A stretch of DNA of 64,000 nucleotides, from positions 1 through 64,000 of the forward strand of contig NZ_JAENJG010000001.1 in NCBI RefSeq assembly GCF_016597785.1, read 5' to 3'. This document shows positions 1-64,000 of this stretch, one piece after another (position 1 is the first letter of the stretch; every line of letters starts with the position of its first letter). The notes beneath the pieces were generated by a model. That model was not told where the DNA came from. It did not search any database and saw only the letters and a program-made list of their open reading frames with translations. Position numbers and translations under genes: made by a program. Source of the DNA: Leucobacter sp. L43 (GTDB taxonomy: Bacteria > Actinomycetota > Actinomycetes > Actinomycetales > Microbacteriaceae).

Positions 1-57
1 GATTGCGCCGATGGTACTGCAAGGGGGACCTTGTGGGAGAGTAGGACACCGCCGGAC
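1..57 (+). rRNA. rrf: 5S ribosomal RNA, 3' part (5' truncated by window edge)
   Basis: The first 57 bases match the conserved 3' half of actinobacterial 5S rRNA: CGCCGATGGTACTGC, then the loop E/helix IV region, then GTGGGAGAGTAGG and the 3' terminal CCGCCGGAC. The gene begins upstream of the window, so an rRNA operon ends here. A strong terminator follows 11 bases later. Confidence 0.95.
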
Positions 58-67
58 ACCTTTTACA

Positions 68-119
68 GAAAGGGTCGTACAGTGTAAGCCAGAGACGGCA
101 CACACTGTACGACCCTTTC
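68..119 (+). terminator. rRNA operon terminator hairpin
   Basis: Perfect 18-bp inverted repeat, 68-85 against 102-119, with a 16-base loop, directly after the 5S gene. No long U tract follows, only CTATTT. Its place and stem strength fit an intrinsic terminator of the rRNA operon. Confidence 0.85.
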
Positions 120-218
120 GCTATTTCAGGGCTCTCGTCGTCGACGATGAACAGGTTTCCCGGTCGTGATCGGGGCTTCGAGTGTTCGTTCTCAGGGGAA
201 TGAGTGTTTCACTTCCAG

Positions 219-224
219 TAGACT
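219..224 (+). promoter_or_regulatory. Candidate -10 box of the Mrp antiporter operon
   Basis: TAGACT, a good actinobacterial -10 hexamer (TANNNT), lies 56 bases before the chosen mnhA start, in the gap between the rRNA terminator and the operon. No convincing -35 element is visible. It would give a leader of about 50 nt. Confidence 0.4.
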
Positions 225-279
225 GGTTCCAGAACTGAACGCCGACGGAACCGGAAGTGGGCCGCCTATGGGAGCGATG

Positions 280-3168
280 ATGAGTGTCCTGCTCATCCTC
301 GCTGTCGTATCCATCGCGACTCACCCGCTGGCTCGAGTACTCGGCCGCAACGTCTTCTTCGTAGGGGCGGCGCTCCTCGCAGCCGTTGCCGGCCTCTTCG
401 CCGTGCTCGCGGTCCAGGTGTACAGCGGTGCGCCGGTCGTGGAGTCCTTCGCCTGGGTGCCGCAGCTCGACCTCACGCTGACGTTCCGGCTCGACACGAT
501 CTCCGTGCTCTTCGCATTGCTCGTCTCGGGGGCCGGTGCGCTGGTCCTGCTTTACTGCAGTCGCTATTTCGACGCGCACGAGCCGGGGCTCGAGCGCTTC
601 GCCGCGGTGTTCATGGGGTTCGCGACGTCGATGCTCGGCCTCGTGCTCGCGGACGATGTCTATCTGCTCTTCATCTTCTGGGAAGGGACGACGATCTTCT
701 CGTTCCTGCTCATCGGACACCTCACCCGTCTGCGCACGTCCACGGCCGCCGCTCTCCAAGCGCTCATGGTGACGACGCTCGGCGGACTCGCCATGCTCGT
801 GGGCCTGGTGCTTCTCGCGAATCAGGTCGGCAGCTCGCTGCTCTCGGATATCGTCGCCACGCCTCCCCAGGGTGGCGTCGGCATCACGGCGGTGTTCTTG
901 ATCCTCGCCGGAGCACTCTCGAAATCGGCGATCTTCCCGTTCCACTTCTGGCTGCCGGGCGCCATGGCGGCGCCGACGCCGGTCAGCGCGTACCTGCACG
1001 CGGCGGCCATGGTCAAAGCAGGCATCTACCTGATCGCCCGCGTCACCCCGGCGTTCGGCGACGTGCCCGGCTATCGGGAGACGCTGGTCGTTCTCGGCGC
1101 CATCACCATGATCAACGGCGGCATTCGTGCGCTTCGCCAGTTCGACCTCAAGCTCATCGTGGCTCACGGTACCGTCAGCCAGTTGGGGCTGCTGGTCATG
1201 GTGTTCGGGGTGGGCGACCCGCGGGCGACCTTCGCCGGCTTCGCGCTGCTCTTCGCGCACGCACTCGCGAAAGCGCCACTCTTCCTCTCCGTCGGCGTCA
1301 TCGACCATTCGACCGGCACCCGCGATCTGCGAAAGCTCAGCGGGCTCGGGAAGAAGATGCCGGTGCTCTTCGCGATCACGGTGCTGGCGTCGGCGTCCAT
1401 GGCGGGGTTCCCGCCGTTCTTCGGTTTCATCGCGAAAGAGTCTGCGTTCACGGAGTTGCTCGAGGTCGGCCAGGAGCGGCCTCTGGCGATGGCGGCATTC
1501 GTGGTCGCAGTCGTCGGCAGCGTGCTCACGGTGGCATACATGGGTCGGTTCGTCTGGGGCGCATTCGCATCGAAGCCGCACGTCGAGACCTGCCGAGTCG
1601 CTCACGCGCCCGAGCGTTCGATCCTGATCGCTCCCGGCGTGTTCGCTGGTGCGACACTCCTGATCGGGCTGGTCGCGCCTGCAGCCGACGCGGTGCTGCT
1701 TCCACTGGTCAACGCGGAAGCCGCAGGTGTGAAGATCGAGCACCTCGCACTGTGGCACGGTGTGACGCCGGCCCTGTTCGCCTCGGCGGGGGTGCTCATC
1801 GGCGGGTCGTTGCTGGCCTGGGTGCTCAGTCGTACGACCCGGCGCATGCAGCCTCCCGTCGAGCGGTTCTCGGCATCGCACGCCTACTGGATAGTGACGC
1901 ACTTCGTCGATTCGATCGCCGTGAAGCTCACGTCCATCACGCAGCGCGGCTCGCTTCCGTTCTATCTCGCGGTGATCCTGATCGTGCTCGTCGGAACGCT
2001 GGGCGGCACCGCACTCGCGACCGCCGAATGGCCCGGCGAATTCGTGCTGATCAGTTCTCCGGTGCAGATCCCGATCGCACTGGTGATGATCATCGCCGCC
2101 CTGTTCTCCCTGCGCGCACGCACGCGATTCCAATCGGTGGTGCTCGTCGGCCTGACCGGATACGGCATGGCCGCGATCTTCGCAATGCACGGGGCCCCAG
2201 ATCTCGCGTTGACCCAGGCGCTCGTCGAGACCGTCACGCTCATCGCATTCGTGCTCGTCATCCGGCGCCTGCCCCAGCGGATCGGTCATCGCGCGAGCCG
2301 CCCCAAGAGGTGGCTCCGTGCGGGCATCGGCATCGGCGTCGGGCTCGTCTTCGGCATGCTGGCGGTCATCGCACTCGGATCGCGCATCGCGGAGCCGATC
2401 TCCCTGCAGCTACCCGAGCTCGCGTACGCCGGCGGCCACGGGAGCAACGTCGTCAATGTGATGCTCGTCGACATCCGCGGTTGGGACACGATGGGCGAGC
2501 TCTCCGTGATTCTGGCTGCCGCGACCGGCGTGGCGTCGCTCGTCTTCCTCAGCACCCGTGTCGACAACCGCCCGAAGCTGAGCCGGCGGGACGCGCGGAG
2601 GGCCGCGCAGGAACACCTGCTCCGCGTCGCAGACCCCAACGATCCCGCGCGCCGCATGACCTGGCTTCTGGCGGGACGGCACCTCGATCCGGCGCGCCGC
2701 TCGATCCTGCTCGAAGTCGTGGTGCGTCTCATCTTCCACGCGCTGATCATTCTGTCGATCTACCTGCTCCTGACCGGGCACAACTCGCCGGGAGGCGGAT
2801 TCGCGGGCGGGCTCGTCGCCGGGCTCGCGCTCGTCGCGCGGTACCTCGCAGGCGGCCGCCACGAACTGGGGGCTACGGTTCCGCTCGATGCCGGCCGCAT
2901 TCTCGGCGCTGGGCTCGCCATCGCGGTGTCGATGGCGTTCATCCCCATGCTCTTCGGGCAATCGGCACTGGCGTCGGCGTGGGTCGATATCGATCTCGGC
3001 ATCTTCGGCTCCATTCCGCTGGTGACCTCGACGCTCTTCGACATCGGCGTGTACCTGGTCGTCTTCGGGTTGATTCTCGACGTGCTCCGGAGTCTCGGCG
3101 CCGAAATCGATGAGCACGAAGAGGCGGATATCGCCTCGTTCGAGGAAGAGGAGGTGAGCTCGCGATGA
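280..3168 (+). CDS. mnhA: Na+/H+ antiporter subunit A fused to subunit B (MnhA-MnhB)
   Basis: Large membrane subunit of the Mrp/Mnh monovalent cation/proton antiporter, 962 aa from this start. The N-terminal two thirds is a NuoL-like proton-translocating domain. It has the conserved membrane Glu in WEGTT (E135) and the Lys in SKSAIFPFHFW (K215), plus MrpA-specific helices after it. The last ~140 residues are an MnhB domain (TGHNSPGGGFAGG). Subunits A and B are therefore one polypeptide, as in many actinobacteria. Start: ATG 280 has GGGAG at 270-274. ATG 268 and ATG 277 are alternatives, the first with GGAAG at 253-257. It overlaps mnhC by 4 bases and heads a tight operon A-B/C/D/E/F/G. Role: exports Na+ and sets cytoplasmic pH using the proton gradient. 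Confidence 0.93.
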   Translation: MSVLLILAVVSIATHPLARVLGRNVFFVGAALLAAVAGLFAVLAVQVYSGAPVVESFAWVPQLDLTLTFRLDTISVLFALLVSGAGALVLLYCSRYFDAHEPGLERFAAVFMGFATSMLGLVLADDVYLLFIFWEGTTIFSFLLIGHLTRLRTSTAAALQALMVTTLGGLAMLVGLVLLANQVGSSLLSDIVATPPQGGVGITAVFLILAGALSKSAIFPFHFWLPGAMAAPTPVSAYLHAAAMVKAGIYLIARVTPAFGDVPGYRETLVVLGAITMINGGIRALRQFDLKLIVAHGTVSQLGLLVMVFGVGDPRATFAGFALLFAHALAKAPLFLSVGVIDHSTGTRDLRKLSGLGKKMPVLFAITVLASASMAGFPPFFGFIAKESAFTELLEVGQERPLAMAAFVVAVVGSVLTVAYMGRFVWGAFASKPHVETCRVAHAPERSILIAPGVFAGATLLIGLVAPAADAVLLPLVNAEAAGVKIEHLALWHGVTPALFASAGVLIGGSLLAWVLSRTTRRMQPPVERFSASHAYWIVTHFVDSIAVKLTSITQRGSLPFYLAVILIVLVGTLGGTALATAEWPGEFVLISSPVQIPIALVMIIAALFSLRARTRFQSVVLVGLTGYGMAAIFAMHGAPDLALTQALVETVTLIAFVLVIRRLPQRIGHRASRPKRWLRAGIGIGVGLVFGMLAVIALGSRIAEPISLQLPELAYAGGHGSNVVNVMLVDIRGWDTMGELSVILAAATGVASLVFLSTRVDNRPKLSRRDARRAAQEHLLRVADPNDPARRMTWLLAGRHLDPARRSILLEVVVRLIFHALIILSIYLLLTGHNSPGGGFAGGLVAGLALVARYLAGGRHELGATVPLDAGRILGAGLAIAVSMAFIPMLFGQSALASAWVDIDLGIFGSIPLVTSTLFDIGVYLVVFGLILDVLRSLGAEIDEHEEADIASFEEEEVSSR

Positions 3169-3674
3169 CGATGCCACTCGTTCTGGTCGCCGTGATGGTG
3201 GTGATGTACGCCTGCGGTGTCTACCTCATGCTCGATCGGTCGTTGACGCGCCTGCTGCTCGGCTTCCTCCTCGTGGGCAATGCGACGAACCTGCTCATCT
3301 TCTTGATGTCGGGAAGCTTCGGAGCTGCGCCGATCTACGGAGAGGCGTCGGCCGAGGAGATGAGCGATCCGCTCCCGCAGGCGTTCATTCTCACGGCCAT
3401 CGTCATCACATTCGGCGTCAGCGCCTTCCTGCTCGCGCTCATCTACCGGTCGTGGCGCCTCGCGCACGACCATGACGACCGCGTGCAGGACGACGATTCC
3501 GATCTGGAGCTCGCCACGACGCGCGCACTGGCAGCGACCGAGGTCACCGACGAAGACCTCGCGGAGACGCAGGAGTACGACGACGAGGACTACGCCGAAT
3601 CCGGCGCAGACATCGCACCGAGCGGCAAGCCAGCCTCCGATGCATCCGAGACCGCGGGGGAGCCGAAGACATGA
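3165..3674 (+). CDS. mnhC: Na+/H+ antiporter subunit C (MnhC)
   Basis: NuoK-like small membrane subunit of the Mrp antiporter, 169 aa. The first ~105 residues hold three predicted membrane helices and the family signature LLLGFLLVGNATNLLIF followed by DPLPQAFILTAIVITFG. From about residue 106 it carries a hydrophilic, very acidic tail (repeated D/E with DDEDY) that most MnhC proteins lack or have shorter, probably cytoplasmic. It starts ATG inside the end of mnhA-B (ATGA-type overlap) and overlaps mnhD by 4 bases, which indicates translational coupling. Confidence 0.93.
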   Translation: MTMPLVLVAVMVVMYACGVYLMLDRSLTRLLLGFLLVGNATNLLIFLMSGSFGAAPIYGEASAEEMSDPLPQAFILTAIVITFGVSAFLLALIYRSWRLAHDHDDRVQDDDSDLELATTRALAATEVTDEDLAETQEYDDEDYAESGADIAPSGKPASDASETAGEPKT

Positions 3675-5347
3675 TTCAGCTCGTTCCGCTCGCCGTGCTC
3701 ATCCCGCTCGCGGGGGCCGCCTTCGCACTTGCCGTGCCCGGGCACCGCCGCTTGCAGCAGGGAATCACGCTGTTCGCCCTGAGCGCCGTCGTGCTGCTCA
3801 GCGGCGCGTTGATGTTCCTGGTGGATGCGCACGGCACGCTCGTCATGGAGGTCGGCGGCTGGGCGGCTCCGTTCGGCATCGCACTGGTCGTGGACCGGGT
3901 GTCGGCGCTCATGCTCACGGTGTCATCGATCGTGCTCCTCGGCGTCTTCCTCTTCTCGCTCGGTCAGGGCCTCGCCGACGGAGACGAAGACACGCCGGTG
4001 TCGATCTACTACCCGACGTACCTCGTGCTCGGTGCCGGCGTGTTCAACGCGTTCATCGCGGGCGACCTCTTCAACCTCTACGTCGGCTTCGAGATCCTGC
4101 TCGTGGCGAGCTACGTGCTCATCACGCTCGGAGGGACTGCGCAGCGCATTCGCGCCGGCGTGACGTACGTCATCGTGTCGCTCGTGTCGTCCGTGCTCTT
4201 CCTCGCAGCGATCGGGTTGATCTACGGCGCCACGGGCACGGTGAACATGGCGCAGCTCACGGTGCGGATCGCGGAGCTGCCGAGCGAGGTGCAACTCCTG
4301 CTCAATCTGGCACTGCTCATCGCGTTCGGCATCAAGGCCGCCGTCTTCCCACTCGCCTTCTGGCTGCCGGACTCGTACCCGACGGCCCCGGCTCCGGTCA
4401 CGGCGGTGTTCGCCGGATTGCTGACGAAGGTGGGCGTGTACGCCATCATTCGGACGCAGACGAAACTGTTCCCGGATTCGAGCGTCGACCGATTGCTCCT
4501 CATCATCGCGGGACTGACGCTCCTGGTCGGCATTCTCGGCGCCGTCTCGCAACTCGACATCAAACGGCTGCTGTCGTTCACGCTCATCAGCCACATCGGG
4601 TACATGATCTTCGGAATCGGCATGGCCAATGCAGCCGGCTTCGCCGCGACGATCTACTACATCGCGCATCACATCATCGTGCAGACGACCCTCTTCCTCG
4701 CCGTCGGTCTGGTCGAACGACAAGGCGGGACCACCTCGATCTCCGGTCTCGGCGGCTTGATGCGCACTGCGCCGTTCATCGCCATCCTCTTCTTCATCCC
4801 GATGCTGAACCTCGGCGGCATCCCCCCGTTCTCAGGGTTCATCGGGAAGCTCGGGCTCTTCACGGTCGCCGCCGATGTCGCGAGCCCAGAAGCGTACTGG
4901 CTCATCGGCATCGGGGCGCTCGTCTCCCTCCTCACCCTCTATGCGTTGGCGCGCGCGTGGGTGCTCGCGTTCTGGCGAGCACCGGCGCAGCAGGGAAGCG
5001 ATCCGAAATCCGCGAAGCCCACCACCACGGAAGCCGTCATGCTGCGCGAGCGCGAGCAGGCGCTCTTCGAGCGCTTGCAGGACGCGCCAGATGCGCAGCC
5101 GCAGGCCGAGCAGAAGGAGATCCCGAAGCTGATGTTCGTGGCGACCACCGGCATGGTCGCCATCAGCGTCACACTGACCATCTTCGCGGGTCCGCTCTAC
5201 GCGTACGCGACCCGGGCAGGAGAAACCCTCGCCGAGCCGGGTATCGTCGTGGAACAGGTGCTCGGCGACGGCTCTGGAGCCGGCTCGGGCGGACCCGGCG
5301 GTGGGAGCGGCCAGACCACGCTCGAAGAGGGGGAATCGCATGAGTGA
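3671..5347 (+). CDS. mnhD: Na+/H+ antiporter subunit D (MnhD)
   Basis: Second NuoL/M/N-like proton-translocating subunit of the Mrp antiporter, 558 aa, about 14 membrane helices. The conserved Glu sits in NLYVGFEILL (E141) and the conserved Lys in FGIKAAVFPLAFW (K222), followed by the PTAPAPVTAVFAGLLTKVG signature. After the helices there is an extended hydrophilic stretch (about residues 440-480) and a Gly-rich C-terminus. Overlaps mnhC and mnhE by 4 and 8 bases. It works with MnhA as the ion-conducting core. Confidence 0.94.
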   Translation: MIQLVPLAVLIPLAGAAFALAVPGHRRLQQGITLFALSAVVLLSGALMFLVDAHGTLVMEVGGWAAPFGIALVVDRVSALMLTVSSIVLLGVFLFSLGQGLADGDEDTPVSIYYPTYLVLGAGVFNAFIAGDLFNLYVGFEILLVASYVLITLGGTAQRIRAGVTYVIVSLVSSVLFLAAIGLIYGATGTVNMAQLTVRIAELPSEVQLLLNLALLIAFGIKAAVFPLAFWLPDSYPTAPAPVTAVFAGLLTKVGVYAIIRTQTKLFPDSSVDRLLLIIAGLTLLVGILGAVSQLDIKRLLSFTLISHIGYMIFGIGMANAAGFAATIYYIAHHIIVQTTLFLAVGLVERQGGTTSISGLGGLMRTAPFIAILFFIPMLNLGGIPPFSGFIGKLGLFTVAADVASPEAYWLIGIGALVSLLTLYALARAWVLAFWRAPAQQGSDPKSAKPTTTEAVMLREREQALFERLQDAPDAQPQAEQKEIPKLMFVATTGMVAISVTLTIFAGPLYAYATRAGETLAEPGIVVEQVLGDGSGAGSGGPGGGSGQTTLEEGESHE

Positions 5348-5918
5348 TGCACCCACGGAGCTCGCGGGGGAATCACCCCGCGAAGCCCGTCGACGCGAAT
5401 TTGGCGTGCGGCTGCACGAACTGCCCCTCGTGATCGGTCTCGTCGTTCTCTGGATGATGCTCTGGCACGAGGTGTCACTGCTTTCGGTGCTCAGCGGTCT
5501 GGTCATCGCCGTGTTCGTCATGCGACTGTTCTACCTCCCGCCCGTGGAGCTCGCCGGTCGATTCAATGTCTGGCATGCACTGCGGTACCTGGGGTACTTC
5601 ATCTGGCACCTGGCGCGCGCCTCATGGGGAGTCGCATGGCTGGCCGTGCGCCCCGGACCGGTGCCGACGACGTCGATCATCGCGGTGAAGCTCACCACGC
5701 GGTCCGACTTCATCATGACGATGGTCGCGCTCACGAACTCCTTGATCCCAGGATCTCTCGTGACCGAGATCGATCGATTCAACTCGACGCTGTACCTGCA
5801 CGTGCTGAATACGCCGACGCAGCGCGAGCTGACGCAGATGCGACGTAGCGTGTACACCATCGAGCGCCTGCTGGTGATGGCAGCCGGGTCCAAGCAGGAA
5901 GTGCAGGCCCTGACATGA
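5340..5918 (+). CDS. mnhE: Na+/H+ antiporter subunit E (MnhE)
   Basis: MnhE family membrane protein, 192 aa. The start chosen is ATG 5340, which overlaps the end of mnhD and has a GAGGGGGAA ribosome site. An in-frame upstream GTG at 5301 would add 13 residues but lies deeper in mnhD. Family hallmarks are the paired N-terminal helices, ARASWGVAWLAVRPGP and the segment LTNSLIPGSLVTEID followed by the LYLHVL strand. Residues 1-30 are a hydrophilic Arg-rich lead not seen in short MnhE proteins. Overlaps mnhF by 4 bases. Confidence 0.92.
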   Translation: MSDAPTELAGESPREARRREFGVRLHELPLVIGLVVLWMMLWHEVSLLSVLSGLVIAVFVMRLFYLPPVELAGRFNVWHALRYLGYFIWHLARASWGVAWLAVRPGPVPTTSIIAVKLTTRSDFIMTMVALTNSLIPGSLVTEIDRFNSTLYLHVLNTPTQRELTQMRRSVYTIERLLVMAAGSKQEVQALT

Positions 5919-6226
5919 GCAACATCACGCAGCTCCTGCTCATCGCGGCTGGCATCGGTCTCACCGTGACCGCCCTCGCCGCCATCGTGCGCATCGTGCG
6001 CGGGCCGACGATTCTGGATCGCATGATCGCCTCCGATGTGCTCCTCACGACGCTGATGCTCGCCGTCGGCGCTGACATGGTGGCGCGCGGTCACACGGAC
6101 ACCATCCCGCTGATGACGGTGATCGCCGCCACGGCGACGCTCGCGACGATCGTCGTCGCCCGCTTCGTGAAGCGGCGCGCGGAGCAGCCTCCCCACCAGC
6201 AGCCGAAGGAGACGGGACATGTTTGA
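5915..6226 (+). CDS. mnhF: Na+/H+ antiporter subunit F (MnhF)
   Basis: Small three-helix membrane subunit, 103 aa, the usual size. It carries the MnhF signature IVRGPTILDRMIASDVL between helices one and two. The start ATG overlaps the mnhE stop codon and its end overlaps mnhG by 8 bases. It is required for assembly of Mrp complexes in characterised species; here the role is assigned from position and signature. Confidence 0.92.
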   Translation: MSNITQLLLIAAGIGLTVTALAAIVRIVRGPTILDRMIASDVLLTTLMLAVGADMVARGHTDTIPLMTVIAATATLATIVVARFVKRRAEQPPHQQPKETGHV

Positions 6227-6629
6227 TGCCGTACTCGATCTGATCGCGGCCGTCTGCATCTTCCTCGCCGCCGTGCTCTCAGTCGCGGCGGGAGTCGGCA
6301 TCATCAGGTTCCCCGACGCGCTCAGCCGTCTGCACGCGGCAACGAAGCCCCAGATCTTCGGGCTTCTGCTGACGATCACGGCGATCGCGCTCGAGGAACG
6401 GTCCGTCGCGACGCTGCTCGCCCTGGTGCCGGTCTTCGTGTTTCAATCCCTCACCGCTCCCGTGGCCGCGCACATGGTGGGTCGCGCTGCGTATCGCACG
6501 GGGCAACTCGACACGACCACGCTCGTGGTCGACGAGTTGGCGCCGGCCATCGAGCGCAGCGAGGAGTCTTTCGCGCGTCGCCCTGAACGGGAGAACGACG
6601 CTGGATCGGGGCCTTCGAAATCCGGCTGA
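6219..6629 (+). CDS. mnhG: Na+/H+ antiporter subunit G (MnhG)
   Basis: Last gene of the Mrp operon, 136 aa. MnhG/PhaG family: three helices with the conserved GIIRFPDALSRLHAATKPQ motif after helix one, then the membrane segment ending FVFQSLTAPVAAHMVGRAAYRTG. A hydrophilic tail of about 35 residues follows. The gene overlaps mnhF by 8 bases and ends just before a bidirectional hairpin. Confidence 0.92.
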   Translation: MFDAVLDLIAAVCIFLAAVLSVAAGVGIIRFPDALSRLHAATKPQIFGLLLTITAIALEERSVATLLALVPVFVFQSLTAPVAAHMVGRAAYRTGQLDTTTLVVDELAPAIERSEESFARRPERENDAGSGPSKSG

Positions 6630-6634
6630 CGTGC

Positions 6635-6666
6635 AGCGAGCCGGGCCCGACGGGACCCGGCTCGCT
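6635..6666. terminator. Bidirectional terminator between mnhG and aceB
   Basis: Inverted repeat AGCGAGCCGGG(C)CC against GGACCCGGCTCGCT with a short loop and one G-U pair, in the gap between the converging mnhG and aceB genes. There is no T tract, as is common for high-GC terminators. Confidence 0.7.
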
Positions 6667-6706
6667 GTCGACGACTCCTCGTGCGCGTCGTGGTGGAACT
6701 GCCTCG

Positions 6707-8383
6707 CTACGCGTCGACCAGGTATCGGCTGTAGGCCGGAACGGTCAGGAACGTCGGGAAGTCGTCGCCGAGCGCCACGTCGGTGAAGAGCTCAGCAGCG
6801 TCGTCGTAGCGATCGCCGTCCGCGCGTTCGAAACCGGCGACGGCCTCAGCGACGAGCTCGGCGACCCATTCCCGAGTGATCCGCGTGCCCTCGGCAGTCG
6901 ACTGATCCTGATGGATCCACTGCCAGATCTGGGAACGGCTGATCTCGGCGGTCGCCGCGTCCTCCATCAGATTGTCGATGGCGACCGCGCCCAGTCCGCG
7001 GAGCCAGGCCTCGATGTACCGGATGCCGATCGAGACGTTCTCGCGCACGCCGGCCTCAGTGATATCCCGACCGATCCGCACGTCGAGCAGCTGAGCCGCG
7101 GTCACATGCACGTCATCGCGCTGCCGATCGACCTGGTTCGGGCGCTCACCGAGCACCGCATCGAACTCGGCTTGTGCGACGGGGATGAGGTCTGGGTGCG
7201 CCACCCACGTGCCGTCGAACCCGTCGCCGGCCTCACGGTGCTTGTCCGCGCGGACCTTCTCCTCCGCACGCGCTGTCACCTGCGGGTCCCGACGGTTGGG
7301 AATGAAGGCACTCATCCCGCCGATCGCGTGGGCGCCGCGCTTGTGGCAGGTCTGCACGAGCAGCTCGGTGTAGGCGCGCATGAACGGCACGGTCATGGTC
7401 ACTTCACTGCGGTCCGGGAGCACGAAGCGAGCTCCGCGACCGCGGTAGTTCTTGATGATCGAGAAGATGTAGTCCCATCGCCCGGCGTTCAGTCCGGCGA
7501 TGTGGTCCCGCATCACATACAGGATCTCTTCCATCTCGAAAGCCGCTGGAAGCGTCTCGATGAGCACGGTCGCGCGAATGGTGCCGTGGGGGAGACCGAG
7601 CGCCTCCTCGGTGAAGGTGAAGACGTCGTCCCACAGCTTCGCCTCTTCGCTCGACTCGAGCTTGGCGATGTAGAAGTACGGTCCCCGTCCTCGCGATACG
7701 AGCTCGCGCGCGTTGTGGAACGCGTACAGTCCGAAGTCGACGAGGCTGCCCGACGCTGCACCGGCACGTCCATGCGTGTCCGTGAAGCGGAGGTGCTTCT
7801 CGACGAGGTGCCACCCGCGGGGCCTCATGACGATCGTCGGGGTGCGCTCGGCGGTGACCCGGTACTCCTTGCCGGCCTCGCTGGTGAAGGCGAGCTGCTC
7901 GCGAATCGCGTCGAAGAGCGAGATCTGGCCGCCGATGACGTTGCGCCACGTCGGGCTCGTCGCGTCTTCCTGATCTGCGAGCCAGACGCGAGCGCCGGAG
8001 TTCATCGCGTTGATCGTCATCTTCGGGTCGGTGGGGCCGGTGATCTCCACGCGCCGATCCTCGAGACCCGGGCCCGCGCCGGCGACGCGCCAGTTCGGAT
8101 CCTCTCTGATCGCCCGAGTCTCCTCGCGGAACTTCGGATCGCGTCCGTTGCCGATCTCGTAGCGGCGTCGCTGTCGGTCGGCGAGACGCTCGTGCCGAGT
8201 GCTGGCGAAGCGGTCGTGCAGGCGAGTCAGGAACTCGAGGGCATCGGGCGTGAGGATCTCTTCGCTGCGGGGGAATGGACGTCCGAGCACCTCGAACCGC
8301 GACGGCGATGTCGTGCTCTCGGATGTGCTGGTGCGTTCGGTGGTGGCGGTCTGCAGCTGCAGTCCCGCCTGGGTCGTCGTCAT
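6707..8383 (-). CDS. aceB: Malate synthase A
   Basis: Condenses glyoxylate with acetyl-CoA to malate, the second step of the glyoxylate shunt. 558 aa, the usual length of the A-type enzyme. Signatures: MRPRGWHLVEKH, the PROSITE-type RDHIAGLNAGRWDYIF around residue 295, and VPFMRAYTELLVQTCHKRGAHAIGGM. Start ATG 8383 is preceded on the minus strand by GAGGAGCAGATC; the reading frame stays open upstream but without family similarity. The first ~28 residues are Thr/Ser-rich and likely disordered. It lies 52 bases downstream of aceA on the same strand, so the two are probably co-transcribed. The likely regulator RamB is divergent from aceA. Confidence 0.95.
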   Translation of the reverse strand: MTTTQAGLQLQTATTERTSTSESTTSPSRFEVLGRPFPRSEEILTPDALEFLTRLHDRFASTRHERLADRQRRRYEIGNGRDPKFREETRAIREDPNWRVAGAGPGLEDRRVEITGPTDPKMTINAMNSGARVWLADQEDATSPTWRNVIGGQISLFDAIREQLAFTSEAGKEYRVTAERTPTIVMRPRGWHLVEKHLRFTDTHGRAGAASGSLVDFGLYAFHNARELVSRGRGPYFYIAKLESSEEAKLWDDVFTFTEEALGLPHGTIRATVLIETLPAAFEMEEILYVMRDHIAGLNAGRWDYIFSIIKNYRGRGARFVLPDRSEVTMTVPFMRAYTELLVQTCHKRGAHAIGGMSAFIPNRRDPQVTARAEEKVRADKHREAGDGFDGTWVAHPDLIPVAQAEFDAVLGERPNQVDRQRDDVHVTAAQLLDVRIGRDITEAGVRENVSIGIRYIEAWLRGLGAVAIDNLMEDAATAEISRSQIWQWIHQDQSTAEGTRITREWVAELVAEAVAGFERADGDRYDDAAELFTDVALGDDFPTFLTVPAYSRYLVDA

Positions 8384-8435
8384 GATCTGCTCCTCGATAT
8401 GAGTGGTGTCGGGTGAATTCGGTGGGGACCGTCGC

Positions 8436-9740
8436 TCAGTGGAACTGGCCCTCTTCGGTGGAGCCGACGAGTGCGAGGGTCGAGGCGTCCGGGTTGAGTG
8501 CGGTGGAGATCGCGTCGAAGTATCCGGTGCCGACCTCGCGCTGGTGCTTCGTCGCCGTGTAGCCGCGCGCCTCGTCTGCGAACTCGCGCTCCTGCAGTTC
8601 GACGTACGCCGACATCCCATCGCGGGCGTAGCCGTGCGCCAGGTCGAACATCGACGAGTTCAGTGCGTGGAATCCCGCGAGGGTGATGAACTGGAAGGAG
8701 AAGCCCATCGCTCCGAGCTCGCGCTGGAACTTCGCGATCGTCTCGTCGTCCAGGTGCTTCTTCCAGTTGAACGAGGGAGAGCAGTTGTAGGCGAGCATCT
8801 GATCCGGGAACTCGGCCTTGACGCTTTCGGCGAACTGGCGCGCCAGCTCCAGGTCGGGGGTGCCGGTCTCCATCCAGATGAGATCGGAGTACGGTGCGTA
8901 GGCCTTCGCCCTCGCGATGCACGGTGCGAGGCCGTTCGTGACCTTGTAGAAGCCCTCCGCCGTGCGCTCTCCGGTGACGAACGGACGATCGCGCTCGTCG
9001 ACGTCCGAGGTGATGAGCGTCGCGGCCTCGGCGTCGGTACGGGCGATGATGACGCTGGGCACGCCGGCGACGTCGGCCGCGAGGCGCGCGGAGTTCAGCG
9101 TGCGCACGTGCTGCTGCGTGGGGATCAGCACCTTGCCGCCGAGGTGACCGCACTTCTTCTCGCTCGCGAGCTGATCCTCCCAGTGCACGCCGGCGGCACC
9201 GGACGCGATCATCGACTTCATGAGCTCGTACGCGTTGAGGGGTCCGCCGAAGCCGGCCTCGGCATCGGCGACGATCGGAACCAGCCAGTCCTCGACGGTG
9301 CTGATGCCTTCGGAGTGCTCGATCTGGTCAGCGCGGAGGAGTGCGTTGTTGATGCGGCGCACGACCTGCGGCACCGAGTTCGCGGGGTAGAGCGACTGAT
9401 CGGGGTAGGTGTGGCCCGAGATGTTGGCGTCGGCGGCCACCTGCCAGCCCGAGAGGTAGATCGCGCGCAGGCCGGCCTTCACCTGCTGCACGGCCTGGTT
9501 GCCGGTGAGTGCTCCGAGGGCGTTCGTGTAGCCGCCGGTCGGGGTCTCGCTGGTGAGCTGGCTCCACAGCTTCTCGGCGCCGCGGCGCGCCAGCGTGTGC
9601 TCCTCCTGCACGGTTCCCCTGAGCTTGACGACGTCGGCGGCGGTGTAATCGCGGGTGATTCCGTCCCAGCGCGGGTCGTTCTCCCAGTCCCAGGCGAGCT
9701 GCTCGGCGGATGAGGGGGTCTGCGATGCGTCGTTGGTCAC
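8436..9740 (-). CDS. aceA: Isocitrate lyase
   Basis: Splits isocitrate to glyoxylate and succinate and starts the glyoxylate shunt for growth on acetate or fatty acids. 434 aa. The catalytic motif KKCGHLGGK is present, with Cys at residue 197. Other conserved segments are [10 protein letters not shown] and [20 protein letters not shown] 9740 is chosen because it has AGGAG five bases upstream; an in-frame ATG at 9788 would add 16 residues with no ribosome site. Upstream member of the aceA-aceB operon, divergent from ramB across a ~147-bp control region. Confidence 0.96.
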
Positions 9741-9887
9741 GATGACTCCTGTGTTCGGCCCGAAGGCGTGTTTTCCGTGTAGTTCCATCCTGGGGGGTGC
9801 TCACCAGTCGCATTGGGCACTTCGGGGGGTGAAGAATTGGAGTATTTTCACTTGCCGGAAGAAAGTGCGTCTGCGAGGATGAGCCGC
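9741..9887. promoter_or_regulatory. Divergent control region aceA / ramB
   Basis: 147 bases between the divergent starts must hold both promoters. It contains an imperfect inverted repeat GTGAA (9829-9833) / TTCAC (9847-9851) and a CACTT...AAGTG pair just before ramB. RamB proteins are known to repress glyoxylate-shunt genes and themselves, so an operator is expected here. I cannot match a published RamB consensus with confidence. Confidence 0.45.
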
Positions 9888-11357
9888 ATGACTCTTCTCG
9901 ATATCGATCCGGCGCAGACGACGAGCGGCGAAGCCGCGGGCGATGCGCTGCTCCTCGGGCGCCGCGTCCGCGCGCTGCGCACCTCGCGGGGCCTGACTCT
10001 GGAGCAATTGGCGCGTGCCGTCGACCGCGCACCGTCCCAGCTCTCCGCGATCGAGAACGGGAAACGGGAACCCCGGCTCCCGATGCTCAGGTCGTTGGCG
10101 GTGGCGCTCGGCGTGACGGTGGACACCCTGCTCGACACGGAGGCGCCCTCGGAGCGCGCCGCCCTCGAGATCGCGGTGGAGCGCGCGCAGCGAGGAACCG
10201 TGTTCCAGTCACTCGGTCTGCAGCCGATCCGCGTCTCCAAGGCGACGAGCGACGAGACGCTCCAGGCGATCCTCGGGCTGCATCAGGAAGTCGAACGGCT
10301 CCATCGGGAGCGCGCTGCGACACCGGAGGAGGCTCGGCGTGCGAACACCGAACTCCGGGCGCAGATGCGCAGCGTCGGCAACTACTTCGCCGAACTCGAG
10401 GGCGCGGCCACCGGTCTCCTCGACAGCGTCGGGTACGCGGGCGGCCCGGTGTCGCAGCAGACGATCGCGAACATCGCGGAGCGCCTGGGGTTCAGTCTGC
10501 ATTACGTCTCCGACATGCCGCACTCGACGCGCTCCGTGATCGATCGCCGCAACGGCAGGGTGTATCTGAGCGGCGCGGTCCCATCGCGAGATGCGCGCGC
10601 CCCGATCCTGCGCGCGCTCGCGAGTGTGGTCTGCGGGCACGAGGAGCCGAGCAGCTATGGCGAGTTCTTGCGGCAGCGCGTTGAGGCCAACTATCTCGCG
10701 GGCGCCGTGCTGCTCCCGGAGGCGGCGGCCGTTCCGCTGCTCGCCGAAGCGAAGCAGCAGCGACAGATCTCGATGGAGGATCTGCGCGATGCCTTCGGCG
10801 TCTCTTACGAGATGGCGGCCCACCGGTTCACCAATCTGGCGAGTGAGCGACTCGGGCTCGAGGTGCACTTCATGAAGGCGCACGAATCGGGGACGCTGAT
10901 CAAGGCGTATGAGAACGACGGAGTGCGATTCCCGTCGGACGCGCTCGGGAACTTCGAGGGAGCAACCGTGTGCCGGAACTGGACCGCGCGGACGGTCTTC
11001 GGGCAGCCCGACCGGTTCAACCCGTGGTACCAGTACACCGACATGGCGGCGGGGGGCACCTACTGGTGCACTTCGCGGGTCGAGAAGGCGAAAGAAGGGC
11101 AGTACTCCGTGAGCGTCGGGGTGCGCTTCTCCGACGTGAAGTGGTTCCGTGGGCGGGAGACGGCCCATCGTTCTCAGTCCTTCTGCCCGGACGATCAGTG
11201 CTGCCGGCAGGCCTCGGCCGAATTGACCCGGAAGTGGGAGGCGGCTGCGTGGCCCGAGGCGGCGACGCCGACGAGCCTGCTCGCGGCGCTGCCGACGGGA
11301 ACGTTTCCCGGCGTCGACGCCCACGAGGTCTACGCGTTTCTCGAATCTCACGAATAG
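9888..11357 (+). CDS. ramB: RamB-type transcriptional regulator of acetate metabolism
   Basis: 489 aa. An N-terminal XRE helix-turn-helix (about residues 24-83, TLEQLARAVDRAPSQLSAIENGKREPRL) is followed by a short-chain-fatty-acyl regulator domain (ScfR/IrrE-like region about 150-330) and a C-terminal domain rich in Cys (CRNW, YWCTS, FCPDDQCC). This is the architecture of RamB, which represses isocitrate lyase, malate synthase and acetate activation genes in Corynebacterium and is related to mycobacterial PrpR/RamB. Divergent position to aceA supports the call. Start: ATG 9888 has GAGGA at 9875-9879; ATG 9879 is possible but lacks a spaced ribosome site. The Cys cluster could bind metal or an Fe-S cluster. 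Confidence 0.88.
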   Translation: MTLLDIDPAQTTSGEAAGDALLLGRRVRALRTSRGLTLEQLARAVDRAPSQLSAIENGKREPRLPMLRSLAVALGVTVDTLLDTEAPSERAALEIAVERAQRGTVFQSLGLQPIRVSKATSDETLQAILGLHQEVERLHRERAATPEEARRANTELRAQMRSVGNYFAELEGAATGLLDSVGYAGGPVSQQTIANIAERLGFSLHYVSDMPHSTRSVIDRRNGRVYLSGAVPSRDARAPILRALASVVCGHEEPSSYGEFLRQRVEANYLAGAVLLPEAAAVPLLAEAKQQRQISMEDLRDAFGVSYEMAAHRFTNLASERLGLEVHFMKAHESGTLIKAYENDGVRFPSDALGNFEGATVCRNWTARTVFGQPDRFNPWYQYTDMAAGGTYWCTSRVEKAKEGQYSVSVGVRFSDVKWFRGRETAHRSQSFCPDDQCCRQASAELTRKWEAAAWPEAATPTSLLAALPTGTFPGVDAHEVYAFLESHE

Positions 11358-11496
11358 CGGGGAAGTTGCTGGACGCCACGCCGTGAGCGTCGACAAAAGT
11401 CGCCGCCGACGTGCGCCGGGAGCCTCGCCTGCGATAGCGTAGAAGTGTCGAGCCGAACGGCTTGCTGAGGCCCCGAGTGAAGAAGTGGGTGAGGAC

Positions 11497-11961
11497 ATGA
11501 GCAGCGACAATCATGCCCGTCGCGCAGAGAGCACGGAAGTGCGATCGACCCAGCAGTTCCGAGAAGATCTGGGCGCACTCATTCGCACGCGGGCGACCGA
11601 TCTGACGATCGACGAGCGGGAAGCGGTGGAAGCCCTTCCCTCCGGTGCGGCGCTTCTCGTCGTGAGGCGCGGCCCCGATCAGGGCGCGCGCTTCCTCCTC
11701 GACCAGGATGTCACGGTCGCCGGTCGTCATCCGGCGGTGGACATCTTCCTCGACGACGTGACCGTATCCCGACGACATGCGGAGTTCCGCCGCAGCGGTA
11801 CGACGTTCTCGGTCGCCGACCTCGGTTCGCTCAACGGCACCTTCTGCGACGGGACCCGGATCGACGGTTCGGTCGTGCTGCAGGACGGCGCAGAGGTGCA
11901 GGTCGGCAAGTTCCGCTTCACCTTCTTCGCCTCCCGATTCGATCTCGCCGAGGAGAACTAG
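11497..11961 (+). CDS. garA: FHA-domain regulator GarA/OdhI
   Basis: 154 aa. Homologue of mycobacterial GarA and corynebacterial OdhI, which bind and inhibit the 2-oxoglutarate dehydrogenase complex when unphosphorylated and are switched off by Ser/Thr kinases. The FHA domain spans about residues 52-146 with GRHPAVDIFLDDVTVSRRHA (R77, S91, R92) and DLGSLNGTF (N113), almost identical to GarA. The N-terminal switch is diverged. Where GarA has the double-Thr motif ETTS before F-R-x-D, this protein has RSTQQ before F21-R22-E-D, keeping one Thr (T18) and a Ser. ATG 11497 has GTGAGG upstream; an in-frame upstream start at 11485 is less likely. The next gene starts 2 bases after its stop. Confidence 0.93.
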   Translation: MSSDNHARRAESTEVRSTQQFREDLGALIRTRATDLTIDEREAVEALPSGAALLVVRRGPDQGARFLLDQDVTVAGRHPAVDIFLDDVTVSRRHAEFRRSGTTFSVADLGSLNGTFCDGTRIDGSVVLQDGAEVQVGKFRFTFFASRFDLAEEN

Positions 11962-11962
11962 C

Positions 11963-12640
11963 GTGGCGGCCTCCCAGGCCCGCCAAAACCCTTCAGGTCT
12001 CCTCAGCATCGGTCACGTGCTGGCCCGGCTGCAGGACGACTTCGCCGACCTGACCCCCTCGAAGCTGCGCTTCCTCGAGGAGCAGGGGCTCGTCACGCCT
12101 GAGCGAACGAAGTCGGGCTATCGAAAATTCTCGCAGGCGCACATCGAACGCCTGCGGTTGATTCTCACGCTGCAGCGCGATCACTACCTGCCGTTGAAAG
12201 TCATCGCGGAGGTGCTCGAGGAACTCGACGCCGGCCGTGACCCGATCATCCCCGGAGCTGCGCCGCGCAGCGCCTCGAGCATTCTGGCGCCGAAGCGCGT
12301 CCTGAGCAGTGAAGAGCTGCGGCGATTGACCGGGGCGAGCCCGCGGTTCATCGGCGAGGCGATCGCGGCTGGCCTGCTGCCAGCAGCCGAGGTGTTTCCG
12401 CACGACGCGGTCGCGCAGGTGACCGCGCTGTTGAAGCTCTCCGAGCAGGGCATCACTCCGCGTCACCTCCGGCCGCTGCGCGTCGCGGCCGAGCGCGAGG
12501 CCGAACTCATCGGTCATGCCGTCTCGACGCGGGGCGTGAAGGCGGCGTCGCCTGCTGCGATGGAAGGGGCGCTCGAGATCGCGGATCACCTCGACACGGT
12601 GCGCGCCGGCGTGTTGCGACGGAGGATCGGCAACGCCTGA
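11963..12640 (+). CDS. ftsR: MerR-family regulator, FtsR-like (Rv1828 type)
   Basis: 225 aa. MerR-type winged helix-turn-helix at residues 13-89 (SIGHVLARL, LRFLEEQGLVTPERTKSGYRKF), then a longer effector region ending in a helix-rich part. Position directly after garA, in the order garA-MerR-(Rv1829)-MerR known from mycobacteria and corynebacteria, identifies it as the Rv1828 orthologue. The corynebacterial counterpart FtsR activates ftsZ. GTG 11963 is used: GAGGAG at 11949-11954 lies inside the end of garA, so the two are co-translated. Candidate binding sites occur before the next gene (12668-12686) and before ftsZ (41825-41843). Confidence 0.85.
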   Translation: MAASQARQNPSGLLSIGHVLARLQDDFADLTPSKLRFLEEQGLVTPERTKSGYRKFSQAHIERLRLILTLQRDHYLPLKVIAEVLEELDAGRDPIIPGAAPRSASSILAPKRVLSSEELRRLTGASPRFIGEAIAAGLLPAAEVFPHDAVAQVTALLKLSEQGITPRHLRPLRVAAEREAELIGHAVSTRGVKAASPAAMEGALEIADHLDTVRAGVLRRRIGNA

Positions 12641-12667
12641 CGACGCGAACTTCGGCGCGTTTTCAAC

Positions 12668-12686
12668 CCTCAAGTTCCACTTGAGG
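12668..12686. promoter_or_regulatory. 19-bp palindrome, candidate MerR/FtsR operator
   Basis: Perfect inverted repeat CCTCAAGT-TCC-ACTTGAGG. The spacing and dyad form fit MerR-family sites. The motif AACCCTCAA, which includes its left arm, recurs as a direct repeat at 12703-12711, 38 bp downstream. It lies between the FtsR-like gene and the second MerR gene, and a degenerate copy lies before ftsZ. Confidence 0.6.
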
Positions 12687-12796
12687 TCGACACGCGATAA
12701 TTAACCCTCAACGGTCGTTGCACCAGGGCGAGGTGCTCGATAGCGTTGGTGAAGTTCGGCGCCCATCCTTGCGTGCGCCGATGTGAAAGGAACACG

Positions 12797-13441
12797 ATGG
12801 AGCACACTCAGCGGCCCGGCGGCGACGCGGCGATTCCGCCGGCGCACGTCGGCACGGAGTCGGACGGGGCAGCAATGGCCGAGTCGTTCACCTCGTTCTC
12901 CATCGACGCTGATGTGCTGTTCGACGACGGCCTTCCGCGCCCGAATCAGGACGGCGGATTCAAAGGCGCCACGGCAGCCCGCGCGGCCGGCATCACCTAC
13001 CGCCAGCTCGACTACTGGGCTCGCACCGGCCTCGTCGAACCGACCGTGCGCAGCGCCAAGGGATCCGGCTCGCAGCGCCTCTACGGCTTCCGAGACATCC
13101 TCGTACTCAAGCTCGTGAAGCGTCTGCTCGACACCGGAATCTCACTGCAGCAGATCCGCACCGCCGTGGCGCAGCTGCACGAAGCCGGCGTCCACGACCT
13201 GTCGCAGACGACGCTCATGAGCGACGGAGCGAGCGTCTATCTCTGCACCTCGAACGACGAGGTCATCGACCTCGTGAGCCGCGGGCAAGGGGTCTTCGGC
13301 ATCGCCGTCGGCAAGGTGCTCCGCGAAGTGGAGACGTCTCTGGTCGACATGGACGAGCACCGTGAGGAGACCGCGTCGGAGACGACGGGGACCGCGGTCG
13401 ACGAGCTGGCAGCTCGGCGGGAGACCCGCAAGATCTCCTGA
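12797..13441 (+). CDS. MerR-family regulator (Rv1830 type)
   Basis: 214 aa. A disordered lead of ~50 residues is followed by a MerR helix-turn-helix (about 58-130: GATAARAAGITYRQLDYWARTGLV, GSQRLYGFRDILVLKLVKRLL) and a C-terminal segment of Rv1830 type. Orthologues follow garA/ftsR in mycobacteria, where a BFN-domain gene (Rv1829) lies between; that gene is absent here. Start ATG 12797 has AAAGGA seven bases upstream; an upstream in-frame GTG at 12746 has none. The 156-bp gap to ftsR carries a palindrome, so this gene probably has its own regulated promoter. Target genes cannot be told from the sequence. Confidence 0.85.
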   Translation: MEHTQRPGGDAAIPPAHVGTESDGAAMAESFTSFSIDADVLFDDGLPRPNQDGGFKGATAARAAGITYRQLDYWARTGLVEPTVRSAKGSGSQRLYGFRDILVLKLVKRLLDTGISLQQIRTAVAQLHEAGVHDLSQTTLMSDGASVYLCTSNDEVIDLVSRGQGVFGIAVGKVLREVETSLVDMDEHREETASETTGTAVDELAARRETRKIS

Positions 13442-13447
13442 CTCGGA

Positions 13448-13477
13448 GGAGTGGCGCGCGTCGGAGTGGCGCGCGTC
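13448..13477. repeat. Exact 15-bp tandem duplication
   Basis: GGAGTGGCGCGCGTC occurs twice in a row (13448-13462 and 13463-13477) seven bases after the stop of the Rv1830-type gene. Further on, TCAGCTCCGCGA is repeated at 13496-13507 and 13528-13539. This is the convergent gap toward parA; no clear terminator hairpin is visible in it. Confidence 0.8.
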
Positions 13478-13595
13478 CTGCGAACTCGAACGGGGTCAGC
13501 TCCGCGACGACTCAGATTCGCGAGAGCTCAGCTCCGCGATGCCCAGTATCGAGCGCGTCGAGGCAGGGCACTCGACGCAGTGCGAGAGCTCGCGC

Positions 13596-14438
13596 TCAGT
13601 TCTCCACGACGGTAGCAGTGGGAGCGTTCGAAGCTCCGGCGCGCCCGGCGTCCATACCGGCAGATCGAAGAATCCGATCGAGCACCAGGTCGAAGTTCGC
13701 GGCCATCTCCTGAGAGGCTTCGCCCGGCCACATGTGCACCGGCTTCGCGGCGCCCTGCGCCTGCTGCAGCGAAAGGCGCTCAGGGAGCTGCGGGCTGAGC
13801 ACCAAGGGGCCGAACATCTCGCGGAGCTCCCGAATGCGGAACTGGTGCTCCAGCGACTGGGGCTGCGTGCGATTGATGAGGATTCCGAGCGGCTGCAGAC
13901 GAGGGCTGACGCCGCGCCGAATCTCTTCGATCGCGCGAAGCGCGCGGTCGGTGGCCGCGACGGCGAACAGACTCGGTTCAGCGACGACGAGCACGCGATC
14001 GCTCGCCGCCCATGCAGTTCGGGTCAGGGCGTTCAACGAAGGTGCGCAGTCCACGAGGACGAGGTCGTACTCGGACTCGACGACCGCGAGGGCCTCTTCG
14101 AGCTTCCAGATGTCGCGTGTGGAGGGGTGGGGGCCGTCGAAGTTGATCGCCGAGGGGCTGCCGACGAGGAGGTCGATCTTGCCGCCCTCGTGGTAGTCGT
14201 TCCAGCCGCTGTGCGCGATGGCGCTCCGAACCGTCTTCTCCTTCGGGCTCTCGAGCACGTTCGCGACGTTGGCGAACCCCTCGGGGTTCACGGCCAGACC
14301 CGTCGACACGTCGGACTGCGGATCGAAGTCGACGACCAGTGTCCGCAGGCCGCGGGAAAACGCGGCTGAAGCGAGGCCGAGCGTCACGGTCGTCTTGCCG
14401 ACGCCGCCCTTGAGGGAACTCACACTCAATACATGCAC
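13596..14438 (-). CDS. ParA-family ATPase, orphan
   Basis: 280 aa. Deviant Walker A P-loop SLKGGVGKTT at residues 8-17, Walker A' region VVDFDPQSDVSTGL, and Walker B-like LVLVDCAPSLNALT. These place it in the ParA/Soj chromosome or cargo partitioning group. No ParB gene and no parS-like element is next to it, so it is an orphan ParA rather than the chromosomal Soj. Such proteins can position cargo or act in division. It starts with GTG 14438 with no ribosome site; a TAAACT box six bases upstream suggests a leaderless mRNA. It converges on the Rv1830-type gene. Confidence 0.85.
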   Translation of the reverse strand: MHVLSVSSLKGGVGKTTVTLGLASAAFSRGLRTLVVDFDPQSDVSTGLAVNPEGFANVANVLESPKEKTVRSAIAHSGWNDYHEGGKIDLLVGSPSAINFDGPHPSTRDIWKLEEALAVVESEYDLVLVDCAPSLNALTRTAWAASDRVLVVAEPSLFAVAATDRALRAIEEIRRGVSPRLQPLGILINRTQPQSLEHQFRIRELREMFGPLVLSPQLPERLSLQQAQGAAKPVHMWPGEASQEMAANFDLVLDRILRSAGMDAGRAGASNAPTATVVEN

Positions 14439-14444
14439 GTGGCA

Positions 14445-14450
14445 AGTTTA
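14445..14450 (-). promoter_or_regulatory. -10 box of leaderless parA promoter
   Basis: TAAACT on the minus strand ends six bases before the GTG start of the orphan parA. Transcription would begin at or next to the start codon. No -35 element is clear. Confidence 0.45.
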
Positions 14451-14632
14451 GTGGATTCGCCCCGTGCGTCGCCTGACTTCGTCGTGGGCGAACGGAATCG
14501 TCGACCCCGGGCCGGCGGCTCCCGCCGCAGTTCGCCATATGACCACTCGCGCGTGACCGACCATGTATCTTGATATCGAACCAGTTCGACGGTGCGAGCA
14601 CCCGGCGGCGAGAACAGTAGCAAGGAGGCGGA

Positions 14633-17600
14633 GTGTTCCAGAAGATCTTGGTGGCGAATCGTGGTGAGATCGCGATTCGGGCGTTTCGAGCGGCGCACGA
14701 GTTGGGTGCGCAGACGGTCGCAGTGTTCCCGTACGAGGACCGCAATTCCCTGCATCGGCTGAAGGCCGACGAGGCGTACCTGATCGGCTCGGTGGGGCAT
14801 CCGGTCCGCGCATACCTGGACGTCGCCGAGATCGTGCGGGTCGCCGTCGAGTCGGGCGCGGATGCGATCTACCCGGGGTACGGCTTCCTGTCGGAGAATC
14901 CGGATCTCGCGGCGGCCGCCGATGCCGCCGGCATCCGGTTCATCGGGCCGGGCAAGACCGCGCTCGAGATGGCGGGCAACAAGGTCGCCGCGAAGGAGCA
15001 TGCGATCGCGGCGGGGGTTCCCGTCCTGCGATCCACTCCGCCGTCGACCGACATCGAAGCGCTGGTCGCCGGCGCCGAGGAGATCGGGTTCCCCGTGTTC
15101 GCGAAGGCGGTCGCCGGCGGCGGCGGACGAGGGATGCGGCGAGTGGAGCGGGTCGAGGATCTGCGTGACGCGCTGGCTGCGGCCATGCGCGAGGCGGAGT
15201 CCGCGTTCGGCGACGCGACGATGTTCATCGAGCAGGCCGTGCTGCGCCCGCGGCACATCGAAGTGCAGGTGCTCGCGGACTCGACCGGGGCGACGGTGCA
15301 CCTGTTCGAGCGGGACTGCTCCGTGCAGCGCCGCCATCAGAAGGTCGTCGAGATCGCGCCGGCTCCGAACCTGACGGAGGAGAAGCGGGCAGAACTCACA
15401 CGCGACGCGATCGCGTTCGCGGAATCGATCGGGTACGAGAACGCCGGGACCGTGGAGTTCCTCCTCGACACCGCGGGCGAGCGCGCCGGGGAGCACGTCT
15501 TCATCGAGATGAATCCGCGCATCCAGGTCGAGCACACGGTGACCGAAGAGGTCACCGATGTCGATCTGGTGCGTGCGCAGATGCGGATCGCGGCGGGGGC
15601 GACTCTGGCTGAACTCGAATTGACCCAGGATCGCATTCAGCTGCGAGGCGCAGCGCTGCAGTGCAGGATCACCACGGAGGATCCGGTCAACGGGTTCCGG
15701 CCCGACCTGGGCCGCATCACCGCGTACCGTTCGCCGGGCGGCGGCGGGGTGCGCCTCGACGGCGGCACGATCGAGGTCGGTGCGCAGATCAGCCCGCACT
15801 TCGACTCGATGCTGGCGAAGCTCACCTGCCGCGGGCGTTCGTTCGAGGACGCGGTGCGCCGCGCGCAGCGGGCGCTCGCCGAGTTCCGCATTCGCGGCGT
15901 CGCGACGAACATCCCGTTCCTCCAGGCCGTTCTCGCCGACACCGATTTCCAGTCCGGCGACATCTCGACCCAGTTCATCGGCGAACGCCCGGAACTGCTC
16001 AAGATGAACGCGTCCAAGGATCGCGCGACACGGTTGCTGCAGCACGTGGCGAACGTCACCGTGAACCAGCCGCACGGCCCCCGTCCCGAACTCATCGATC
16101 CCGAGGCCAAGCTGCCCCGTCTCGATCTGTCACGGCCAGCGTCTGCGGGGAAGCGGCAGCTCCTCCTGGAGATCGGGCCGGAAGCCTACGCGCGTCAGCT
16201 GCGCGAGCAGACCGCGCTCGCGGTGACCGAGACCACGTTCCGCGACGCCCATCAGTCGCTGCTCGCGACGCGCGTGCGCACGAAGGATCTCGCGCGCGTG
16301 GCTCCGTATGTGGCGCGCATGACGCCCGAGCTGTGGTCGGTCGAGGCGTGGGGCGGTGCCACGTACGACGTCGCCCTGAGGTTCCTGGGGGAGGACCCCT
16401 GGGAGCGACTTGCGAAGCTGCGCGAGGCGCTCCCGAACGTACCGATTCAGATGCTGCTGCGCGGCCAGAACACGGTCGGGTACACCCCGTACCCCGAGCA
16501 GGTCGCACAGGCCTTCGTGCGGGAAGCGGCGTCGACCGGAGTGGACGTCTTCCGCATCTTCGACGCGCTCAACGACGTGAACCAGATGCGTGTCGCGATC
16601 GACGCGGTGCGAGAGACCGGCACAGCGGTCGCCGAGGTCGCGATGTCGTTCACCGGCAATCTGCTGAGCCCGGCGGAGGACAAGTACACCCTGGACTACT
16701 ATCTGCGTCTCGCCGAGCAGATCGTCGATGCCGGCGCGCATGTTCTCGCGATCAAGGACATGGCGGGGCTGCTGCGCCCGGCTGCCGCGGCGAAGCTCGT
16801 CACCGCGCTCCGCGAGCGGTTCGATCTCCCGGTGCATCTGCATACGCACGACACTCCGGGCGGGCAGCTCGCAACGCTGCTCGCGGCGAGTGCTGCCGGG
16901 GTGGATGCGGTCGACGCCGCATCGGCGCCGATGTCAGGCACGACCAGTCAGCCGTCGTTGTCCGCACTGGTGGCGTCGCTCGCCGACACGGATCGCGATA
17001 CGGGCCTCTCGCAAGACGCCGTCTTCGCGCTCGAACCGTACTGGGACGCCGTGCGCTCCGTGTACCGCCCGTTTGAATCCGGGCTCCCGAGCCCGACCGG
17101 GCGCGTGTACACGCACGAGATCCCTGGCGGGCAGCTCTCCAACCTGCGGCAGCAGGCGATCGCGCTGGGACTGGCCGACAATTTCGAGAAGATCGAGGAT
17201 CTGTACGCCGCCGCCGACCGCATCCTCGGCCGCATTCCGAAGGTGACACCGTCGTCGAAGGTCGTCGGCGATCTCGCCCTGCACCTCTCGGCGGTGGACG
17301 CCGATCCGGCGGACTTCGAAGCCCACCCGGAGAAGTACGACATCCCCGACTCAGTGGTCGGGTTCCTCGCCGGAGAGCTGGGCGAGATCCCAGGCGGGTG
17401 GCCGGAACCCTTCCGCAGCAAGGTGCTCAAGGGTCGCACCGTGAACATCGATGTCGCGCCCGTTTCCGATGCGGACGCTGCGCTGCTGAACGGGTCGAGC
17501 GCTGAGCGGCGCGAGACGCTCAATCGCCTCCTCTTCCCGCAGCCGACCCAGCAGTACTCGGACGTCCGCGAGCAGTACGGCGACGTCTCGGTGCTCGATA

Positions 17601-18040
17601 CAGCGGACTACCTCTACGGCCTGCAATCGGGCGAGGAGCGCGCGATCGATCTCGCGAAGGGCGTGCGGCTGTACGTGGGACTGGAGGCCATCGGCGAAGC
17701 CGACGACAAGGGCCTGCGAACCGTGATGGTGCGCGTGAACGGCCAATTGCGTCAAGTCTTCGTCAAGGATGAATCCGTGAAGGTCGAGGCGGTGCTCGCG
17801 GAGAAAGCCGATCGTTCGGCGCCGGGGCACGTCGCTGCACCGTTCTCGGGCACAGTGACCGTGAAGGTCGCGGAGGGCGACGTCGTCGAGGCCGGTCAGC
17901 CGGTCGCGTCCATCGAGGCGATGAAGATGGAGGCCGCGATTACGGCGCCGATCTCCGGTCGCATCGAGCGGATCGTGTTCACGGGTACGCGCGGACTCGA
18001 ATCCGGCGACCTCATCGCGGTCGTCTCCCGGGCGGAGTAG
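14633..18040 (+). CDS. pyc: Pyruvate carboxylase
   Basis: Biotin enzyme making oxaloacetate from pyruvate, bicarbonate and ATP, the main anaplerotic step. 1135 aa, full length. Domains in order: biotin carboxylase (1 to ~450, ILVANRGEIAIRAFRAAHELG start; GGGGRGM loop; EMNPRIQVEHTVTEEVT), carboxyltransferase (about 530-810, ETTFRDAHQSLLATR; HLHTHDTPGG), allosteric linker, and the C-terminal biotinyl domain with EAMKM and biotin-accepting K1098. GTG start with a perfect AAGGAGG at 14622-14628. Single-gene transcription unit: a hairpin follows 10 bases after the stop. Confidence 0.97.
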   Translation: MFQKILVANRGEIAIRAFRAAHELGAQTVAVFPYEDRNSLHRLKADEAYLIGSVGHPVRAYLDVAEIVRVAVESGADAIYPGYGFLSENPDLAAAADAAGIRFIGPGKTALEMAGNKVAAKEHAIAAGVPVLRSTPPSTDIEALVAGAEEIGFPVFAKAVAGGGGRGMRRVERVEDLRDALAAAMREAESAFGDATMFIEQAVLRPRHIEVQVLADSTGATVHLFERDCSVQRRHQKVVEIAPAPNLTEEKRAELTRDAIAFAESIGYENAGTVEFLLDTAGERAGEHVFIEMNPRIQVEHTVTEEVTDVDLVRAQMRIAAGATLAELELTQDRIQLRGAALQCRITTEDPVNGFRPDLGRITAYRSPGGGGVRLDGGTIEVGAQISPHFDSMLAKLTCRGRSFEDAVRRAQRALAEFRIRGVATNIPFLQAVLADTDFQSGDISTQFIGERPELLKMNASKDRATRLLQHVANVTVNQPHGPRPELIDPEAKLPRLDLSRPASAGKRQLLLEIGPEAYARQLREQTALAVTETTFRDAHQSLLATRVRTKDLARVAPYVARMTPELWSVEAWGGATYDVALRFLGEDPWERLAKLREALPNVPIQMLLRGQNTVGYTPYPEQVAQAFVREAASTGVDVFRIFDALNDVNQMRVAIDAVRETGTAVAEVAMSFTGNLLSPAEDKYTLDYYLRLAEQIVDAGAHVLAIKDMAGLLRPAAAAKLVTALRERFDLPVHLHTHDTPGGQLATLLAASAAGVDAVDAASAPMSGTTSQPSLSALVASLADTDRDTGLSQDAVFALEPYWDAVRSVYRPFESGLPSPTGRVYTHEIPGGQLSNLRQQAIALGLADNFEKIEDLYAAADRILGRIPKVTPSSKVVGDLALHLSAVDADPADFEAHPEKYDIPDSVVGFLAGELGEIPGGWPEPFRSKVLKGRTVNIDVAPVSDADAALLNGSSAERRETLNRLLFPQPTQQYSDVREQYGDVSVLDTADYLYGLQSGEERAIDLAKGVRLYVGLEAIGEADDKGLRTVMVRVNGQLRQVFVKDESVKVEAVLAEKADRSAPGHVAAPFSGTVTVKVAEGDVVEAGQPVASIEAMKMEAAITAPISGRIERIVFTGTRGLESGDLIAVVSRAE

Positions 18041-18050
18041 CAGCACGAGC

Positions 18051-18081
18051 GCCTCGGTGCAGACTCGCGCTGCAACGAGGC
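18051..18081 (+). terminator. Terminator hairpin after pyc
   Basis: Inverted repeat GCCTCG(g)TGCA (18051-18061) against TGCA(a)CGAGGC (18071-18081), 10 pairs with one mismatch and a 9-base loop, 10 bases after the pyc stop. No T tract follows. The -10 box of def begins 3 bases downstream. Confidence 0.7.
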
Positions 18082-18083
18082 AC

Positions 18084-18089
18084 TAGGCT
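18084..18089 (+). promoter_or_regulatory. -10 box of def, likely leaderless
   Basis: TAGGCT ends eight bases before the ATG of def, and no ribosome-binding site is present between them. The initiation point would fall at the start codon. Confidence 0.5.
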
Positions 18090-18097
18090 CGGGTGCC

Positions 18098-18589
18098 ATG
18101 GCAATTCGTGAAATCAGGGTCTTCGGAGATCCCGTGCTTCGCACCGTGTGCGATCCGGTCGTCGAGATCGACGAGGGTGTCAGGGCCCTCGTGCAGGATC
18201 TGCTCGACACCGTCGATATGGAGGGTCGAGCCGGGCTCGCGTCCACGCAGATCGGACACACGCTCCGGGTGTTCAGCCTGCACATCGACGGCGAACTCAG
18301 TTACGTGATCAATCCGGAGATCGTCGCGCTCGAGGGGGAGCCGGTGCTGACCGGCGAAGGATGCCTCTCGGTGCCGGACCTCTGGTTCGACGTGGCGAGG
18401 TACCCTCGGGCGACCGTGCGCGGCATCGACCTCGACGGGCACCCGGTCGAGATCGCCGGTGATGGCCTGCTCGCGCAGGCGCTGCAGCACGAATGCGATC
18501 ACCTCGACGGAAAGCTCTACCTCTCGCGTCTCGATCGCGATACGCGCGGCGAGGCCATGCGTCAGATCCGCACCTCGAGCTGGTTCTGA
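18098..18589 (+). CDS. def: Peptide deformylase
   Basis: Removes the N-formyl group from nascent proteins. 163 aa, short family form. Metal-binding motifs: EGCLSVP (residues 87-93, metal ligand C89) and HECDH (131-135, two His ligands and catalytic Glu). Motif I, normally GLAAxQ, reads GLASTQ (46-51), a mild change close to the active site. ATG 18098 has no ribosome site but a TAGGCT box just upstream. It is not next to fmt, its usual partner, whose start lies at the far end of this window. Confidence 0.93.
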   Translation: MAIREIRVFGDPVLRTVCDPVVEIDEGVRALVQDLLDTVDMEGRAGLASTQIGHTLRVFSLHIDGELSYVINPEIVALEGEPVLTGEGCLSVPDLWFDVARYPRATVRGIDLDGHPVEIAGDGLLAQALQHECDHLDGKLYLSRLDRDTRGEAMRQIRTSSWF

Positions 18590-18637
18590 TCGTCCTGGGC
18601 GCGGCCCGGTGGACCTCCGCCCGAGATGCGGCGCCGA

Positions 18638-20467
18638 CTACCTGACGACGGAGACGTTCTCCGTCTGCGGATGCTCTCCGTAGATGTCGGCGATCTCTCC
18701 CGCGAAGTCGCGGAGGATGTTGTCCCGTCGGATGCTCATCTTCGGAGTGAGGTGACCGTTGGCCTCGATGAACTCTGTCGGCAGGATCACGAACTTCCGG
18801 ATGGACTCGGCGCGGGAGACGTACGCATTGCCCTGGTCGACGGCCTGCTGCACCTCAGCGAGCACCTTCGGGTGCACTGCAGCCTCCTCGAGAGTCATCG
18901 TCGCGTCCTCGCCGTGATTGTTCAGCCACGGTGCGAGCATCTCGGGATCGAGGGTGATGAGCGCTGAGATGAACGGACGCTGATCTCCGACGACGACGAC
19001 CTGACCGATGATCGTGTGCGAGCGGATGGGATCTTCGAGTGCGGCTGGGGCGACGTTCTTGCCGCCTGCCGTGACGATGATCTCTTTCTTGCGTCCGGTG
19101 ATGGAGAGGTACCCGTCGTCGTCGAGCGAGCCGATGTCCCCGGTGCGGAAGAACCCGTCGTCGGTGAACGCCTCGCGGGTGGCCTCCGGGTTGTTCCAGT
19201 ACTCCTTGAAGACATCGATGCCCTTGACCTCGATCTCACCATCCTCCGCGATTCGGACCGTGTGTCCGGGAAGCGGCGGGCCGACCGTGCCGATCTTGAA
19301 CTTGTTCGGGAGATTGACGGTGGCGGGCGCCGTGGTCTCGGTCAAACCGTAGCCCTCGAGGATCTTGACGCCGAGGCTGCGGTAGAAGTGGCCGAGGTAG
19401 TGGCTGAGGGGAGCGGAGCCCGAGACGGCGAAGCGCACCTTGCCGCCGAGCTTCTCGCGAAGCTTGCCGTAGACCAGCTTGTCGAAGACGCGGAACTTCA
19501 CGCCGAGCATGAACGGCACCTTGCCGGCATCGAGCGCCTCGGAGTGGGCGACGGCCACCTTGGCCGCGGCCCGGAAGATCTTGCCCTTGCCCTCGGCCTC
19601 GGTCTTCTGCTCCGCCGAGTTGTAGACCTTCTCGAACACCCGCGGCACGGCGAGCAGGAACGTCGGCTGGAACGAGCTGAGCGCCGGGAGCAACTGGCTG
19701 GTGTCGGCCTGGTGCCCGACGCGCACGCCGGCGTGCACCGACATGACGGAGATGAAACGGGCGAACACGTGAGCCAGGGTGACGAACAGCAGCGTCGCGG
19801 CACCGGGCTGCTGCACGACGTCGGAGAGCGCCGCGGCCGCGTTCCGCGAGAGATCGACGAAGTTCGCGTGCGTCAGCACGCACCCCTTCGGCCGCCCCGT
19901 CGATCCCGACGTGTAGATCACGGTCGCGATGTCCGCGCCCTGGGCGAGCGCGCGACGGCGATCGATCTCCGCGTCGTCGACGCCCGCGCCGGCCGCGCGA
20001 AGCTCGGCGAGCGCGCCCTGGTCGAGGCGCCACGTCAGCCCGACCGCAGGGAGATCGTCACGGATCTCCTCGAATCGCGCAGCGTGATCGTCCGTCTCGG
20101 TGATGACGGCACGGGCACCGGAATCCTCGAGCACCCAGTGCACCTGCAGCGGCGAAGAGGTCTCGTAGATCGGCACCATGACCGCGCCGGCATAGTGGAT
20201 CGCGAAATCGACGAGCGTCCACTCGTAGCTCGTCTTGCACATGAACGCCATGCGATCGCCGGGCTCGATGCCGGCAGCGACGAATCCCTTCGCGAGGGCC
20301 ACCACGTCCGCGCGGAAAGCGGTCGCGCTGATGTCGCGCCAGCCATCGCCGGCCGGAACGGCGAACAGGGCCCGATCGGGGGTCGCCTGCACCCGCTGCT
20401 CCAGGAGGTCCGTTATGTTGTCCTCTGGCACCGGTGGGACGAGGATCGGGGTCTCGGACTGATTCAC
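18638..20467 (-). CDS. fadD: Long-chain acyl-CoA synthetase (AMP-forming), FadD15-like
   Basis: Activates fatty acids with ATP and CoA. 609 aa. ANL-superfamily motifs: YTSGSTGRPKGCVLTH (P-loop, about residue 182), GYGLTETT, FRTGDIGSLDDDGYLSITGRKKE and the C-terminal lysine region. The closest type is the FadD15/AMP-binding LACS group found near aroG and plsC in mycobacteria. GTG 20467 is chosen: GAAGGAG lies six bases upstream, while the in-frame ATG 20488 has no site. It is divergent from plsC, and both products act in acyl-lipid synthesis. A minus-strand TAGGGT at 20537-20542 is a likely -10. Confidence 0.92.
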   Translation of the reverse strand: MNQSETPILVPPVPEDNITDLLEQRVQATPDRALFAVPAGDGWRDISATAFRADVVALAKGFVAAGIEPGDRMAFMCKTSYEWTLVDFAIHYAGAVMVPIYETSSPLQVHWVLEDSGARAVITETDDHAARFEEIRDDLPAVGLTWRLDQGALAELRAAGAGVDDAEIDRRRALAQGADIATVIYTSGSTGRPKGCVLTHANFVDLSRNAAAALSDVVQQPGAATLLFVTLAHVFARFISVMSVHAGVRVGHQADTSQLLPALSSFQPTFLLAVPRVFEKVYNSAEQKTEAEGKGKIFRAAAKVAVAHSEALDAGKVPFMLGVKFRVFDKLVYGKLREKLGGKVRFAVSGSAPLSHYLGHFYRSLGVKILEGYGLTETTAPATVNLPNKFKIGTVGPPLPGHTVRIAEDGEIEVKGIDVFKEYWNNPEATREAFTDDGFFRTGDIGSLDDDGYLSITGRKKEIIVTAGGKNVAPAALEDPIRSHTIIGQVVVVGDQRPFISALITLDPEMLAPWLNNHGEDATMTLEEAAVHPKVLAEVQQAVDQGNAYVSRAESIRKFVILPTEFIEANGHLTPKMSIRRDNILRDFAGEIADIYGEHPQTENVSVVR

Positions 20468-20536
20468 GGCAGCTCCTTCGATACTCATGTATCCGTCATA
20501 CGCGACGCGGCGTCTCGCGTCGCACCTTGCTCTGCC

Positions 20537-20542
20537 ACCCTA
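20537..20542 (-). promoter_or_regulatory. Candidate -10 box of fadD
   Basis: TAGGGT on the minus strand, 69 bases before the GTG start of the acyl-CoA synthetase, inside the 140-bp divergent gap to plsC. Confidence 0.35.
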
Positions 20543-20574
20543 TATGCATACCTCCGTCGCACCTCCGGCTCCGG

Positions 20575-20580
20575 TAGGGT
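20575..20580 (+). promoter_or_regulatory. Candidate -10 box of plsC
   Basis: TAGGGT 27 bases before the GTG start of plsC, followed by a leader with GAGAGGA at 20591-20597. Confidence 0.4.
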
Positions 20581-20607
20581 GTTCTCAGTCGAGAGGAATC
20601 GTGGGCT

Positions 20608-21279
20608 GTGCTCTACTGGATTTTTAAACACCTGATCATCGGGCCGATCTTGAAAACGATCTTCCGCCCGTGGCTGGAGGGTGCCGAGAACATTCCGGCG
20701 ACCGGACCGGTGATCATTGTAGGAAACCACCTCTCGGTGATCGATTCCTTCTTCATGCCGACGATGATCGACCGACGCGTGTACTTCCTCGCGAAGAGCG
20801 ACTACTTCACCGGGAAGGGGCTGAAGGGCTGGCTGGTGAAGTCCTTCATGACCGCGGTCGGCCAGCTTCCGATCGACCGGTCGGGTGGCAAGGCGTCGGA
20901 GGCGTCGCTGAACACCGGGCTCAGCGTGCTGGATCGCGGGGACGTGCTCGGCATCTACCCCGAGGGCACCCGCAGCCCCGACGCGCGGCTCTATCGCGGT
21001 CGGACCGGTGTCGCTCGTCTCGTGCTCGAATCGGGGGCGGTGGTGGTTCCGGTGGTGATGATCGACACGGAGAAGGCCATGCCGATCGGCGCGAAGGTCC
21101 CGAAGATCCGTCGCATCGGCACCGTCGTCGGCAAGCCCCTCGACTTCAGTCGCTTCTCGGGGATGAGCGCCGATCGGTTCGTGCTGCGCAGTGTCACGGA
21201 CGAGATCATGCTCGAGATCCAGAAGCTCAGCGGGCAGACCTACGTCGACGTCTACGCGTCGAGCGTCCGCAACCGCTAG
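20608..21279 (+). CDS. plsC: 1-acyl-sn-glycerol-3-phosphate acyltransferase
   Basis: Adds the second acyl chain to lysophosphatidic acid in phospholipid synthesis at the inner membrane. 223 aa. Catalytic motif NHLSVID (H41, D46) and substrate motif EGTRSP (119-124), then VVPVVMIDT. An N-terminal hydrophobic segment (residues 3-15) can associate with the membrane. GTG 20608 with GAGAGGA ten bases upstream. It is the type found near aroG in actinobacteria (Rv2182c type). The divergent neighbour is the acyl-CoA synthetase. Confidence 0.92.
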   Translation: MLYWIFKHLIIGPILKTIFRPWLEGAENIPATGPVIIVGNHLSVIDSFFMPTMIDRRVYFLAKSDYFTGKGLKGWLVKSFMTAVGQLPIDRSGGKASEASLNTGLSVLDRGDVLGIYPEGTRSPDARLYRGRTGVARLVLESGAVVVPVVMIDTEKAMPIGAKVPKIRRIGTVVGKPLDFSRFSGMSADRFVLRSVTDEIMLEIQKLSGQTYVDVYASSVRNR

Positions 21280-21332
21280 CGCCGTTCGCTGCGGGCATCG
21301 GTCGCACTTCGTGCCTGCGCCCCGTGAGGCAG

Positions 21333-21363
21333 TAGGCTGATACGGTCGCGGCCGATCGCCGCG
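21333..21363 (+). promoter_or_regulatory. aroG promoter -10 and leader hairpin
   Basis: TAGGCT at 21333-21338 is a likely -10, giving a leader of about 50 nt. The leader opens with a perfect 6-bp hairpin, CGCGGC (21347-21352) and GCCGCG (21358-21363), loop of 5. The ribosome site AAGGGA precedes the aroG ATG. Confidence 0.4.
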
Positions 21364-21396
21364 ATATTTCTGTACCCACTCACGTAAGGGATCGAC

Positions 21397-22764
21397 ATGA
21401 CGAGCCAGATTCACGAGACTGCTGCCGAACGAGCGTTCGCGGAGCTCGACGCCTATCAGGCGCTCGAGGCCAAGCAGCAGCCCGTCTGGCCCGATCCTGA
21501 CGCCGTTGCCTATTCGGCTCGCGAGCTCTCGTCGCAGCCGCCGCTCGTGTTCGCAGGGGAAGCGGACCAGCTGCGCGACCGCCTCGCGGCCGCGGCGCGC
21601 GGCGAGGCGTTCCTGCTGCAGGGCGGCGATTGCGCTGAGACGTTCTCCGCGGCGACGGCCGACCGCATCCGCGATCGCGTGAAGACGCTGCTGCAGATGG
21701 CGGTCGTCCTCACGTACGGCGCTTCGATGCCCGTGATCAAAGTCGGGCGCATGGCGGGGCAGTTCGCGAAGCCGCGGTCGAGCAACGACGAGACTCGCGA
21801 GGGCGTCACCCTGCCGGCCTACCGCGGCGATCTGGTGAACGGCTACGATTTCACCACCGAATCCCGTACGGCCGATCCCGCACGCCTGGTGCAGGGCTAC
21901 CACGTCTCCGCTTCGACGCTCAACCTGATCCGCGCGTTCACGCAGGGCGGCTTCGCTGACCTGCGGCAGGTGCACGCCTGGAACCAGGGCTTCATCTCGA
22001 ATCCGGCGAACCAGCGGTACGAATCGCTCGCCGGCGAGATCGACCGCGCACTCCGGTTCATGGCGGCATGCGGCGTCGACAACACGGCGCTCACTCAGAC
22101 CGAGTTCTACGTCAGCCACGAGGCCCTGCTCCTCGACTACGAGCGCCCGCTGACGCGTGTCGATTCGCGCACGGGAGATCTGTACGACACCTCCGGGCAC
22201 ATGCTCTGGATCGGAGAGCGCACCCGCGATCTGGACGGCGCCCATGTCGAGTTCCTCTCGCACGTGCGCAATCCGATCGGCGTGAAGCTGGGACCGACGG
22301 CCACCGTCGACGACGCTCTCCGCCTCATCGACAAGCTCGATCCCGAGCGCGAGCCGGGCCGCTTGACCTTCATCACCCGAATGGGCGCCGGAAAGATCCG
22401 CGACGTCCTTCCTGGCCTGCTCGCCGGAGTGCGCGACGCGGGAGCGACACCGCTCTGGGTGACCGATCCGATGCACGGCAACGGCATGACGACGGCGACC
22501 GGGTACAAGACCCGCCGCTTCGACGACGTCATGGACGAGCTGCGAGGCTTCTTCGAGGCGCACCGTGAAGTCGGCACCTACCCCGGCGGGATCCACATCG
22601 AGCTCACGGGCGACGACGTGACGGAGTGCCTGGGTGGGTCGGAGAACATCGACGAGGCGACATTGGCCACCCGGTACGAGTCGGTCTGCGATCCCCGTCT
22701 GAATCACATGCAGTCGCTGGAGCTGGCGTTCCAGGTGGCAGAAGAGCTGAAGAAGATCTCTTAG
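21397..22764 (+). CDS. aroG: 3-deoxy-7-phosphoheptulonate synthase, class II
   Basis: First enzyme of the shikimate pathway, condensing phosphoenolpyruvate and erythrose 4-phosphate. 455 aa, class II (plant/AroG of mycobacteria) type. Conserved: LLQGGDCAETF with metal ligand C79, MPVIKVGRMAGQFAKPRS, YHVSASTLNLIRAF, and GVKLGPTATVDDALRLI. ATG 21397 with AAGGGA upstream. In mycobacteria this enzyme forms a complex with chorismate mutase; that gene is not in the window. Converges on the kinase gene across a strong terminator. Confidence 0.96.
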   Translation: MTSQIHETAAERAFAELDAYQALEAKQQPVWPDPDAVAYSARELSSQPPLVFAGEADQLRDRLAAAARGEAFLLQGGDCAETFSAATADRIRDRVKTLLQMAVVLTYGASMPVIKVGRMAGQFAKPRSSNDETREGVTLPAYRGDLVNGYDFTTESRTADPARLVQGYHVSASTLNLIRAFTQGGFADLRQVHAWNQGFISNPANQRYESLAGEIDRALRFMAACGVDNTALTQTEFYVSHEALLLDYERPLTRVDSRTGDLYDTSGHMLWIGERTRDLDGAHVEFLSHVRNPIGVKLGPTATVDDALRLIDKLDPEREPGRLTFITRMGAGKIRDVLPGLLAGVRDAGATPLWVTDPMHGNGMTTATGYKTRRFDDVMDELRGFFEAHREVGTYPGGIHIELTGDDVTECLGGSENIDEATLATRYESVCDPRLNHMQSLELAFQVAEELKKIS

Positions 22765-22778
22765 CCCGCTCGCGTTCA

Positions 22779-22817
22779 GGTGCCCGCGTTTCGGATCGTC
22801 TCCGGAGCGCGGGCACC
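22779..22817. terminator. Bidirectional terminator between aroG and pknL
   Basis: Perfect 10-bp stem GGTGCCCGCG (22779-22788) with CGCGGGCACC (22808-22817). The 19-base loop contains a small CGGA/TCCG stem. It separates two converging genes. Confidence 0.8.
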
Positions 22818-22822
22818 GCGCG

Positions 22823-24778
<1,956 letters not shown>

Positions 24779-24784
24779 CCGGAG

Positions 24785-24790
24785 AGTCTA
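24785..24790 (-). promoter_or_regulatory. -10 box of leaderless pknL promoter
   Basis: TAGACT on the minus strand ends six bases before the GTG of pknL. No ribosome site lies between. It is divergent from the promoter of the Rv2175c-type gene. Confidence 0.5.
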
Positions 24791-24837
24791 CGGAAGTTTC
24801 GATGGCCGTTTCATGATGCGCGCCGGGCTCGCGCGGA

Positions 24838-24866
24838 TTGCGTTCACCCGTTGCCGCTGGCAGAGT
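24838..24866 (+). promoter_or_regulatory. Promoter of the Rv2175c-type gene
   Basis: TTGCGT (24838-24843), 17 bases, CAGAGT (24861-24866), then six bases to the GTG start. This is the most complete -35/-10 pair in the window and predicts a leaderless transcript. Confidence 0.5.
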
Positions 24867-24872
24867 GGACCC

Positions 24873-25238
24873 GTGGCAGAGAACACCGCTTCAGACCGTA
24901 GCCCGTTGACGACCGCTCCCATGCTCGGCGTCCCCGAACTCGTGGACCGCCTCGGCATCACTCCCGGCCGGCTCCATCGCCTCATCGAGGATCGCGTACT
25001 CGCGTCGGTGCGCATCGACGGCGTCCTGCGGGTTCCTGCAGAGTTCTTGCAGGGCGACGAGCCGCTGCCATCGCTTCGCGGCACGCTGCTCGTGCTCGAC
25101 GACGCAGGCTTCTCCGAGGAGGAAGCGGTGCTCTGGATGCTCTCGGTGAACGACGAGCTGGGGGAGCGGCCGATCGATTCGCTTCAGGCCGGCCGGAAGA
25201 GCGCGGTGCGTCGCGCGACGCAGTCGCTCGCCTTCTGA
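24873..25238 (+). CDS. DNA-binding protein, Rv2175c family
   Basis: 121 aa. Winged helix-turn-helix protein of the Rv2175c family (VPELVDRLGITPGRLHRLIEDRVLASVRIDG, LRGTLLVLDDAGFSEEEAVLWML). In M. tuberculosis the protein is phosphorylated by PknL, encoded next to it, and loses DNA binding; the same divergent arrangement is seen here. Its N-terminal lead contains several Ser/Thr (TASDRSPLTT), where the kinase could act; that is inference. GTG 24873 with no ribosome site and a promoter ending six bases upstream. The function of the family is not known beyond DNA binding. Confidence 0.85.
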   Translation: MAENTASDRSPLTTAPMLGVPELVDRLGITPGRLHRLIEDRVLASVRIDGVLRVPAEFLQGDEPLPSLRGTLLVLDDAGFSEEEAVLWMLSVNDELGERPIDSLQAGRKSAVRRATQSLAF

Positions 25239-25289
25239 CCTCTCGTGCGCGTGGTTCGTTGAGAACTCCGGGTCGCGCCTCGGGCGATC

Positions 25290-26390
25290 TCAGAACTCGC
25301 GTCGCGCCGCCCGGTCGGCGAGCCGCGTCAGCGCCTCGCTCGCGTCACGGCGGGTCGGGGAATGCTCGAGCGAGGAGATCGCTCGTTCGACATTGCGCGC
25401 GATCATCTGCTCGACTCGATCGACTGCCCCGCTCTCGCGAATGGTGCGCTGGAGGATCGCGACCTGTTCCGGCTCGAGATCGTTGCCGAGCAGGTCGTCG
25501 AAGATGCGCCGCTGGGTTCCGGGCAGGTTCTCGCGCGCGAGCGTGACCAGGACAGTTCGCTTGCCCTCGACCAGGTCGTCGCCCGCGGGCTTGCCCGTGA
25601 TCGATGCGTCTCCGAATACGCCGAGGAGGTCGTCGCGGAGCTGGAACGCGACGCCGATGGGGAGGCCGTAGTCCCGCAGGGCCTGCTCCTGCTCCTCATC
25701 GGCGCCGGCGAGCGCCGCGCCGATCAGGAGCGGCGCCTCGACGCTGTACTTCGCCGATTTGTAGACGAGCACCCGGGTCGAGCGTTCCAACTGCTCGTCG
25801 TGCGCGGCGAACTCGCTCTGCTGCTCCTCGAGCACGTCGAGGTACTGACCGACGGCGACCTCGCTCCGCATGCGGTTGAAATGCGCTCGCGCGGCCTGCG
25901 CCGCGCCCGGGCTGATCGCGGCGGCGCACGCACGCTGCATGAGTTCGTCGGCCCACGACTGCAGGAGATCTCCGAGCAGAATCGCGCCGGCGATTCCGAA
26001 GTGCTCGGGGTCGCCGGCCCAGCGATGGCCGCCGTGCAGCTCGGCGAACACGCGGTGCACGGAAGGGCGGCCGCGACGGGTGTCCGATCGGTCGATGATG
26101 TCGTCGTGGATGAGTGCTGCGGCGTGGAAGAACTCCAGCGCACACGCGGCATCGAGCACCGGGGCGGCCGGGCCGTGGACGTCGTCGATGATGTCGAGCT
26201 CGCGCACGGACCGGTAGCCCAGGATCGCGAACTGCGCACGGAACCGCTTCCCGCCCGTCAGGAAGCGCTTCGCCTCATCCAGCAGCGGCGCGGCGTCCGC
26301 CCCGAGCGCCGCGAGCTCGTTGCGATGCTGTTCGAGGATGTCGCCGATGCGCTCCTGAATGAGGCCTGCGAGTCGCGTCGTTTCTTGCAC
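25290..26390 (-). CDS. Polyprenyl (geranylgeranyl-type) diphosphate synthase
   Basis: Chain-elongating isoprenyl diphosphate synthase, 366 aa. First Asp-rich motif DDIIDRSDTRRG (D96, D97, D100), second QLRDDLLGVFGD, plus GKRFR (47-51) that binds isopentenyl diphosphate. The IdsA-type actinobacterial enzymes make geranylgeranyl or longer diphosphates for menaquinone, carotenoids or lipid carriers; product length cannot be read with certainty. It starts GTG 26390 with TAGGCT six bases upstream. The neighbour order (kinase, Rv2175c, this gene) matches the mycobacterial idsA2 region. Confidence 0.93.
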   Translation of the reverse strand: MQETTRLAGLIQERIGDILEQHRNELAALGADAAPLLDEAKRFLTGGKRFRAQFAILGYRSVRELDIIDDVHGPAAPVLDAACALEFFHAAALIHDDIIDRSDTRRGRPSVHRVFAELHGGHRWAGDPEHFGIAGAILLGDLLQSWADELMQRACAAAISPGAAQAARAHFNRMRSEVAVGQYLDVLEEQQSEFAAHDEQLERSTRVLVYKSAKYSVEAPLLIGAALAGADEEQEQALRDYGLPIGVAFQLRDDLLGVFGDASITGKPAGDDLVEGKRTVLVTLARENLPGTQRRIFDDLLGNDLEPEQVAILQRTIRESGAVDRVEQMIARNVERAISSLEHSPTRRDASEALTRLADRAARREF

Positions 26391-26396
26391 GCGCCT

Positions 26397-26402
26397 AGCC
26401 TA
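26397..26402 (-). promoter_or_regulatory. -10 box of leaderless polyprenyl synthase promoter
   Basis: TAGGCT on the minus strand ends six bases before the GTG start. It faces the divergent TAGACT box at 26420-26425, so the two promoters share about 30 bp. Confidence 0.5.
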
Positions 26403-26419
26403 CTCACGGCTGCGGGTCG

Positions 26420-26425
26420 TAGACT
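26420..26425 (+). promoter_or_regulatory. Candidate -10 box of the DUF3040 gene
   Basis: TAGACT, 39 bases before the ATG of the DUF3040 gene, leaving a short leader with the ribosome site AGGAGGG. Confidence 0.4.
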
Positions 26426-26464
26426 GATCGGTACCAAGTTTTCCCGAAGCGCAGGAGGGCCGTC

Positions 26465-26848
26465 ATGGCGCTGTCAGAGCACGAACAGCGGTTGCTCGAC
26501 GAGATGGAGCGCGGCTTCTATCAGAGCGAGGCCGACGTTCTCCAGGCTGGCTCGTCGGAACCCCGTCGACTGAACTATCGGTCGCTCGTGCTCGGCATCA
26601 TCGTCGTGATCCTCGGAATCGGAGTCCTCGTCGCCGGAGTGGCGGTGCAGCTGCTGTGGCTCGGGCTCATCGGGTTCGCCGTGATGCTCGGCGGCGTGAT
26701 CCTCATGCTGTCTCGTCGCTCTTCCGGGCCGCTCACCGTCGAAGACATCACCTCCGCCGGTTCGGGTCCGAAGGCACCCCGCTCGCGAGAGTCGTTGAGC
26801 GAGCGCATGGAGCGCCGGTGGGATCAGCGCATGGAGGGCGAGCGGTAG
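26465..26848 (+). CDS. DUF3040 membrane protein
   Basis: 127 aa. The N-terminus MALSEHEQRLLDEMERGFYQSEAD is typical of DUF3040 proteins, followed by two membrane helices (about residues 40-62 and 66-82) and a basic, hydrophilic tail. These proteins are restricted to actinobacteria, are often encoded next to the mra/division cluster, and have no known function. AGGAGGG before the ATG. A terminator follows 118 bases after the stop. Confidence 0.85.
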   Translation: MALSEHEQRLLDEMERGFYQSEADVLQAGSSEPRRLNYRSLVLGIIVVILGIGVLVAGVAVQLLWLGLIGFAVMLGGVILMLSRRSSGPLTVEDITSAGSGPKAPRSRESLSERMERRWDQRMEGER

Positions 26849-26966
26849 CTCGACCAATGCTGCGCGCACCGCTGCTGCGCGCGCATCGCGTGCGCTACGG
26901 CACCAGTTGAGTGCGAGCCCGCTCCCGATGTGAAGCCCCCGCTGCGGGGGCGAACCGGATCGATCG

Positions 26967-26995
26967 CGTCAGGTCAATGACCTGGCGCTTTTTTT
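26967..26995 (+). terminator. Rho-independent terminator with U tract
   Basis: Nine-pair stem (26967-26975 with 26979-26987, one G-U) closed by a 3-base AAT loop, then C and seven Ts (26989-26995). It is the only classic U-tract terminator in the window and insulates the division cluster from the DUF3040 gene. Confidence 0.85.
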
Positions 26996-27244
26996 GCGCC
27001 CGCTCGGCGATGCTCGCGATCTGACGCGGCGCTCGACTGCGGGTCCTGCCGGTATTCGGCGCGCGCGCCCCGCGATGCACTCCACTTTGCTCCATTCGAA
27101 CCTTCCGCCGGGGTCCGAATCGCGTGAAGACGGGCTTTCTCGGGAGCTTGAAGGCTCGAATCCGTCGGCGTGCTGCCCGTCACCGTGCGGGCCTCCCCGT
27201 GTCGTCGCCGCGTATTCTCGCGAATTCTCTCGATTCCGCCCGCA

Positions 27245-27289
27245 AAGTGGAGTGTGTTTAGGAACAAGTGGAGGAAAGTGGAGTAAACT
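27245..27289 (+). promoter_or_regulatory. mraZ promoter with three MraZ-type boxes
   Basis: AAGTGGAG occurs at 27245-27252, 27266-27273 and 27276-27283, with start-to-start distances of 21 and 10 bp, two and one helical turns. TAAACT (27284-27289) is a likely -10 abutting the last box. MraZ proteins are known to bind tandem short G-rich boxes upstream of their own gene, so these are probable autoregulatory operators. Confidence 0.7.
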
Positions 27290-27323
27290 GGCGCTCGAGG
27301 ACGAGTCGGCGAAAGGAGGTCCC

Positions 27324-27755
27324 ATGTTCCTGGGAACCTTCACGCCGCGCCTGGACGAAAAGGGCCGACTGATTCTTCCCTCGAAGTTTCGGAACGAACT
27401 CGCCGACGGCCTCGTGATCACCCGCGGGCAGGAGCGCTGCCTCTACGTGTTCAGCGAAACCGAGTTCGCCGAGATGCATCAGCGACTGCGGAGCGCACCG
27501 CTCGCCTCGAAGCAGGCGCGCGACTACCTCCGCGTGTTCCTCTCAGGGGCGCACCCCGAAACACCCGACAAGCAGAGTCGCATCACCATTCCGCAGAACC
27601 TCCGTGAGTACGCCGGGCTCGATCGCGAGCTCGCCGTCATCGGCGCCGGTTCGCGCGCGGAGATCTGGGATGCGGAGGCTTGGCAGACCTACCTGGCGGC
27701 GCAGGAAGCAGCGTTCTCCGAGATCGAGGAGGAGGTGATCCCGGGCATGTTCTAG
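27324..27755 (+). CDS. mraZ: Transcriptional regulator MraZ
   Basis: 143 aa. Two AbrB-like swapped-hairpin domains, each with the family pattern ([14 protein letters not shown] at residues 10-23; [19 protein letters not shown] in the second half). It forms ring oligomers that bind tandem boxes in its own promoter and control the division/cell-wall operon. ATG 27324 follows a perfect AAAGGAGGT. First gene of the cluster, 12 bases before rsmH. Confidence 0.96.
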
Positions 27756-27767
27756 CCCGGAATCTCT

Positions 27768-28751
27768 ATGGCACACGACAACACACGCGATCCGAGCGGT
27801 CTGCACACCCCCGTGCTGCTCGAGCGCTGCCTCGAACTGCTCGCTCCGGTGGCGCAGGGCATCGCCGAGGGCGACACGCCCGTGATCGTCGACGCGACAC
27901 TCGGCATGGGCGGACACAGTGAAGCGCTCCTCGACCGCTTCCCCCGGCTCACCGTGATCGGTCTCGACCGCGACACCGAGGCACTCGAACTCGCGGGCGC
28001 TCGTCTCCGGCGATTCGGGGACCGCGCGATCCGCGTGCACGCGGTGTACGACGAAATCGCCGAGGCCGTATCCGACAGCGGCTTCTCACGGATCGACGGC
28101 GTGCTCTTCGATCTCGGCGTCTCATCGCTGCAGCTCGACGAGGCGGACCGCGGCTTCGCATACGCCCAGGACGCTCCGCTCGACATGCGCATGGACCAGA
28201 GCAGCGGGGAGACCGCGGCCGACGTGCTGGCTGCGGCGCCCGAGGGCCGCCTGCGCGCGATCTTCGAACGATACGGCGAGGAACCCCTCGCGGGCCGCTA
28301 CGCTCGCGCGATCATCGCGGCCAGGGCGGACGCTCCGATTCTGCGAAGCGGACAGCTCGTCGAGGTGCTGCAGGCGGCGACCCCGGCCGCGGTGCGAGAC
28401 CAGCGCCACCCCGCGAAGCGCGTATTCCAGGCGCTGCGCATCGAGGTCAATTCCGAACTCTCAGTACTCGAGCGCGCGATCCCCGCTGCGCTCGATCTCC
28501 TGAAGGTCGACGGCCGTGCGGTCGTCATGTCGTACCAGTCGCTCGAAGATCGTTTCGTGAAGCGCGAATTCGCGCGTCGCACGGCGTCGACCGCGCCCGC
28601 CGGCCTGCCCGTCGAGCTCCCGGAGCATCGTCCCGAGTTCCGCCTCCTCACACGCGGAGCCGAGCTCGCCGACGACGCCGAGCGCGCGCGCAACCCGCGC
28701 GCCATCCCCGTGCGCCTGCGCGCAGCCGAACGAATGAGGGACGCACGATGA
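27768..28751 (+). CDS. rsmH: 16S rRNA (cytosine-1402-N4)-methyltransferase RsmH
   Basis: 327 aa, also known as MraW. S-adenosylmethionine-binding loop DATLGMGGHS at residues 42-51, GVLFDLGVSSLQLDEADRGFAY and the C-terminal signature YQSLEDRFVKREF. It methylates the ribosomal decoding centre and is nearly always second in the division cluster. Overlaps ftsL by 4 bases. Confidence 0.96.
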   Translation: MAHDNTRDPSGLHTPVLLERCLELLAPVAQGIAEGDTPVIVDATLGMGGHSEALLDRFPRLTVIGLDRDTEALELAGARLRRFGDRAIRVHAVYDEIAEAVSDSGFSRIDGVLFDLGVSSLQLDEADRGFAYAQDAPLDMRMDQSSGETAADVLAAAPEGRLRAIFERYGEEPLAGRYARAIIAARADAPILRSGQLVEVLQAATPAAVRDQRHPAKRVFQALRIEVNSELSVLERAIPAALDLLKVDGRAVVMSYQSLEDRFVKREFARRTASTAPAGLPVELPEHRPEFRLLTRGAELADDAERARNPRAIPVRLRAAERMRDAR

Positions 28752-29356
28752 GTACGACGCTTCCGATGGAGTTCGACGCGGCGGCGCTCCGCCTCGGCTC
28801 ACCCTCTGGCACGCCGGCGCCCACCCAGCCCGAGCGGCACCTGCGCCCGGTGCCGCACCCCGCGGCCCGGCCGGCGAAGCGCTCGCAGCGCAGCCCGCTC
28901 GCGGGAGCGCTCATCGCGGTCGGCGTCGTCCTGGCCATCTTCGCAACGCAGCTCGGTCTGAGCATCGCGATCTCTCAGGGCGCATACGAGTCGCGCGCAC
29001 TCGAGGTGGAGCAGCGCGACCTCGGGCGCGTGGAACGAGTGCTGTCGCAGAACGTCGACAAGCTCGCGTCCCCGCAGAACCTCGCGGAGAATGCGGCCGC
29101 GCTCGGCATGGTTCAGAACTCGCGGCCCGCGACGCTCCGCCTGAGCGACGGCGCAGTGCTCGGGGCGCTCGACTCGGAGACGACGGAAGCCTCTGGCAAC
29201 CTCATCCCGAATGCGACCCTCGAGAGCATGCCGGTGGTGGACGCCGCAGGCCTCCTCGTGCCGCGGAACTCCGGACAGGCCGCGGGCGCTCAGGCCGAAG
29301 ACATCGATCCGCCGGTACGGTGGACGGGCAAGCTGCCTGCTCCCGATACGCACTAG
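28748..29356 (+). CDS. ftsL: FtsL-like division protein
   Basis: 202 aa. Cytoplasmic Pro-rich lead (1-48), one membrane helix (about 51-73) and a short coiled-coil segment (about 80-105), the FtsL/DivIC arrangement, followed by a longer hydrophilic extracytoplasmic tail of about 95 residues. Sequence similarity in this family is weak, so the call rests on topology and on its place between rsmH and ftsI. Expected to bridge FtsQ/FtsB with FtsW-FtsI. Confidence 0.8.
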   Translation: MSTTLPMEFDAAALRLGSPSGTPAPTQPERHLRPVPHPAARPAKRSQRSPLAGALIAVGVVLAIFATQLGLSIAISQGAYESRALEVEQRDLGRVERVLSQNVDKLASPQNLAENAAALGMVQNSRPATLRLSDGAVLGALDSETTEASGNLIPNATLESMPVVDAAGLLVPRNSGQAAGAQAEDIDPPVRWTGKLPAPDTH

Positions 29357-29384
29357 GCAGTAGCAGAACTCCGGGAGGAATCGG

Positions 29385-31184
29385 ATGCTGAGACTGCGCG
29401 GATCTTCGCTTCGCCGGGCCATCGCGCTCGCCATCATCGTCGTCGCTGCGATCGTGTTTCTCGTGCGACTCGTGGACGTGCAGGTGGTTTCCGCCGCCGC
29501 CCTGAACGAGGATGCGAAAGACAAGCGCGCGGTGCCCGTCGCGATTCCGAGCGTGCGCGGCGACATCGTCGATCGCGACGGGGAAGTGCTCGCGACGACG
29601 GACGAACGCTACGACGTGCAGCTCTCGCCGAAGAACACGCGTCTGAACGACGGCGTGTTCTACCGCTTCGACACCGAACGCGGCGTGGGCACGGTCAAGG
29701 TCACCGCAGCGCAGGCCTTCGAGGAGATCGGAGCGGTGACCGGGCAGAGCGGCGAGGAGATCCAGAAGATCGTGGATGACGCGCTGAGCGACAACCCGAA
29801 GTCAGACTTCGCCTACGTGCAGCGATCCATCGATCTGACCCAGCTGAACGCGCTCAAGGCGCTCGAGATCCCGTGGCTCACCTTCGAGAGCCAGCACACG
29901 CGCACCTACCCCAACGGCGCGGTCGGCGGCAACATCGTGGGGTTCTCCGGAGCCGACGACGTGCCGCAGGCCGGCGTCGAGCTGTCGCAGGACGCCTGCC
30001 TCACCGGGGTGGACGGCACTGAGACCTACGAGCGGAGCGAGGACGGAGTGGCGCTCCCCGGGAGCGTCGTCGTCACCAGGAAGGTGCAGGACGGCGGGAC
30101 GGTGCAGCTCACGATCGACCGCGACCTGCAGTGGGAGGCCCAGCAGGCGATCAACCAGCAGGTGCAGTCCGTCGGCGCGGCGTACGGACTGCTCACTGTG
30201 ATGGACGTCCAGACCGGCGAGCTCGTCGCCGTTGCGGAGGACGGCTCGGTCGACCCGAACGACGTCGATGCCTCAGACCCGGCGAAGCGCGAAGCGCGAT
30301 CCTTCACCTCGCCGTACGAGCCGGGCTCGACGTTCAAGGCGATCACCGCGGCGGCGCTCATCGACCAGGGCGTCGCGACGCCCGCGTCGCAGAACCTCAC
30401 GCCCGACTACCTCGAGCCGGAGCCAGGCGTGCGCTTCGGCGACGCGTTCAACCATCCCGAGATGCCGTGGACGTTGACCGGCATCCTCACGCAGTCGTCC
30501 AACGTCGGCACCTCGATGCTCGGCGCGCAGCTCGACGCCGAGACGCGATACGACTACCTCAAGCGATTCGGCGTCGGCACCGCCACCCAGGCGGGAATGC
30601 CGGTCGAGGATTCCGGTCTGCTGTACGAGCCGGGGGACTGGGACCGCCAGACCTCGTACAACACCATGTTCGGTCAGGGCCTCTCCTCGACCGTCGTGCA
30701 GACTGCCGGCGTCTACCAGGCGATCGCGAACAAGGGCGTGCGCGTGCCGCCCAGCGTGGTGCAGGAGTGCGTGGAGGCCGACGGCACGACGACCGCGCCC
30801 GAGCACGGCGAGCCGGTCACGGCGATCTCGGAGAGCACCGCAGCCGAAATGATGGGCATGCTCGAGACCGTCACCACCGAGGGCTGGTTCAAGGACCTCA
30901 TCGCGATCCCGGGGTACCGGATCGCAGGCAAGACCGGCACCGCGGAGCAGGTCGACCCGGCTACTGGGCTCTATCGCACGGACTACGTGCACTCGTTCGC
31001 AGGGATCTTCCCGGCCGACGACCCGCAGTACGTCGCGGTAGCATCGATTGCGTTCCCGACGTCGGGAGGGGACGGTGGCGTCGCTGCACTCACCGCCTTC
31101 CGGCAGGCCGCAGAGGCGACGATCCGCACGTTCCACATCCCGCCATCCACGGGGGAGTTCCAACCGCTCCCCACCGAGTATTGA
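29385..31184 (+). CDS. ftsI: Septal peptidoglycan transpeptidase FtsI (class B PBP)
   Basis: 599 aa. One N-terminal membrane anchor (about 10-30), PBP dimerisation domain (VRGDIVDRDGEVLATT), then the transpeptidase with SxxK motif PGSTFK (catalytic S315, K318), SxN motif SSN (371-373) and KTGT (516-519). It cross-links septal wall in complex with FtsW. RBS CGGGAGGAA before ATG. No C-terminal PASTA repeat is seen, unlike some actinobacterial FtsI-like proteins. Confidence 0.95.
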   Translation: MLRLRGSSLRRAIALAIIVVAAIVFLVRLVDVQVVSAAALNEDAKDKRAVPVAIPSVRGDIVDRDGEVLATTDERYDVQLSPKNTRLNDGVFYRFDTERGVGTVKVTAAQAFEEIGAVTGQSGEEIQKIVDDALSDNPKSDFAYVQRSIDLTQLNALKALEIPWLTFESQHTRTYPNGAVGGNIVGFSGADDVPQAGVELSQDACLTGVDGTETYERSEDGVALPGSVVVTRKVQDGGTVQLTIDRDLQWEAQQAINQQVQSVGAAYGLLTVMDVQTGELVAVAEDGSVDPNDVDASDPAKREARSFTSPYEPGSTFKAITAAALIDQGVATPASQNLTPDYLEPEPGVRFGDAFNHPEMPWTLTGILTQSSNVGTSMLGAQLDAETRYDYLKRFGVGTATQAGMPVEDSGLLYEPGDWDRQTSYNTMFGQGLSSTVVQTAGVYQAIANKGVRVPPSVVQECVEADGTTTAPEHGEPVTAISESTAAEMMGMLETVTTEGWFKDLIAIPGYRIAGKTGTAEQVDPATGLYRTDYVHSFAGIFPADDPQYVAVASIAFPTSGGDGGVAALTAFRQAAEATIRTFHIPPSTGEFQPLPTEY

Positions 31185-31207
31185 TCACGCCCAGGAGGCC
31201 AGCACCC

Positions 31208-32764
31208 GTGAGTACCGGAGATGCTTTGAGCATTCGCCCGCAGCAGCCCGTCCCCGTCCCGCTCGACGAGATCGTCGAGCGATTCGACGTGCGCGCCGCG
31301 GGCCGGTCGACGGGGCTGTTCGTCACCGGCGTCTCGCTCGACTCGCGCGATGTGCGACCCGGCGACCTCTACGTCGGCATGCCGGGCGCCCAGCGCCACG
31401 GTGCGGAGTTCGCCGCTCAGGCCGCCGCATCCGGTGCGAGTGCGATGCTGACCGACGCGGCCGGCGCCGAGCTCGCCGCGGCCGCGGGGACGTCGCTGCC
31501 CGTGCTCGTCTCCGACGCGCACCCGCGCCTGATTCTCGGCGACGTCGCCGCGGTCGTCTACCGCACCGACGGCTTCTCCGCGCGCACCTTCGGCGTCACC
31601 GGGACGAACGGCAAGACGAGCGTCGTGTACCTCATCGCCGAGCTGCTGCGCGCGGCAGGCATCACCGCGGGGCTCAGCTCCACGGCGGAGCGCCGGATCG
31701 GCGACGAGGTGGTGGTGAGCAACCTCACCAGCCCCGAGGCCTCCGAGCTGCACGGACTGCTGGCCCGCATGGTCGAGGTCGGCGTCGAGGGCGTGGCTAT
31801 CGAGGTGTCGGCCCAGGCGGTCGTTCGCCACCGTCTCGACGGCCTGCGTTTCGATGTCGTCGCGTTCAACAACTTCTCCCAGGACCACCTCGACGAATTC
31901 GGCGATCTGGAGACCTACTTCGCAGCCAAGCTCGCGCTGTTCGCGCCGGAGCACGCGGAACGCGGCGTCGTCGTCGTCGATTCGGCCTGGGGGCAGCGCA
32001 TCGCACGCGAATCGCAGATCCCGGTGACGCGCCTCGCCACCGAGTACGGGCGGGACGCCGACTGGCACCTCGCGGTCACACGCCAGACGCTCGACGGCGT
32101 GTCGTTCGTGCTGCAGGGGCCGGAGGGCGCCCACTTCCGCGGAAGCGTTCCGGTGTTCGGTCGCTTCATGGCGGAGAACGCCGCGCTCGCGCTGATCATG
32201 CTGCACGAGGCGGGGATTCCGCTCGCGCAGGTCGAGGCGGGACTCGAGCAGGGTCGCATCCCGGTGTACATCCCCGGTCGTCTCGAGCAGATCACGGAGA
32301 GCGGCAGCACGGGCCCGCGCTTCTACGTCGACTACGGGCACACGCCCGGGGCATTCGAGGCGATGCTCGACGCCCTCGGAGAGGTCGCGCCGGGGAAGAT
32401 CATCTTCCTGTTCGGAGCCGATGGCGACCGCGACACGACGAAGCGGGAGGAGATGGGAAGGATCGCGGCTGCGGGCGCCGACACCGTCATCATCTGCGAC
32501 TACCACCCGCGCTCCGAGCCGCCGGAGGCGATCCGCGCTCAGCTGCTCGCCGGAGCCCGCTCGGCCCAGCACGCCGAGGTCATCGAGGAGGGCGATCCTC
32601 GGGCTGCCGTGCGCCTCGCCATTTCGCTGGCCGAACCCGGTGACGTTATCCTGTATGCCGGTCCCGGACACGAGGACCATCAAGAAGTCGCCGGGCGGTT
32701 CATCCCGTACTCGGCGCGTGACGAAGTTCGCGGTGCGCTCCGCGAGGCAGGACTGCTCCCGTGA
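31208..32764 (+). CDS. murE: UDP-MurNAc-tripeptide synthetase MurE, atypical amino-acid pocket
   Basis: Adds the third stem-peptide residue to UDP-MurNAc-L-Ala-D-Glu. 518 aa. P-loop TGTNGKTS (K136), carbamylated-Lys region YFAAKLALF (K241), HTPG and the C-terminal YAGPGHEDHQE signature are intact. The specificity loop that reads DNPR in diaminopimelate enzymes is YHPRSE here (Y432-H433-P434-R435), and the usual EVSSHA motif is EVSAQA (199-204). This suggests a different diamino acid, as in type-B walls of Microbacteriaceae (ornithine, lysine, diaminobutyrate or homoserine). GTG 31208 is taken, with AGGAGG ten bases upstream; the open frame to 30131 is antisense-like shadow of ftsI. Overlaps murF by 4 bases. 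Confidence 0.94.
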   Translation: MSTGDALSIRPQQPVPVPLDEIVERFDVRAAGRSTGLFVTGVSLDSRDVRPGDLYVGMPGAQRHGAEFAAQAAASGASAMLTDAAGAELAAAAGTSLPVLVSDAHPRLILGDVAAVVYRTDGFSARTFGVTGTNGKTSVVYLIAELLRAAGITAGLSSTAERRIGDEVVVSNLTSPEASELHGLLARMVEVGVEGVAIEVSAQAVVRHRLDGLRFDVVAFNNFSQDHLDEFGDLETYFAAKLALFAPEHAERGVVVVDSAWGQRIARESQIPVTRLATEYGRDADWHLAVTRQTLDGVSFVLQGPEGAHFRGSVPVFGRFMAENAALALIMLHEAGIPLAQVEAGLEQGRIPVYIPGRLEQITESGSTGPRFYVDYGHTPGAFEAMLDALGEVAPGKIIFLFGADGDRDTTKREEMGRIAAAGADTVIICDYHPRSEPPEAIRAQLLAGARSAQHAEVIEEGDPRAAVRLAISLAEPGDVILYAGPGHEDHQEVAGRFIPYSARDEVRGALREAGLLP

Positions 32765-34170
32765 TTGCACTGACACTGGCCGAGATCGCGACCGCCGTGA
32801 ACGGCCGCCTGGTCCCCGGAGACGGCGGAGCGGGGCCGGAGACGCTCATCGACGGCGAGTCGCAGACCGACTCCCGCGAGGTCGGACCGGGGCACATCTT
32901 CTTCGCCCGACGCGGTGAGGAGACCGACGGACACCGATACGCCGCTCGAGCGGTCGACGCCGGTGCCGCTCTGCTCGTGGTGGAGCACGAGGTGGACAGC
33001 CGCGTTCCGCAGATCGTCGTCGCCGACAGCACCGATGCGCTCGGCGCCCTCGCGACCGAGGTCGTGCGACGCGTTCGCGAAGCGGGCGACCTCACGATCG
33101 TCGGAATCACCGGCTCGAACGGCAAGACGACCACGAAGAACCTGGTCGCCGCAATGGCAGAACGCACCGGCCCGACCGTCGCTTCAGCGAAATCGTTCAA
33201 CAACGAGGTCGGCGGGCCCGTGACGATGCTCCGCGTCGCACCGGATACGCGCACGCTCATCGCCGAGATGGGAGCGAGCGCAGAAGGCGAGATCGCACGT
33301 CTCACCGCGATGGCGCCGCCGCACATCGGGGTCGTGCTGACGGTCGGACTCGCCCATGCGGGAGAATTCGGCGGGATCGAGACCACCTTCCGCACGAAGA
33401 GCGAGATGGTGCGCGACCTGCCCGCGTCTGCGATCGCCGTGCTGAACCGCGACGATCCCCGCGTCGCGCAGATGGCCGAACTCACGCGCGCCCAGGTCCA
33501 CTGGTTCGGTCTCGGCTCGGAGGCCGACGTCCGTGCGACCGATGTGGATGCATCGGCGGACGGCACACGATTCGTGATCCACGCCGACGGAGCGTCCCTC
33601 CCCGTGCACTTCCGGGTACTCGGGGAGCACCACGTCATGAACGCGCTTGCGGCCGCGGCGGTGGGGCGGGCGCTCGGGATCCCGCTCGCCGAGATCGTCG
33701 AGACGCTCGAATCGGCGACCCTCGCCGCCCCGGGGCGCATGGAGGTGCTCGGCGGACGCGACGGGGTGACGATCATCAACGATGCCTACAACGCGAGCCC
33801 GGACTCCATGAGCGCCGCGCTGCGCACGCTTGCACAGATCCGCAGACCGGCCGGGCGCTCGGTCGCCGTCCTCGGAGCGATGAGCGAGCTCGGCGAGTAC
33901 TCCATCGACGAGCACCGACGCGTGGGGCTCCAGGCGGTGCGGTTGCGGATCTCCGAACTGGTGGTCGTGGGCGCCGAGGCGCGCCAGCTGCACATCAGCG
34001 CGATCAATGAGGGCGCCTGGGACGGGGAGAGCACCTTCTTCCCCACCCAGGACGAAGCCTTCGCCTACCTCACCGAGACACTGCGCGCCGATGACACGGT
34101 GCTCGTGAAGTCCTCGAACGCCGCGGGCCTCCAGCGACTCGGAGATCGTCTCGGGGAGGCGTACGCATGA
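32761..34170 (+). CDS. murF: UDP-MurNAc-tripeptide--D-Ala-D-Ala ligase
   Basis: 469 aa. Adds D-Ala-D-Ala to complete the UDP-MurNAc-pentapeptide. P-loop [13 protein letters not shown] (K122), [21 protein letters not shown] and [10 protein letters not shown] are the MurF signatures. GTG start overlaps the murE stop. It must accept the unusual tripeptide made by the upstream MurE. Overlaps mraY by 4 bases. Confidence 0.95.
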
Positions 34171-35255
34171 TCGCGCTGCTCATCGCCGGCGGGTTCTCCC
34201 TCCTCTACTCGCTGCTCCTGACGCCGTTGTTCGTGCGCGGTTTCAACCGGCTGCGCTGGGGCCAGCCGATTCGCGTCGACGGGCCGAAAGAGCACGAGAT
34301 CAAGCGCGGCACGCCCACGATGGGCGGAATCATCTTCCTCTCCGGGTCGGTGATCGCCTACTTCGTCGGCAAGCTCGTCATGGGCGAGCAGCCCTCTCCA
34401 TCTGCGCTGCTCGTCATCCTGATGGCCGTCGGAGCGGGGCTCGTCGGCTTCATCGACGACTTCATGAAGACGCGGCAGCAGGCATCTGCGGGGCTCGGAG
34501 GCTGGGCGAAGATCGCAGGTCAGGTCATCATCGCGGTATCGTTCGCGGTGCTCGGCATCCAGTTCGCGAACGGCGCGGGCATCACCCCGGTGTCGACCCA
34601 TGTCTCGGTCTTCCGCGACCTGCCCTTCGACTTCATGACGTTTGGCCCCATCATCGGCATCGGGCTCGTGATCATCTGGGTCATGGTCATCGTCACGGCG
34701 ACGACGAACGCCGTGAACGTGACAGACGGTCTCGACGGTCTCGCAGCGGGATCCGCCATCTTCGCGTTCGGCGCCTACCTCGTGATCGGGTTCTGGCAGT
34801 CCGCGCAGAGCTGCGTGAGCAACGCTGCGGAGCCCGGGTGCTACGAGGTGCGCGATCCGATGGATCTCGCGGTCATCGCGGCGGCTTTCCTCGGCGGCGT
34901 CGGCGGGTTCCTCTGGTGGAACACGAACCCAGCGCATGTGTTCATGGGTGATACGGGATCGATGGGCATCGGCGGCGCCATCGCGGCGCTCGCGATCCTG
35001 AGCCGCACCGAGGTCCTGCTGATCCTGATCGGCGGACTGTTCATCATCGAGACCGGTTCGGTGATCCTGCAGCGCCTGTACTTCAAGGTCACGCGCGGCA
35101 GGCGCATCTTCCTGATGAGTCCGATCCATCATCACTTCGAGCTCAAAGGGTGGGCCGAGGTGACCGTGGTCGTGCGATTCTGGATCATCGCCGCCCTCTT
35201 CGTCATCGCCGGGGTGGGCGCGTTCTACGGCGAATGGCTGCTGCAGCAGTCGTGA
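34167..35255 (+). CDS. mraY: Phospho-MurNAc-pentapeptide transferase
   Basis: 362 aa, ten-helix membrane enzyme that moves phospho-MurNAc-pentapeptide to undecaprenyl phosphate, forming lipid I. Signatures: [17 protein letters not shown] (catalytic Asp pair region), [27 protein letters not shown] and the His-rich [11 protein letters not shown]. Contiguous with murF, 11 bases before murD. Confidence 0.96.
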
Positions 35256-35266
35256 TGGGAGCAGAC

Positions 35267-36775
35267 ATGAACAGCACTGGCGGAGACGCAGCGATCTACG
35301 CGAAGCTGGTCGCTGACCGTGTCGATGCGCTGACGAGTTGGCACCACGACTGGACCGGACTCCGCGTCGCGGTCCTCGGCCTCGGCGTGACCGGGTTCTC
35401 GGTCGCCGACACGCTCATCGAACTGGGAGCGCGCGTGCGGGTGATCGCGGGTGCGCCGGATTCGGAGCGCGAACGACTGCTCGAGGTCATCGGGGCGGAG
35501 TACTTCCAGTCTGCTGAGGACGAGGCCCAGCTCGCCGACCTCGCCGCCTTCGACCCCGAGCTCGTGATCGTGTCTCCCGGGTACCGGCCGGACCATCCGC
35601 TCACGACCTGGGCGGTCACTCGCGATGTGACGGTGTGGGGAGACATCGAACTCGGCTGGCGCCTCCGCGATAAGACGGGCAGGATCGCCGACTGGATCTG
35701 CATCACGGGCACGAACGGCAAGACGACGACGACCCAGTTGACGGCCCACATGCTCTCGGCCGGCGGGCTGCGGGTCACGCCGGCTGGGAACATCGGCACT
35801 CCCATCCTCGATGCACTGCGCGACCCCCAGGGATACGACGCGATCGTCGTCGAGCTGTCGAGCTTCCAGCTCGAGCGCCTGGGTGAGATCTCGCCCTACG
35901 CGAGCGCATGCCTGAACTTCGCGGACGATCATCTCGACTGGCACGGCAGCCACGACGCCTATTGGGCGGCGAAGGCGAAGGTGTATCAGCACACGCAGGT
36001 CGCCTGCGTGTACAACCGTGCAGACGCGGCGACGGAGCGCATGGTGGAGGCCGCGGATGTGGTGAAGGGCGCCCGGGCCGTGAGCTTCGGGCTCGACACC
36101 CCTCCGACCAGCGGCTTCGGTGTGGTCGAGGGGATCCTCGTCGATCGCGGCTATCACGCGGAACGCCGCAGCGAGGCGTTCGAGCTCGTCACGATCGAGG
36201 AACTCGCAGAACGAGGCCTCGCGGCCCCGCACATGGTGCAGAACGTGCTCGCCGCGAGCGCCCTCGCCCGGTCCCGCGGCGTGGAACCGGGCGAGATCGC
36301 GCGAGCCGTGCTCACCTTCGTGCCCGATCCGCACCGTGCGCAACAGCTCGGCGAGATCCAGGGGCTGCGCTGGATCGATGATTCGAAGGCGACGAACGCC
36401 CACGCTGCCGATGCGTCGCTGCGTGCGCTGCACGATGTCGTGTGGGTGCTGGGCGGTCTCCTGAAAGGCGTCGACATCGACGAGCTCGTGCGCACGCACG
36501 CGATCCGGTTGCGCGGCGCCGTGGTGATCGGAGTCGATCGTGAGCCGGTGCTCGCCGCACTGAGACGGCACCTGGGGGAGCGGCCCGTCGTCGAGATCGA
36601 CGACGCCGGGCTCGACCCCGACGGCATCATGCGGTCCGCGGTGGCGCAGGCCCGTGCGATCGGGCACCCGGGCGACACGGTGCTGCTCTCACCCGCTGCG
36701 GCGTCCATGGATCAGTTCGCCGGCTACGCCGACCGCGGCCGACGCTTCCAAGCTGCGGTCCGAGAGCTGGAATGA
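35267..36775 (+). CDS. murD: UDP-MurNAc-L-Ala--D-Glu ligase
   Basis: 502 aa. Adds D-Glu to UDP-MurNAc-L-Ala. P-loop TGTNGKTTTTQ (K152), VVELSSFQLE, LNFADDHLDWHGS and the C-terminal DDSKATNAHA and LLSPAAASMDQF motifs. Start ATG 35267 has GGGAG at 35257-35261. ATG 35255 and earlier in-frame codons lie in or at the mraY end with no site. Overlaps ftsW by 4 bases. Confidence 0.95.
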   Translation: MNSTGGDAAIYAKLVADRVDALTSWHHDWTGLRVAVLGLGVTGFSVADTLIELGARVRVIAGAPDSERERLLEVIGAEYFQSAEDEAQLADLAAFDPELVIVSPGYRPDHPLTTWAVTRDVTVWGDIELGWRLRDKTGRIADWICITGTNGKTTTTQLTAHMLSAGGLRVTPAGNIGTPILDALRDPQGYDAIVVELSSFQLERLGEISPYASACLNFADDHLDWHGSHDAYWAAKAKVYQHTQVACVYNRADAATERMVEAADVVKGARAVSFGLDTPPTSGFGVVEGILVDRGYHAERRSEAFELVTIEELAERGLAAPHMVQNVLAASALARSRGVEPGEIARAVLTFVPDPHRAQQLGEIQGLRWIDDSKATNAHAADASLRALHDVVWVLGGLLKGVDIDELVRTHAIRLRGAVVIGVDREPVLAALRRHLGERPVVEIDDAGLDPDGIMRSAVAQARAIGHPGDTVLLSPAAASMDQFAGYADRGRRFQAAVRELE

Positions 36776-37971
36776 TGTCTGCGCGCACGAGCGAGCGCGA
36801 ACCGGGCCGGGCTCCCGCCCAAGCCCTGATCCGGCTGGGCGGCATGCTGCGCATCGGTTCCGATCGCACGGTCATCGCGCTCTACACCATCACGCTGCTG
36901 CTGGTGGGCTTCGGCCTCATCATGGTGCTCTCGTCATCATCCATCACCTCGTATCTCGCCGATCAGGGCTTCTTCGGAGGGTTCTGGCGTCAGGTGATCT
37001 TCGCCGTCATCGGCATCCCCCTGATGCTCGTCGCCGCCGCAATGCCCGTGAGCTTCTGGAAGCGCTACGCCTGGGCGCTCTTCGGGCTCGGCATCCTGCT
37101 GCAGCTGCTGGTGTTCACACCGCTCGGATTCGAAGTGGCCGGGAACCGGAACTGGATTCAGCTCGGCGGCGTGACTGCGCAGCCGTCCGAGGCGTTGAAG
37201 CTCGCGCTGGTGGTCTGGGTCGGGGCCGTGATGCAGCGGAAGGAGCCGCTGTTCGGCCAGATGCGGCACGAGCTGATCCCGGTCGTCATCCCCGGGGCTC
37301 TGATCGCCCTGGGAGTCGTGCTGCTCGGCAAGGACCTGGGTACGGTGATGATCATGGCCGCCCTCGTGTTCGGCGCGATGTTCTTCGGGGGCATGAGCTG
37401 GAAGACGCTCGGGGTGACGGCCATCGGCGCGGCGCTCGCGGTCGCCTTCTTCGTGCTGTCGAGCCCGAACCGCATGGCGCGGCTGCTCAGCCACGCCGGA
37501 GGGACCGACGACTACAGCGGCATCGACTGGCAGGCGACGCACGGGTTGTGGGCCCTCGCCGGCGGCGGGCTCTTCGGCGTCGGGCTCGGCAATTCGAAGG
37601 CGAAATGGTCGTGGCTTCCCGCGGCCGACAACGACTACATCTTCGCGATCATCGGCGAGGAGCTGGGGCTCATCGGCGCACTGCTCGTCGTCGTGCTGTT
37701 CATCGCGCTGACCGTGGTGATGCTCCGCCTCATCGTGCGGGCGCGCGACCGGTTCGGCCGAGCCGTGGTCGGCGGCGTACTGGTCTGGATCGTCGGCCAG
37801 GCGTTCGTGAACATCGCGGTCGTCGTCGGCGTGCTGCCGGTGCTCGGCGTGCCGCTCCCGCTCATCAGCTCGGGCGGTACCGCCCTCATCGCGTGCCTCA
37901 TCGCCATCGGCGTCGTCATCTCGATCGCCCGCGATGCCGCACGACATCAGGAAGAGATTGGACACGCATGA
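36772..37971 (+). CDS. ftsW: Septal peptidoglycan glycosyltransferase FtsW
   Basis: 399 aa SEDS-family polymerase, ten predicted helices. Conserved GNRNWIQLGGVTAQPSE (catalytic loop), GKDLGTVM, GLGNSKAKWSWLPAADNDYIFA and LPLISSGGTALI. It polymerises lipid II at the septum together with FtsI. An N-terminal cytoplasmic lead of about 30 residues. Overlaps murG by 4 bases. Confidence 0.95.
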   Translation: MMSARTSEREPGRAPAQALIRLGGMLRIGSDRTVIALYTITLLLVGFGLIMVLSSSSITSYLADQGFFGGFWRQVIFAVIGIPLMLVAAAMPVSFWKRYAWALFGLGILLQLLVFTPLGFEVAGNRNWIQLGGVTAQPSEALKLALVVWVGAVMQRKEPLFGQMRHELIPVVIPGALIALGVVLLGKDLGTVMIMAALVFGAMFFGGMSWKTLGVTAIGAALAVAFFVLSSPNRMARLLSHAGGTDDYSGIDWQATHGLWALAGGGLFGVGLGNSKAKWSWLPAADNDYIFAIIGEELGLIGALLVVVLFIALTVVMLRLIVRARDRFGRAVVGGVLVWIVGQAFVNIAVVVGVLPVLGVPLPLISSGGTALIACLIAIGVVISIARDAARHQEEIGHA

Positions 37972-39050
37972 CCACGTATCTGCTGGCCGGCGGCGGAACC
38001 GCCGGGCACGTGAACCCGCTTCTGGCGCTCGCCGACCTCATTCGACGGGAAGAACCGGGGGCCGGCATCATCGTGCTCGGCACCCGCGAAGGTCTCGAGG
38101 CGCGGCTCGTGCCGGAGCGGGGTTACGAACTGGTGCATATCGAGCGCCTCCCATTCCCACGTCGCCCGAACGCCGCGGCGCTGCGGTTTCCGGTGCGCTT
38201 CGCGCGTGCGGTCTCGCAGGTCCGCGAGTTGATCCGCAGCCGCGGCGTCGACGTGGTGGTGGGATTCGGCGGGTATGCGTCGGCGCCGGCGTATCGTGCT
38301 GCGGCTCGCGAAGGCGTTCCCACCGTCATCCACGAGGCGAACGCGAAACCGGGCCTGGCGAACCGCTGGGGCGCCAGGAGCACGCCGCACGTGGCGGTGA
38401 CGTTCGCGGGCACGCCGATCGCAGGGGCGCGGGTCACCGGAATGCCGTTGCGGCCAGAGATCACGGGACTCGACCGTGCAGCGCTCCGCGACGAGGCGCG
38501 CGCGCACTTCGGACTCGATCCGGCTCGCAGCACCCTGCTCGTCACGGGAGGTTCGCTCGGTGCGCGTGCGCTCAACAGAGGGATCGCGGGCTCGGCGCAG
38601 ATGCTCGTCGACGCCGGCATCCAGGTGCTCCACGTCTGGGGCGGTCTCACCGAGCTCGAAGACCCCGGCGTGCCCGGGTACGTCGTGATTCCCTATTGCG
38701 ACCGCATGGACCTCGCATTCGCGGCCTGCGACCTCGCGGTATCGCGAGCGGGCTCGACGACGGTCAGCGAACTCGCGGGCCTCGGGATTCCCGCGGTACT
38801 CGTGCCCTACGCCGTCGGCAACGGTGAGCAACGATTCAACGCTGCCGGCATGGTCGAGGCCGGGGGAGCGCTGCTCGTGGAAGACGGGGAACTCACGCCG
38901 CAGTGGGTGCACGACGTGCTCGTGCCGCTCCTGCTCGACGACCCCCGACTCGAAGCGATGTCGCGGCGCGCTCGCTCAGCCGGCGCGCTGGACGGCACTG
39001 AGCGCTTGCTCGAACTCGTGCGGGAGGCCGTGGGCGCCGCTGGAACCTGA
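37968..39050 (+). CDS. murG: UDP-GlcNAc--undecaprenyl-PP-MurNAc-pentapeptide transferase
   Basis: 360 aa GT28 enzyme that makes lipid II. LLAGGGTAGHVNPLLALA (G-loop 1), VVGFGGYASAPAY, GGSLGARALNRG (G-loop 3) and RAGSTTVSELAGLGIPAVLVPY. The start ATG overlaps the end of ftsW; the longer open frame to the left is a shadow. A small hairpin overlaps its stop codon. Confidence 0.96.
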   Translation: MTTYLLAGGGTAGHVNPLLALADLIRREEPGAGIIVLGTREGLEARLVPERGYELVHIERLPFPRRPNAAALRFPVRFARAVSQVRELIRSRGVDVVVGFGGYASAPAYRAAAREGVPTVIHEANAKPGLANRWGARSTPHVAVTFAGTPIAGARVTGMPLRPEITGLDRAALRDEARAHFGLDPARSTLLVTGGSLGARALNRGIAGSAQMLVDAGIQVLHVWGGLTELEDPGVPGYVVIPYCDRMDLAFAACDLAVSRAGSTTVSELAGLGIPAVLVPYAVGNGEQRFNAAGMVEAGGALLVEDGELTPQWVHDVLVPLLLDDPRLEAMSRRARSAGALDGTERLLELVREAVGAAGT

Positions 39051-39067
39051 GCGACTTCGATCGCTCA
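39048..39067 (+). terminator. Hairpin at the murG stop, possible partial terminator
   Basis: Seven-bp perfect stem TGAGCGA (39048-39054) and TCGCTCA (39061-39067), loop of 6, beginning at the murG stop codon. No T tract. It lies in the 86-bp gap before murC, the largest inside the mur cluster. Confidence 0.45.
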
Positions 39068-39101
39068 GCGGGTCCTCGGCGACGGGCGCCTCGCATCGCG
39101 G

Positions 39102-39107
39102 TACGCT
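39102..39107 (+). promoter_or_regulatory. Candidate internal promoter for murC-ftsQ
   Basis: TACGCT inside GGTACGCTTGA. The same 11-base string occurs before dnaE at 49814-49824. It lies 29 bases before the murC start, after the murG hairpin, so murC-ftsQ may be expressed separately from the upstream operon. Confidence 0.45.
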
Positions 39108-39136
39108 TGACTGTCGATTCGTGCTGAGGAGGCGCC

Positions 39137-40558
39137 ATGATCTATCCCGATCTCGAACTGGAGATCCCCGAAGACCTCGGGCAGGTCCATTTCGTCGGTA
39201 TCGGCGGTTCGGGCATGAGCGGTATCGCTCGCATGATGCACCAAGCCGGTGTCACGGTCACCGGCTCTGATCGAAGCGCCAACTACTCGACGGAGGCTCT
39301 GGTCGAGCTCGGCATCCCGGTCTCCATCGGTCATGATGCGGACAACGTCGGCGATGCCGACACGCTCGTGGTCACCGGGGCGCTCTGGACGGACAATCCG
39401 GAGTACCAGCGCGCCCTCGCCCAGGGGCTCCCGGTGCTGCACCGGTCCCAGGCGCTGGCCTGGCTCGCGAGGAGCGCACGCGTCGTCGCGGTCGCCGGTG
39501 CGCACGGCAAGACGACGTCGACCGGCATGATCGTGACCGGCCTGCTCGGCGCGGGTGCGGATCCGTCGTTCGTGAACGGCGGCGTGATCGAAGCGCTCGG
39601 CGTGAGTTCCGGCACTGGCGGCGATGATCTCTTCGTGATCGAGGCGGATGAATCCGATAAGTCCTTCCTGCTCTACGACACCGCCGTCGCGCTCGTCACC
39701 AACGTCGATCCGGAGCATCTCGACTTCTACGGATCGCGGGAGGCCTTCATGCAGGCCTTCGTCAATTTCATGCGCGGCGCGCGCGAGCAGATCGTCATCT
39801 CCGCCGACGACCCGGGGGCGCGCGAAGTGCTCGCCACGCTGCAGCACCAGGGCGGGCACGCGCCGGTCCGCACGTTCGGCGAGACCCCCGGCGCCGACGT
39901 TCGCATCGTCGAGATCGATGATTCGGGCCCCGTTCGGTTCGCGGTGGAAATCGATGCGCACCGCTACGAGGCGCAGCTCGCCGTGTACGGCAAGCACAAC
40001 GCCGTCAACGCGGTTGGCGCGCTCGCCGTGCTCACCGGCCTGGGGTTCGAGCCGGGCGCCGCGCTCGAGGCGATCGCCGCGTTCGGCGGCACGAAGCGCC
40101 GCTTCGAGTTCCATGCCGAGGTGCAGGGCGTGCGCGTGTACGACGACTACGCCCACCACCCCACGGAGGTCGCGGCGCTGCTCGACTCCGCCCGCGCGGT
40201 CGTCGGCGAGGGTCGCCTCATCGCGATCCACCAGCCCCACCTCTTCAGCCGCACGCGCATGTTCCATCGGGAGTTCGCCGAGGTGCTCGAGCGCGGGGCC
40301 GACCACACGGTGGTGCTCGCCGTCGACGGAGCGCGCGAGGACCCGGTCCCGGAGGTCACGGGCGCACTCGTCTCCGATGACTTCGCGGACGCGGATCGCG
40401 TGGCGTACCTGCCGGAGTGGCAGGATGCCGCGGACTACCTCGCGCGCATCGCCCGTCCGGGCGACGTCATGGTGACGATGAGCTGCGGCACGGTGTACCG
40501 CATCATTCCTCAAGTGGTTGAGGCGCTGCGCGACCGGTTCGAGCTCGAGGCCCGGTGA
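39137..40558 (+). CDS. murC: UDP-N-acetylmuramate--L-alanine ligase
   Basis: 473 aa. Adds L-Ala as the first stem residue. [18 protein letters not shown] at the N-terminus, P-loop GAHGKTTST (K125), [10 protein letters not shown], and [13 protein letters not shown] 39137 preceded by GAGGAGG. It overlaps ftsQ by 4 bases. Confidence 0.96.
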
Positions 40559-41718
40559 AGCGCCCCGGCGGTTTCGATCGGACGCCCGATCAACCGCGTC
40601 CGGAGCCGGAGCCGCCCGCCGGGCGGCCTCCGGCCGAGGTCTCAGAAGCTGCGGGGCGACTCGGGCCTCGGCTGAGCCGGGTGCCCGCGCGCGCTCACGT
40701 CCCTGAAACCGGAGTCTCGCCGACCATCGATCTGAGCGATGTGCGCGCTTCGAGACACGCGCCTCCTGAGCAGGAGGCTCCGGACTCCGCCACCCGGGCG
40801 GAGGAAGATCTCCAGGGGCGTGCTTCCGGGGCGATCGACGGTGCGCGAGCCGTTCGTCTCTCCGACGAGCACCCGACGGTCGATCTCGGATCACTGGACA
40901 CCCGTGCTCGCTCCGGTCTCGATCGGTTTCGCGGAAGCGAACCGGACCCGGTGCGCGAGGCGGAGCGCCGGGTGGCAGCTGCGGCGCGCCTGCGGAAGCG
41001 GCAGGCTCGACGCGAGCGGCGACGCTTCTCGGCGGAGGCCCGCGGTCGGAGGCGCCACTGGATCATCGCGTTCGCAGCCGTCGGCGCGCTCGCCCTGTTC
41101 GTCGGTGCCGGAGTCTTCACGCCTCTGATGGCGGTGAAGACCGTCGAGGTGACCGGCGCGGAGAGCGTGAACGCCGCGGATGTGCACAGCGCACTCGAGC
41201 GGTTCGAGGGGCGGCCTCTCGCGCTGATCGACGATGCCGAGGTGCATCGCGCCCTCGAACCCTTCCCCCTGATCCAGCGCTACGCAGTGGAGCGGGTGCC
41301 GCCGCACACGCTGGTCGTGCGGATCGAAGAGCGAGTGCCCGTGATCTCGGTCGCAGGGGCCGATGGCGTCGAGCTCTACGACGCCGCCGGGGTGCTGCTC
41401 GGGGCTGCGGATGCTGCACCCGCGGGCGTGCCGGTAGGCGCAGGAGCGCTCACGGACCGGGGCTCCGCGGCCTTCCGGTCGGCGTCGCGCGCGCTCCGCG
41501 ACATGCCTGCGGATCTGCGTGCGCAGATCACGAGCGCCAGCGCCTCGAGCGCTCAGGATGTGACGTTCACGCTCGCGAGCGGCATCACGGTGCTCTGGGG
41601 GGATGCCGACGAGAGCCGACGCAAGGCGGTGGTGCTGCAGGCGATGCTCGCCTCTCTCGCCGGGCAGCCGGTGACGCGAATCGATGTCTCAGCGACCGAA
41701 GCGCCCGTCTTCGAGTAG
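40555..41718 (+). CDS. ftsQ: Cell division protein FtsQ
   Basis: 387 aa. A long hydrophilic N-terminal cytoplasmic region (about 160 residues, Pro/Glu/Arg-rich, low complexity), one membrane helix (about 163-184), the POTRA domain starting at [18 protein letters not shown], and the FtsQ/DivIB beta domain ([19 protein letters not shown]). The N-terminal region is much longer than in E. coli, as often in actinobacteria. GTG start overlaps the murC stop. Recruits FtsB/FtsL to the septum. Confidence 0.92.
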
Positions 41719-41747
41719 CGCGAGCGGTTTCTTTCGAGGGGCTCGCG
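41719..41747 (+). terminator. Hairpin between ftsQ and ftsZ
   Basis: Seven-bp stem CGCGAGC (41719-41725) and GCTCGCG (41741-41747), loop of 15, immediately after the ftsQ stop. No T tract. It may separate ftsZ transcription from the upstream genes. Confidence 0.5.
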
Positions 41748-41821
41748 GCGTGTCAGGCGTTGCCGCATGCTCCTGGCCCATACGGTGGTGCGCAGGAAAT
41801 GTATACGGCAATACTAACTCT

Positions 41822-41847
41822 TAACCTCGAGTAAAGGTTGAAGGTTA
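41822..41847. promoter_or_regulatory. ftsZ upstream dyad, candidate FtsR site
   Basis: TAACCT (41822-41827) and AGGTTA (41842-41847) form an inverted repeat around 14 bases. Inside it, 41825-41843 aligns without gaps to the 19-bp palindrome before the Rv1830-type gene: 7 of 8 matches in the left arm (CCTCGAGT against CCTCAAGT) and 5 of 8 in the right. It ends 16 bases before the ftsZ GTG. Confidence 0.55.
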
Positions 41848-41863
41848 GGGGCGGAGGAACCAC

Positions 41864-43096
41864 GTGTCAGCGAACCAGAACTACCTTGCGGTGATCAAGG
41901 TCGTCGGCGTCGGCGGCGGCGGCGTGAACGCAGTCAACCGGATGATCGAGCTCGGACTGCGGGGCGTCGAGTTCATCGCCGTCAACACCGATGCGCAGGC
42001 GCTGCTCCTCAGCGATGCCGACGTCAAGCTCGACGTCGGCCGAGAGCTCACGCGCGGTCTCGGCGCCGGCGCCGATCCCGAGGTGGGGCGCCGTGCGGCC
42101 GAGGATCACGCCGAGGAGATCGAAGAGGCGCTCGCCGGTGCCGACATGGTCTTCGTCACCGCAGGCGAGGGCGGCGGCACGGGTACGGGGGCCGCCCCGG
42201 TCGTGGCTCGCATCGCGAAGTCCATCGGCGCACTCACCATCGGCGTGGTCACGCGGCCGTTCAGCTTCGAGGGCAAGCGCCGAGCTGCTCAGGCCGACTC
42301 GGGCGTGCACACGCTGCGCGAGGCCGTCGACACGCTCATCGTGGTTCCCAACGATCGTCTGCTCGACATCAGCGAGCCCGGCATCAGCATGATCGAGGCG
42401 TTCGCCGCGGCCGACCAGGTGCTCCTCGCCGGCGTGTCGGGCATCACCGACCTCATCACGACTCCGGGTCTCATCAACCTCGACTTCGCCGATGTGAAAT
42501 CGGTCATGCAGGGCGCCGGTGCCGCGCTCATGGGCATCGGCTCCGCCCGCGGAGCGGATCGCGCCATCAAAGCGGCGGAGCTCGCCGTGGCCTCGCCGCT
42601 GCTCGAAGCCTCCGTCGAAGGCGCGCACGGCGTGCTGCTGTCGATCCAAGGCTCGTCGAACCTCGCCCTGAGCGAGATCTACGAGGCGTCGACGCTGGTG
42701 CAGGATGTGGTGCACCCCGAGGCGAACATCATCTTCGGAACGGTGATCGACGACACCCTCGGAGACGAGGTGCGCGTGACCGTGATCGCTGCCGGCTTCG
42801 ACGATGAGACGCCGGCTCCCGTCGCCAACTCGGAGCGGGGTCGTCGCGGCAGTCACGTCGAAAGCCTCGATGAGGTCGCAGCGCCAGCAACCGCAGCAGC
42901 AGGCGGCGGCGCGGCTGCAGGCGCCGGCGCGGGGTACGCCGGATTCTCCGCGTCAGGGGATGCCGGGTCGAAGAACCCGCCGACGGGGCAGTTCGGAGAG
43001 GTGCTCTCGAATCCGCCCGTGGAGGCGCAGATCTCCGATCCCGCCTTCGACGGCGATGACGACGACGACCTCGACATTCCCGAGTTCCTGAGGTAA
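41864..43096 (+). CDS. ftsZ: Cell division GTPase FtsZ
   Basis: 410 aa tubulin homologue that forms the Z ring. Tubulin signature GGGTGTG at residues 103-109 and conserved NTDAQAL (41-47). The C-terminal linker (about 318-395) is Ala/Gly-rich with runs of both. The C-terminal peptide DLDIPEFLR, which binds SepF and other partners, is intact at the end. GTG start with GGAGGA. Its own upstream region of 145 bp holds a hairpin and a dyad. Confidence 0.97.
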
Positions 43097-43101
43097 CCCG
43101 C

Positions 43102-43797
43102 ATGAGTGAAGCCAGCGACCGAGGCTTCCCCGGCCTGGGCGATCGTCTGCACCAGGTGCAATCAGGAATTGCGGACGCGTGCCGCGACGCCGGGCGCAGC
43201 TCGGACGAGATCGATCTCATCGTGGTGACCAAGTTCCATCCGGTCGAGCTGGTCGCGGCACTCGCCGACCTGGGCGTGCGGGACGTCGGCGAGAATCGAC
43301 ACCAGGAGGCTCAGGCGAAGGTCGAGCAGCTCGGGGAACTCGATCTGCGCTGGCACTTCGTCGGACAGCTCCAGACGAAGAAGGCCCGTCAAGCAGCGAG
43401 GTATGCGCATGCGATCCACTCGATCGACCGGGAGCGCCTCGTCGATGCGATCGCCGACATGGAGCGCGAGATCGAAGTCTTCATCCAGGTGAACCTCACG
43501 GAAGACCCCGCTCGCGGCGGCGCCGCTCCTGCCGAGCTCGAACGGCTCGCTGAGCACGTGCTCCGCGCACCCGCGCTGCACCTGCGCGGAGTGATGGCGG
43601 TGGCACCGCTCGAGGAGCCGGCACCGGCCGCGTTCGAACGACTGGCCGGCTATTCGGAGCGCGTGCGCGCGGTCGCGCCGGGCGCCACCGCCATCTCCGC
43701 AGGAATGACGCACGACTATCGCGAAGCCATTGCGGCGGGCGCGACACACCTCAGAATCGGAAGCGCAATCACCGGGAAACGCCCGGAGCCCCGATAG
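43102..43797 (+). CDS. Pyridoxal-phosphate homeostasis protein (YggS/PLPBP)
   Basis: 231 aa alanine-racemase-like TIM barrel that binds PLP without a known enzymatic activity. PLP-lysine in VVTKFHP (K44), GENRHQEAQAK, WHFVGQLQ and the phosphate-binding GMTHDYREAI plus LRIGSAITG. Starts five bases after the ftsZ stop with GAGGTAA at the end of ftsZ. It is usually found between ftsZ and sepF in Gram-positives. Confidence 0.93.
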   Translation: MSEASDRGFPGLGDRLHQVQSGIADACRDAGRSSDEIDLIVVTKFHPVELVAALADLGVRDVGENRHQEAQAKVEQLGELDLRWHFVGQLQTKKARQAARYAHAIHSIDRERLVDAIADMEREIEVFIQVNLTEDPARGGAAPAELERLAEHVLRAPALHLRGVMAVAPLEEPAPAAFERLAGYSERVRAVAPGATAISAGMTHDYREAIAAGATHLRIGSAITGKRPEPR

Positions 43798-43827
43798 TCT
43801 CGAACCACCGCACCGTTGGGAGAAAAC

Positions 43828-44325
43828 ATGAGCAACCCGCTGAAGAAGACCATGGTGTTCCTGGGCCTCGCCGAGGAAGACCTCGACGCCCAGAACACCG
43901 AGTCGGCGCAGCCGGCGGCCCCGCGTGCTGCGCAGACCGCACCGGCACCGAAGCCGGAGGCAGCGCGGCCCCCCGCGCAGCGCGCTGCGGTCACACCGCT
44001 GCGCCGCGTCACACCGACCCGTCAGCCGTCGAGCCAGCCGATGAACGAGATCCTGACCGTGCACCCCACGGCCTACGCCGACGCCCAGGTGATCGCCGAG
44101 AGCTTCCGCGACGGCATCCCCGTCATCGTCAACGTGTCCCGCATGACCGACGGCGACGCGAAGCGGCTGATCGACTTCGCGAGCGGACTGACCATGGGGC
44201 TCAACGGACGCATCGAGCGCGTGACGAGCAAGGTGTTCCTGCTGTCGCCCGAGCACATCGAGACCGGCAGCGACCACTCGCAGAAGAACGACAGCGGATC
44301 GTTCTTCGTAGCTCCCTCGGCCTGA
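43828..44325 (+). CDS. sepF: Cell division protein SepF
   Basis: 165 aa. N-terminal amphipathic membrane-targeting helix (SNPLKKTMVFLGL), an Ala/Pro-rich linker (about 20-70), then the SepF core (EILTVHPTAYADAQVIAESFRDGIPVIVNVSRM) and GRIERVTSKVFLLSP. It anchors FtsZ filaments to the membrane in actinobacteria. ATG 43828 has GGGAGAAAAC upstream; a non-ATG codon at 43816 in frame is not used. Confidence 0.95.
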   Translation: MSNPLKKTMVFLGLAEEDLDAQNTESAQPAAPRAAQTAPAPKPEAARPPAQRAAVTPLRRVTPTRQPSSQPMNEILTVHPTAYADAQVIAESFRDGIPVIVNVSRMTDGDAKRLIDFASGLTMGLNGRIERVTSKVFLLSPEHIETGSDHSQKNDSGSFFVAPSA

Positions 44326-44327
44326 GC

Positions 44328-44621
44328 GTGGAGATCGTCGCAGCGATCGCCTTTATTCTCCGGCTGGCACTCAGGATCTTCACATTCGTGCTCTGGGCGC
44401 GCTTCATCCTCGACTGGGTCATGGTGCTCAACCGGCAATTCCGGCCGCGAGGGTTCTGGGCCGTGCTCGTGGAGCTGGTGTACACGGTGACAGACCCGCC
44501 GATCCGTATGTTCCGCAAGGTATTCCCTCCGATTCGGCTCGGCCGGGTCGCCCTCGATCTGGGTTGGTTGCTCACGATGATCTCCTGCCTGATCCTGATC
44601 GCGATCCTCTCCGCCTGGTAG
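44328..44621 (+). CDS. YggT-family membrane protein
   Basis: 97 aa, two membrane helices with the YggT pattern VLWARFILDWVMVLNRQ and VYTVTDPPIRMFRKVFPPIRLGRVALDLGWLL. GTG start two bases after the sepF stop, so co-translated. YggT proteins sit between sepF and divIVA in Gram-positives and take part in division or osmotic tolerance; the mechanism is unknown. Confidence 0.9.
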   Translation: MEIVAAIAFILRLALRIFTFVLWARFILDWVMVLNRQFRPRGFWAVLVELVYTVTDPPIRMFRKVFPPIRLGRVALDLGWLLTMISCLILIAILSAW

Positions 44622-44660
44622 CCGCGACCGGTGCACCTGCGCGAACCCGACTTTATTTGC

Positions 44661-44689
44661 TAGCGTTGTTCTAGACCACGGCAGTGGTC
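44661..44689 (+). promoter_or_regulatory. wag31 promoter -10 and 5' leader hairpin
   Basis: TAGCGT (44661-44666) is a likely -10 for wag31. The leader would start near 44673 and opens with a perfect 6-bp hairpin, GACCAC (44674-44679) and GTGGTC (44684-44689), loop of 4. A 5'-terminal hairpin of this kind can stabilise an mRNA. Confidence 0.45.
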
Positions 44690-44711
44690 CCGAAGCGAAA
44701 GAGACGTAACG

Positions 44712-45407
44712 ATGGCCTTGACTCCCGAAGATGTCGTGAATCAGAAGTTCACGATCACCAAGTTCCGCGACGGATACGATCTCGATCAAGTCGATGATTT
44801 CCTGGACACGATCGTCGAGGAGCTCCGTCAGCACGAGCAGGAGAAGGCGGAGCTGCGCTCGCAGATCGAAGAGCTCACCGCCAAGCTCGCAGCCGCAGAG
44901 TCGGGCACCCGCGCCACGGAGGACTCCGACTCCGACTCAGAGGGTGCAGCGTCAGAGCAGACGATCGTCGTGGAGGCTCCGGCCCCCGCGCCGCAGCAGG
45001 CCGCGCCGGCTGCGAGCCAGGCCGTCGCCGACAACACCGCCGTCCCGCAGCCGGATGCCGTGAAGTCGAGCGCGATGCTGCAGCTCGCACTCGAGCTCCA
45101 CGACAAGCACGTGCACGAGGGCGAAGCCACTCGAGACAAGCTCATCTCCGAGGCTGAGGCCAAGCGCGACCAGATGATCCAGGACGCCGAGCGCACCGCG
45201 AAGCAGCTCGTCGACGAGGCGCAGAAGCAGCGCTCCGAGGAACTCCGCCAGCTCGGTGAAGAGCGCAGCGACCTCCAGTTCAAGATCAAGGATCTTCGTC
45301 AGTTCGAGAGCGAGTACCGCTCGACGCTGCGCTCGTACATCCAGTCGCAGCTGCGCGGCCTCGACGGCTCGCCCGAGCCCGCCGGCGCACCCGACGGTCT
45401 CCAGTAA
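44712..45407 (+). CDS. wag31: Polar growth protein Wag31 (DivIVA)
   Basis: 231 aa. DivIVA N-terminal domain (LTPEDVVNQKFTITKFRDGYDLDQVDDFLDTIVEEL, membrane-curvature binding), a first coiled coil to about residue 68, an acidic/Ala-Pro-rich linker (about 70-115), then a long second coiled coil (about 118-205). Marks cell poles and directs peptidoglycan insertion in actinobacteria. Weak ribosome site (AAAGAGA). Thr residues in the linker could be kinase targets as in mycobacteria; that is inference. Confidence 0.95.
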   Translation: MALTPEDVVNQKFTITKFRDGYDLDQVDDFLDTIVEELRQHEQEKAELRSQIEELTAKLAAAESGTRATEDSDSDSEGAASEQTIVVEAPAPAPQQAAPAASQAVADNTAVPQPDAVKSSAMLQLALELHDKHVHEGEATRDKLISEAEAKRDQMIQDAERTAKQLVDEAQKQRSEELRQLGEERSDLQFKIKDLRQFESEYRSTLRSYIQSQLRGLDGSPEPAGAPDGLQ

Positions 45408-45415
45408 CCGGGAGC

Positions 45416-46018
45416 GTGAGCGACGCTACTGAGCCGATCGCGAGTATCGCGTCGCGGTCACGGCGTCGAGCGCTGGTGCCGCTGCTCCTCATCGGAGTGG
45501 CGGCAGCAGTGTTCGCGGCCGACCAGCTCGTCAAGAACTGGGTGGTTGCCCATCTCGTCGAAGGGCAGACCGTGCCCGTGCTCGGCGAGTTCCTGCGCTG
45601 GCACTTCGTGAGAAATCCCGGCGCGGCCTTCTCCTTCGCAACAGGCTCGACGTGGATCTTCACGATTCTCGCGGCAATCGTCGTCGTTGTGATTCTCTGG
45701 CAGATCCGACGACTCCGGTCGATCCCCTGGGGGCTCTTCCTCGGCCTGCTTCTCGGCGGCGTACTGGGAAACCTCACGGACCGGCTGACTCGTGAGCCCG
45801 GCTTCCCGCAGGGGCACGTCATCGATTTCATATCGACCCCCTGGATGTGGCTGGGGTTCAACGAGGCGATCTACAACATCGCCGATATCGCGATCGTGTC
45901 GGGAATGGTGCTCTTCGTGATCATTTCGCTCCTCGGAGTGAACATCGACGGAAGTCCCCGCCTTCGCGGGCGGGCCGCGGCCGATCAGACGTCGGAGGAG
46001 ACCGATGGAGCAGCGTAG
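45416..46018 (+). CDS. lspA: Lipoprotein signal peptidase II
   Basis: 200 aa, four membrane helices. Motifs: DQLVKNWV (helix 1), [17 protein letters not shown] (119-123) and the catalytic Asp pair in HVIDF (D137) and YNIAD (D157). Cleaves the signal peptide of prolipoproteins after lipidation. GTG start eight bases after wag31. Overlaps the rluD-like gene by 14 bases. Confidence 0.95.
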
Positions 46019-46922
46019 CCTTCCGGTTCCGGATGGTCTGGCGGGTGATCGCGTCGATGCGGCGCTCGCGAAACTCCTCGGCTTCTCCCGCAGTTTCGCC
46101 GCGGAGATCGCAAACGGGGGAGGCGTCCAGCTCGACGGGCGCGAACTCGGCAAATCCGATCGTCTGACGGCCGGCGGCTGGCTCGAGGTCAGCTGGGAGG
46201 AGAAGCGAGGGCCAGAAGTGGTTCCCGTCGTGCTTCCCGACCTCGGCATCGTGCACGATGACGACGACATCGTGGTGGTCGACAAACCAGCGGGAGTCGC
46301 GGCTCATCCCTCGCTCGGCTGGCAAGGGCCAACGGTGGTCGGCGCACTCGCGGGGGCCGGCTATCGCATCGCCACCTCCGGTCCGGCGGAGCGCCAGGGT
46401 GTCGTGCACCGCCTCGACGCCGGAACGAGTGGTCTGATGGTGGTGGCGAAGAGCGAGCGCGCCTACAGCGAGCTGAAACGCGCCTTCAAAGAGCGCGAAG
46501 TGGAGAAGATCTACCACGCCGTGGTGCAAGGGCACCCCGATCCGTTCGCGGGCACGATCGAGGGGCCCATCGGCCGGCATCCTGGCCACGAGTGGAAGTT
46601 CGCCGTGACGCGCGACGGGAAGCCGTCGGTCACGCACTACGAGACGATCGAAGCGTTCCCCTACGCGAGCCTGCTCGAGATTCGGCTCGAGACAGGACGC
46701 ACCCATCAGATCCGAGTGCATATGTCGGCGCAGCGGCACCCGTGCGTCGGCGACAGCATGTACGGTGCCGACCCGACGCTCTCAGCCCGTCTGCAGCTGA
46801 GCCGGCAGTGGCTCCACGCCAAGCGACTCGGTTTCAGGCATCCGGGAACCGGCGAGCCCGTGCAGTTCGAAAGCGCTTACCCCGCCGATCTCCAGCGCGC
46901 ACTCGACGCGCTGGAGGGCTGA
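46005..46922 (+). CDS. rluD: RluD-type 23S rRNA pseudouridine synthase
   Basis: 305 aa. N-terminal S4 RNA-binding domain (about 1-60), then the RluA-family catalytic domain with [15 protein letters not shown] (catalytic D138) and [14 protein letters not shown]. Isomerises uridines in large-subunit rRNA. The pair lspA-rluD is a common neighbourhood in many bacteria. The exact target (RluD or RluA/C type) cannot be settled by reading. Confidence 0.92.
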
Positions 46923-46926
46923 GCCA

Positions 46927-46945
46927 GGTCGGGTCACCCCCGACC
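46927..46945. terminator. Bidirectional terminator between rluD and the glycosyltransferase
   Basis: Perfect 7-bp stem GGTCGGG (46927-46933) and CCCGACC (46939-46945), loop of 5, just after the rluD stop and overlapping the last codons of the converging glycosyltransferase gene. Confidence 0.65.
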
Positions 46946-48460
46946 GGGCACCTGCAGACTGAAGTTGCCTCGATTCGTCGCGTACGCGCGAATACCGTCG
47001 ACCCGACGGTCCAGCGCGGGCGGCGCGGTCACTCGGCAGCGGTCGCCGCTCACTCGATGCGGGCCGGAGAGCACCGTCCACGCGTCGACGCGTTCTCCTC
47101 GGTATCGCCGCAGGAGGTCATGCGGAAGCACGAATCGGTACCGCGGCTCGCGCGCGCGGTACGTCCCCTCGGCGGTTCGCGGCTCGGGAGGCGTCAGTCT
47201 TCCGGGCACGGCCGTGGCGCGGCCACGCTTGCGCCCGGAGAGGAGCAGCATGGCGTGCGGCCGATTCCACAGCAGGAATCGCGCGGCGAGCCGGCTCGTT
47301 CCCCGCACGAGGCGGCGGGTGACGAGCGGGCGCACCAGGCGGTAGAGGCGATCCGCGACGCGCACGCGGAGGCCTGATCCTGCCGCTCCTGCAGGTGCCT
47401 CGTCATGGTCCAGCCGAACCGTGACCGTGACCTCGATCCCACCAGGCAAGGCACGGACGCCCGATACGAGCGCGGTGTGCTCGAGCATCGCGGCAGCCCG
47501 GATCAGTCGGTCGAGTCCTTCGACGTCACCGTCTCGGATCAGCTCCACTTTGCGGCGATCCGTCGGGTGCGTCACCTGCGCATCCGTGGAGGGCGGCAAG
47601 AGGTCGCGCAAGAACTCGCGATGCAGCGCCACCCAGTGAGCGCGCCGACCCTCGTCCATCGCGAGCCAGCGTTTCGGCGCGTAGAAGCGGAGACCTTTCC
47701 TGCCGAAGAACTGACGCACCAGCGCACGCGCATCATCGGGGTCGGCGACTCCTTCGATGAGGGTTTCTGCGATCCTGCGGCACGACGAGACGTAATTGTC
47801 AGGATCGATGCTCTGGCTCGAGATGTTCCGCCCGTCGTCGCGCAGGGCGATGAAGTACAGGGGCGAGTCCCCGCAGAACATGATGCGCCGAGCCTCGACA
47901 TAGGCGCGAGTGACGAAGATCCCGTCTTCGAGGCGAACGCGGCCCTCGGGGAAGCGCAATTCGAGCCGCTCGAGCATCTCGCGACGGAACAGCTTCTGGG
48001 GCGAAAGCGTCTCCATGGCTCTGGCGAGCTCGATCGGCCCTTCGGGATGCCGCTCGAACAGCGCCTGGACGTGGCGCCCGCCGGTGCCCTCGAATCGTGG
48101 AATGACGATGTCGGCGTCGTGCGCATCGGCCTGGGCGACCATTCGCGCGAGCGCATCGGGCGACATGGTGTCATCGGCGTCCATGAACAGGACGTACCTG
48201 CCGCGTGCTCGCTCGAGGCCGCGGTTGCGCGGCATTCCCGGCCACCCGCTGTTGGGCTGATGCACGACCGTGATGCGCGAGTCAGCCGCAGCGTACCGGT
48301 CGAGCTCGGTTTCAGAGCCGTCCGTCGACCCGTCATCGATGGCGATGATCTCGAACGACTCGAGTTCCTGCGCCAGGAGGGAGTCGAGCGTTCCGGTGAG
48401 GTACGGCATCGAGTTGTACACGGGGATCACGACGCTCGCGGTGGGCGCGGTCTCGGTCAC
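46934..48460 (-). CDS. Family 2 glycosyltransferase
   Basis: 508 aa. GT-A fold in the first ~220 residues: SVVIPVYNSMPYLTGTLDSLLAQ, DDGSTDGS (42-49), PRNRGLERARGRYVLFMDADD with the metal-binding DxD at 94-96, and LEDGIF. It resembles TagA/WcaA-type enzymes that extend cell-wall glycans. The remaining ~280 residues are a basic, unassigned region without membrane helices. Start GTG 48460 with GAGGAGAGAAT. It converges on rluD and is divergent from an acyltransferase. Acceptor and donor are unknown; a cell-surface polymer is likely. Confidence 0.85.
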   Translation of the reverse strand: MTETAPTASVVIPVYNSMPYLTGTLDSLLAQELESFEIIAIDDGSTDGSETELDRYAAADSRITVVHQPNSGWPGMPRNRGLERARGRYVLFMDADDTMSPDALARMVAQADAHDADIVIPRFEGTGGRHVQALFERHPEGPIELARAMETLSPQKLFRREMLERLELRFPEGRVRLEDGIFVTRAYVEARRIMFCGDSPLYFIALRDDGRNISSQSIDPDNYVSSCRRIAETLIEGVADPDDARALVRQFFGRKGLRFYAPKRWLAMDEGRRAHWVALHREFLRDLLPPSTDAQVTHPTDRRKVELIRDGDVEGLDRLIRAAAMLEHTALVSGVRALPGGIEVTVTVRLDHDEAPAGAAGSGLRVRVADRLYRLVRPLVTRRLVRGTSRLAARFLLWNRPHAMLLLSGRKRGRATAVPGRLTPPEPRTAEGTYRAREPRYRFVLPHDLLRRYRGERVDAWTVLSGPHRVSGDRCRVTAPPALDRRVDGIRAYATNRGNFSLQVPGRG

Positions 48461-48635
48461 ATTCTCTCCTCGAATTCGGGTGCGCAGGACGGGCCGGGAT
48501 ACGCGGGACGATCGCGCCGCGTCTCTGGTTCACCCTACTCCCGCTCGCCGTCGAGGAACCTGTCGGCCGGGCGCTCCGTGCGCGGCGCAGCATTCCCCCG
48601 ATCGATTCCTGCGACCCCGGCCGAGCCGGCTTTGT

Positions 48636-48641
48636 TATCGT
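48636..48641 (+). promoter_or_regulatory. -10 box of the acyltransferase gene, likely leaderless
   Basis: TATCGT ends eight bases before the ATG at 48650 and no ribosome site lies between. Confidence 0.4.
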
Positions 48642-48649
48642 GGGTGGGC

Positions 48650-49729
48650 ATGAGACGGCAAACGGGGAACGGTGCGCCTTCGACGCGCTCGGCCTCGAAC
48701 CGCATCGAGTACTTCGACGTGCTCCGCTGCGTCGCGATCATCGCGGTCGTCATGATCCACGCCGCGATCACGGAGTGGCACGCCATTCCGCCCGATTCGG
48801 CCCGCTGGGAGCAGTTGACCTGGATCAACAGCGCACTGCGCTTCTCCGTGCCGATCTTCTTCATGATCTCGGGGGCGCTGTTCCTCGATCCGGAGAAACG
48901 GGTATCGCGCCGTTCGCTCTTCAGGCGACGCATTCCCCGACTGCTCATCGCCTATGCGGTGTGGTCGACAGCGTACGCCGCCCTCGGCGTATACGGTCCC
49001 GGCGGCGACGGCGACGCGACCGACTTCCTGCGCGCCGCAGTCACCGGGCACTTCCATCTCTGGTTCCTGCTGGCCCTGCTCGGGTTGAACCTCGGAACGC
49101 CGATTCTGCGCACCGTCGTCGAGGACCGCCGTGTCGCCTGGTACTTCGTCGCGCTCGCCATCCCCTTCGCCGGCGTGCTTCCGCTGCTCACGGGAATCCC
49201 GGTCGCCGGAGAGATGCTCGCCGACGTGCTCGGCTCCATGCGATTCGATCTCGTGCTCGGCTACGCGGGGTACTTCGTCCTCGGGTACCTGCTGCACACG
49301 ACGACGCTCCGCGGTCGAGCGCTCGCGGTGTGGGGGTGTCTCGCGGTCGCGGGCATCGCCGTCACCATCGTCGGTACGAGCGGCGTCTCCCGCGCCGCCG
49401 GCGAGACGGACGAGCGGTTCTTCGACTTCACGACGCTCAATGTCGCGGTCGTCTCGGTCGCCGTGTTCGCCGCTGCGAAGGCCTGGGGCGATTCGCATCG
49501 GATCTCCGCTCGCTGGGATCGGGTCGTCTCGCTCGTCGCCGGTGCGTCATTCGGCATCTACCTCGTGCATCCGTTCTTCTTGTGGCTGCTGCGCAGGTTC
49601 GGCGTCACCACCGAGATCGCGCCCCCGCTGGTCGGAGTCGTCGCGGTCACCGTGCTCGCCTTCGTGCTGAGTCTCGGTGCGTCGATGCTCCTGCGCACCG
49701 TTCCGCGTCTGCGCGGGGTGCTCGCCTGA
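48650..49729 (+). CDS. Acyltransferase 3 family membrane protein (OafA/WecH-like)
   Basis: 359 aa, about ten membrane helices. The N-terminal EYFDVLRCVAIIAVVMIHA contains the conserved Arg and His of this family, followed by FFMISGALFL and a C-terminal SFGIYLVHPFFLWLL. Such proteins transfer acetyl or other acyl groups from the cytoplasm to surface glycans. The divergent glycosyltransferase supports a joint role in decorating a cell-surface polymer. Start ATG 48650; the longer open frame leftward crosses the glycosyltransferase antisense and is rejected. Confidence 0.85.
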   Translation: MRRQTGNGAPSTRSASNRIEYFDVLRCVAIIAVVMIHAAITEWHAIPPDSARWEQLTWINSALRFSVPIFFMISGALFLDPEKRVSRRSLFRRRIPRLLIAYAVWSTAYAALGVYGPGGDGDATDFLRAAVTGHFHLWFLLALLGLNLGTPILRTVVEDRRVAWYFVALAIPFAGVLPLLTGIPVAGEMLADVLGSMRFDLVLGYAGYFVLGYLLHTTTLRGRALAVWGCLAVAGIAVTIVGTSGVSRAAGETDERFFDFTTLNVAVVSVAVFAAAKAWGDSHRISARWDRVVSLVAGASFGIYLVHPFFLWLLRRFGVTTEIAPPLVGVVAVTVLAFVLSLGASMLLRTVPRLRGVLA

Positions 49730-49813
49730 AGCCGTCGCCGCGCGTTCGACACGGGACGGAGCTGGCGGAGGCCGGTGCCGCGCCCGGCGGCGGGGAATCA
49801 TCGGCGTGCGAGG

Positions 49814-49824
49814 GGTACGCTTGA
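49814..49824 (+). promoter_or_regulatory. Candidate dnaE promoter -10
   Basis: GGTACGCTTGA with -10-like TACGCT (49816-49821), 27 bases before the dnaE GTG. The same 11 bases are found before murC (39101 region). Confidence 0.4.
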
Positions 49825-49848
49825 TGAGCGGCGAAAGGGGCTCTATCC

Positions 49849-52800
49849 GTGTCTGATTCCGACGGTTTCGTTCATCTGCATGTGCACAGCGAGTATTCGA
49901 TGCTCGACGGTGCAGCGCGCGTCGGCCCGCTCATGGAAGCGGCAGCCGCTCAGAACATGCCCGCGATCGCGGTCACCGACCACGGCAACACCTTCGGCGC
50001 CTTCGATTTCTGGAAGCAGGCGAAGGACCACGGCCTCAACCCGATCATCGGCATCGAGGCGTACCTGACCCCGGGCACGCATCGTTCGGACAAGACCCGC
50101 GTGCGCTGGGGCGACGGCGGTGGCGACGACGTCTCGGGGTCGGGTGCGTACACGCACATGACCATGCTCTCCGAGACGACGCAGGGCATGCACAATCTGT
50201 TCCGCCTGTCGAGCTACGCCTCGCTCGAGGGGTACTACTTCAAGCCCCGGATGGACCGCGAACTGCTGCAGACCTACGGCGCGGGGCTGATCACGACGAC
50301 GGGCTGCCCGTCGGGGGAGATCCAGACGCGCCTGCGGCTCGGGCAGTACCAGGAGGCCCGGCAGGCAGCGGCGGAGTTCCAGGACATCTTCGGCAAGGAG
50401 AACTTCTTCTGCGAGCTGATGGATCATGGTCTCGAGATCGAGCGCCGGGTGCAGACCGACCTCGTGAAGATCGCTCGCGACCTGTCGATTCCGCTGGTCG
50501 CGACGAACGATCTGCACTACGTGCACGAAGCGGATGCGGAGGCGCATTCCGCGCTGCTGTGCGTGCAGTCCGGGTCCCGCTTGGACGACCCCAATCGCTT
50601 CCAGTTCAACGGGTCCGGCTACTACCTGAAGACCGCCGCAGAGATGCGCCACATCTTCCGGGATTTCCCCGAAGCGTGCGACAACACCCTGCTGATCGCT
50701 GAGCGGTGCAACGTCGAGTTCAACACGTCGGCCAACTACATGCCGCGGTACCCGGTGCCCGAGGGTGAAACCGAGGACAGCTGGTTCGTGAAAGAGGTGG
50801 AGGCCGGGCTCCAGTACCGGTACCCATCGGGCATCCCCGACGCGGTGCGCAAGCAGGCCGAGTACGAGATCGGCGTCATCACGCAGATGGGCTTTCCCGG
50901 CTACTTCCTCGTCGTCGCAGACTTCATCAACTGGTCCAAGGACAATGGCATTCGCGTCGGGCCGGGACGAGGCTCCGGCGCCGGATCGATGGTCGCCTAC
51001 GCGATGCGCATCACCGACCTCGACCCGCTCCAGCACGGCCTCATCTTCGAGCGGTTCCTCAACCCAGACCGCGTCTCCATGCCCGACTTCGACGTCGACT
51101 TCGATGATCGCCGTCGCGGTGAGGTGATCAGGTACGTGACGGAGAAGTACGGCGATGAGCGCGTCGCGCAGATCGTCACCTACGGCACCATCAAGTCGAA
51201 GCAGGCGCTGAAAGACGCGTCGCGCGTTCTCGGTTTCCCGTTCGGCATGGGGGAGAAGCTCACGAAGGCGATGCCGCCTGCGGTGATGGCGAAGGACATT
51301 CCGCTGTCGGGCATCACCGATGACAAGCATCCCCGGTACAAGGAGGCCGCGGAATTCCGTGCCGTGCTGCAGGAGGATCCCGACGCGAAGACCGTGTACG
51401 ACACGGCACTCGGTCTCGAGGGCTTGAAGCGCCAGTGGGGTGTGCACGCCGCGGGCGTCATCATGTCGAGCGATCCGCTCATCGATATCATCCCGCTGCA
51501 GAAGCGCGAGCAGGACGGTCAGATCGTCACGCAGTTCGACTATCCGACGTGCGAGGGCCTCGGCCTCATCAAGATGGACTTCCTGGGCCTGCGCAACCTG
51601 ACGATCATCTCCGACGCGCTCGAGAACATTCGGTTGAACCGGGGCGAAGAGCTCGACCTCGAGCGGCTCGAACTCGACGACTCCGACTCTTACGAGTTGC
51701 TCGCGCGCGGCGACACGCTCGGCGTCTTCCAGCTCGACGGCGGCCCCATGCGCGGACTTCTGCGGCTCATGAAGCCCGACAACTTCGAAGACATCTCGGC
51801 AGTGCTCGCGCTGTACCGCCCCGGCCCGATGGGCGCGGATTCGCACACCAACTACGCGCTGCGCAAGAACGGCTTGCAGCCGATCACCCCCATTCACCCG
51901 GAGCTGGAAGAGCCGCTCCAGGAGATCCTCTCCACCACCTACGGGCTCATCATCTACCAGGAGCAGGTGATGTCGATCGCCCAGCGCGTCGCAGGGTTCT
52001 CGCTCGGCCAGGCCGACATTCTGCGCCGCGCCATGGGCAAGAAGAAGAAGTCCGAGCTCGACAAGCAGTACGCCGGCTTCTCCGGCGGGATGAAAGACCG
52101 CGGCTACTCCGATGCGGCGATCAAATCGCTCTGGGACATCCTGCTCCCGTTCTCGGACTACGCGTTCAATAAGGCGCACTCCGCCGCGTACGGGGTCGTG
52201 AGCTACTGGACCGCGTACCTGAAAGCGCACTACCCGGCTGAGTACATGGCGGCGCTGCTGACGAGCGTGGGGGATTCCAAGGACAAGCTCGCGATCTACC
52301 TGAACGAGTGTCGGCGCATGGGCATCAAGGTGCTGCCCCCGGCGGTCAACGAGTCGTTCGCGAACTTCTCCGCGGTGGGATCCGACATCAGGTTCGGTCT
52401 CGGGGCCATCCGCAACGTCGGCACGCACGTGGTCGACGCGGTGCGCGAGGCTCGGGAGTCGAAGGGGCGCTTCGAGTCCTTCCACGATTACCTCAAGAAG
52501 GTGTCGCTCACGGCGCTCAACAAGCGCACCACGGAGTCGCTGATCAAGGCGGGGGCGTTCGACGGGCTGGGAGGAACTCGGCGGGCTCTCGTCGAGATTC
52601 ACGAGCCGGCGATCGAAAGCGCGGTGAAGGAGAAGCGCGACGCGGAGAACGGGAACGTCGGGTTCGACTTCGACAGTCTCTTCGCCGAAGCGGCGGAGGC
52701 GCAGGGTGATTCCTCCGAGACCGTGTCGCAGGTCCCCGACCGACCCGAGTGGACGAAGAAGGACAAGCTCTCGTTCGAGCGCGAGATGCTGGGACTCTAC

Positions 52801-53406
52801 GTGTCCGATCATCCGCTGCGCGGACTCGATGCGGCGCTGGCGAAGGAGGCCAGCGCGACTGTGCAGCAGATCACCAACCCGGACGCCAGCCCCAGCTTCG
52901 ACGGCGAGATCGTCACGGTCGCGGGTCTCCTCACGAGCGTGCAGCATCGCACGGCGAAATCGGGCAACCTCTACGGGATGGTCACGATCGAGGATTTCAC
53001 CGGTGAAGTGCAGGCGCTCTTCATGGGCAAGTCGTACCAGGAGTTCGGCAGCATGCTGCAGCCCGACAGCGTTGTGGCGCTTCGAGGCAAGTTGAATGCG
53101 CGCGACGACGGGATGTCGATGCACGCGTACGGCGTGAAGCCCATCGACGTCTCAGCGCAGGAGGATGCCTCGACGCTGACGCTGACCTTCTCCGACGCTC
53201 GCGCGACGGAGAAACTCATGGACGAGCTGAAGGACACGCTGCTGCGTCATCGCGGGGAGAGCGAGGTGCGCATCAACCTGATGACGTCCACCGCGATCCG
53301 GGTGTTCGAGCTGCCGCAACAGGTGCGCATCACCGCTGATCTCTTCGGCGAACTGAAGGGATTGCTCGGGCCGCGGTGTCTCTTGCCGGTCGAGGATCTC
53401 GTCTGA
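49849..53406 (+). CDS. dnaE: DNA polymerase III alpha subunit
   Basis: Replicative polymerase catalytic subunit, 1185 aa, DnaE1 type. N-terminal PHP domain (FVHLHVHSEYSMLDGA...ITDHGN region), polymerase palm with catalytic Asp in MPDFDVDFDD (D413, D415), GPGRGSGAGSMVAY, YGVVSYWTAYLK, then the helix-hairpin-helix, OB-fold (about 1010-1085, VTVAGLLTSVQHRTAKSGNLYG) and C-terminal tau-binding part. The PHP His residues look intact, consistent with the proofreading DnaE1 of actinobacteria. GTG 49849 with AAAGGGG. Monocistronic in appearance. Confidence 0.97.
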   Translation: MSDSDGFVHLHVHSEYSMLDGAARVGPLMEAAAAQNMPAIAVTDHGNTFGAFDFWKQAKDHGLNPIIGIEAYLTPGTHRSDKTRVRWGDGGGDDVSGSGAYTHMTMLSETTQGMHNLFRLSSYASLEGYYFKPRMDRELLQTYGAGLITTTGCPSGEIQTRLRLGQYQEARQAAAEFQDIFGKENFFCELMDHGLEIERRVQTDLVKIARDLSIPLVATNDLHYVHEADAEAHSALLCVQSGSRLDDPNRFQFNGSGYYLKTAAEMRHIFRDFPEACDNTLLIAERCNVEFNTSANYMPRYPVPEGETEDSWFVKEVEAGLQYRYPSGIPDAVRKQAEYEIGVITQMGFPGYFLVVADFINWSKDNGIRVGPGRGSGAGSMVAYAMRITDLDPLQHGLIFERFLNPDRVSMPDFDVDFDDRRRGEVIRYVTEKYGDERVAQIVTYGTIKSKQALKDASRVLGFPFGMGEKLTKAMPPAVMAKDIPLSGITDDKHPRYKEAAEFRAVLQEDPDAKTVYDTALGLEGLKRQWGVHAAGVIMSSDPLIDIIPLQKREQDGQIVTQFDYPTCEGLGLIKMDFLGLRNLTIISDALENIRLNRGEELDLERLELDDSDSYELLARGDTLGVFQLDGGPMRGLLRLMKPDNFEDISAVLALYRPGPMGADSHTNYALRKNGLQPITPIHPELEEPLQEILSTTYGLIIYQEQVMSIAQRVAGFSLGQADILRRAMGKKKKSELDKQYAGFSGGMKDRGYSDAAIKSLWDILLPFSDYAFNKAHSAAYGVVSYWTAYLKAHYPAEYMAALLTSVGDSKDKLAIYLNECRRMGIKVLPPAVNESFANFSAVGSDIRFGLGAIRNVGTHVVDAVREARESKGRFESFHDYLKKVSLTALNKRTTESLIKAGAFDGLGGTRRALVEIHEPAIESAVKEKRDAENGNVGFDFDSLFAEAAEAQGDSSETVSQVPDRPEWTKKDKLSFEREMLGLYVSDHPLRGLDAALAKEASATVQQITNPDASPSFDGEIVTVAGLLTSVQHRTAKSGNLYGMVTIEDFTGEVQALFMGKSYQEFGSMLQPDSVVALRGKLNARDDGMSMHAYGVKPIDVSAQEDASTLTLTFSDARATEKLMDELKDTLLRHRGESEVRINLMTSTAIRVFELPQQVRITADLFGELKGLLGPRCLLPVEDLV

Positions 53407-53448
53407 TTCGGAGGCGACTCTTGTAACCCTTCTGCAACGGTCGCGGAG

Positions 53449-53454
53449 TAGGGT
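53449..53454 (+). promoter_or_regulatory. -10 box of leaderless nadE promoter
   Basis: TAGGGT ends six bases before the nadE ATG with no ribosome site in between. Confidence 0.5.
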
Positions 53455-53460
53455 GGGCGT

Positions 53461-54300
53461 ATGAGTGAGACGCAGCAGCAGATCATCCGTGCCCTCGATG
53501 TCAGTGCCGATGTCGTTCCTGCCGAGGAAGTCGAGCGTCGAATCGAATTTCTCGTGGCGTACGCGCGCTCGGTGCCGGGCGTTCGCGGGTATGTGCTCGG
53601 AATCTCCGGCGGGCAGGACTCCTCGCTCGCCGGCCGGCTGGCCCAGCTCGCGGTGGAGCGGCTCCGCGCCGAGGGGAGGGACGCGACCTTCGTGGCCGTC
53701 CGCTTGCCGCACGGGGTGCAGCACGACGAGGACGATGCGCAGCTCGCACTGTCGTTCATCGAGCCCGACGAATCGCTGACGGTGGATATCGCCCCGGCGA
53801 CCACCGCGCTGGCCGATGCGGTCGCGGCGGCCGGGCTGTCGATCACCGACTTCAACCGCGGGAACGTGAAAGCGCGGATGCGCATGACGGCCCAGTACGC
53901 CATCGCGGGGGATCGGGGCTTGCTCGTCATCGGAACGGACCACGCTGCGGAGGCGGTGACCGGTTTCTACACGAAATTCGGAGACGGCGCGGCCGACGTG
54001 GTGCCTCTCGGGGGCCTCACGAAGAGCCAGGGTGCCGCGATGCTGCGCGAACTCGGCGCGCCCGAGCGGCTGTGGAAGAAGACTCCGACAGCAGACCTTC
54101 TCGATGATGAGCCGGGCCAGTCAGACGAATCGAGTCTCGGGGTGACCTACCGGGAGATCGATGACTACCTGACCGGGAACAGTGTGGCTCCTGCGGCTGT
54201 TGAGAATCTCGAGCGCCGATACCGGTCGACCGAGCATAAGCGACGGCTTCCCGTCGCCCCCGGCGACGACTGGTGGGTATCGGCAGGAGGAGAATCATGA
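53461..54300 (+). CDS. nadE: NH3-dependent NAD+ synthetase
   Basis: 279 aa, the short ammonia-dependent form with no N-terminal glutaminase domain. ATP-pyrophosphatase P-loop [12 protein letters not shown] (SGGQDSS at 49-55), [13 protein letters not shown]-type ([10 protein letters not shown]), [19 protein letters not shown] and [18 protein letters not shown]. Makes NAD+ from deamido-NAD+. Overlaps msrA by 4 bases, so NAD synthesis and methionine-sulfoxide repair are co-expressed. Confidence 0.95.
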
Positions 54301-54821
54301 CGACGACATACGTGCTCGCAGGGGGATGCTTCTGGTGCCTGGACGCGGCCTACCGCGCACTCAACGGAGTGACGGAGGTCGTCTCCTGCTACACCGGAGG
54401 CGATACAGCGCAGCCGAATTACGAGCAGGTCTGCACGGGGACCACAGGCCATGCCGAGGCGGTGGCGGTGACCTTCGATCCGGAGACGATTCCGTCGGAA
54501 GTCATCCTCGATGCGTTCTTCACGATGCACGACCCGACGCAGCTCAACCGGCAGGGCAACGATGTGGGAACCCAGTACCGCTCGGCGATGTTCCCAGCCG
54601 ATGACGAGCAGCGCGAGGCGTTCGAGGTCGCCCGAGCGCGCGCGGGCGACCTCTGGCCAGGAGACGTCGTGACGACGATCGAGCCGCTCGGCGAGGTCTT
54701 CCCCGCGGAGGAGTACCATCAGGACTTCTTCGCGAAGAACCCGACCCAGGGGTACTGCCTGGCCGTAGCGGTGCCCAAGGTGAACAAGGTGCGAGCCTCG
54801 TTCTCGCAGTACTTGCGTTAG
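54297..54821 (+). CDS. msrA: Peptide methionine (S)-S-oxide reductase
   Basis: 174 aa. Reduces oxidised methionine in proteins. Catalytic GGCFWC (C11 nucleophile, C14) at the N-terminus, then [15 protein letters not shown] and [15 protein letters not shown] 54297 overlaps the nadE stop and has GGAGGAGAATC; an in-frame start at 54273 is inside nadE. It ends by overlapping the converging ssb gene by 4 bases. Confidence 0.95.
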
Positions 54822-55351
54822 GCGGCGGCGGGCAGCAGGCCGCCATCCGCTGAGGGAGTCTCGGCACCGTCGTGGGTGTCGAGGCTTTCTCTCGTCTGGG
54901 CATCTGCCGTCTCCTCGGGCCACCCCTGGGGCGGAGGCGCATCATCCGTCGACTCCGCGAACGAGTGCTGGCTCATCGCCGAGTCGGATTCCGAAACCGT
55001 CTGCCTGGTGAACGCCGTCACACCCCAGCGCAGGTCGTGTCCGATCGCTTCCGCTTCGATCTCCACCGACGTGCCGGACTTCTCGTCCGACTCCCAACTC
55101 CGGATGCGCAGCCGCCCGTGCACGATCACCCGTTCCCCTTTCGCGAACGACGCCCCGGCGTGCTCGGCGAGACTGCGGAACGCGTTGACGGAGAACCAGT
55201 TGGTCTCGCCGTCGACCCAGCTGTTCCGCTCGCGGTCGAATCTGCGGTCGGTGCTGGCGAGACGGAACGAGCAGAACGATGCTCGACCCGGCGAGGTGGT
55301 GGTGCGAGGGTCGGTGGCGATCGTCCCGACGACGGTGACAGTGGTGGACAT
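54818..55351 (-). CDS. ssb: Single-stranded DNA-binding protein, paralogue without acidic tail
   Basis: 177 aa. OB-fold of the SSB family in the first ~110 residues (VTVVGTIATDPRTTTSPGRASFCSFRLASTDRRFDRERNSWVDGETNWFSV, SFAKGERVIVHGRLRIRSW). The C-terminal part is acidic overall but lacks the DDDIPF-type peptide that recruits repair proteins, ending LLPAAA. It is not next to rpsF/rpsR/rplI, so it is probably the second SSB (SsbB type) of actinobacteria, which acts in sporulation or competence elsewhere. ATG 55351 has AAGGAGCGCACC upstream. A long hairpin lies in the leader region. Confidence 0.88.
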   Translation of the reverse strand: MSTTVTVVGTIATDPRTTTSPGRASFCSFRLASTDRRFDRERNSWVDGETNWFSVNAFRSLAEHAGASFAKGERVIVHGRLRIRSWESDEKSGTSVEIEAEAIGHDLRWGVTAFTRQTVSESDSAMSQHSFAESTDDAPPPQGWPEETADAQTRESLDTHDGAETPSADGGLLPAAA

Positions 55352-55394
55352 GGTGCGCTCCTTCGGTGAGGCCTGAACGGCGATGCAGACGAGT

Positions 55395-55436
55395 GAACGG
55401 GCGGACCGTGCCGTGCGGAGTCCGATCCGCCCGTTC
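55395..55436. promoter_or_regulatory. Long inverted repeat in the ssb upstream region
   Basis: Perfect 11-bp arms GAACGGGCGGA (55395-55405) and TCCGCCCGTTC (55426-55436) around 20 bases, 44 bases before the ssb start on the minus strand. It may be an operator, an mRNA structure, or a terminator for transcription entering from either side. A second inverted repeat, CGCTTC (55495-55500) and GAAGCG (55514-55519), lies further upstream. Confidence 0.5.
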
Positions 55437-55609
55437 GCCTCCAGCCTGGGACCTGAGAGCACACGGACCGGGACGCCCATGAGCTTCTGTGGAACGCTTC
55501 TTCGTTTCGCGTCGAAGCGCGAGTTGTGAGCGAAGGTCGGTGGCCACTGGGGCACCCGCGCTGCCCGCCGCTTCCGGGGAATCGCCAGTATCGGCGCGAT
55601 GTCGTTGCG

Positions 55610-55615
55610 TACACT
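55610..55615 (+). promoter_or_regulatory. -10 box of leaderless lipoprotein promoter
   Basis: TACACT ends six bases before the GTG start at 55622; no ribosome site. Confidence 0.45.
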
Positions 55616-55621
55616 GGGCGG

Positions 55622-56110
55622 GTGCCTGCTGCTCTGACGCCCCGTCGCCGTTCCGCTGTTCTCGCATCCATCGCGCTCGGTCTCAGCGCTGCATTGCTGT
55701 CCGGTTGCGCGCTGCTCGAAGGTCCGCAACCGGAAACGCCCGAGCGCACCGAAACGGCTGCTCCCGAGACGCCGCCCGAGTTCTTCCCGGAAGGCAGCGC
55801 GGAAGACAACCTGCCGTACTTCACGGAGGTGCTGCGTACCTTCAGCTCGGGGGAGGAGCCGGTGCAGGGCGCTCCGATCGTGCAGGCCGTCGCAGACGCC
55901 GGGTTCGATCGCACCGCGATGCAGGTGAGCTTCGATCAGAGCAAGACCAGCCTTCCGGCGGACAATATCTTCGTCTCGGTGCGCATCGGGTCGGATTGCC
56001 TCATCGGGCAGGTCATCGCTGCGGATCGCAGCTTCGTCGCGAAGAACGAACCGGCGGTCGGCCCCGCCGGCGACATCTGCTTGATCGGGCAAACGGCGCC
56101 GATCGGCTAA
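55622..56110 (+). CDS. Putative lipoprotein of unknown function
   Basis: 162 aa. Signal peptide with three Arg (8-10), a hydrophobic core (12-26) and the lipobox LLSGC, lipidated Cys at residue 29. The mature part is a Pro/Glu/Thr-rich linker (about 33-55) and a small domain (about 60-162) with two Cys (CLIGQV... DICLIGQ) that could form a disulfide. I do not recognise the domain by function. GTG 55622 is chosen from the TACACT box six bases before it; upstream in-frame codons to 55526 would put the signal peptide too far in. It lies upstream of ettA but a separate promoter intervenes. Confidence 0.75.
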   Translation: MPAALTPRRRSAVLASIALGLSAALLSGCALLEGPQPETPERTETAAPETPPEFFPEGSAEDNLPYFTEVLRTFSSGEEPVQGAPIVQAVADAGFDRTAMQVSFDQSKTSLPADNIFVSVRIGSDCLIGQVIAADRSFVAKNEPAVGPAGDICLIGQTAPIG

Positions 56111-56126
56111 GCGGCGCTCCTGGCGG

Positions 56127-56132
56127 TAGAGT
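56127..56132 (+). promoter_or_regulatory. Candidate -10 box of ettA
   Basis: TAGAGT, 66 bases before the ettA ATG. The predicted leader holds a hairpin at 56173-56188. Confidence 0.4.
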
Positions 56133-56172
56133 GGTGGCGATCCGCAACCCATCATTCCAATAAGGGAGTTCG

Positions 56173-56188
56173 GGGCGCCTCTGCGCCC
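56173..56188 (+). promoter_or_regulatory. Leader hairpin just before the ettA start
   Basis: Perfect GGGCGC-CTCT-GCGCCC stem-loop ending 10 bases before the ATG, in the place where a ribosome site would lie. No Shine-Dalgarno-like sequence is visible between the hairpin and the start. Confidence 0.5.
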
Positions 56189-56198
56189 GAGTGTGTAT

Positions 56199-57881
<1,683 letters not shown>

Positions 57882-57887
57882 TCGGGG

Positions 57888-57922
57888 ACGGGGCGCGCCT
57901 CGCGCACTGAGGCGCGCCCCGT
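57888..57922 (+). terminator. Terminator after ettA
   Basis: Perfect 13-bp stem ACGGGGCGCGCCT (57888-57900) and AGGCGCGCCCCGT (57910-57922), 9-base loop, six bases after the ettA stop. No T tract. Confidence 0.75.
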
Positions 57923-57960
57923 GCCGATCACGCGGTTCTGGCGAGACGAGAGGATTCGCA

Positions 57961-58428
57961 ATGGCACGCGCCCACATCGACATGGAGCTGCGCTGGGGCG
58001 ATCAGGATGCGTACGGGCACGTGAACAATGTGGCCTTCGCGCGCTTTCTCGAGGAAGCACGCGTGCGCACGTTCTGGCTCGGCTCCGGCCGCGAACGGAC
58101 CGGCATGGAGCGGCACTTCCGCAGTGACGACCCGTCCGGACCGAAGATGCTGGTCGCGAGTCAGCAGATCGAGTATCTTCGCGTGCTCGAATACTCGGAT
58201 CGGCCGATCCTCGTGGAGCTCTGGATCGGAAAGCTCGGCGGCTCGAGCCTCGAGGTGCACTACGAGATCGTCGACGGCGCGGCGAGCGGGCGTTCGGTCG
58301 TCGCCCGGGCGGTCTCTCACATTGTGATCGTCGACGGCGAGACGCTGCGGCCGATCCGGCTCTCGGACGCCGGGCGCGCTTCGGTGGCGGCGTGGATGGA
58401 CGCGCCGCTGGAGCTGCGCCGCCCCTGA
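57961..58428 (+). CDS. Hotdog-fold acyl-CoA thioesterase (4HBT family)
   Basis: 155 aa. Hotdog thioesterase with the 4HBT-type active-site segment WGDQDAYGHVNNVAFARFLEEAR (catalytic Asp before the long helix) and QQIEYLRVLEY. Hydrolyses acyl-CoA or aryl-CoA thioesters; the substrate is not known. ATG 57961 with AGAGGA upstream. It converges on a TesB-type thioesterase, so two unrelated thioesterases lie tail to tail. Confidence 0.88.
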   Translation: MARAHIDMELRWGDQDAYGHVNNVAFARFLEEARVRTFWLGSGRERTGMERHFRSDDPSGPKMLVASQQIEYLRVLEYSDRPILVELWIGKLGGSSLEVHYEIVDGAASGRSVVARAVSHIVIVDGETLRPIRLSDAGRASVAAWMDAPLELRRP

Positions 58429-58450
58429 ATGCGGCTCCGTTCCCCGCCGG

Positions 58451-59320
58451 TCAGCGCTGGCTCGGGAGGCGCATCATGCTCTCCTGCGCGACCGAGGCGA
58501 CGTGCACGCCGTCGCGATCGAAGAAGCGGCCGTTGGCCAGGCCTCGGCCGCCCTGGGAGGTGGGGGCGTCGAGCTCGTAGAGCAACCATTCGTCGACCCG
58601 GAACGGCCGGTGGAACCACATCGCGTGATCGAGACTCGCGGCGCGCATCCCGGGAGTGGCCCAGGGGAGACCGTGCCGTCGCGCCACCGGTTCGAGCAGC
58701 AGGTAGTCGCTGCCGAATGCGAGTGCGGCGGCGTTGAGGAGCGGAGACGCCTCGAACGGCTCACGGCTGCGCATCCACACGCGTTGCCTGGAGGTGCGTT
58801 CAGCGACCTCGAGGATGATGTCGGACTCCACGTATCGGAAGTCGAAGGGGCGATCGAGCACCCAGGATGCGCGGCCGTTGCCGGAGAGGTGGCCGTACTT
58901 CTCCCACACGGTCGGGAGCGATTCCGGGTCGGGGAGCCCGCTGAGATCGATCTGCTCCTGATGCTCCAGCCCGGGGTCTTCGGTTTGGAAGGACGCGATC
59001 ATCGACATCCGAGCCTCACCGTGCTGGTACGCCTGCACCCGACGCGTCGAGAACGAGCGTCCGTCGTGGAGGCGATCCACCTCGAACGTCATGCGCGCGT
59101 CGGCGTCGCCGGGCCTGAGGAAGTACCCGTGCATGGAGTGGATCTCGCGGTCGTTCGGCACTGTTCGGCCAGCGGCCGCGATCGCCTGGCCGAGCACCTG
59201 GCCGCCGAACGAACGGCCGTGCGGCGTGGGGAGCGGAGGGCCCGTGAGGATGTCCTCTCGCGTGCGCGCTCCGGAGTCGAGCACGGTCAGCATGTCCATG
59301 AGCCCTTGCGTCGCGGTCAT
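58451..59320 (-). CDS. tesB: Acyl-CoA thioesterase II (TesB)
   Basis: 289 aa double-hotdog enzyme. GRSFGGQVLGQAIAAAGRTV near the N-terminus, HSMHGYFLRPGD, GSDYLLLEPVARRHG and the C-terminal SLDHAMWFHRPFRVDEWLLYE are TesB signatures. Hydrolyses medium and long acyl-CoAs. Start ATG 59320 with GGAGGATCA; the open frame continues upstream without similarity. Confidence 0.93.
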   Translation of the reverse strand: MTATQGLMDMLTVLDSGARTREDILTGPPLPTPHGRSFGGQVLGQAIAAAGRTVPNDREIHSMHGYFLRPGDADARMTFEVDRLHDGRSFSTRRVQAYQHGEARMSMIASFQTEDPGLEHQEQIDLSGLPDPESLPTVWEKYGHLSGNGRASWVLDRPFDFRYVESDIILEVAERTSRQRVWMRSREPFEASPLLNAAALAFGSDYLLLEPVARRHGLPWATPGMRAASLDHAMWFHRPFRVDEWLLYELDAPTSQGGRGLANGRFFDRDGVHVASVAQESMMRLPSQR

Positions 59321-59409
59321 TGATCCTCCGTTGTCAGCACGCGGGAAACGTTGAAACCAGTCTATGCGCGGCGGGGCCCCGGCCCGCTCCGCGTCCCGTG
59401 GCAGCCCAC

Positions 59410-59415
59410 TAGACT
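59410..59415 (+). promoter_or_regulatory. -10 box of the unknown gene at 59424
   Basis: TAGACT ends eight bases before the ATG with no ribosome site, a likely leaderless promoter. Confidence 0.45.
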
Positions 59416-59423
59416 CTGGCCGT

Positions 59424-60071
59424 ATGCCCGAGACGATGCAGCTTTCCGACGCCGCCACACGCGACGACCTGCGGATATTCCTGGAACGCCTGCTGCGCGC
59501 GGGGCAGCCCGATGTGCGCATGACCTCCCGCGGTGCGGCGCTGGCGGTCTACGGATGCACGCAAGCGCCGCGCGGCATCACCGATACCGTGCCCGTCGTG
59601 CTCGTCATGCGCGCGTTCGCGCTGAGCGACGCGCCGGGGACGCCGGTCGACGTCACCGTGCCCGGCCGGGCTCTGCTCGACCGGATCGCCCGGATGGGAT
59701 TCGCGGGACGCGAGCTGGAGATCCCCGTGTCGAGTCCGATGGCGGCATGGGCCGGTGTGCTGCCGCCCGCCGCCGGGTGGACCGCCGCCGGCGTGCTGGA
59801 TGCTGCGTCGCTGAGTGCGGTCGCGGAGGAGGGGATCGGCCGCGTGGCGGCCTCGCTCCCGGCAGACCCGGGCGAGGCCGTCGTTCACCGTGTGCGCGCT
59901 TCGGTCTGGGGGCTGGAGGTCGCCCCCGGCATCCCGGCGGCCGCGGCCTTCGCTGCCGAGGCGATGGGTTTCTTGACGGGTGCTGACACCGCGGATGTCT
60001 CCCGATCACTGACGTGGATTCGCGTGTCCACGCCGCGCGGCCATGTCCTCGTCCGCTCGCTCATCGGGTAG
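59424..60071 (+). CDS. Conserved-looking protein of unknown function
   Basis: 215 aa, soluble, no signal peptide or membrane helix. I do not recognise a family. It has a mix of short strands and helices (DDLRIFLERLLRAG; ALAVYGCTQAPRGITDTVPVVLVMRAFAL; VDVTVPGRALLDRIARMG; a C-terminal LTWIRVSTPRGHVLVRSLIG), one Cys (residue 45), and codon use like its neighbours, so it is a real gene. It lies between tesB (divergent) and rpoZ, in the place where gmk is found in many actinobacteria, but has no P-loop and so is not gmk. Start ATG 59424 fixed by the -10 box. Confidence 0.75.
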   Translation: MPETMQLSDAATRDDLRIFLERLLRAGQPDVRMTSRGAALAVYGCTQAPRGITDTVPVVLVMRAFALSDAPGTPVDVTVPGRALLDRIARMGFAGRELEIPVSSPMAAWAGVLPPAAGWTAAGVLDAASLSAVAEEGIGRVAASLPADPGEAVVHRVRASVWGLEVAPGIPAAAAFAAEAMGFLTGADTADVSRSLTWIRVSTPRGHVLVRSLIG

Positions 60072-60130
60072 TCGACCCGTGGAGTCGGGGCGATCCAGTC
60101 GTCCGACCAGCGGAGTCGGCATTCCTCAGG

Positions 60131-60136
60131 TAGGAT
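60131..60136 (+). promoter_or_regulatory. Candidate -10 box of rpoZ
   Basis: TAGGAT, 27 bases before the rpoZ ATG, followed by GAGGAG in the leader. Confidence 0.4.
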
Positions 60137-60163
60137 AGGACGGTCAACTAGAGGAGTGTGTAC

Positions 60164-60451
60164 ATGGCCAATCCCAACGGCATCATCGACCCGCCCATCG
60201 ACGATCTGCTCGAGAAGGTCGATTCGAAGTACGCCTTGGTGGTCTTCGCCTCGCAGCGTGCGCGGCAGATCAACGATTACTACACGGATCTGCACGACGG
60301 CAATCTGTTCGACAACGTCGGCCCGCTGGTCGACTCGTCGGTGGACGACAAGCCGCTTTCGATCGCGCTGCACGAGATCGTCGAGGGCAAGCTCACGATG
60401 ACGCGTCGCGCCGAAGAGGCCGCTGCGTCCGACGAGCTCGAAGAAGCGTAA
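60164..60451 (+). CDS. rpoZ: RNA polymerase omega subunit
   Basis: 95 aa. [29 protein letters not shown] is the omega signature around conserved Arg residues, and [16 protein letters not shown] follows. Stabilises the beta' subunit. ATG 60164 has GAGGAG seven bases upstream; GTG 60158 is too close to the site. In most actinobacteria rpoZ is followed by coaBC and then metK; here the next gene is metK, 119 bp away. Confidence 0.94.
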
Positions 60452-60457
60452 TCTTCA

Positions 60458-60543
60458 GCTGCATTCGCAGCAGTGTCGGTGGCGTCGGATACCCTGAACA
60501 GGGTCCGGCGCCACTGGCGTTTCCGGCCGGGGTTTCCTCCCCG
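60458..60543 (+). ncRNA. Structured leader of metK, candidate cis-regulatory RNA
   Basis: The rpoZ-metK spacer encodes three successive hairpins. First, GCTGC-ATTC-GCAGC (60458-60471). Second, a long stem of 17 pairs (60477-60488 and 60491-60495 with 60500-60516) with a 2-base AT bulge and a GAAC tetraloop. Third, CGGGG-TTTCCT-CCCCG (60528-60543). The ribosome site GAGGAG (60561-60566) is left free. It does not match a SAM-riboswitch consensus that I can recall. The long hairpin could also be a terminator of rpoZ, but no U tract follows. Confidence 0.5.
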
Positions 60544-60570
60544 CATCCGCCCGTCATCTTGAGGAGTACC

Positions 60571-61767
60571 GTGTCGTTGCGCCAGTTCACGTCAGAATCA
60601 GTCACCGAGGGGCACCCCGACAAGATCTGCGATCGCATCTCCGACACGATTCTCGACGCGATGCTCGCGCAGGATCCCGGCGCTCGCGTAGCGGTGGAGA
60701 CGCTCGTGACGACCGGGCTCGTGCACGTCGCTGGTGAGGTGTCGACGAGCGGATACGTCGAGATCCCGCAGCTGGTGCGCGACGCGGTTCGAGAGATCGG
60801 CTATACGAGCTCCGAGATGGGGTTCGACGCGTCGTCGTGCGGCGTCTCCGTTTCGATCGGTCAGCAGTCGCCCGACATCGCGGGTGGCGTCGACACCTCG
60901 CTCGAGGTGCGCAGCGGCTCCGATGATGCCGACGACGAGCTCAACCGGCAGGGAGCCGGCGACCAGGGAATCATGTTCGGGTTCGCGACCGATGAGACGC
61001 CGGAACTCCATCCGTTGCCGAGCTGGATCGCGCACCGGCTGGCCGAGCGCCTCACCGAAGTGCGAAAGAGCGGGGAGCTTCCCGAGCTGCGCCCGGACGG
61101 CAAGACGCAGGTGACGATCGGCTACGACGGCGATCGGGCAGCGAGTGTCGAGGCGATCGTCGTGTCGACCCAGCACCACGTCGACATGACGCAACCGGCA
61201 TTGAGAGATGCGGTCGAGCGTTTGGTGATCCGCCCGGTGCTCGAGCGCGTCGAACTCGCGAGCGCTCAGGCCGAGCTGTTCATCAACCCGGCCGGGCCCT
61301 TCGTCGTCGGCGGTCCGATGGGCGACGCCGGACTCACCGGACGCAAGATCATCATCGACACCTACGGCGGCGCCAGCCGTCACGGCGGCGGTGCCTTCAG
61401 CGGCAAGGATCCGTCCAAGGTCGACCGCTCCGCGGCCTACGCGATGCGCTGGGTCGCGAAGCACGTGGTGCGCGCCGGTCTCGCTGCGCGCGCGGAGCTG
61501 CAGGTCGCCTACGCGATCGGACGTGCGCATCCCGTCGGGTTGTACGTCGAGACGTTCGGCACGGAGACGGTGCCGCTCGACCGGATCGAACGAGCCGTTC
61601 GCGACGTCTTCGACCTGCGCCCACTCGCGATCATCCGCGACCTCGAGCTGCTGCGCCCGATCTATGCGCAGACGAGCGCGTACGGCCACTTCGGGCGCGA
61701 ACTGCCCGAGTTCACCTGGGAGTCCACTCCTCGCGTCGCCGAGTTGCGGGCCGCCGCGGGCCTGTAG
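60571..61767 (+). CDS. metK: S-adenosylmethionine synthetase
   Basis: 398 aa. Makes S-adenosylmethionine from ATP and methionine. [19 protein letters not shown] (H15, D17), [10 protein letters not shown] (ATP), [19 protein letters not shown] and the conserved DTYGG motif. GTG 60571 is chosen: GAGGAG lies five bases upstream, while ATG-like codons at 60559 overlap that site. Upstream of priA by 9 bases. Confidence 0.97.
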
Positions 61768-61776
61768 GCGAGCCGC

Positions 61777-63828
61777 ATGCCGGCCGCGACAGCGTTCACG
61801 ACGGCTGAATCAGCGCAGGGGCGACCCATCGCCCAGATCCTGCTCGATTCGGCGCTCCCGCAGCTCGACCATCTCTTCGACTACGCCGTACCGCCTGAGC
61901 TCGCCGACGACATCCGCGTCGGCCAGCGCGTGCGCGTGCCCTTTCGCTCGAAGGAGCGGAAGACCTTCGGGTACGTGATCGGCTTCGCCGACCGCAGCGA
62001 CTTCGGTGGGGAGCTCTCGCCGATCGCCGACATCGTGACCCTCGTGCCCGTGCTCTCCGCCGAGGTGTGGAGGCTCGCCCGAGCGGTCGCCGATCGGGCC
62101 GGCGGGTCAGCGGGCGACATCCTGCGGCTCGCGATCCCTACCCGCCAGGTGCGCGTCGAGAAGCAGCATCTCGCTGCGCGGGCGGCCGCGGAAGCTGACG
62201 CGGCCACTCCCGACGCCGCCGAGCCTGAGGTCGAAGAGCCGGAGGTCGAAGAGCCGGGAACGCCGGAGCAGGGCATCGCCGAGCAACTGGTCGGCGGCTC
62301 CCGCCTGGCACTCACCGCTTCGCACGGGCCCGATCGGCTGCACACCGGCGAATGGGTCGGCGGCTGGGCGGTGCAACTCGCCCGCACGGCGCTCGCCGTG
62401 CACGCGCTCGGACGCAGCGCGATCCTCATCGCGCCCGATTACCGCGACCTGGACCAATTGCGCGACGCCCTCGCAGCGCTCGGGCACGAGGACGTCGTTC
62501 GCGTCGATTCCCGGCAGTCGAACGCGGAGCGCTACGCCGGCTTCCTGCGCGCTCGCGACCCGGAGCCCCGCGTCATCCTCGGCAATCGGTCCGCCGTCTA
62601 CGCCCCGGCCCACGCGCTCGGGGCCATCATCATGTGGGACGACGGCGACCCCGTGCTCGCCGAGCCGCTCGCTCCGTACGTGCATGCCCGCGACGCCGCG
62701 CTCGTCAGAGCCGAGCAGGAATCGGCCGGCCTGTTCTTCGCCGCGCACGCCCGCAGTGCCGAGGTGCAGCGGCTCGTCGACCTTGGGTACGTGCACGCGC
62801 AGCGCAACCCGCCGAAGCGCGCCCGCGTGGTGCACGCGGACGCATCGCTCGCGCCCGACGCCTTCGCGGGGCGCGTTCCCGAGTTCGCGGCGAGGACGAT
62901 TCGCGAGGGACTGCGCACCGGCCCCGTACTCGTGCAGGTCGCGACGCCCGGCTACGCCCCGGTTGCGGTGTGTGAAGACTGCGGCGACCTCGCGCGCTGC
63001 GGTGTCTGCAACGGGCCGATCGGCTTCCGGGTGATCGGGCGCGCCTCATGCCGGTGGTGCGGCGAGTACGCGAGCGACTGGCACTGCCGCACCTGCGACG
63101 GCAGACGACTCGTGGAGCGGGGCATGGGGTCGGGGCGCACCGTCGAGCAGTTCGAGCGCCAGTTCGAGGGCGCCAGAGTCCTGCTCAGCGACGGCGAGCA
63201 TCCCCGCGAGCGCGTGGACGCTCGCCCGGCTATCGTGGTCGCCACCCGCGGGGCCGAGCCGCTGGCGGCGGGGGGATATCGCGCCGTCGTGCTGCTCGAC
63301 GCCGAGCGCCTGCTCAGCATCGAGACGCTGCGTGCGGGTGAGGACTGCCTGCGCTGGTGGGAGAACGCGGCTGCGCTCACCGCCCCAGACGGCGTCTGCC
63401 TGATGGCCTCGGGCGGCGGGCCGGTGGTGCGCGCATTCGTCACCGGACGCGCGGATGAATGGTTGCACGGGGAGCTGCGCGATCGGCATGCCCTCCGCTA
63501 CCCCCCTGCCGTGCGCGTGGCCAGCGTGAGCGGCGGGCCCGAGGAGGTCCAGCGCGCGCTGCAGCAGCTCGAGTCGTTGCCGGGCGTCGATCATCTCGGC
63601 CCGACTCCGCTTCCCCCCGGCGGCATCGCGAAGACCCCGCAGGGACTCGTCCGCGCGATCGTCCGCTTCGATTACGGCCACGGTGCGGAGGTCGCGAGGC
63701 GATTGCGCGGTGCGCTGGTCTCAGACGCGGCCGGGTCCGCGTCCCGCACGCGGGGCCGCGCCCCCGGTCGAGCGCGGCCAGAGGCGCTCAGGCTCCGGTT
63801 CGACGATCGCGGAGTCTTCGACGGATGA
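61777..63828 (+). CDS. priA: Primosomal protein PriA, ATPase-degenerate actinobacterial type
   Basis: 683 aa. 3'-DNA-binding domain at the N-terminus (QILLDSALPQLDHLFDYAVP), degenerate helicase lobes, and two zinc sites built by eight Cys (399, 402, 408, 411, 425, 428, 437, 440: CEDC, CGVC, CRWC, CRTC). The Walker A position reads LHTGEWVGGWAVQL, without GKT, and the DEAH-box position reads WDDGDP (287-292), so helicase activity is not expected. This is typical of actinobacterial PriA and is annotated as probable replication protein. A Glu/Pro-rich linker (about 145-175) is present. Start ATG 61777 is nine bases after metK. Confidence 0.92.
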   Translation: MPAATAFTTAESAQGRPIAQILLDSALPQLDHLFDYAVPPELADDIRVGQRVRVPFRSKERKTFGYVIGFADRSDFGGELSPIADIVTLVPVLSAEVWRLARAVADRAGGSAGDILRLAIPTRQVRVEKQHLAARAAAEADAATPDAAEPEVEEPEVEEPGTPEQGIAEQLVGGSRLALTASHGPDRLHTGEWVGGWAVQLARTALAVHALGRSAILIAPDYRDLDQLRDALAALGHEDVVRVDSRQSNAERYAGFLRARDPEPRVILGNRSAVYAPAHALGAIIMWDDGDPVLAEPLAPYVHARDAALVRAEQESAGLFFAAHARSAEVQRLVDLGYVHAQRNPPKRARVVHADASLAPDAFAGRVPEFAARTIREGLRTGPVLVQVATPGYAPVAVCEDCGDLARCGVCNGPIGFRVIGRASCRWCGEYASDWHCRTCDGRRLVERGMGSGRTVEQFERQFEGARVLLSDGEHPRERVDARPAIVVATRGAEPLAAGGYRAVVLLDAERLLSIETLRAGEDCLRWWENAAALTAPDGVCLMASGGGPVVRAFVTGRADEWLHGELRDRHALRYPPAVRVASVSGGPEEVQRALQQLESLPGVDHLGPTPLPPGGIAKTPQGLVRAIVRFDYGHGAEVARRLRGALVSDAAGSASRTRGRAPGRARPEALRLRFDDRGVFDG

Positions 63829-63870
63829 CGGGTGGATCTGGTGCGCGCGGCGGGAGCGGTGCGGGCGTGG

Positions 63871-63876
63871 GAGAAT
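63871..63876 (+). promoter_or_regulatory. Candidate -10 box of leaderless fmt promoter
   Basis: GAGAAT, a weak TAGAAT-like hexamer, ends six bases before the fmt ATG; no ribosome site is present. Confidence 0.35.
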
Positions 63877-63882
63877 GGCCGG

Positions 63883-64000
63883 ATGCGGATCGTCTTTGCC
63901 GGAACCCCTGAGTTCGCCGTACCCAGTCTCCACGCGCTTCGCGCCGCCGGGCACGAAGTCGTGGGAGTGGTCACCCGCGAGGATGCTCCGCTCGGGCGGA
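63883..64000 (+). CDS. fmt: Methionyl-tRNA formyltransferase, 5' part (3' truncated by window edge)
   Basis: Visible 39 residues begin [19 protein letters not shown], the invariant N-terminal Rossmann-like start of Fmt, and run to [10 protein letters not shown]. Formylates initiator Met-tRNA. The order metK-priA-fmt is standard in actinobacteria. The gene continues beyond the window. Confidence 0.95.

Follow-up and report, generated by a model that had tools for sequence, protein, structure and literature searches.

Comparison with relatives of described wall chemistry suggests that the MurE ligase of Leucobacter sp. L43 most likely adds L-2,4-diaminobutyrate (L-DAB) as stem residue 3 of its type-B wall, through a shortened amino-acid pocket; we put the probability of this reading at about 0.74. 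As judged from sequence alignments, the rewriting of the amino-acid site is genus-wide and in part family-wide, and it matches known differences in wall chemistry.

The Leucobacter MurE has a rewritten amino-acid site

The gene lies within the window, which is the whole stretch of 64,000 nucleotides that we analysed, and searches of the Leucobacter genome found it as a single copy at 31208-32764. Its product matches the MurE profile TIGR01085 with 368.3 bits against a cut-off of 257.3, has the three-domain fold of MurE and carries both the P-loop TGTNGKT and the carbamylatable lysine position, as a script check of the translation established. The closest full-length named MurE belongs to a strain of L. 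chromiiresistens (91% identity). The gene and the motifs discussed below are as follows (family, 196 MurE of Microbacteriaceae; outgroup, 24 MurE loci of other families).

31208..32764, + strand: murE, predicted L-diaminobutyrate-adding UDP-MurNAc-dipeptide ligase (class A); 518 aa, GTG start
31598..31618, + strand: P-loop TGTNGKT, residues 131-137, located by script; TGTNGKT in 193 of 196 family MurE
31802..31819, + strand: EVSAQA, residues 199-204, located by script; EVSSHA at 21 of 24 outgroup loci; unrelated to amino-acid choice
31928..31930, + strand: Lys241, carbamyl-lysine position, located by script; Lys in 195 of 196 family MurE
32330..32347, + strand: DYGHTP, residues 375-380, located by script; Tyr376 in 85 of 89 family members with Glu489
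32414..32434, + strand: GADGDRD, residues 403-409; Asp405 for the Gly of the DAP type; Asp405 in 159 of 196 family MurE, Gly in 15 of 24 outgroup loci
32501..32512, + strand: YHPR, residues 432-435, replacing the DNPR specificity loop; located by script and phmmer alignment
32657..32674, + strand: AGPGHE, residues 484-489; Pro486 for Lys; Glu489 (E. coli Glu468, S. aureus Glu460) kept; Gln in class B

An earlier note on this DNA had reported YHPR at residues 432-435, where MurE enzymes that add diaminopimelate (DAP) have DNPR, EVSAQA at residues 199-204, and intact ATP and carbamyl-Lys motifs. All three observations hold. Translation, scripted positions and phmmer, which aligns YHPR with the DNPR of the E. 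coli and M. tuberculosis enzymes, agree on the loop; the script places EVSAQA at the same residues; and TGTNGKT and Lys241 are both present. Lys241 closes the motif YFAAK (residues 237-241, script check), and we take it to be the carbamyl-lysine site. Its S. aureus counterpart is C-K219 (PMC3829189, available text).

Beyond the loop, the enzyme differs from DAP enzymes by Lys to Pro at position 486 (AGPGHE), Gly to Asp at 405 (GADGDRD) and Ala to Gly at 377 (DYGH), with Glu489 and the loop residue Arg435 unchanged. The equivalog models fall short on both sides: the DAP-ligase model NF001124 scores 444.7 (cut-off 476) and the L-lysine model NF010628 scores 219.4 (cut-off 536). The enzyme departs from the meso-DAP type in having YHPR for DNPR and Pro486 for Lys and in this NF001124 score, and from the L-lysine type, defined by Asp at loop position 1 and no Arg at position 4 (DNPA in S. 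aureus), in having Tyr432 and Arg435. Phe/Tyr432, Pro434, Arg435 and Glu489, the residues that define class A, are all present. Comparison with other MurE and the Leucobacter wall compositions, both given below, make it a well supported prediction that the Leucobacter MurE does not read DAP.

Eight dcw neighbours of the Leucobacter murE were scanned by profile and named, including the following.

29385..31184, + strand: ftsI-like class B penicillin-binding protein, upstream of murE; best models under their cut-offs
32761..34170, + strand: murF; TIGR01143 above cut-off
34167..35255, + strand: mraY; TIGR00445 above cut-off
35186..36775, + strand: murD; open frame as scanned, the true start probably lying further in
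39137..40558, + strand: murC; TIGR01082 above cut-off

The rewritten loop is ordinary for the genus, and no DNPR occurs in the family MurE compared

We collected 33 named loci, of which 32 were usable (31 titled Leucobacter, one a Microbacteriaceae MAG) and one (L034) was dropped as too short. Their loop reads YHPR in 29 and YNPR in three, and AGPGHE and GADGDRD are present in every one of the 32. Among ten genomes of the genus, L43 included, nine have YHPR and one has YNPR. Because YHPR or YNPR occurs in 32 of 32 usable named loci and in 10 of 10 genus genomes, the loop is not the product of chance or sequencing error. It is ordinary for the genus and not a peculiarity of strain L43; the Leucobacter MurE is an ordinary enzyme for its genus and a clear variant for the MurE family.

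The wider family was represented by 199 Microbacteriaceae genomes, 190 of which gave 196 MurE sequences from 78 genera. Nine genomes stand outside this alignment (G005, G050, G054, G138, G178 and G189, together with G028, G095 and G124, which are split or short). A second match that was too short (L229) was left out, and a divergent second match (L230, from G091) was kept among the 196 as 'other'. The outgroup is a non-random sample, its 24 loci being among the best-scoring of 79 genomes of the order.

We looked for DNPR in the 196 Microbacteriaceae MurE and found none, and ENPR in one; the commonest tetrads are HHPR (80), FHPR (45), YHPR (19), YNPR (11), DDVH (7), HHSR (6) and HQPR (5), followed by rarer ones. 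The outgroup tetrads are DNPR (15 of 24), DDPH (8) and ENPR (1). Position 486 is Pro in 164 of 196 family members and Lys or Arg in all 24 outgroup loci, and position 377 is Gly in 175 of 196 and Ala in 24 of 24. At position 405 the outgroup has Gly in 15 loci, Thr in eight and Asp in one. All 15 sequences with Thr405, namely class D and the DDPH outgroup rows, have His at position 435. Arg435 as proof of a carboxylate-bearing substrate was considered and rejected, this residue being kept in 186 of 196 family MurE, that of Rhodoluna included. One further MurE (L228, from G013) has GHSR and SGFGDD at the specificity positions, unlike other classes. In a search for MurE on plasmids, no Microbacteriaceae appeared among the best 20 of 84 matching records.

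MurE sequences of the family fall into classes

We sorted the family sequences by their residues at the specificity positions. Class A has Phe or Tyr at 432 followed by PR, with Glu489; class B has His432 with His488-Gln489; class C has His432, Leu486 and Lys or Gln at 489; and class D has DDVH with Glu489. Among the 196 sequences, class A accounts for 75 loci in 32 genera, class B for 71 loci in 33 genera, class C for 17 and class D for seven, leaving 26 as other. Tyr376 and Glu489 covary, occurring together in 85 sequences and both missing from 98, with 13 discordant (agreement 183/196).

The earlier note had also taken the change from EVSSHA to EVSAQA as a sign of altered specificity, and this part of its argument fails. 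EVSAQA occurs in 146 of 196 family MurE, across classes with different walls. Because it is frequent in class A (64 of 75) and class B (66 of 71) alike, whose walls differ, it is no specificity marker, and we rejected it as such. The motif varies even among the 32 named loci (EVSAHA 16, EVSAQA 14, EISAQA 2), and EVSSQA is found in two of the 24 outgroup MurE. The note's broader proposal, an unusual choice of amino acid, survives as a non-DAP reading, in keeping with the 196 family MurE without DNPR and with Leucobacter walls that contain DAB.

In the genera compared, MurE class matches stem residue 3 of the wall

The walls of six Leucobacter strains, among them the type strain of L. chromiiresistens, contain DAB and have type B cross-links in the table of Clark and Hodgkin (2015; PMC4804768), and DAB is likewise found in the walls of L. 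salsicius (PMC4148977) and L. chironomi (PMC4511665). The available text of these three sources also gives Thr, tabulated for five of the six strains in PMC4804768, and GABA as occurring in Leucobacter walls, and its compositions list no DAP, homoserine, Lys or Orn. These data give the overall wall composition and the type B assignment of other Leucobacter strains.

Stem residues are described for other genera. The stem of C. michiganensis consists of Gly, D-Glu, L-DAB and D-Ala, with a D-DAB bridge (PMC9603630, available text), and the wall of Agreia, of type B2gamma, combines L-DAB with a D-Orn bridge (PMC5945732, available text). Both genera have class A MurE: Clavibacter in Clavibacter capsici (G197, named by plasmid identity over 9 kb) and in four of four genus genomes, and Agreia in Agreia sp. 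COWG (G311, named by a 160-base plasmid tag at 100%) and in three of three further genus genomes. Class A is also found in Herbiconiux sp. L3-i23 (G121), Cnuibacter physcomitrellae (G023) and Rathayibacter-type genomes (G156, G374, G431), and DAB walls are known in Herbiconiux, Cnuibacter and Rathayibacter. Herbiconiux, like Mycetocola and Gryllotalpicola below, was named by plasmid identity over 9 kb, Cnuibacter by a plasmid tag and the Rathayibacter-type genomes by the tag of a Rathayibacter festucae plasmid; the names Cnuibacter and Rathayibacter are weaker, because the tag matches at coordinates other than those of the record and plasmids are mobile. Of twelve such tags, five matched at 99-100%, one (G368, to a Curtobacterium plasmid) matched at 90% and was left aside, and six had no match. 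Three further plasmid sequences gave no name: L280 matched short stretches of other genera, and L282 and L284 had no match.

In the general nomenclature, type B2beta denotes homoserine at position 3. The Rhodoluna wall contains Dab, Ala, Gly, Hse and Glu at 0.8:0.5:0.9:0.4:1.0, yielded Mur-Gly, Gly-D-Glu and D-Ala-D-Dab, and is of type B2beta (PMC4156110, available text). D-Dab is bound to D-Ala in this wall and so belongs to the bridge, which leaves position 3 to homoserine. The available descriptions give the Glaciihabitans wall as containing DAB, type B10 (PMC7033078), and that of Frondihabitans as containing Orn, type B2beta (PMC5945732, PMC7033078). All three genera have class B MurE: Rhodoluna lacicola (G009); Glaciihabitans sp. 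INWT7 (G070, named by plasmid identity) with three of three genus genomes; and Frondihabitans (G358 and G391, named by plasmid tags at 99-100%) with four of four other genus genomes.

Class A thus coincides with L-DAB at position 3 (Clavibacter, Agreia) and class B with B2beta walls (Rhodoluna, Frondihabitans and, with its type B10, Glaciihabitans), homoserine having been measured only in Rhodoluna among the class B genera compared. Because Agreia and Frondihabitans share a D-Orn bridge and Clavibacter and Rhodoluna a D-Dab bridge while their classes differ, class follows position 3 and not the bridge. The comparison covers Leucobacter and the five genera for which both a class and a position-3 wall statement were at hand; a split of three genera against three has a one-sided chance of 1 in 20 if the genera are independent, which phylogenetically they are not. 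Pontimonas marks a boundary of the rule. Its wall is without homoserine in a table of PMC4156110, and the MurE of Pontimonas salivibrio (G027) combines the loop DDPR with Gln489; we therefore rejected Gln489 as a universal homoserine code. The literature searched, as far as its text was available, yielded no wall composition for Mycetocola (class C) or for Gryllotalpicola (Gryllotalpicola protaetiae, G112, class B by rule).

The earlier note had left Orn, Lys, DAB and homoserine as candidates, and this comparison narrows them to L-DAB. A MurE that adds L-homoserine, or its isomer L-threonine, with DAB confined to the interpeptide bridge is unlikely. Rhodoluna provides a precedent, with a DAB-positive wall whose stem carries homoserine and whose bridge contains D-Dab, and Thr is listed for most of the Leucobacter strains; however, the available Leucobacter compositions are free of homoserine, Glu489 is kept, and class A is common to Clavibacter and Agreia, both with L-DAB at position 3.

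A lysine- or ornithine-adding enzyme is very unlikely. Both amino acids were among the earlier candidates, and the retained Glu489 corresponds to the Glu by which S. aureus MurE binds the amine of lysine (PMC3829189, available text), but the Asp that shares this role is replaced by Tyr, the L-lysine equivalog score is far under its cut-off, and neither Lys nor Orn is listed in the available Leucobacter compositions. Moreover, Asp432 without Arg435 characterizes a different type, represented by DDVH (class D) in seven of 196 family MurE and by DDPH in eight of 24 outgroup loci. The seven DDVH sequences (L220, L231-L236) are diverged, with 33-37% identity to the Leucobacter MurE, have GKGHE and lie outside dcw. 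They resemble the DDPH type of other families and are possibly lysine- or ornithine-adding replacements.

Tree and gene location

For phylogenetic analysis, we built a FastTree tree with the specificity columns masked, in which several deep nodes are weak (support down to 0.04). Its 107 class A sequences (75 from the family set and 32 named) comprise 48 in one clade, formed by Leucobacter and six other genera, 52 in a second clade of 21 genera, six near the second clade (genera g67, g18 and g29) and one inside class B. Class C forms a single clade, and class B surrounds the second class A clade. The sequence nested in class B (L149, from genome G069 of genus g69) is of class A type at positions 376, 432 and 489 alike. 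Glu489 changes seven times on the tree and position 432 six times, against shuffled-label means of 81 and 83, so both are lineage markers with few independent events.

This close tracking of the gene tree is what would be expected if the loop change were neutral lineage drift, with specificity set elsewhere or by amino-acid supply. S. aureus MurE offers a parallel in which the supply of cytoplasmic lysine plays a part and specificity depends on more than the loop, since A409R, which makes the loop DNPR, gave no DAP use (PMC3829189, available text). Drift is nonetheless a quite improbable account of the Leucobacter site: the changes strike residues that contact the side chain, covary, match position 3 and show no relation to the bridge; in the masked tree, most class A sequences are divided between two separate clades, and the G069 sequence is nested in class B.

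Location, assessed from the 0.5 to 9.5 kb that flank murE on each side, differs between the classes. Class A is inside dcw at 75 of 75 loci; class B is inside at 55 and outside at 16; and classes C (17 of 17) and D (seven of seven) are outside throughout. The five Rathayibacter-type genomes examined (genus g41) all carry a second murE, pairing class A in dcw with class B elsewhere (L055-L057 with L199, L208 and L211; further loci L314, L315, L320, L321, L323 and L324), and at least two of them (G374, G431) have a third, divergent murE (GPGDTDYRV). We considered and rejected the idea that the neighbours of out-of-cluster murE form a wall-modification cassette: at L211, L323 and L324, Pfam identified unrelated metabolic genes, namely a sugar transporter, glycosyl hydrolase family 1, a LacI regulator, a DNA methylase and a lipoyl ligase beside L211 and Mn catalase beside L323 and L324.

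The class C loci outside dcw are L069, L072-L074, L077, L079-L085, L087, L089, L090, L092 and L217; three of them were scanned with Pfam and have an M50 protease gene (L069, L080) and/or dxr (L079, L080) as neighbours. One class B locus (L200) is likewise beside dxr. Mycetocola (Mycetocola zhujimingii, G136) is one class C genus. In genera g62, g73 and g55, some species have class A in dcw and another has class B or D elsewhere (L210 compared with L101 and L065; L075 with L099 and L100; L233 with L116 and L130), a mixture that suggests wall-type switches by gene replacement.

Supply of DAB and DAP

The Leucobacter genome encodes an EctB-type transaminase outside the window (G000:C1:1057393-1058622, L244; TIGR02407, 621 bits). 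By eye, its ORF adjoins an ABC-transporter ATPase-like ORF, and neither ectA nor ectC was recognised in the 4-kb stretch around it. EctB over the cut-off is absent from two of five own-genus genomes searched and present in 38 of 199 family genomes, in classes A, B and C. As this distribution is independent of MurE class, it neither supports nor refutes the DAB reading, and we rejected EctB as an independent test.

Genes for DapF and LysA were found in the Leucobacter genome, so the cell should make meso-DAP on its way to lysine, and the ligase would have to pass it over. For LysA, three genes exceed the cut-off, all outside the window (C2:387524-388837, C2:561776-562975 and C3:207963-209162); one or two of these may be decarboxylases of another diamino acid. 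Retention of meso-DAP ligase activity behind a drifted loop is extremely unlikely: it would fit the retained Arg435, an NF001124 score near the cut-off and the expected presence of DAP, but the DAP site has lost its Asp, Asn and Lys, the 196 family MurE contain no DNPR, and the available text on walls of relatives names DAB, not DAP (PMC4804768, PMC4148977, PMC4511665, PMC9603630).

A shortened pocket as the proposed mechanism

DAB and homoserine have the same carbon skeleton, with NH3+ in one where the other has OH. The far amine of the substrate is bound in DAP enzymes by Asp413 and Glu468 and its far carboxylate by Asn414 and Arg416 (E. coli numbering); in S. aureus MurE, Asn407 is in contact with Glu460 and Lys457, and mutant N407A is inactive (PMC3829189, available text). 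At the corresponding positions, the Leucobacter enzyme has Tyr432 for the Asp, His433 for the Asn and Pro486 for the Lys, and keeps the Glu. We propose that the aromatic ring of Tyr432 would fill the far end of the pocket, cutting its reach from seven carbons to four, and that His433 and Pro486 would re-brace the shortened pocket. Glu489 would pair with the gamma-amine of DAB. Arg435, with no substrate carboxylate to bind, would probably pair with the newly gained Asp405, a pairing consistent with His435 in 15 of 15 sequences with Thr405. In the cousins with His432 and Gln489, the same short pocket may accommodate homoserine; as the two substrates differ only in amine versus hydroxyl, Glu to Gln at position 489 would be a natural switch. 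The sequence changes, their spread over the family and the agreement of class with wall type in the named genera are observed; the pocket geometry, contacts and substrate of the Leucobacter MurE we infer from sequence. The AlphaFold2 model of the Rhodoluna MurE has a pLDDT of 93.1.

More tentatively, and at somewhat less than even odds, a short code in MurE could determine the type of group-B walls. Position 432, occupied by an aromatic residue or His, would act as a plug that limits the pocket to four carbons, and residue 489 would set the charge, with Glu489 specifying L-DAB and Gln489 L-homoserine; one or a few substitutions would convert wall types. The wall type would then change either by a toggle in place, as in G069, or by gain of a second murE outside dcw and loss of the first, with the Rathayibacter-type genomes that hold both classes as the intermediate.

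Comparison with known MurE systems

The choice of third residue in group-B peptidoglycan (DAB, homoserine, lysine or ornithine) has so far apparently been a taxonomic, not a molecular, observation. Among the literature matches listed (for example, the best 20 of 325), the available text contains no description of a DAB- or homoserine-adding MurE. The Leucobacter MurE makes this choice directly testable. If the match between class and wall holds, the murE sequence would predict a wall trait that is now measured by hydrolysis, the residues to swap are named, and a route is suggested for switches of wall chemistry within a genus.

The meso-DAP enzymes of M. tuberculosis and M. thermoresistibile (2xja, 2wtz, 8g6p) and of E. 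coli (1e8c) have DNPR, AGKGHE, GGDRD and DYAH, whereas the Leucobacter enzyme has YHPR, AGPGHE, DGDRD and DYGH. The L-lysine enzyme of S. aureus (4c12, 4c13) presents the reverse pattern at the loop: it keeps the Asp and has no Arg at the fourth position (DNPA), whereas Leucobacter has lost the Asp and kept the Arg. Closer systems are found within the family. The class A MurE of Clavibacter, Agreia, Cnuibacter, Herbiconiux and the Rathayibacter type share D[F/Y][H/N]PR, AGPGHE, GADGDRD, DYGH and the dcw location with Leucobacter, although they are about 53-59% identical to it, have TDF or TDY where it has CDY and form a separate clade of the masked tree. The class B MurE of Rhodoluna, Glaciihabitans and Frondihabitans, about 50-54% identical to the Leucobacter enzyme, have Pro486, Asp405 and Arg435 in common with it but differ in His432, Gln489 and Phe376, and occur with B2beta or B10 walls.
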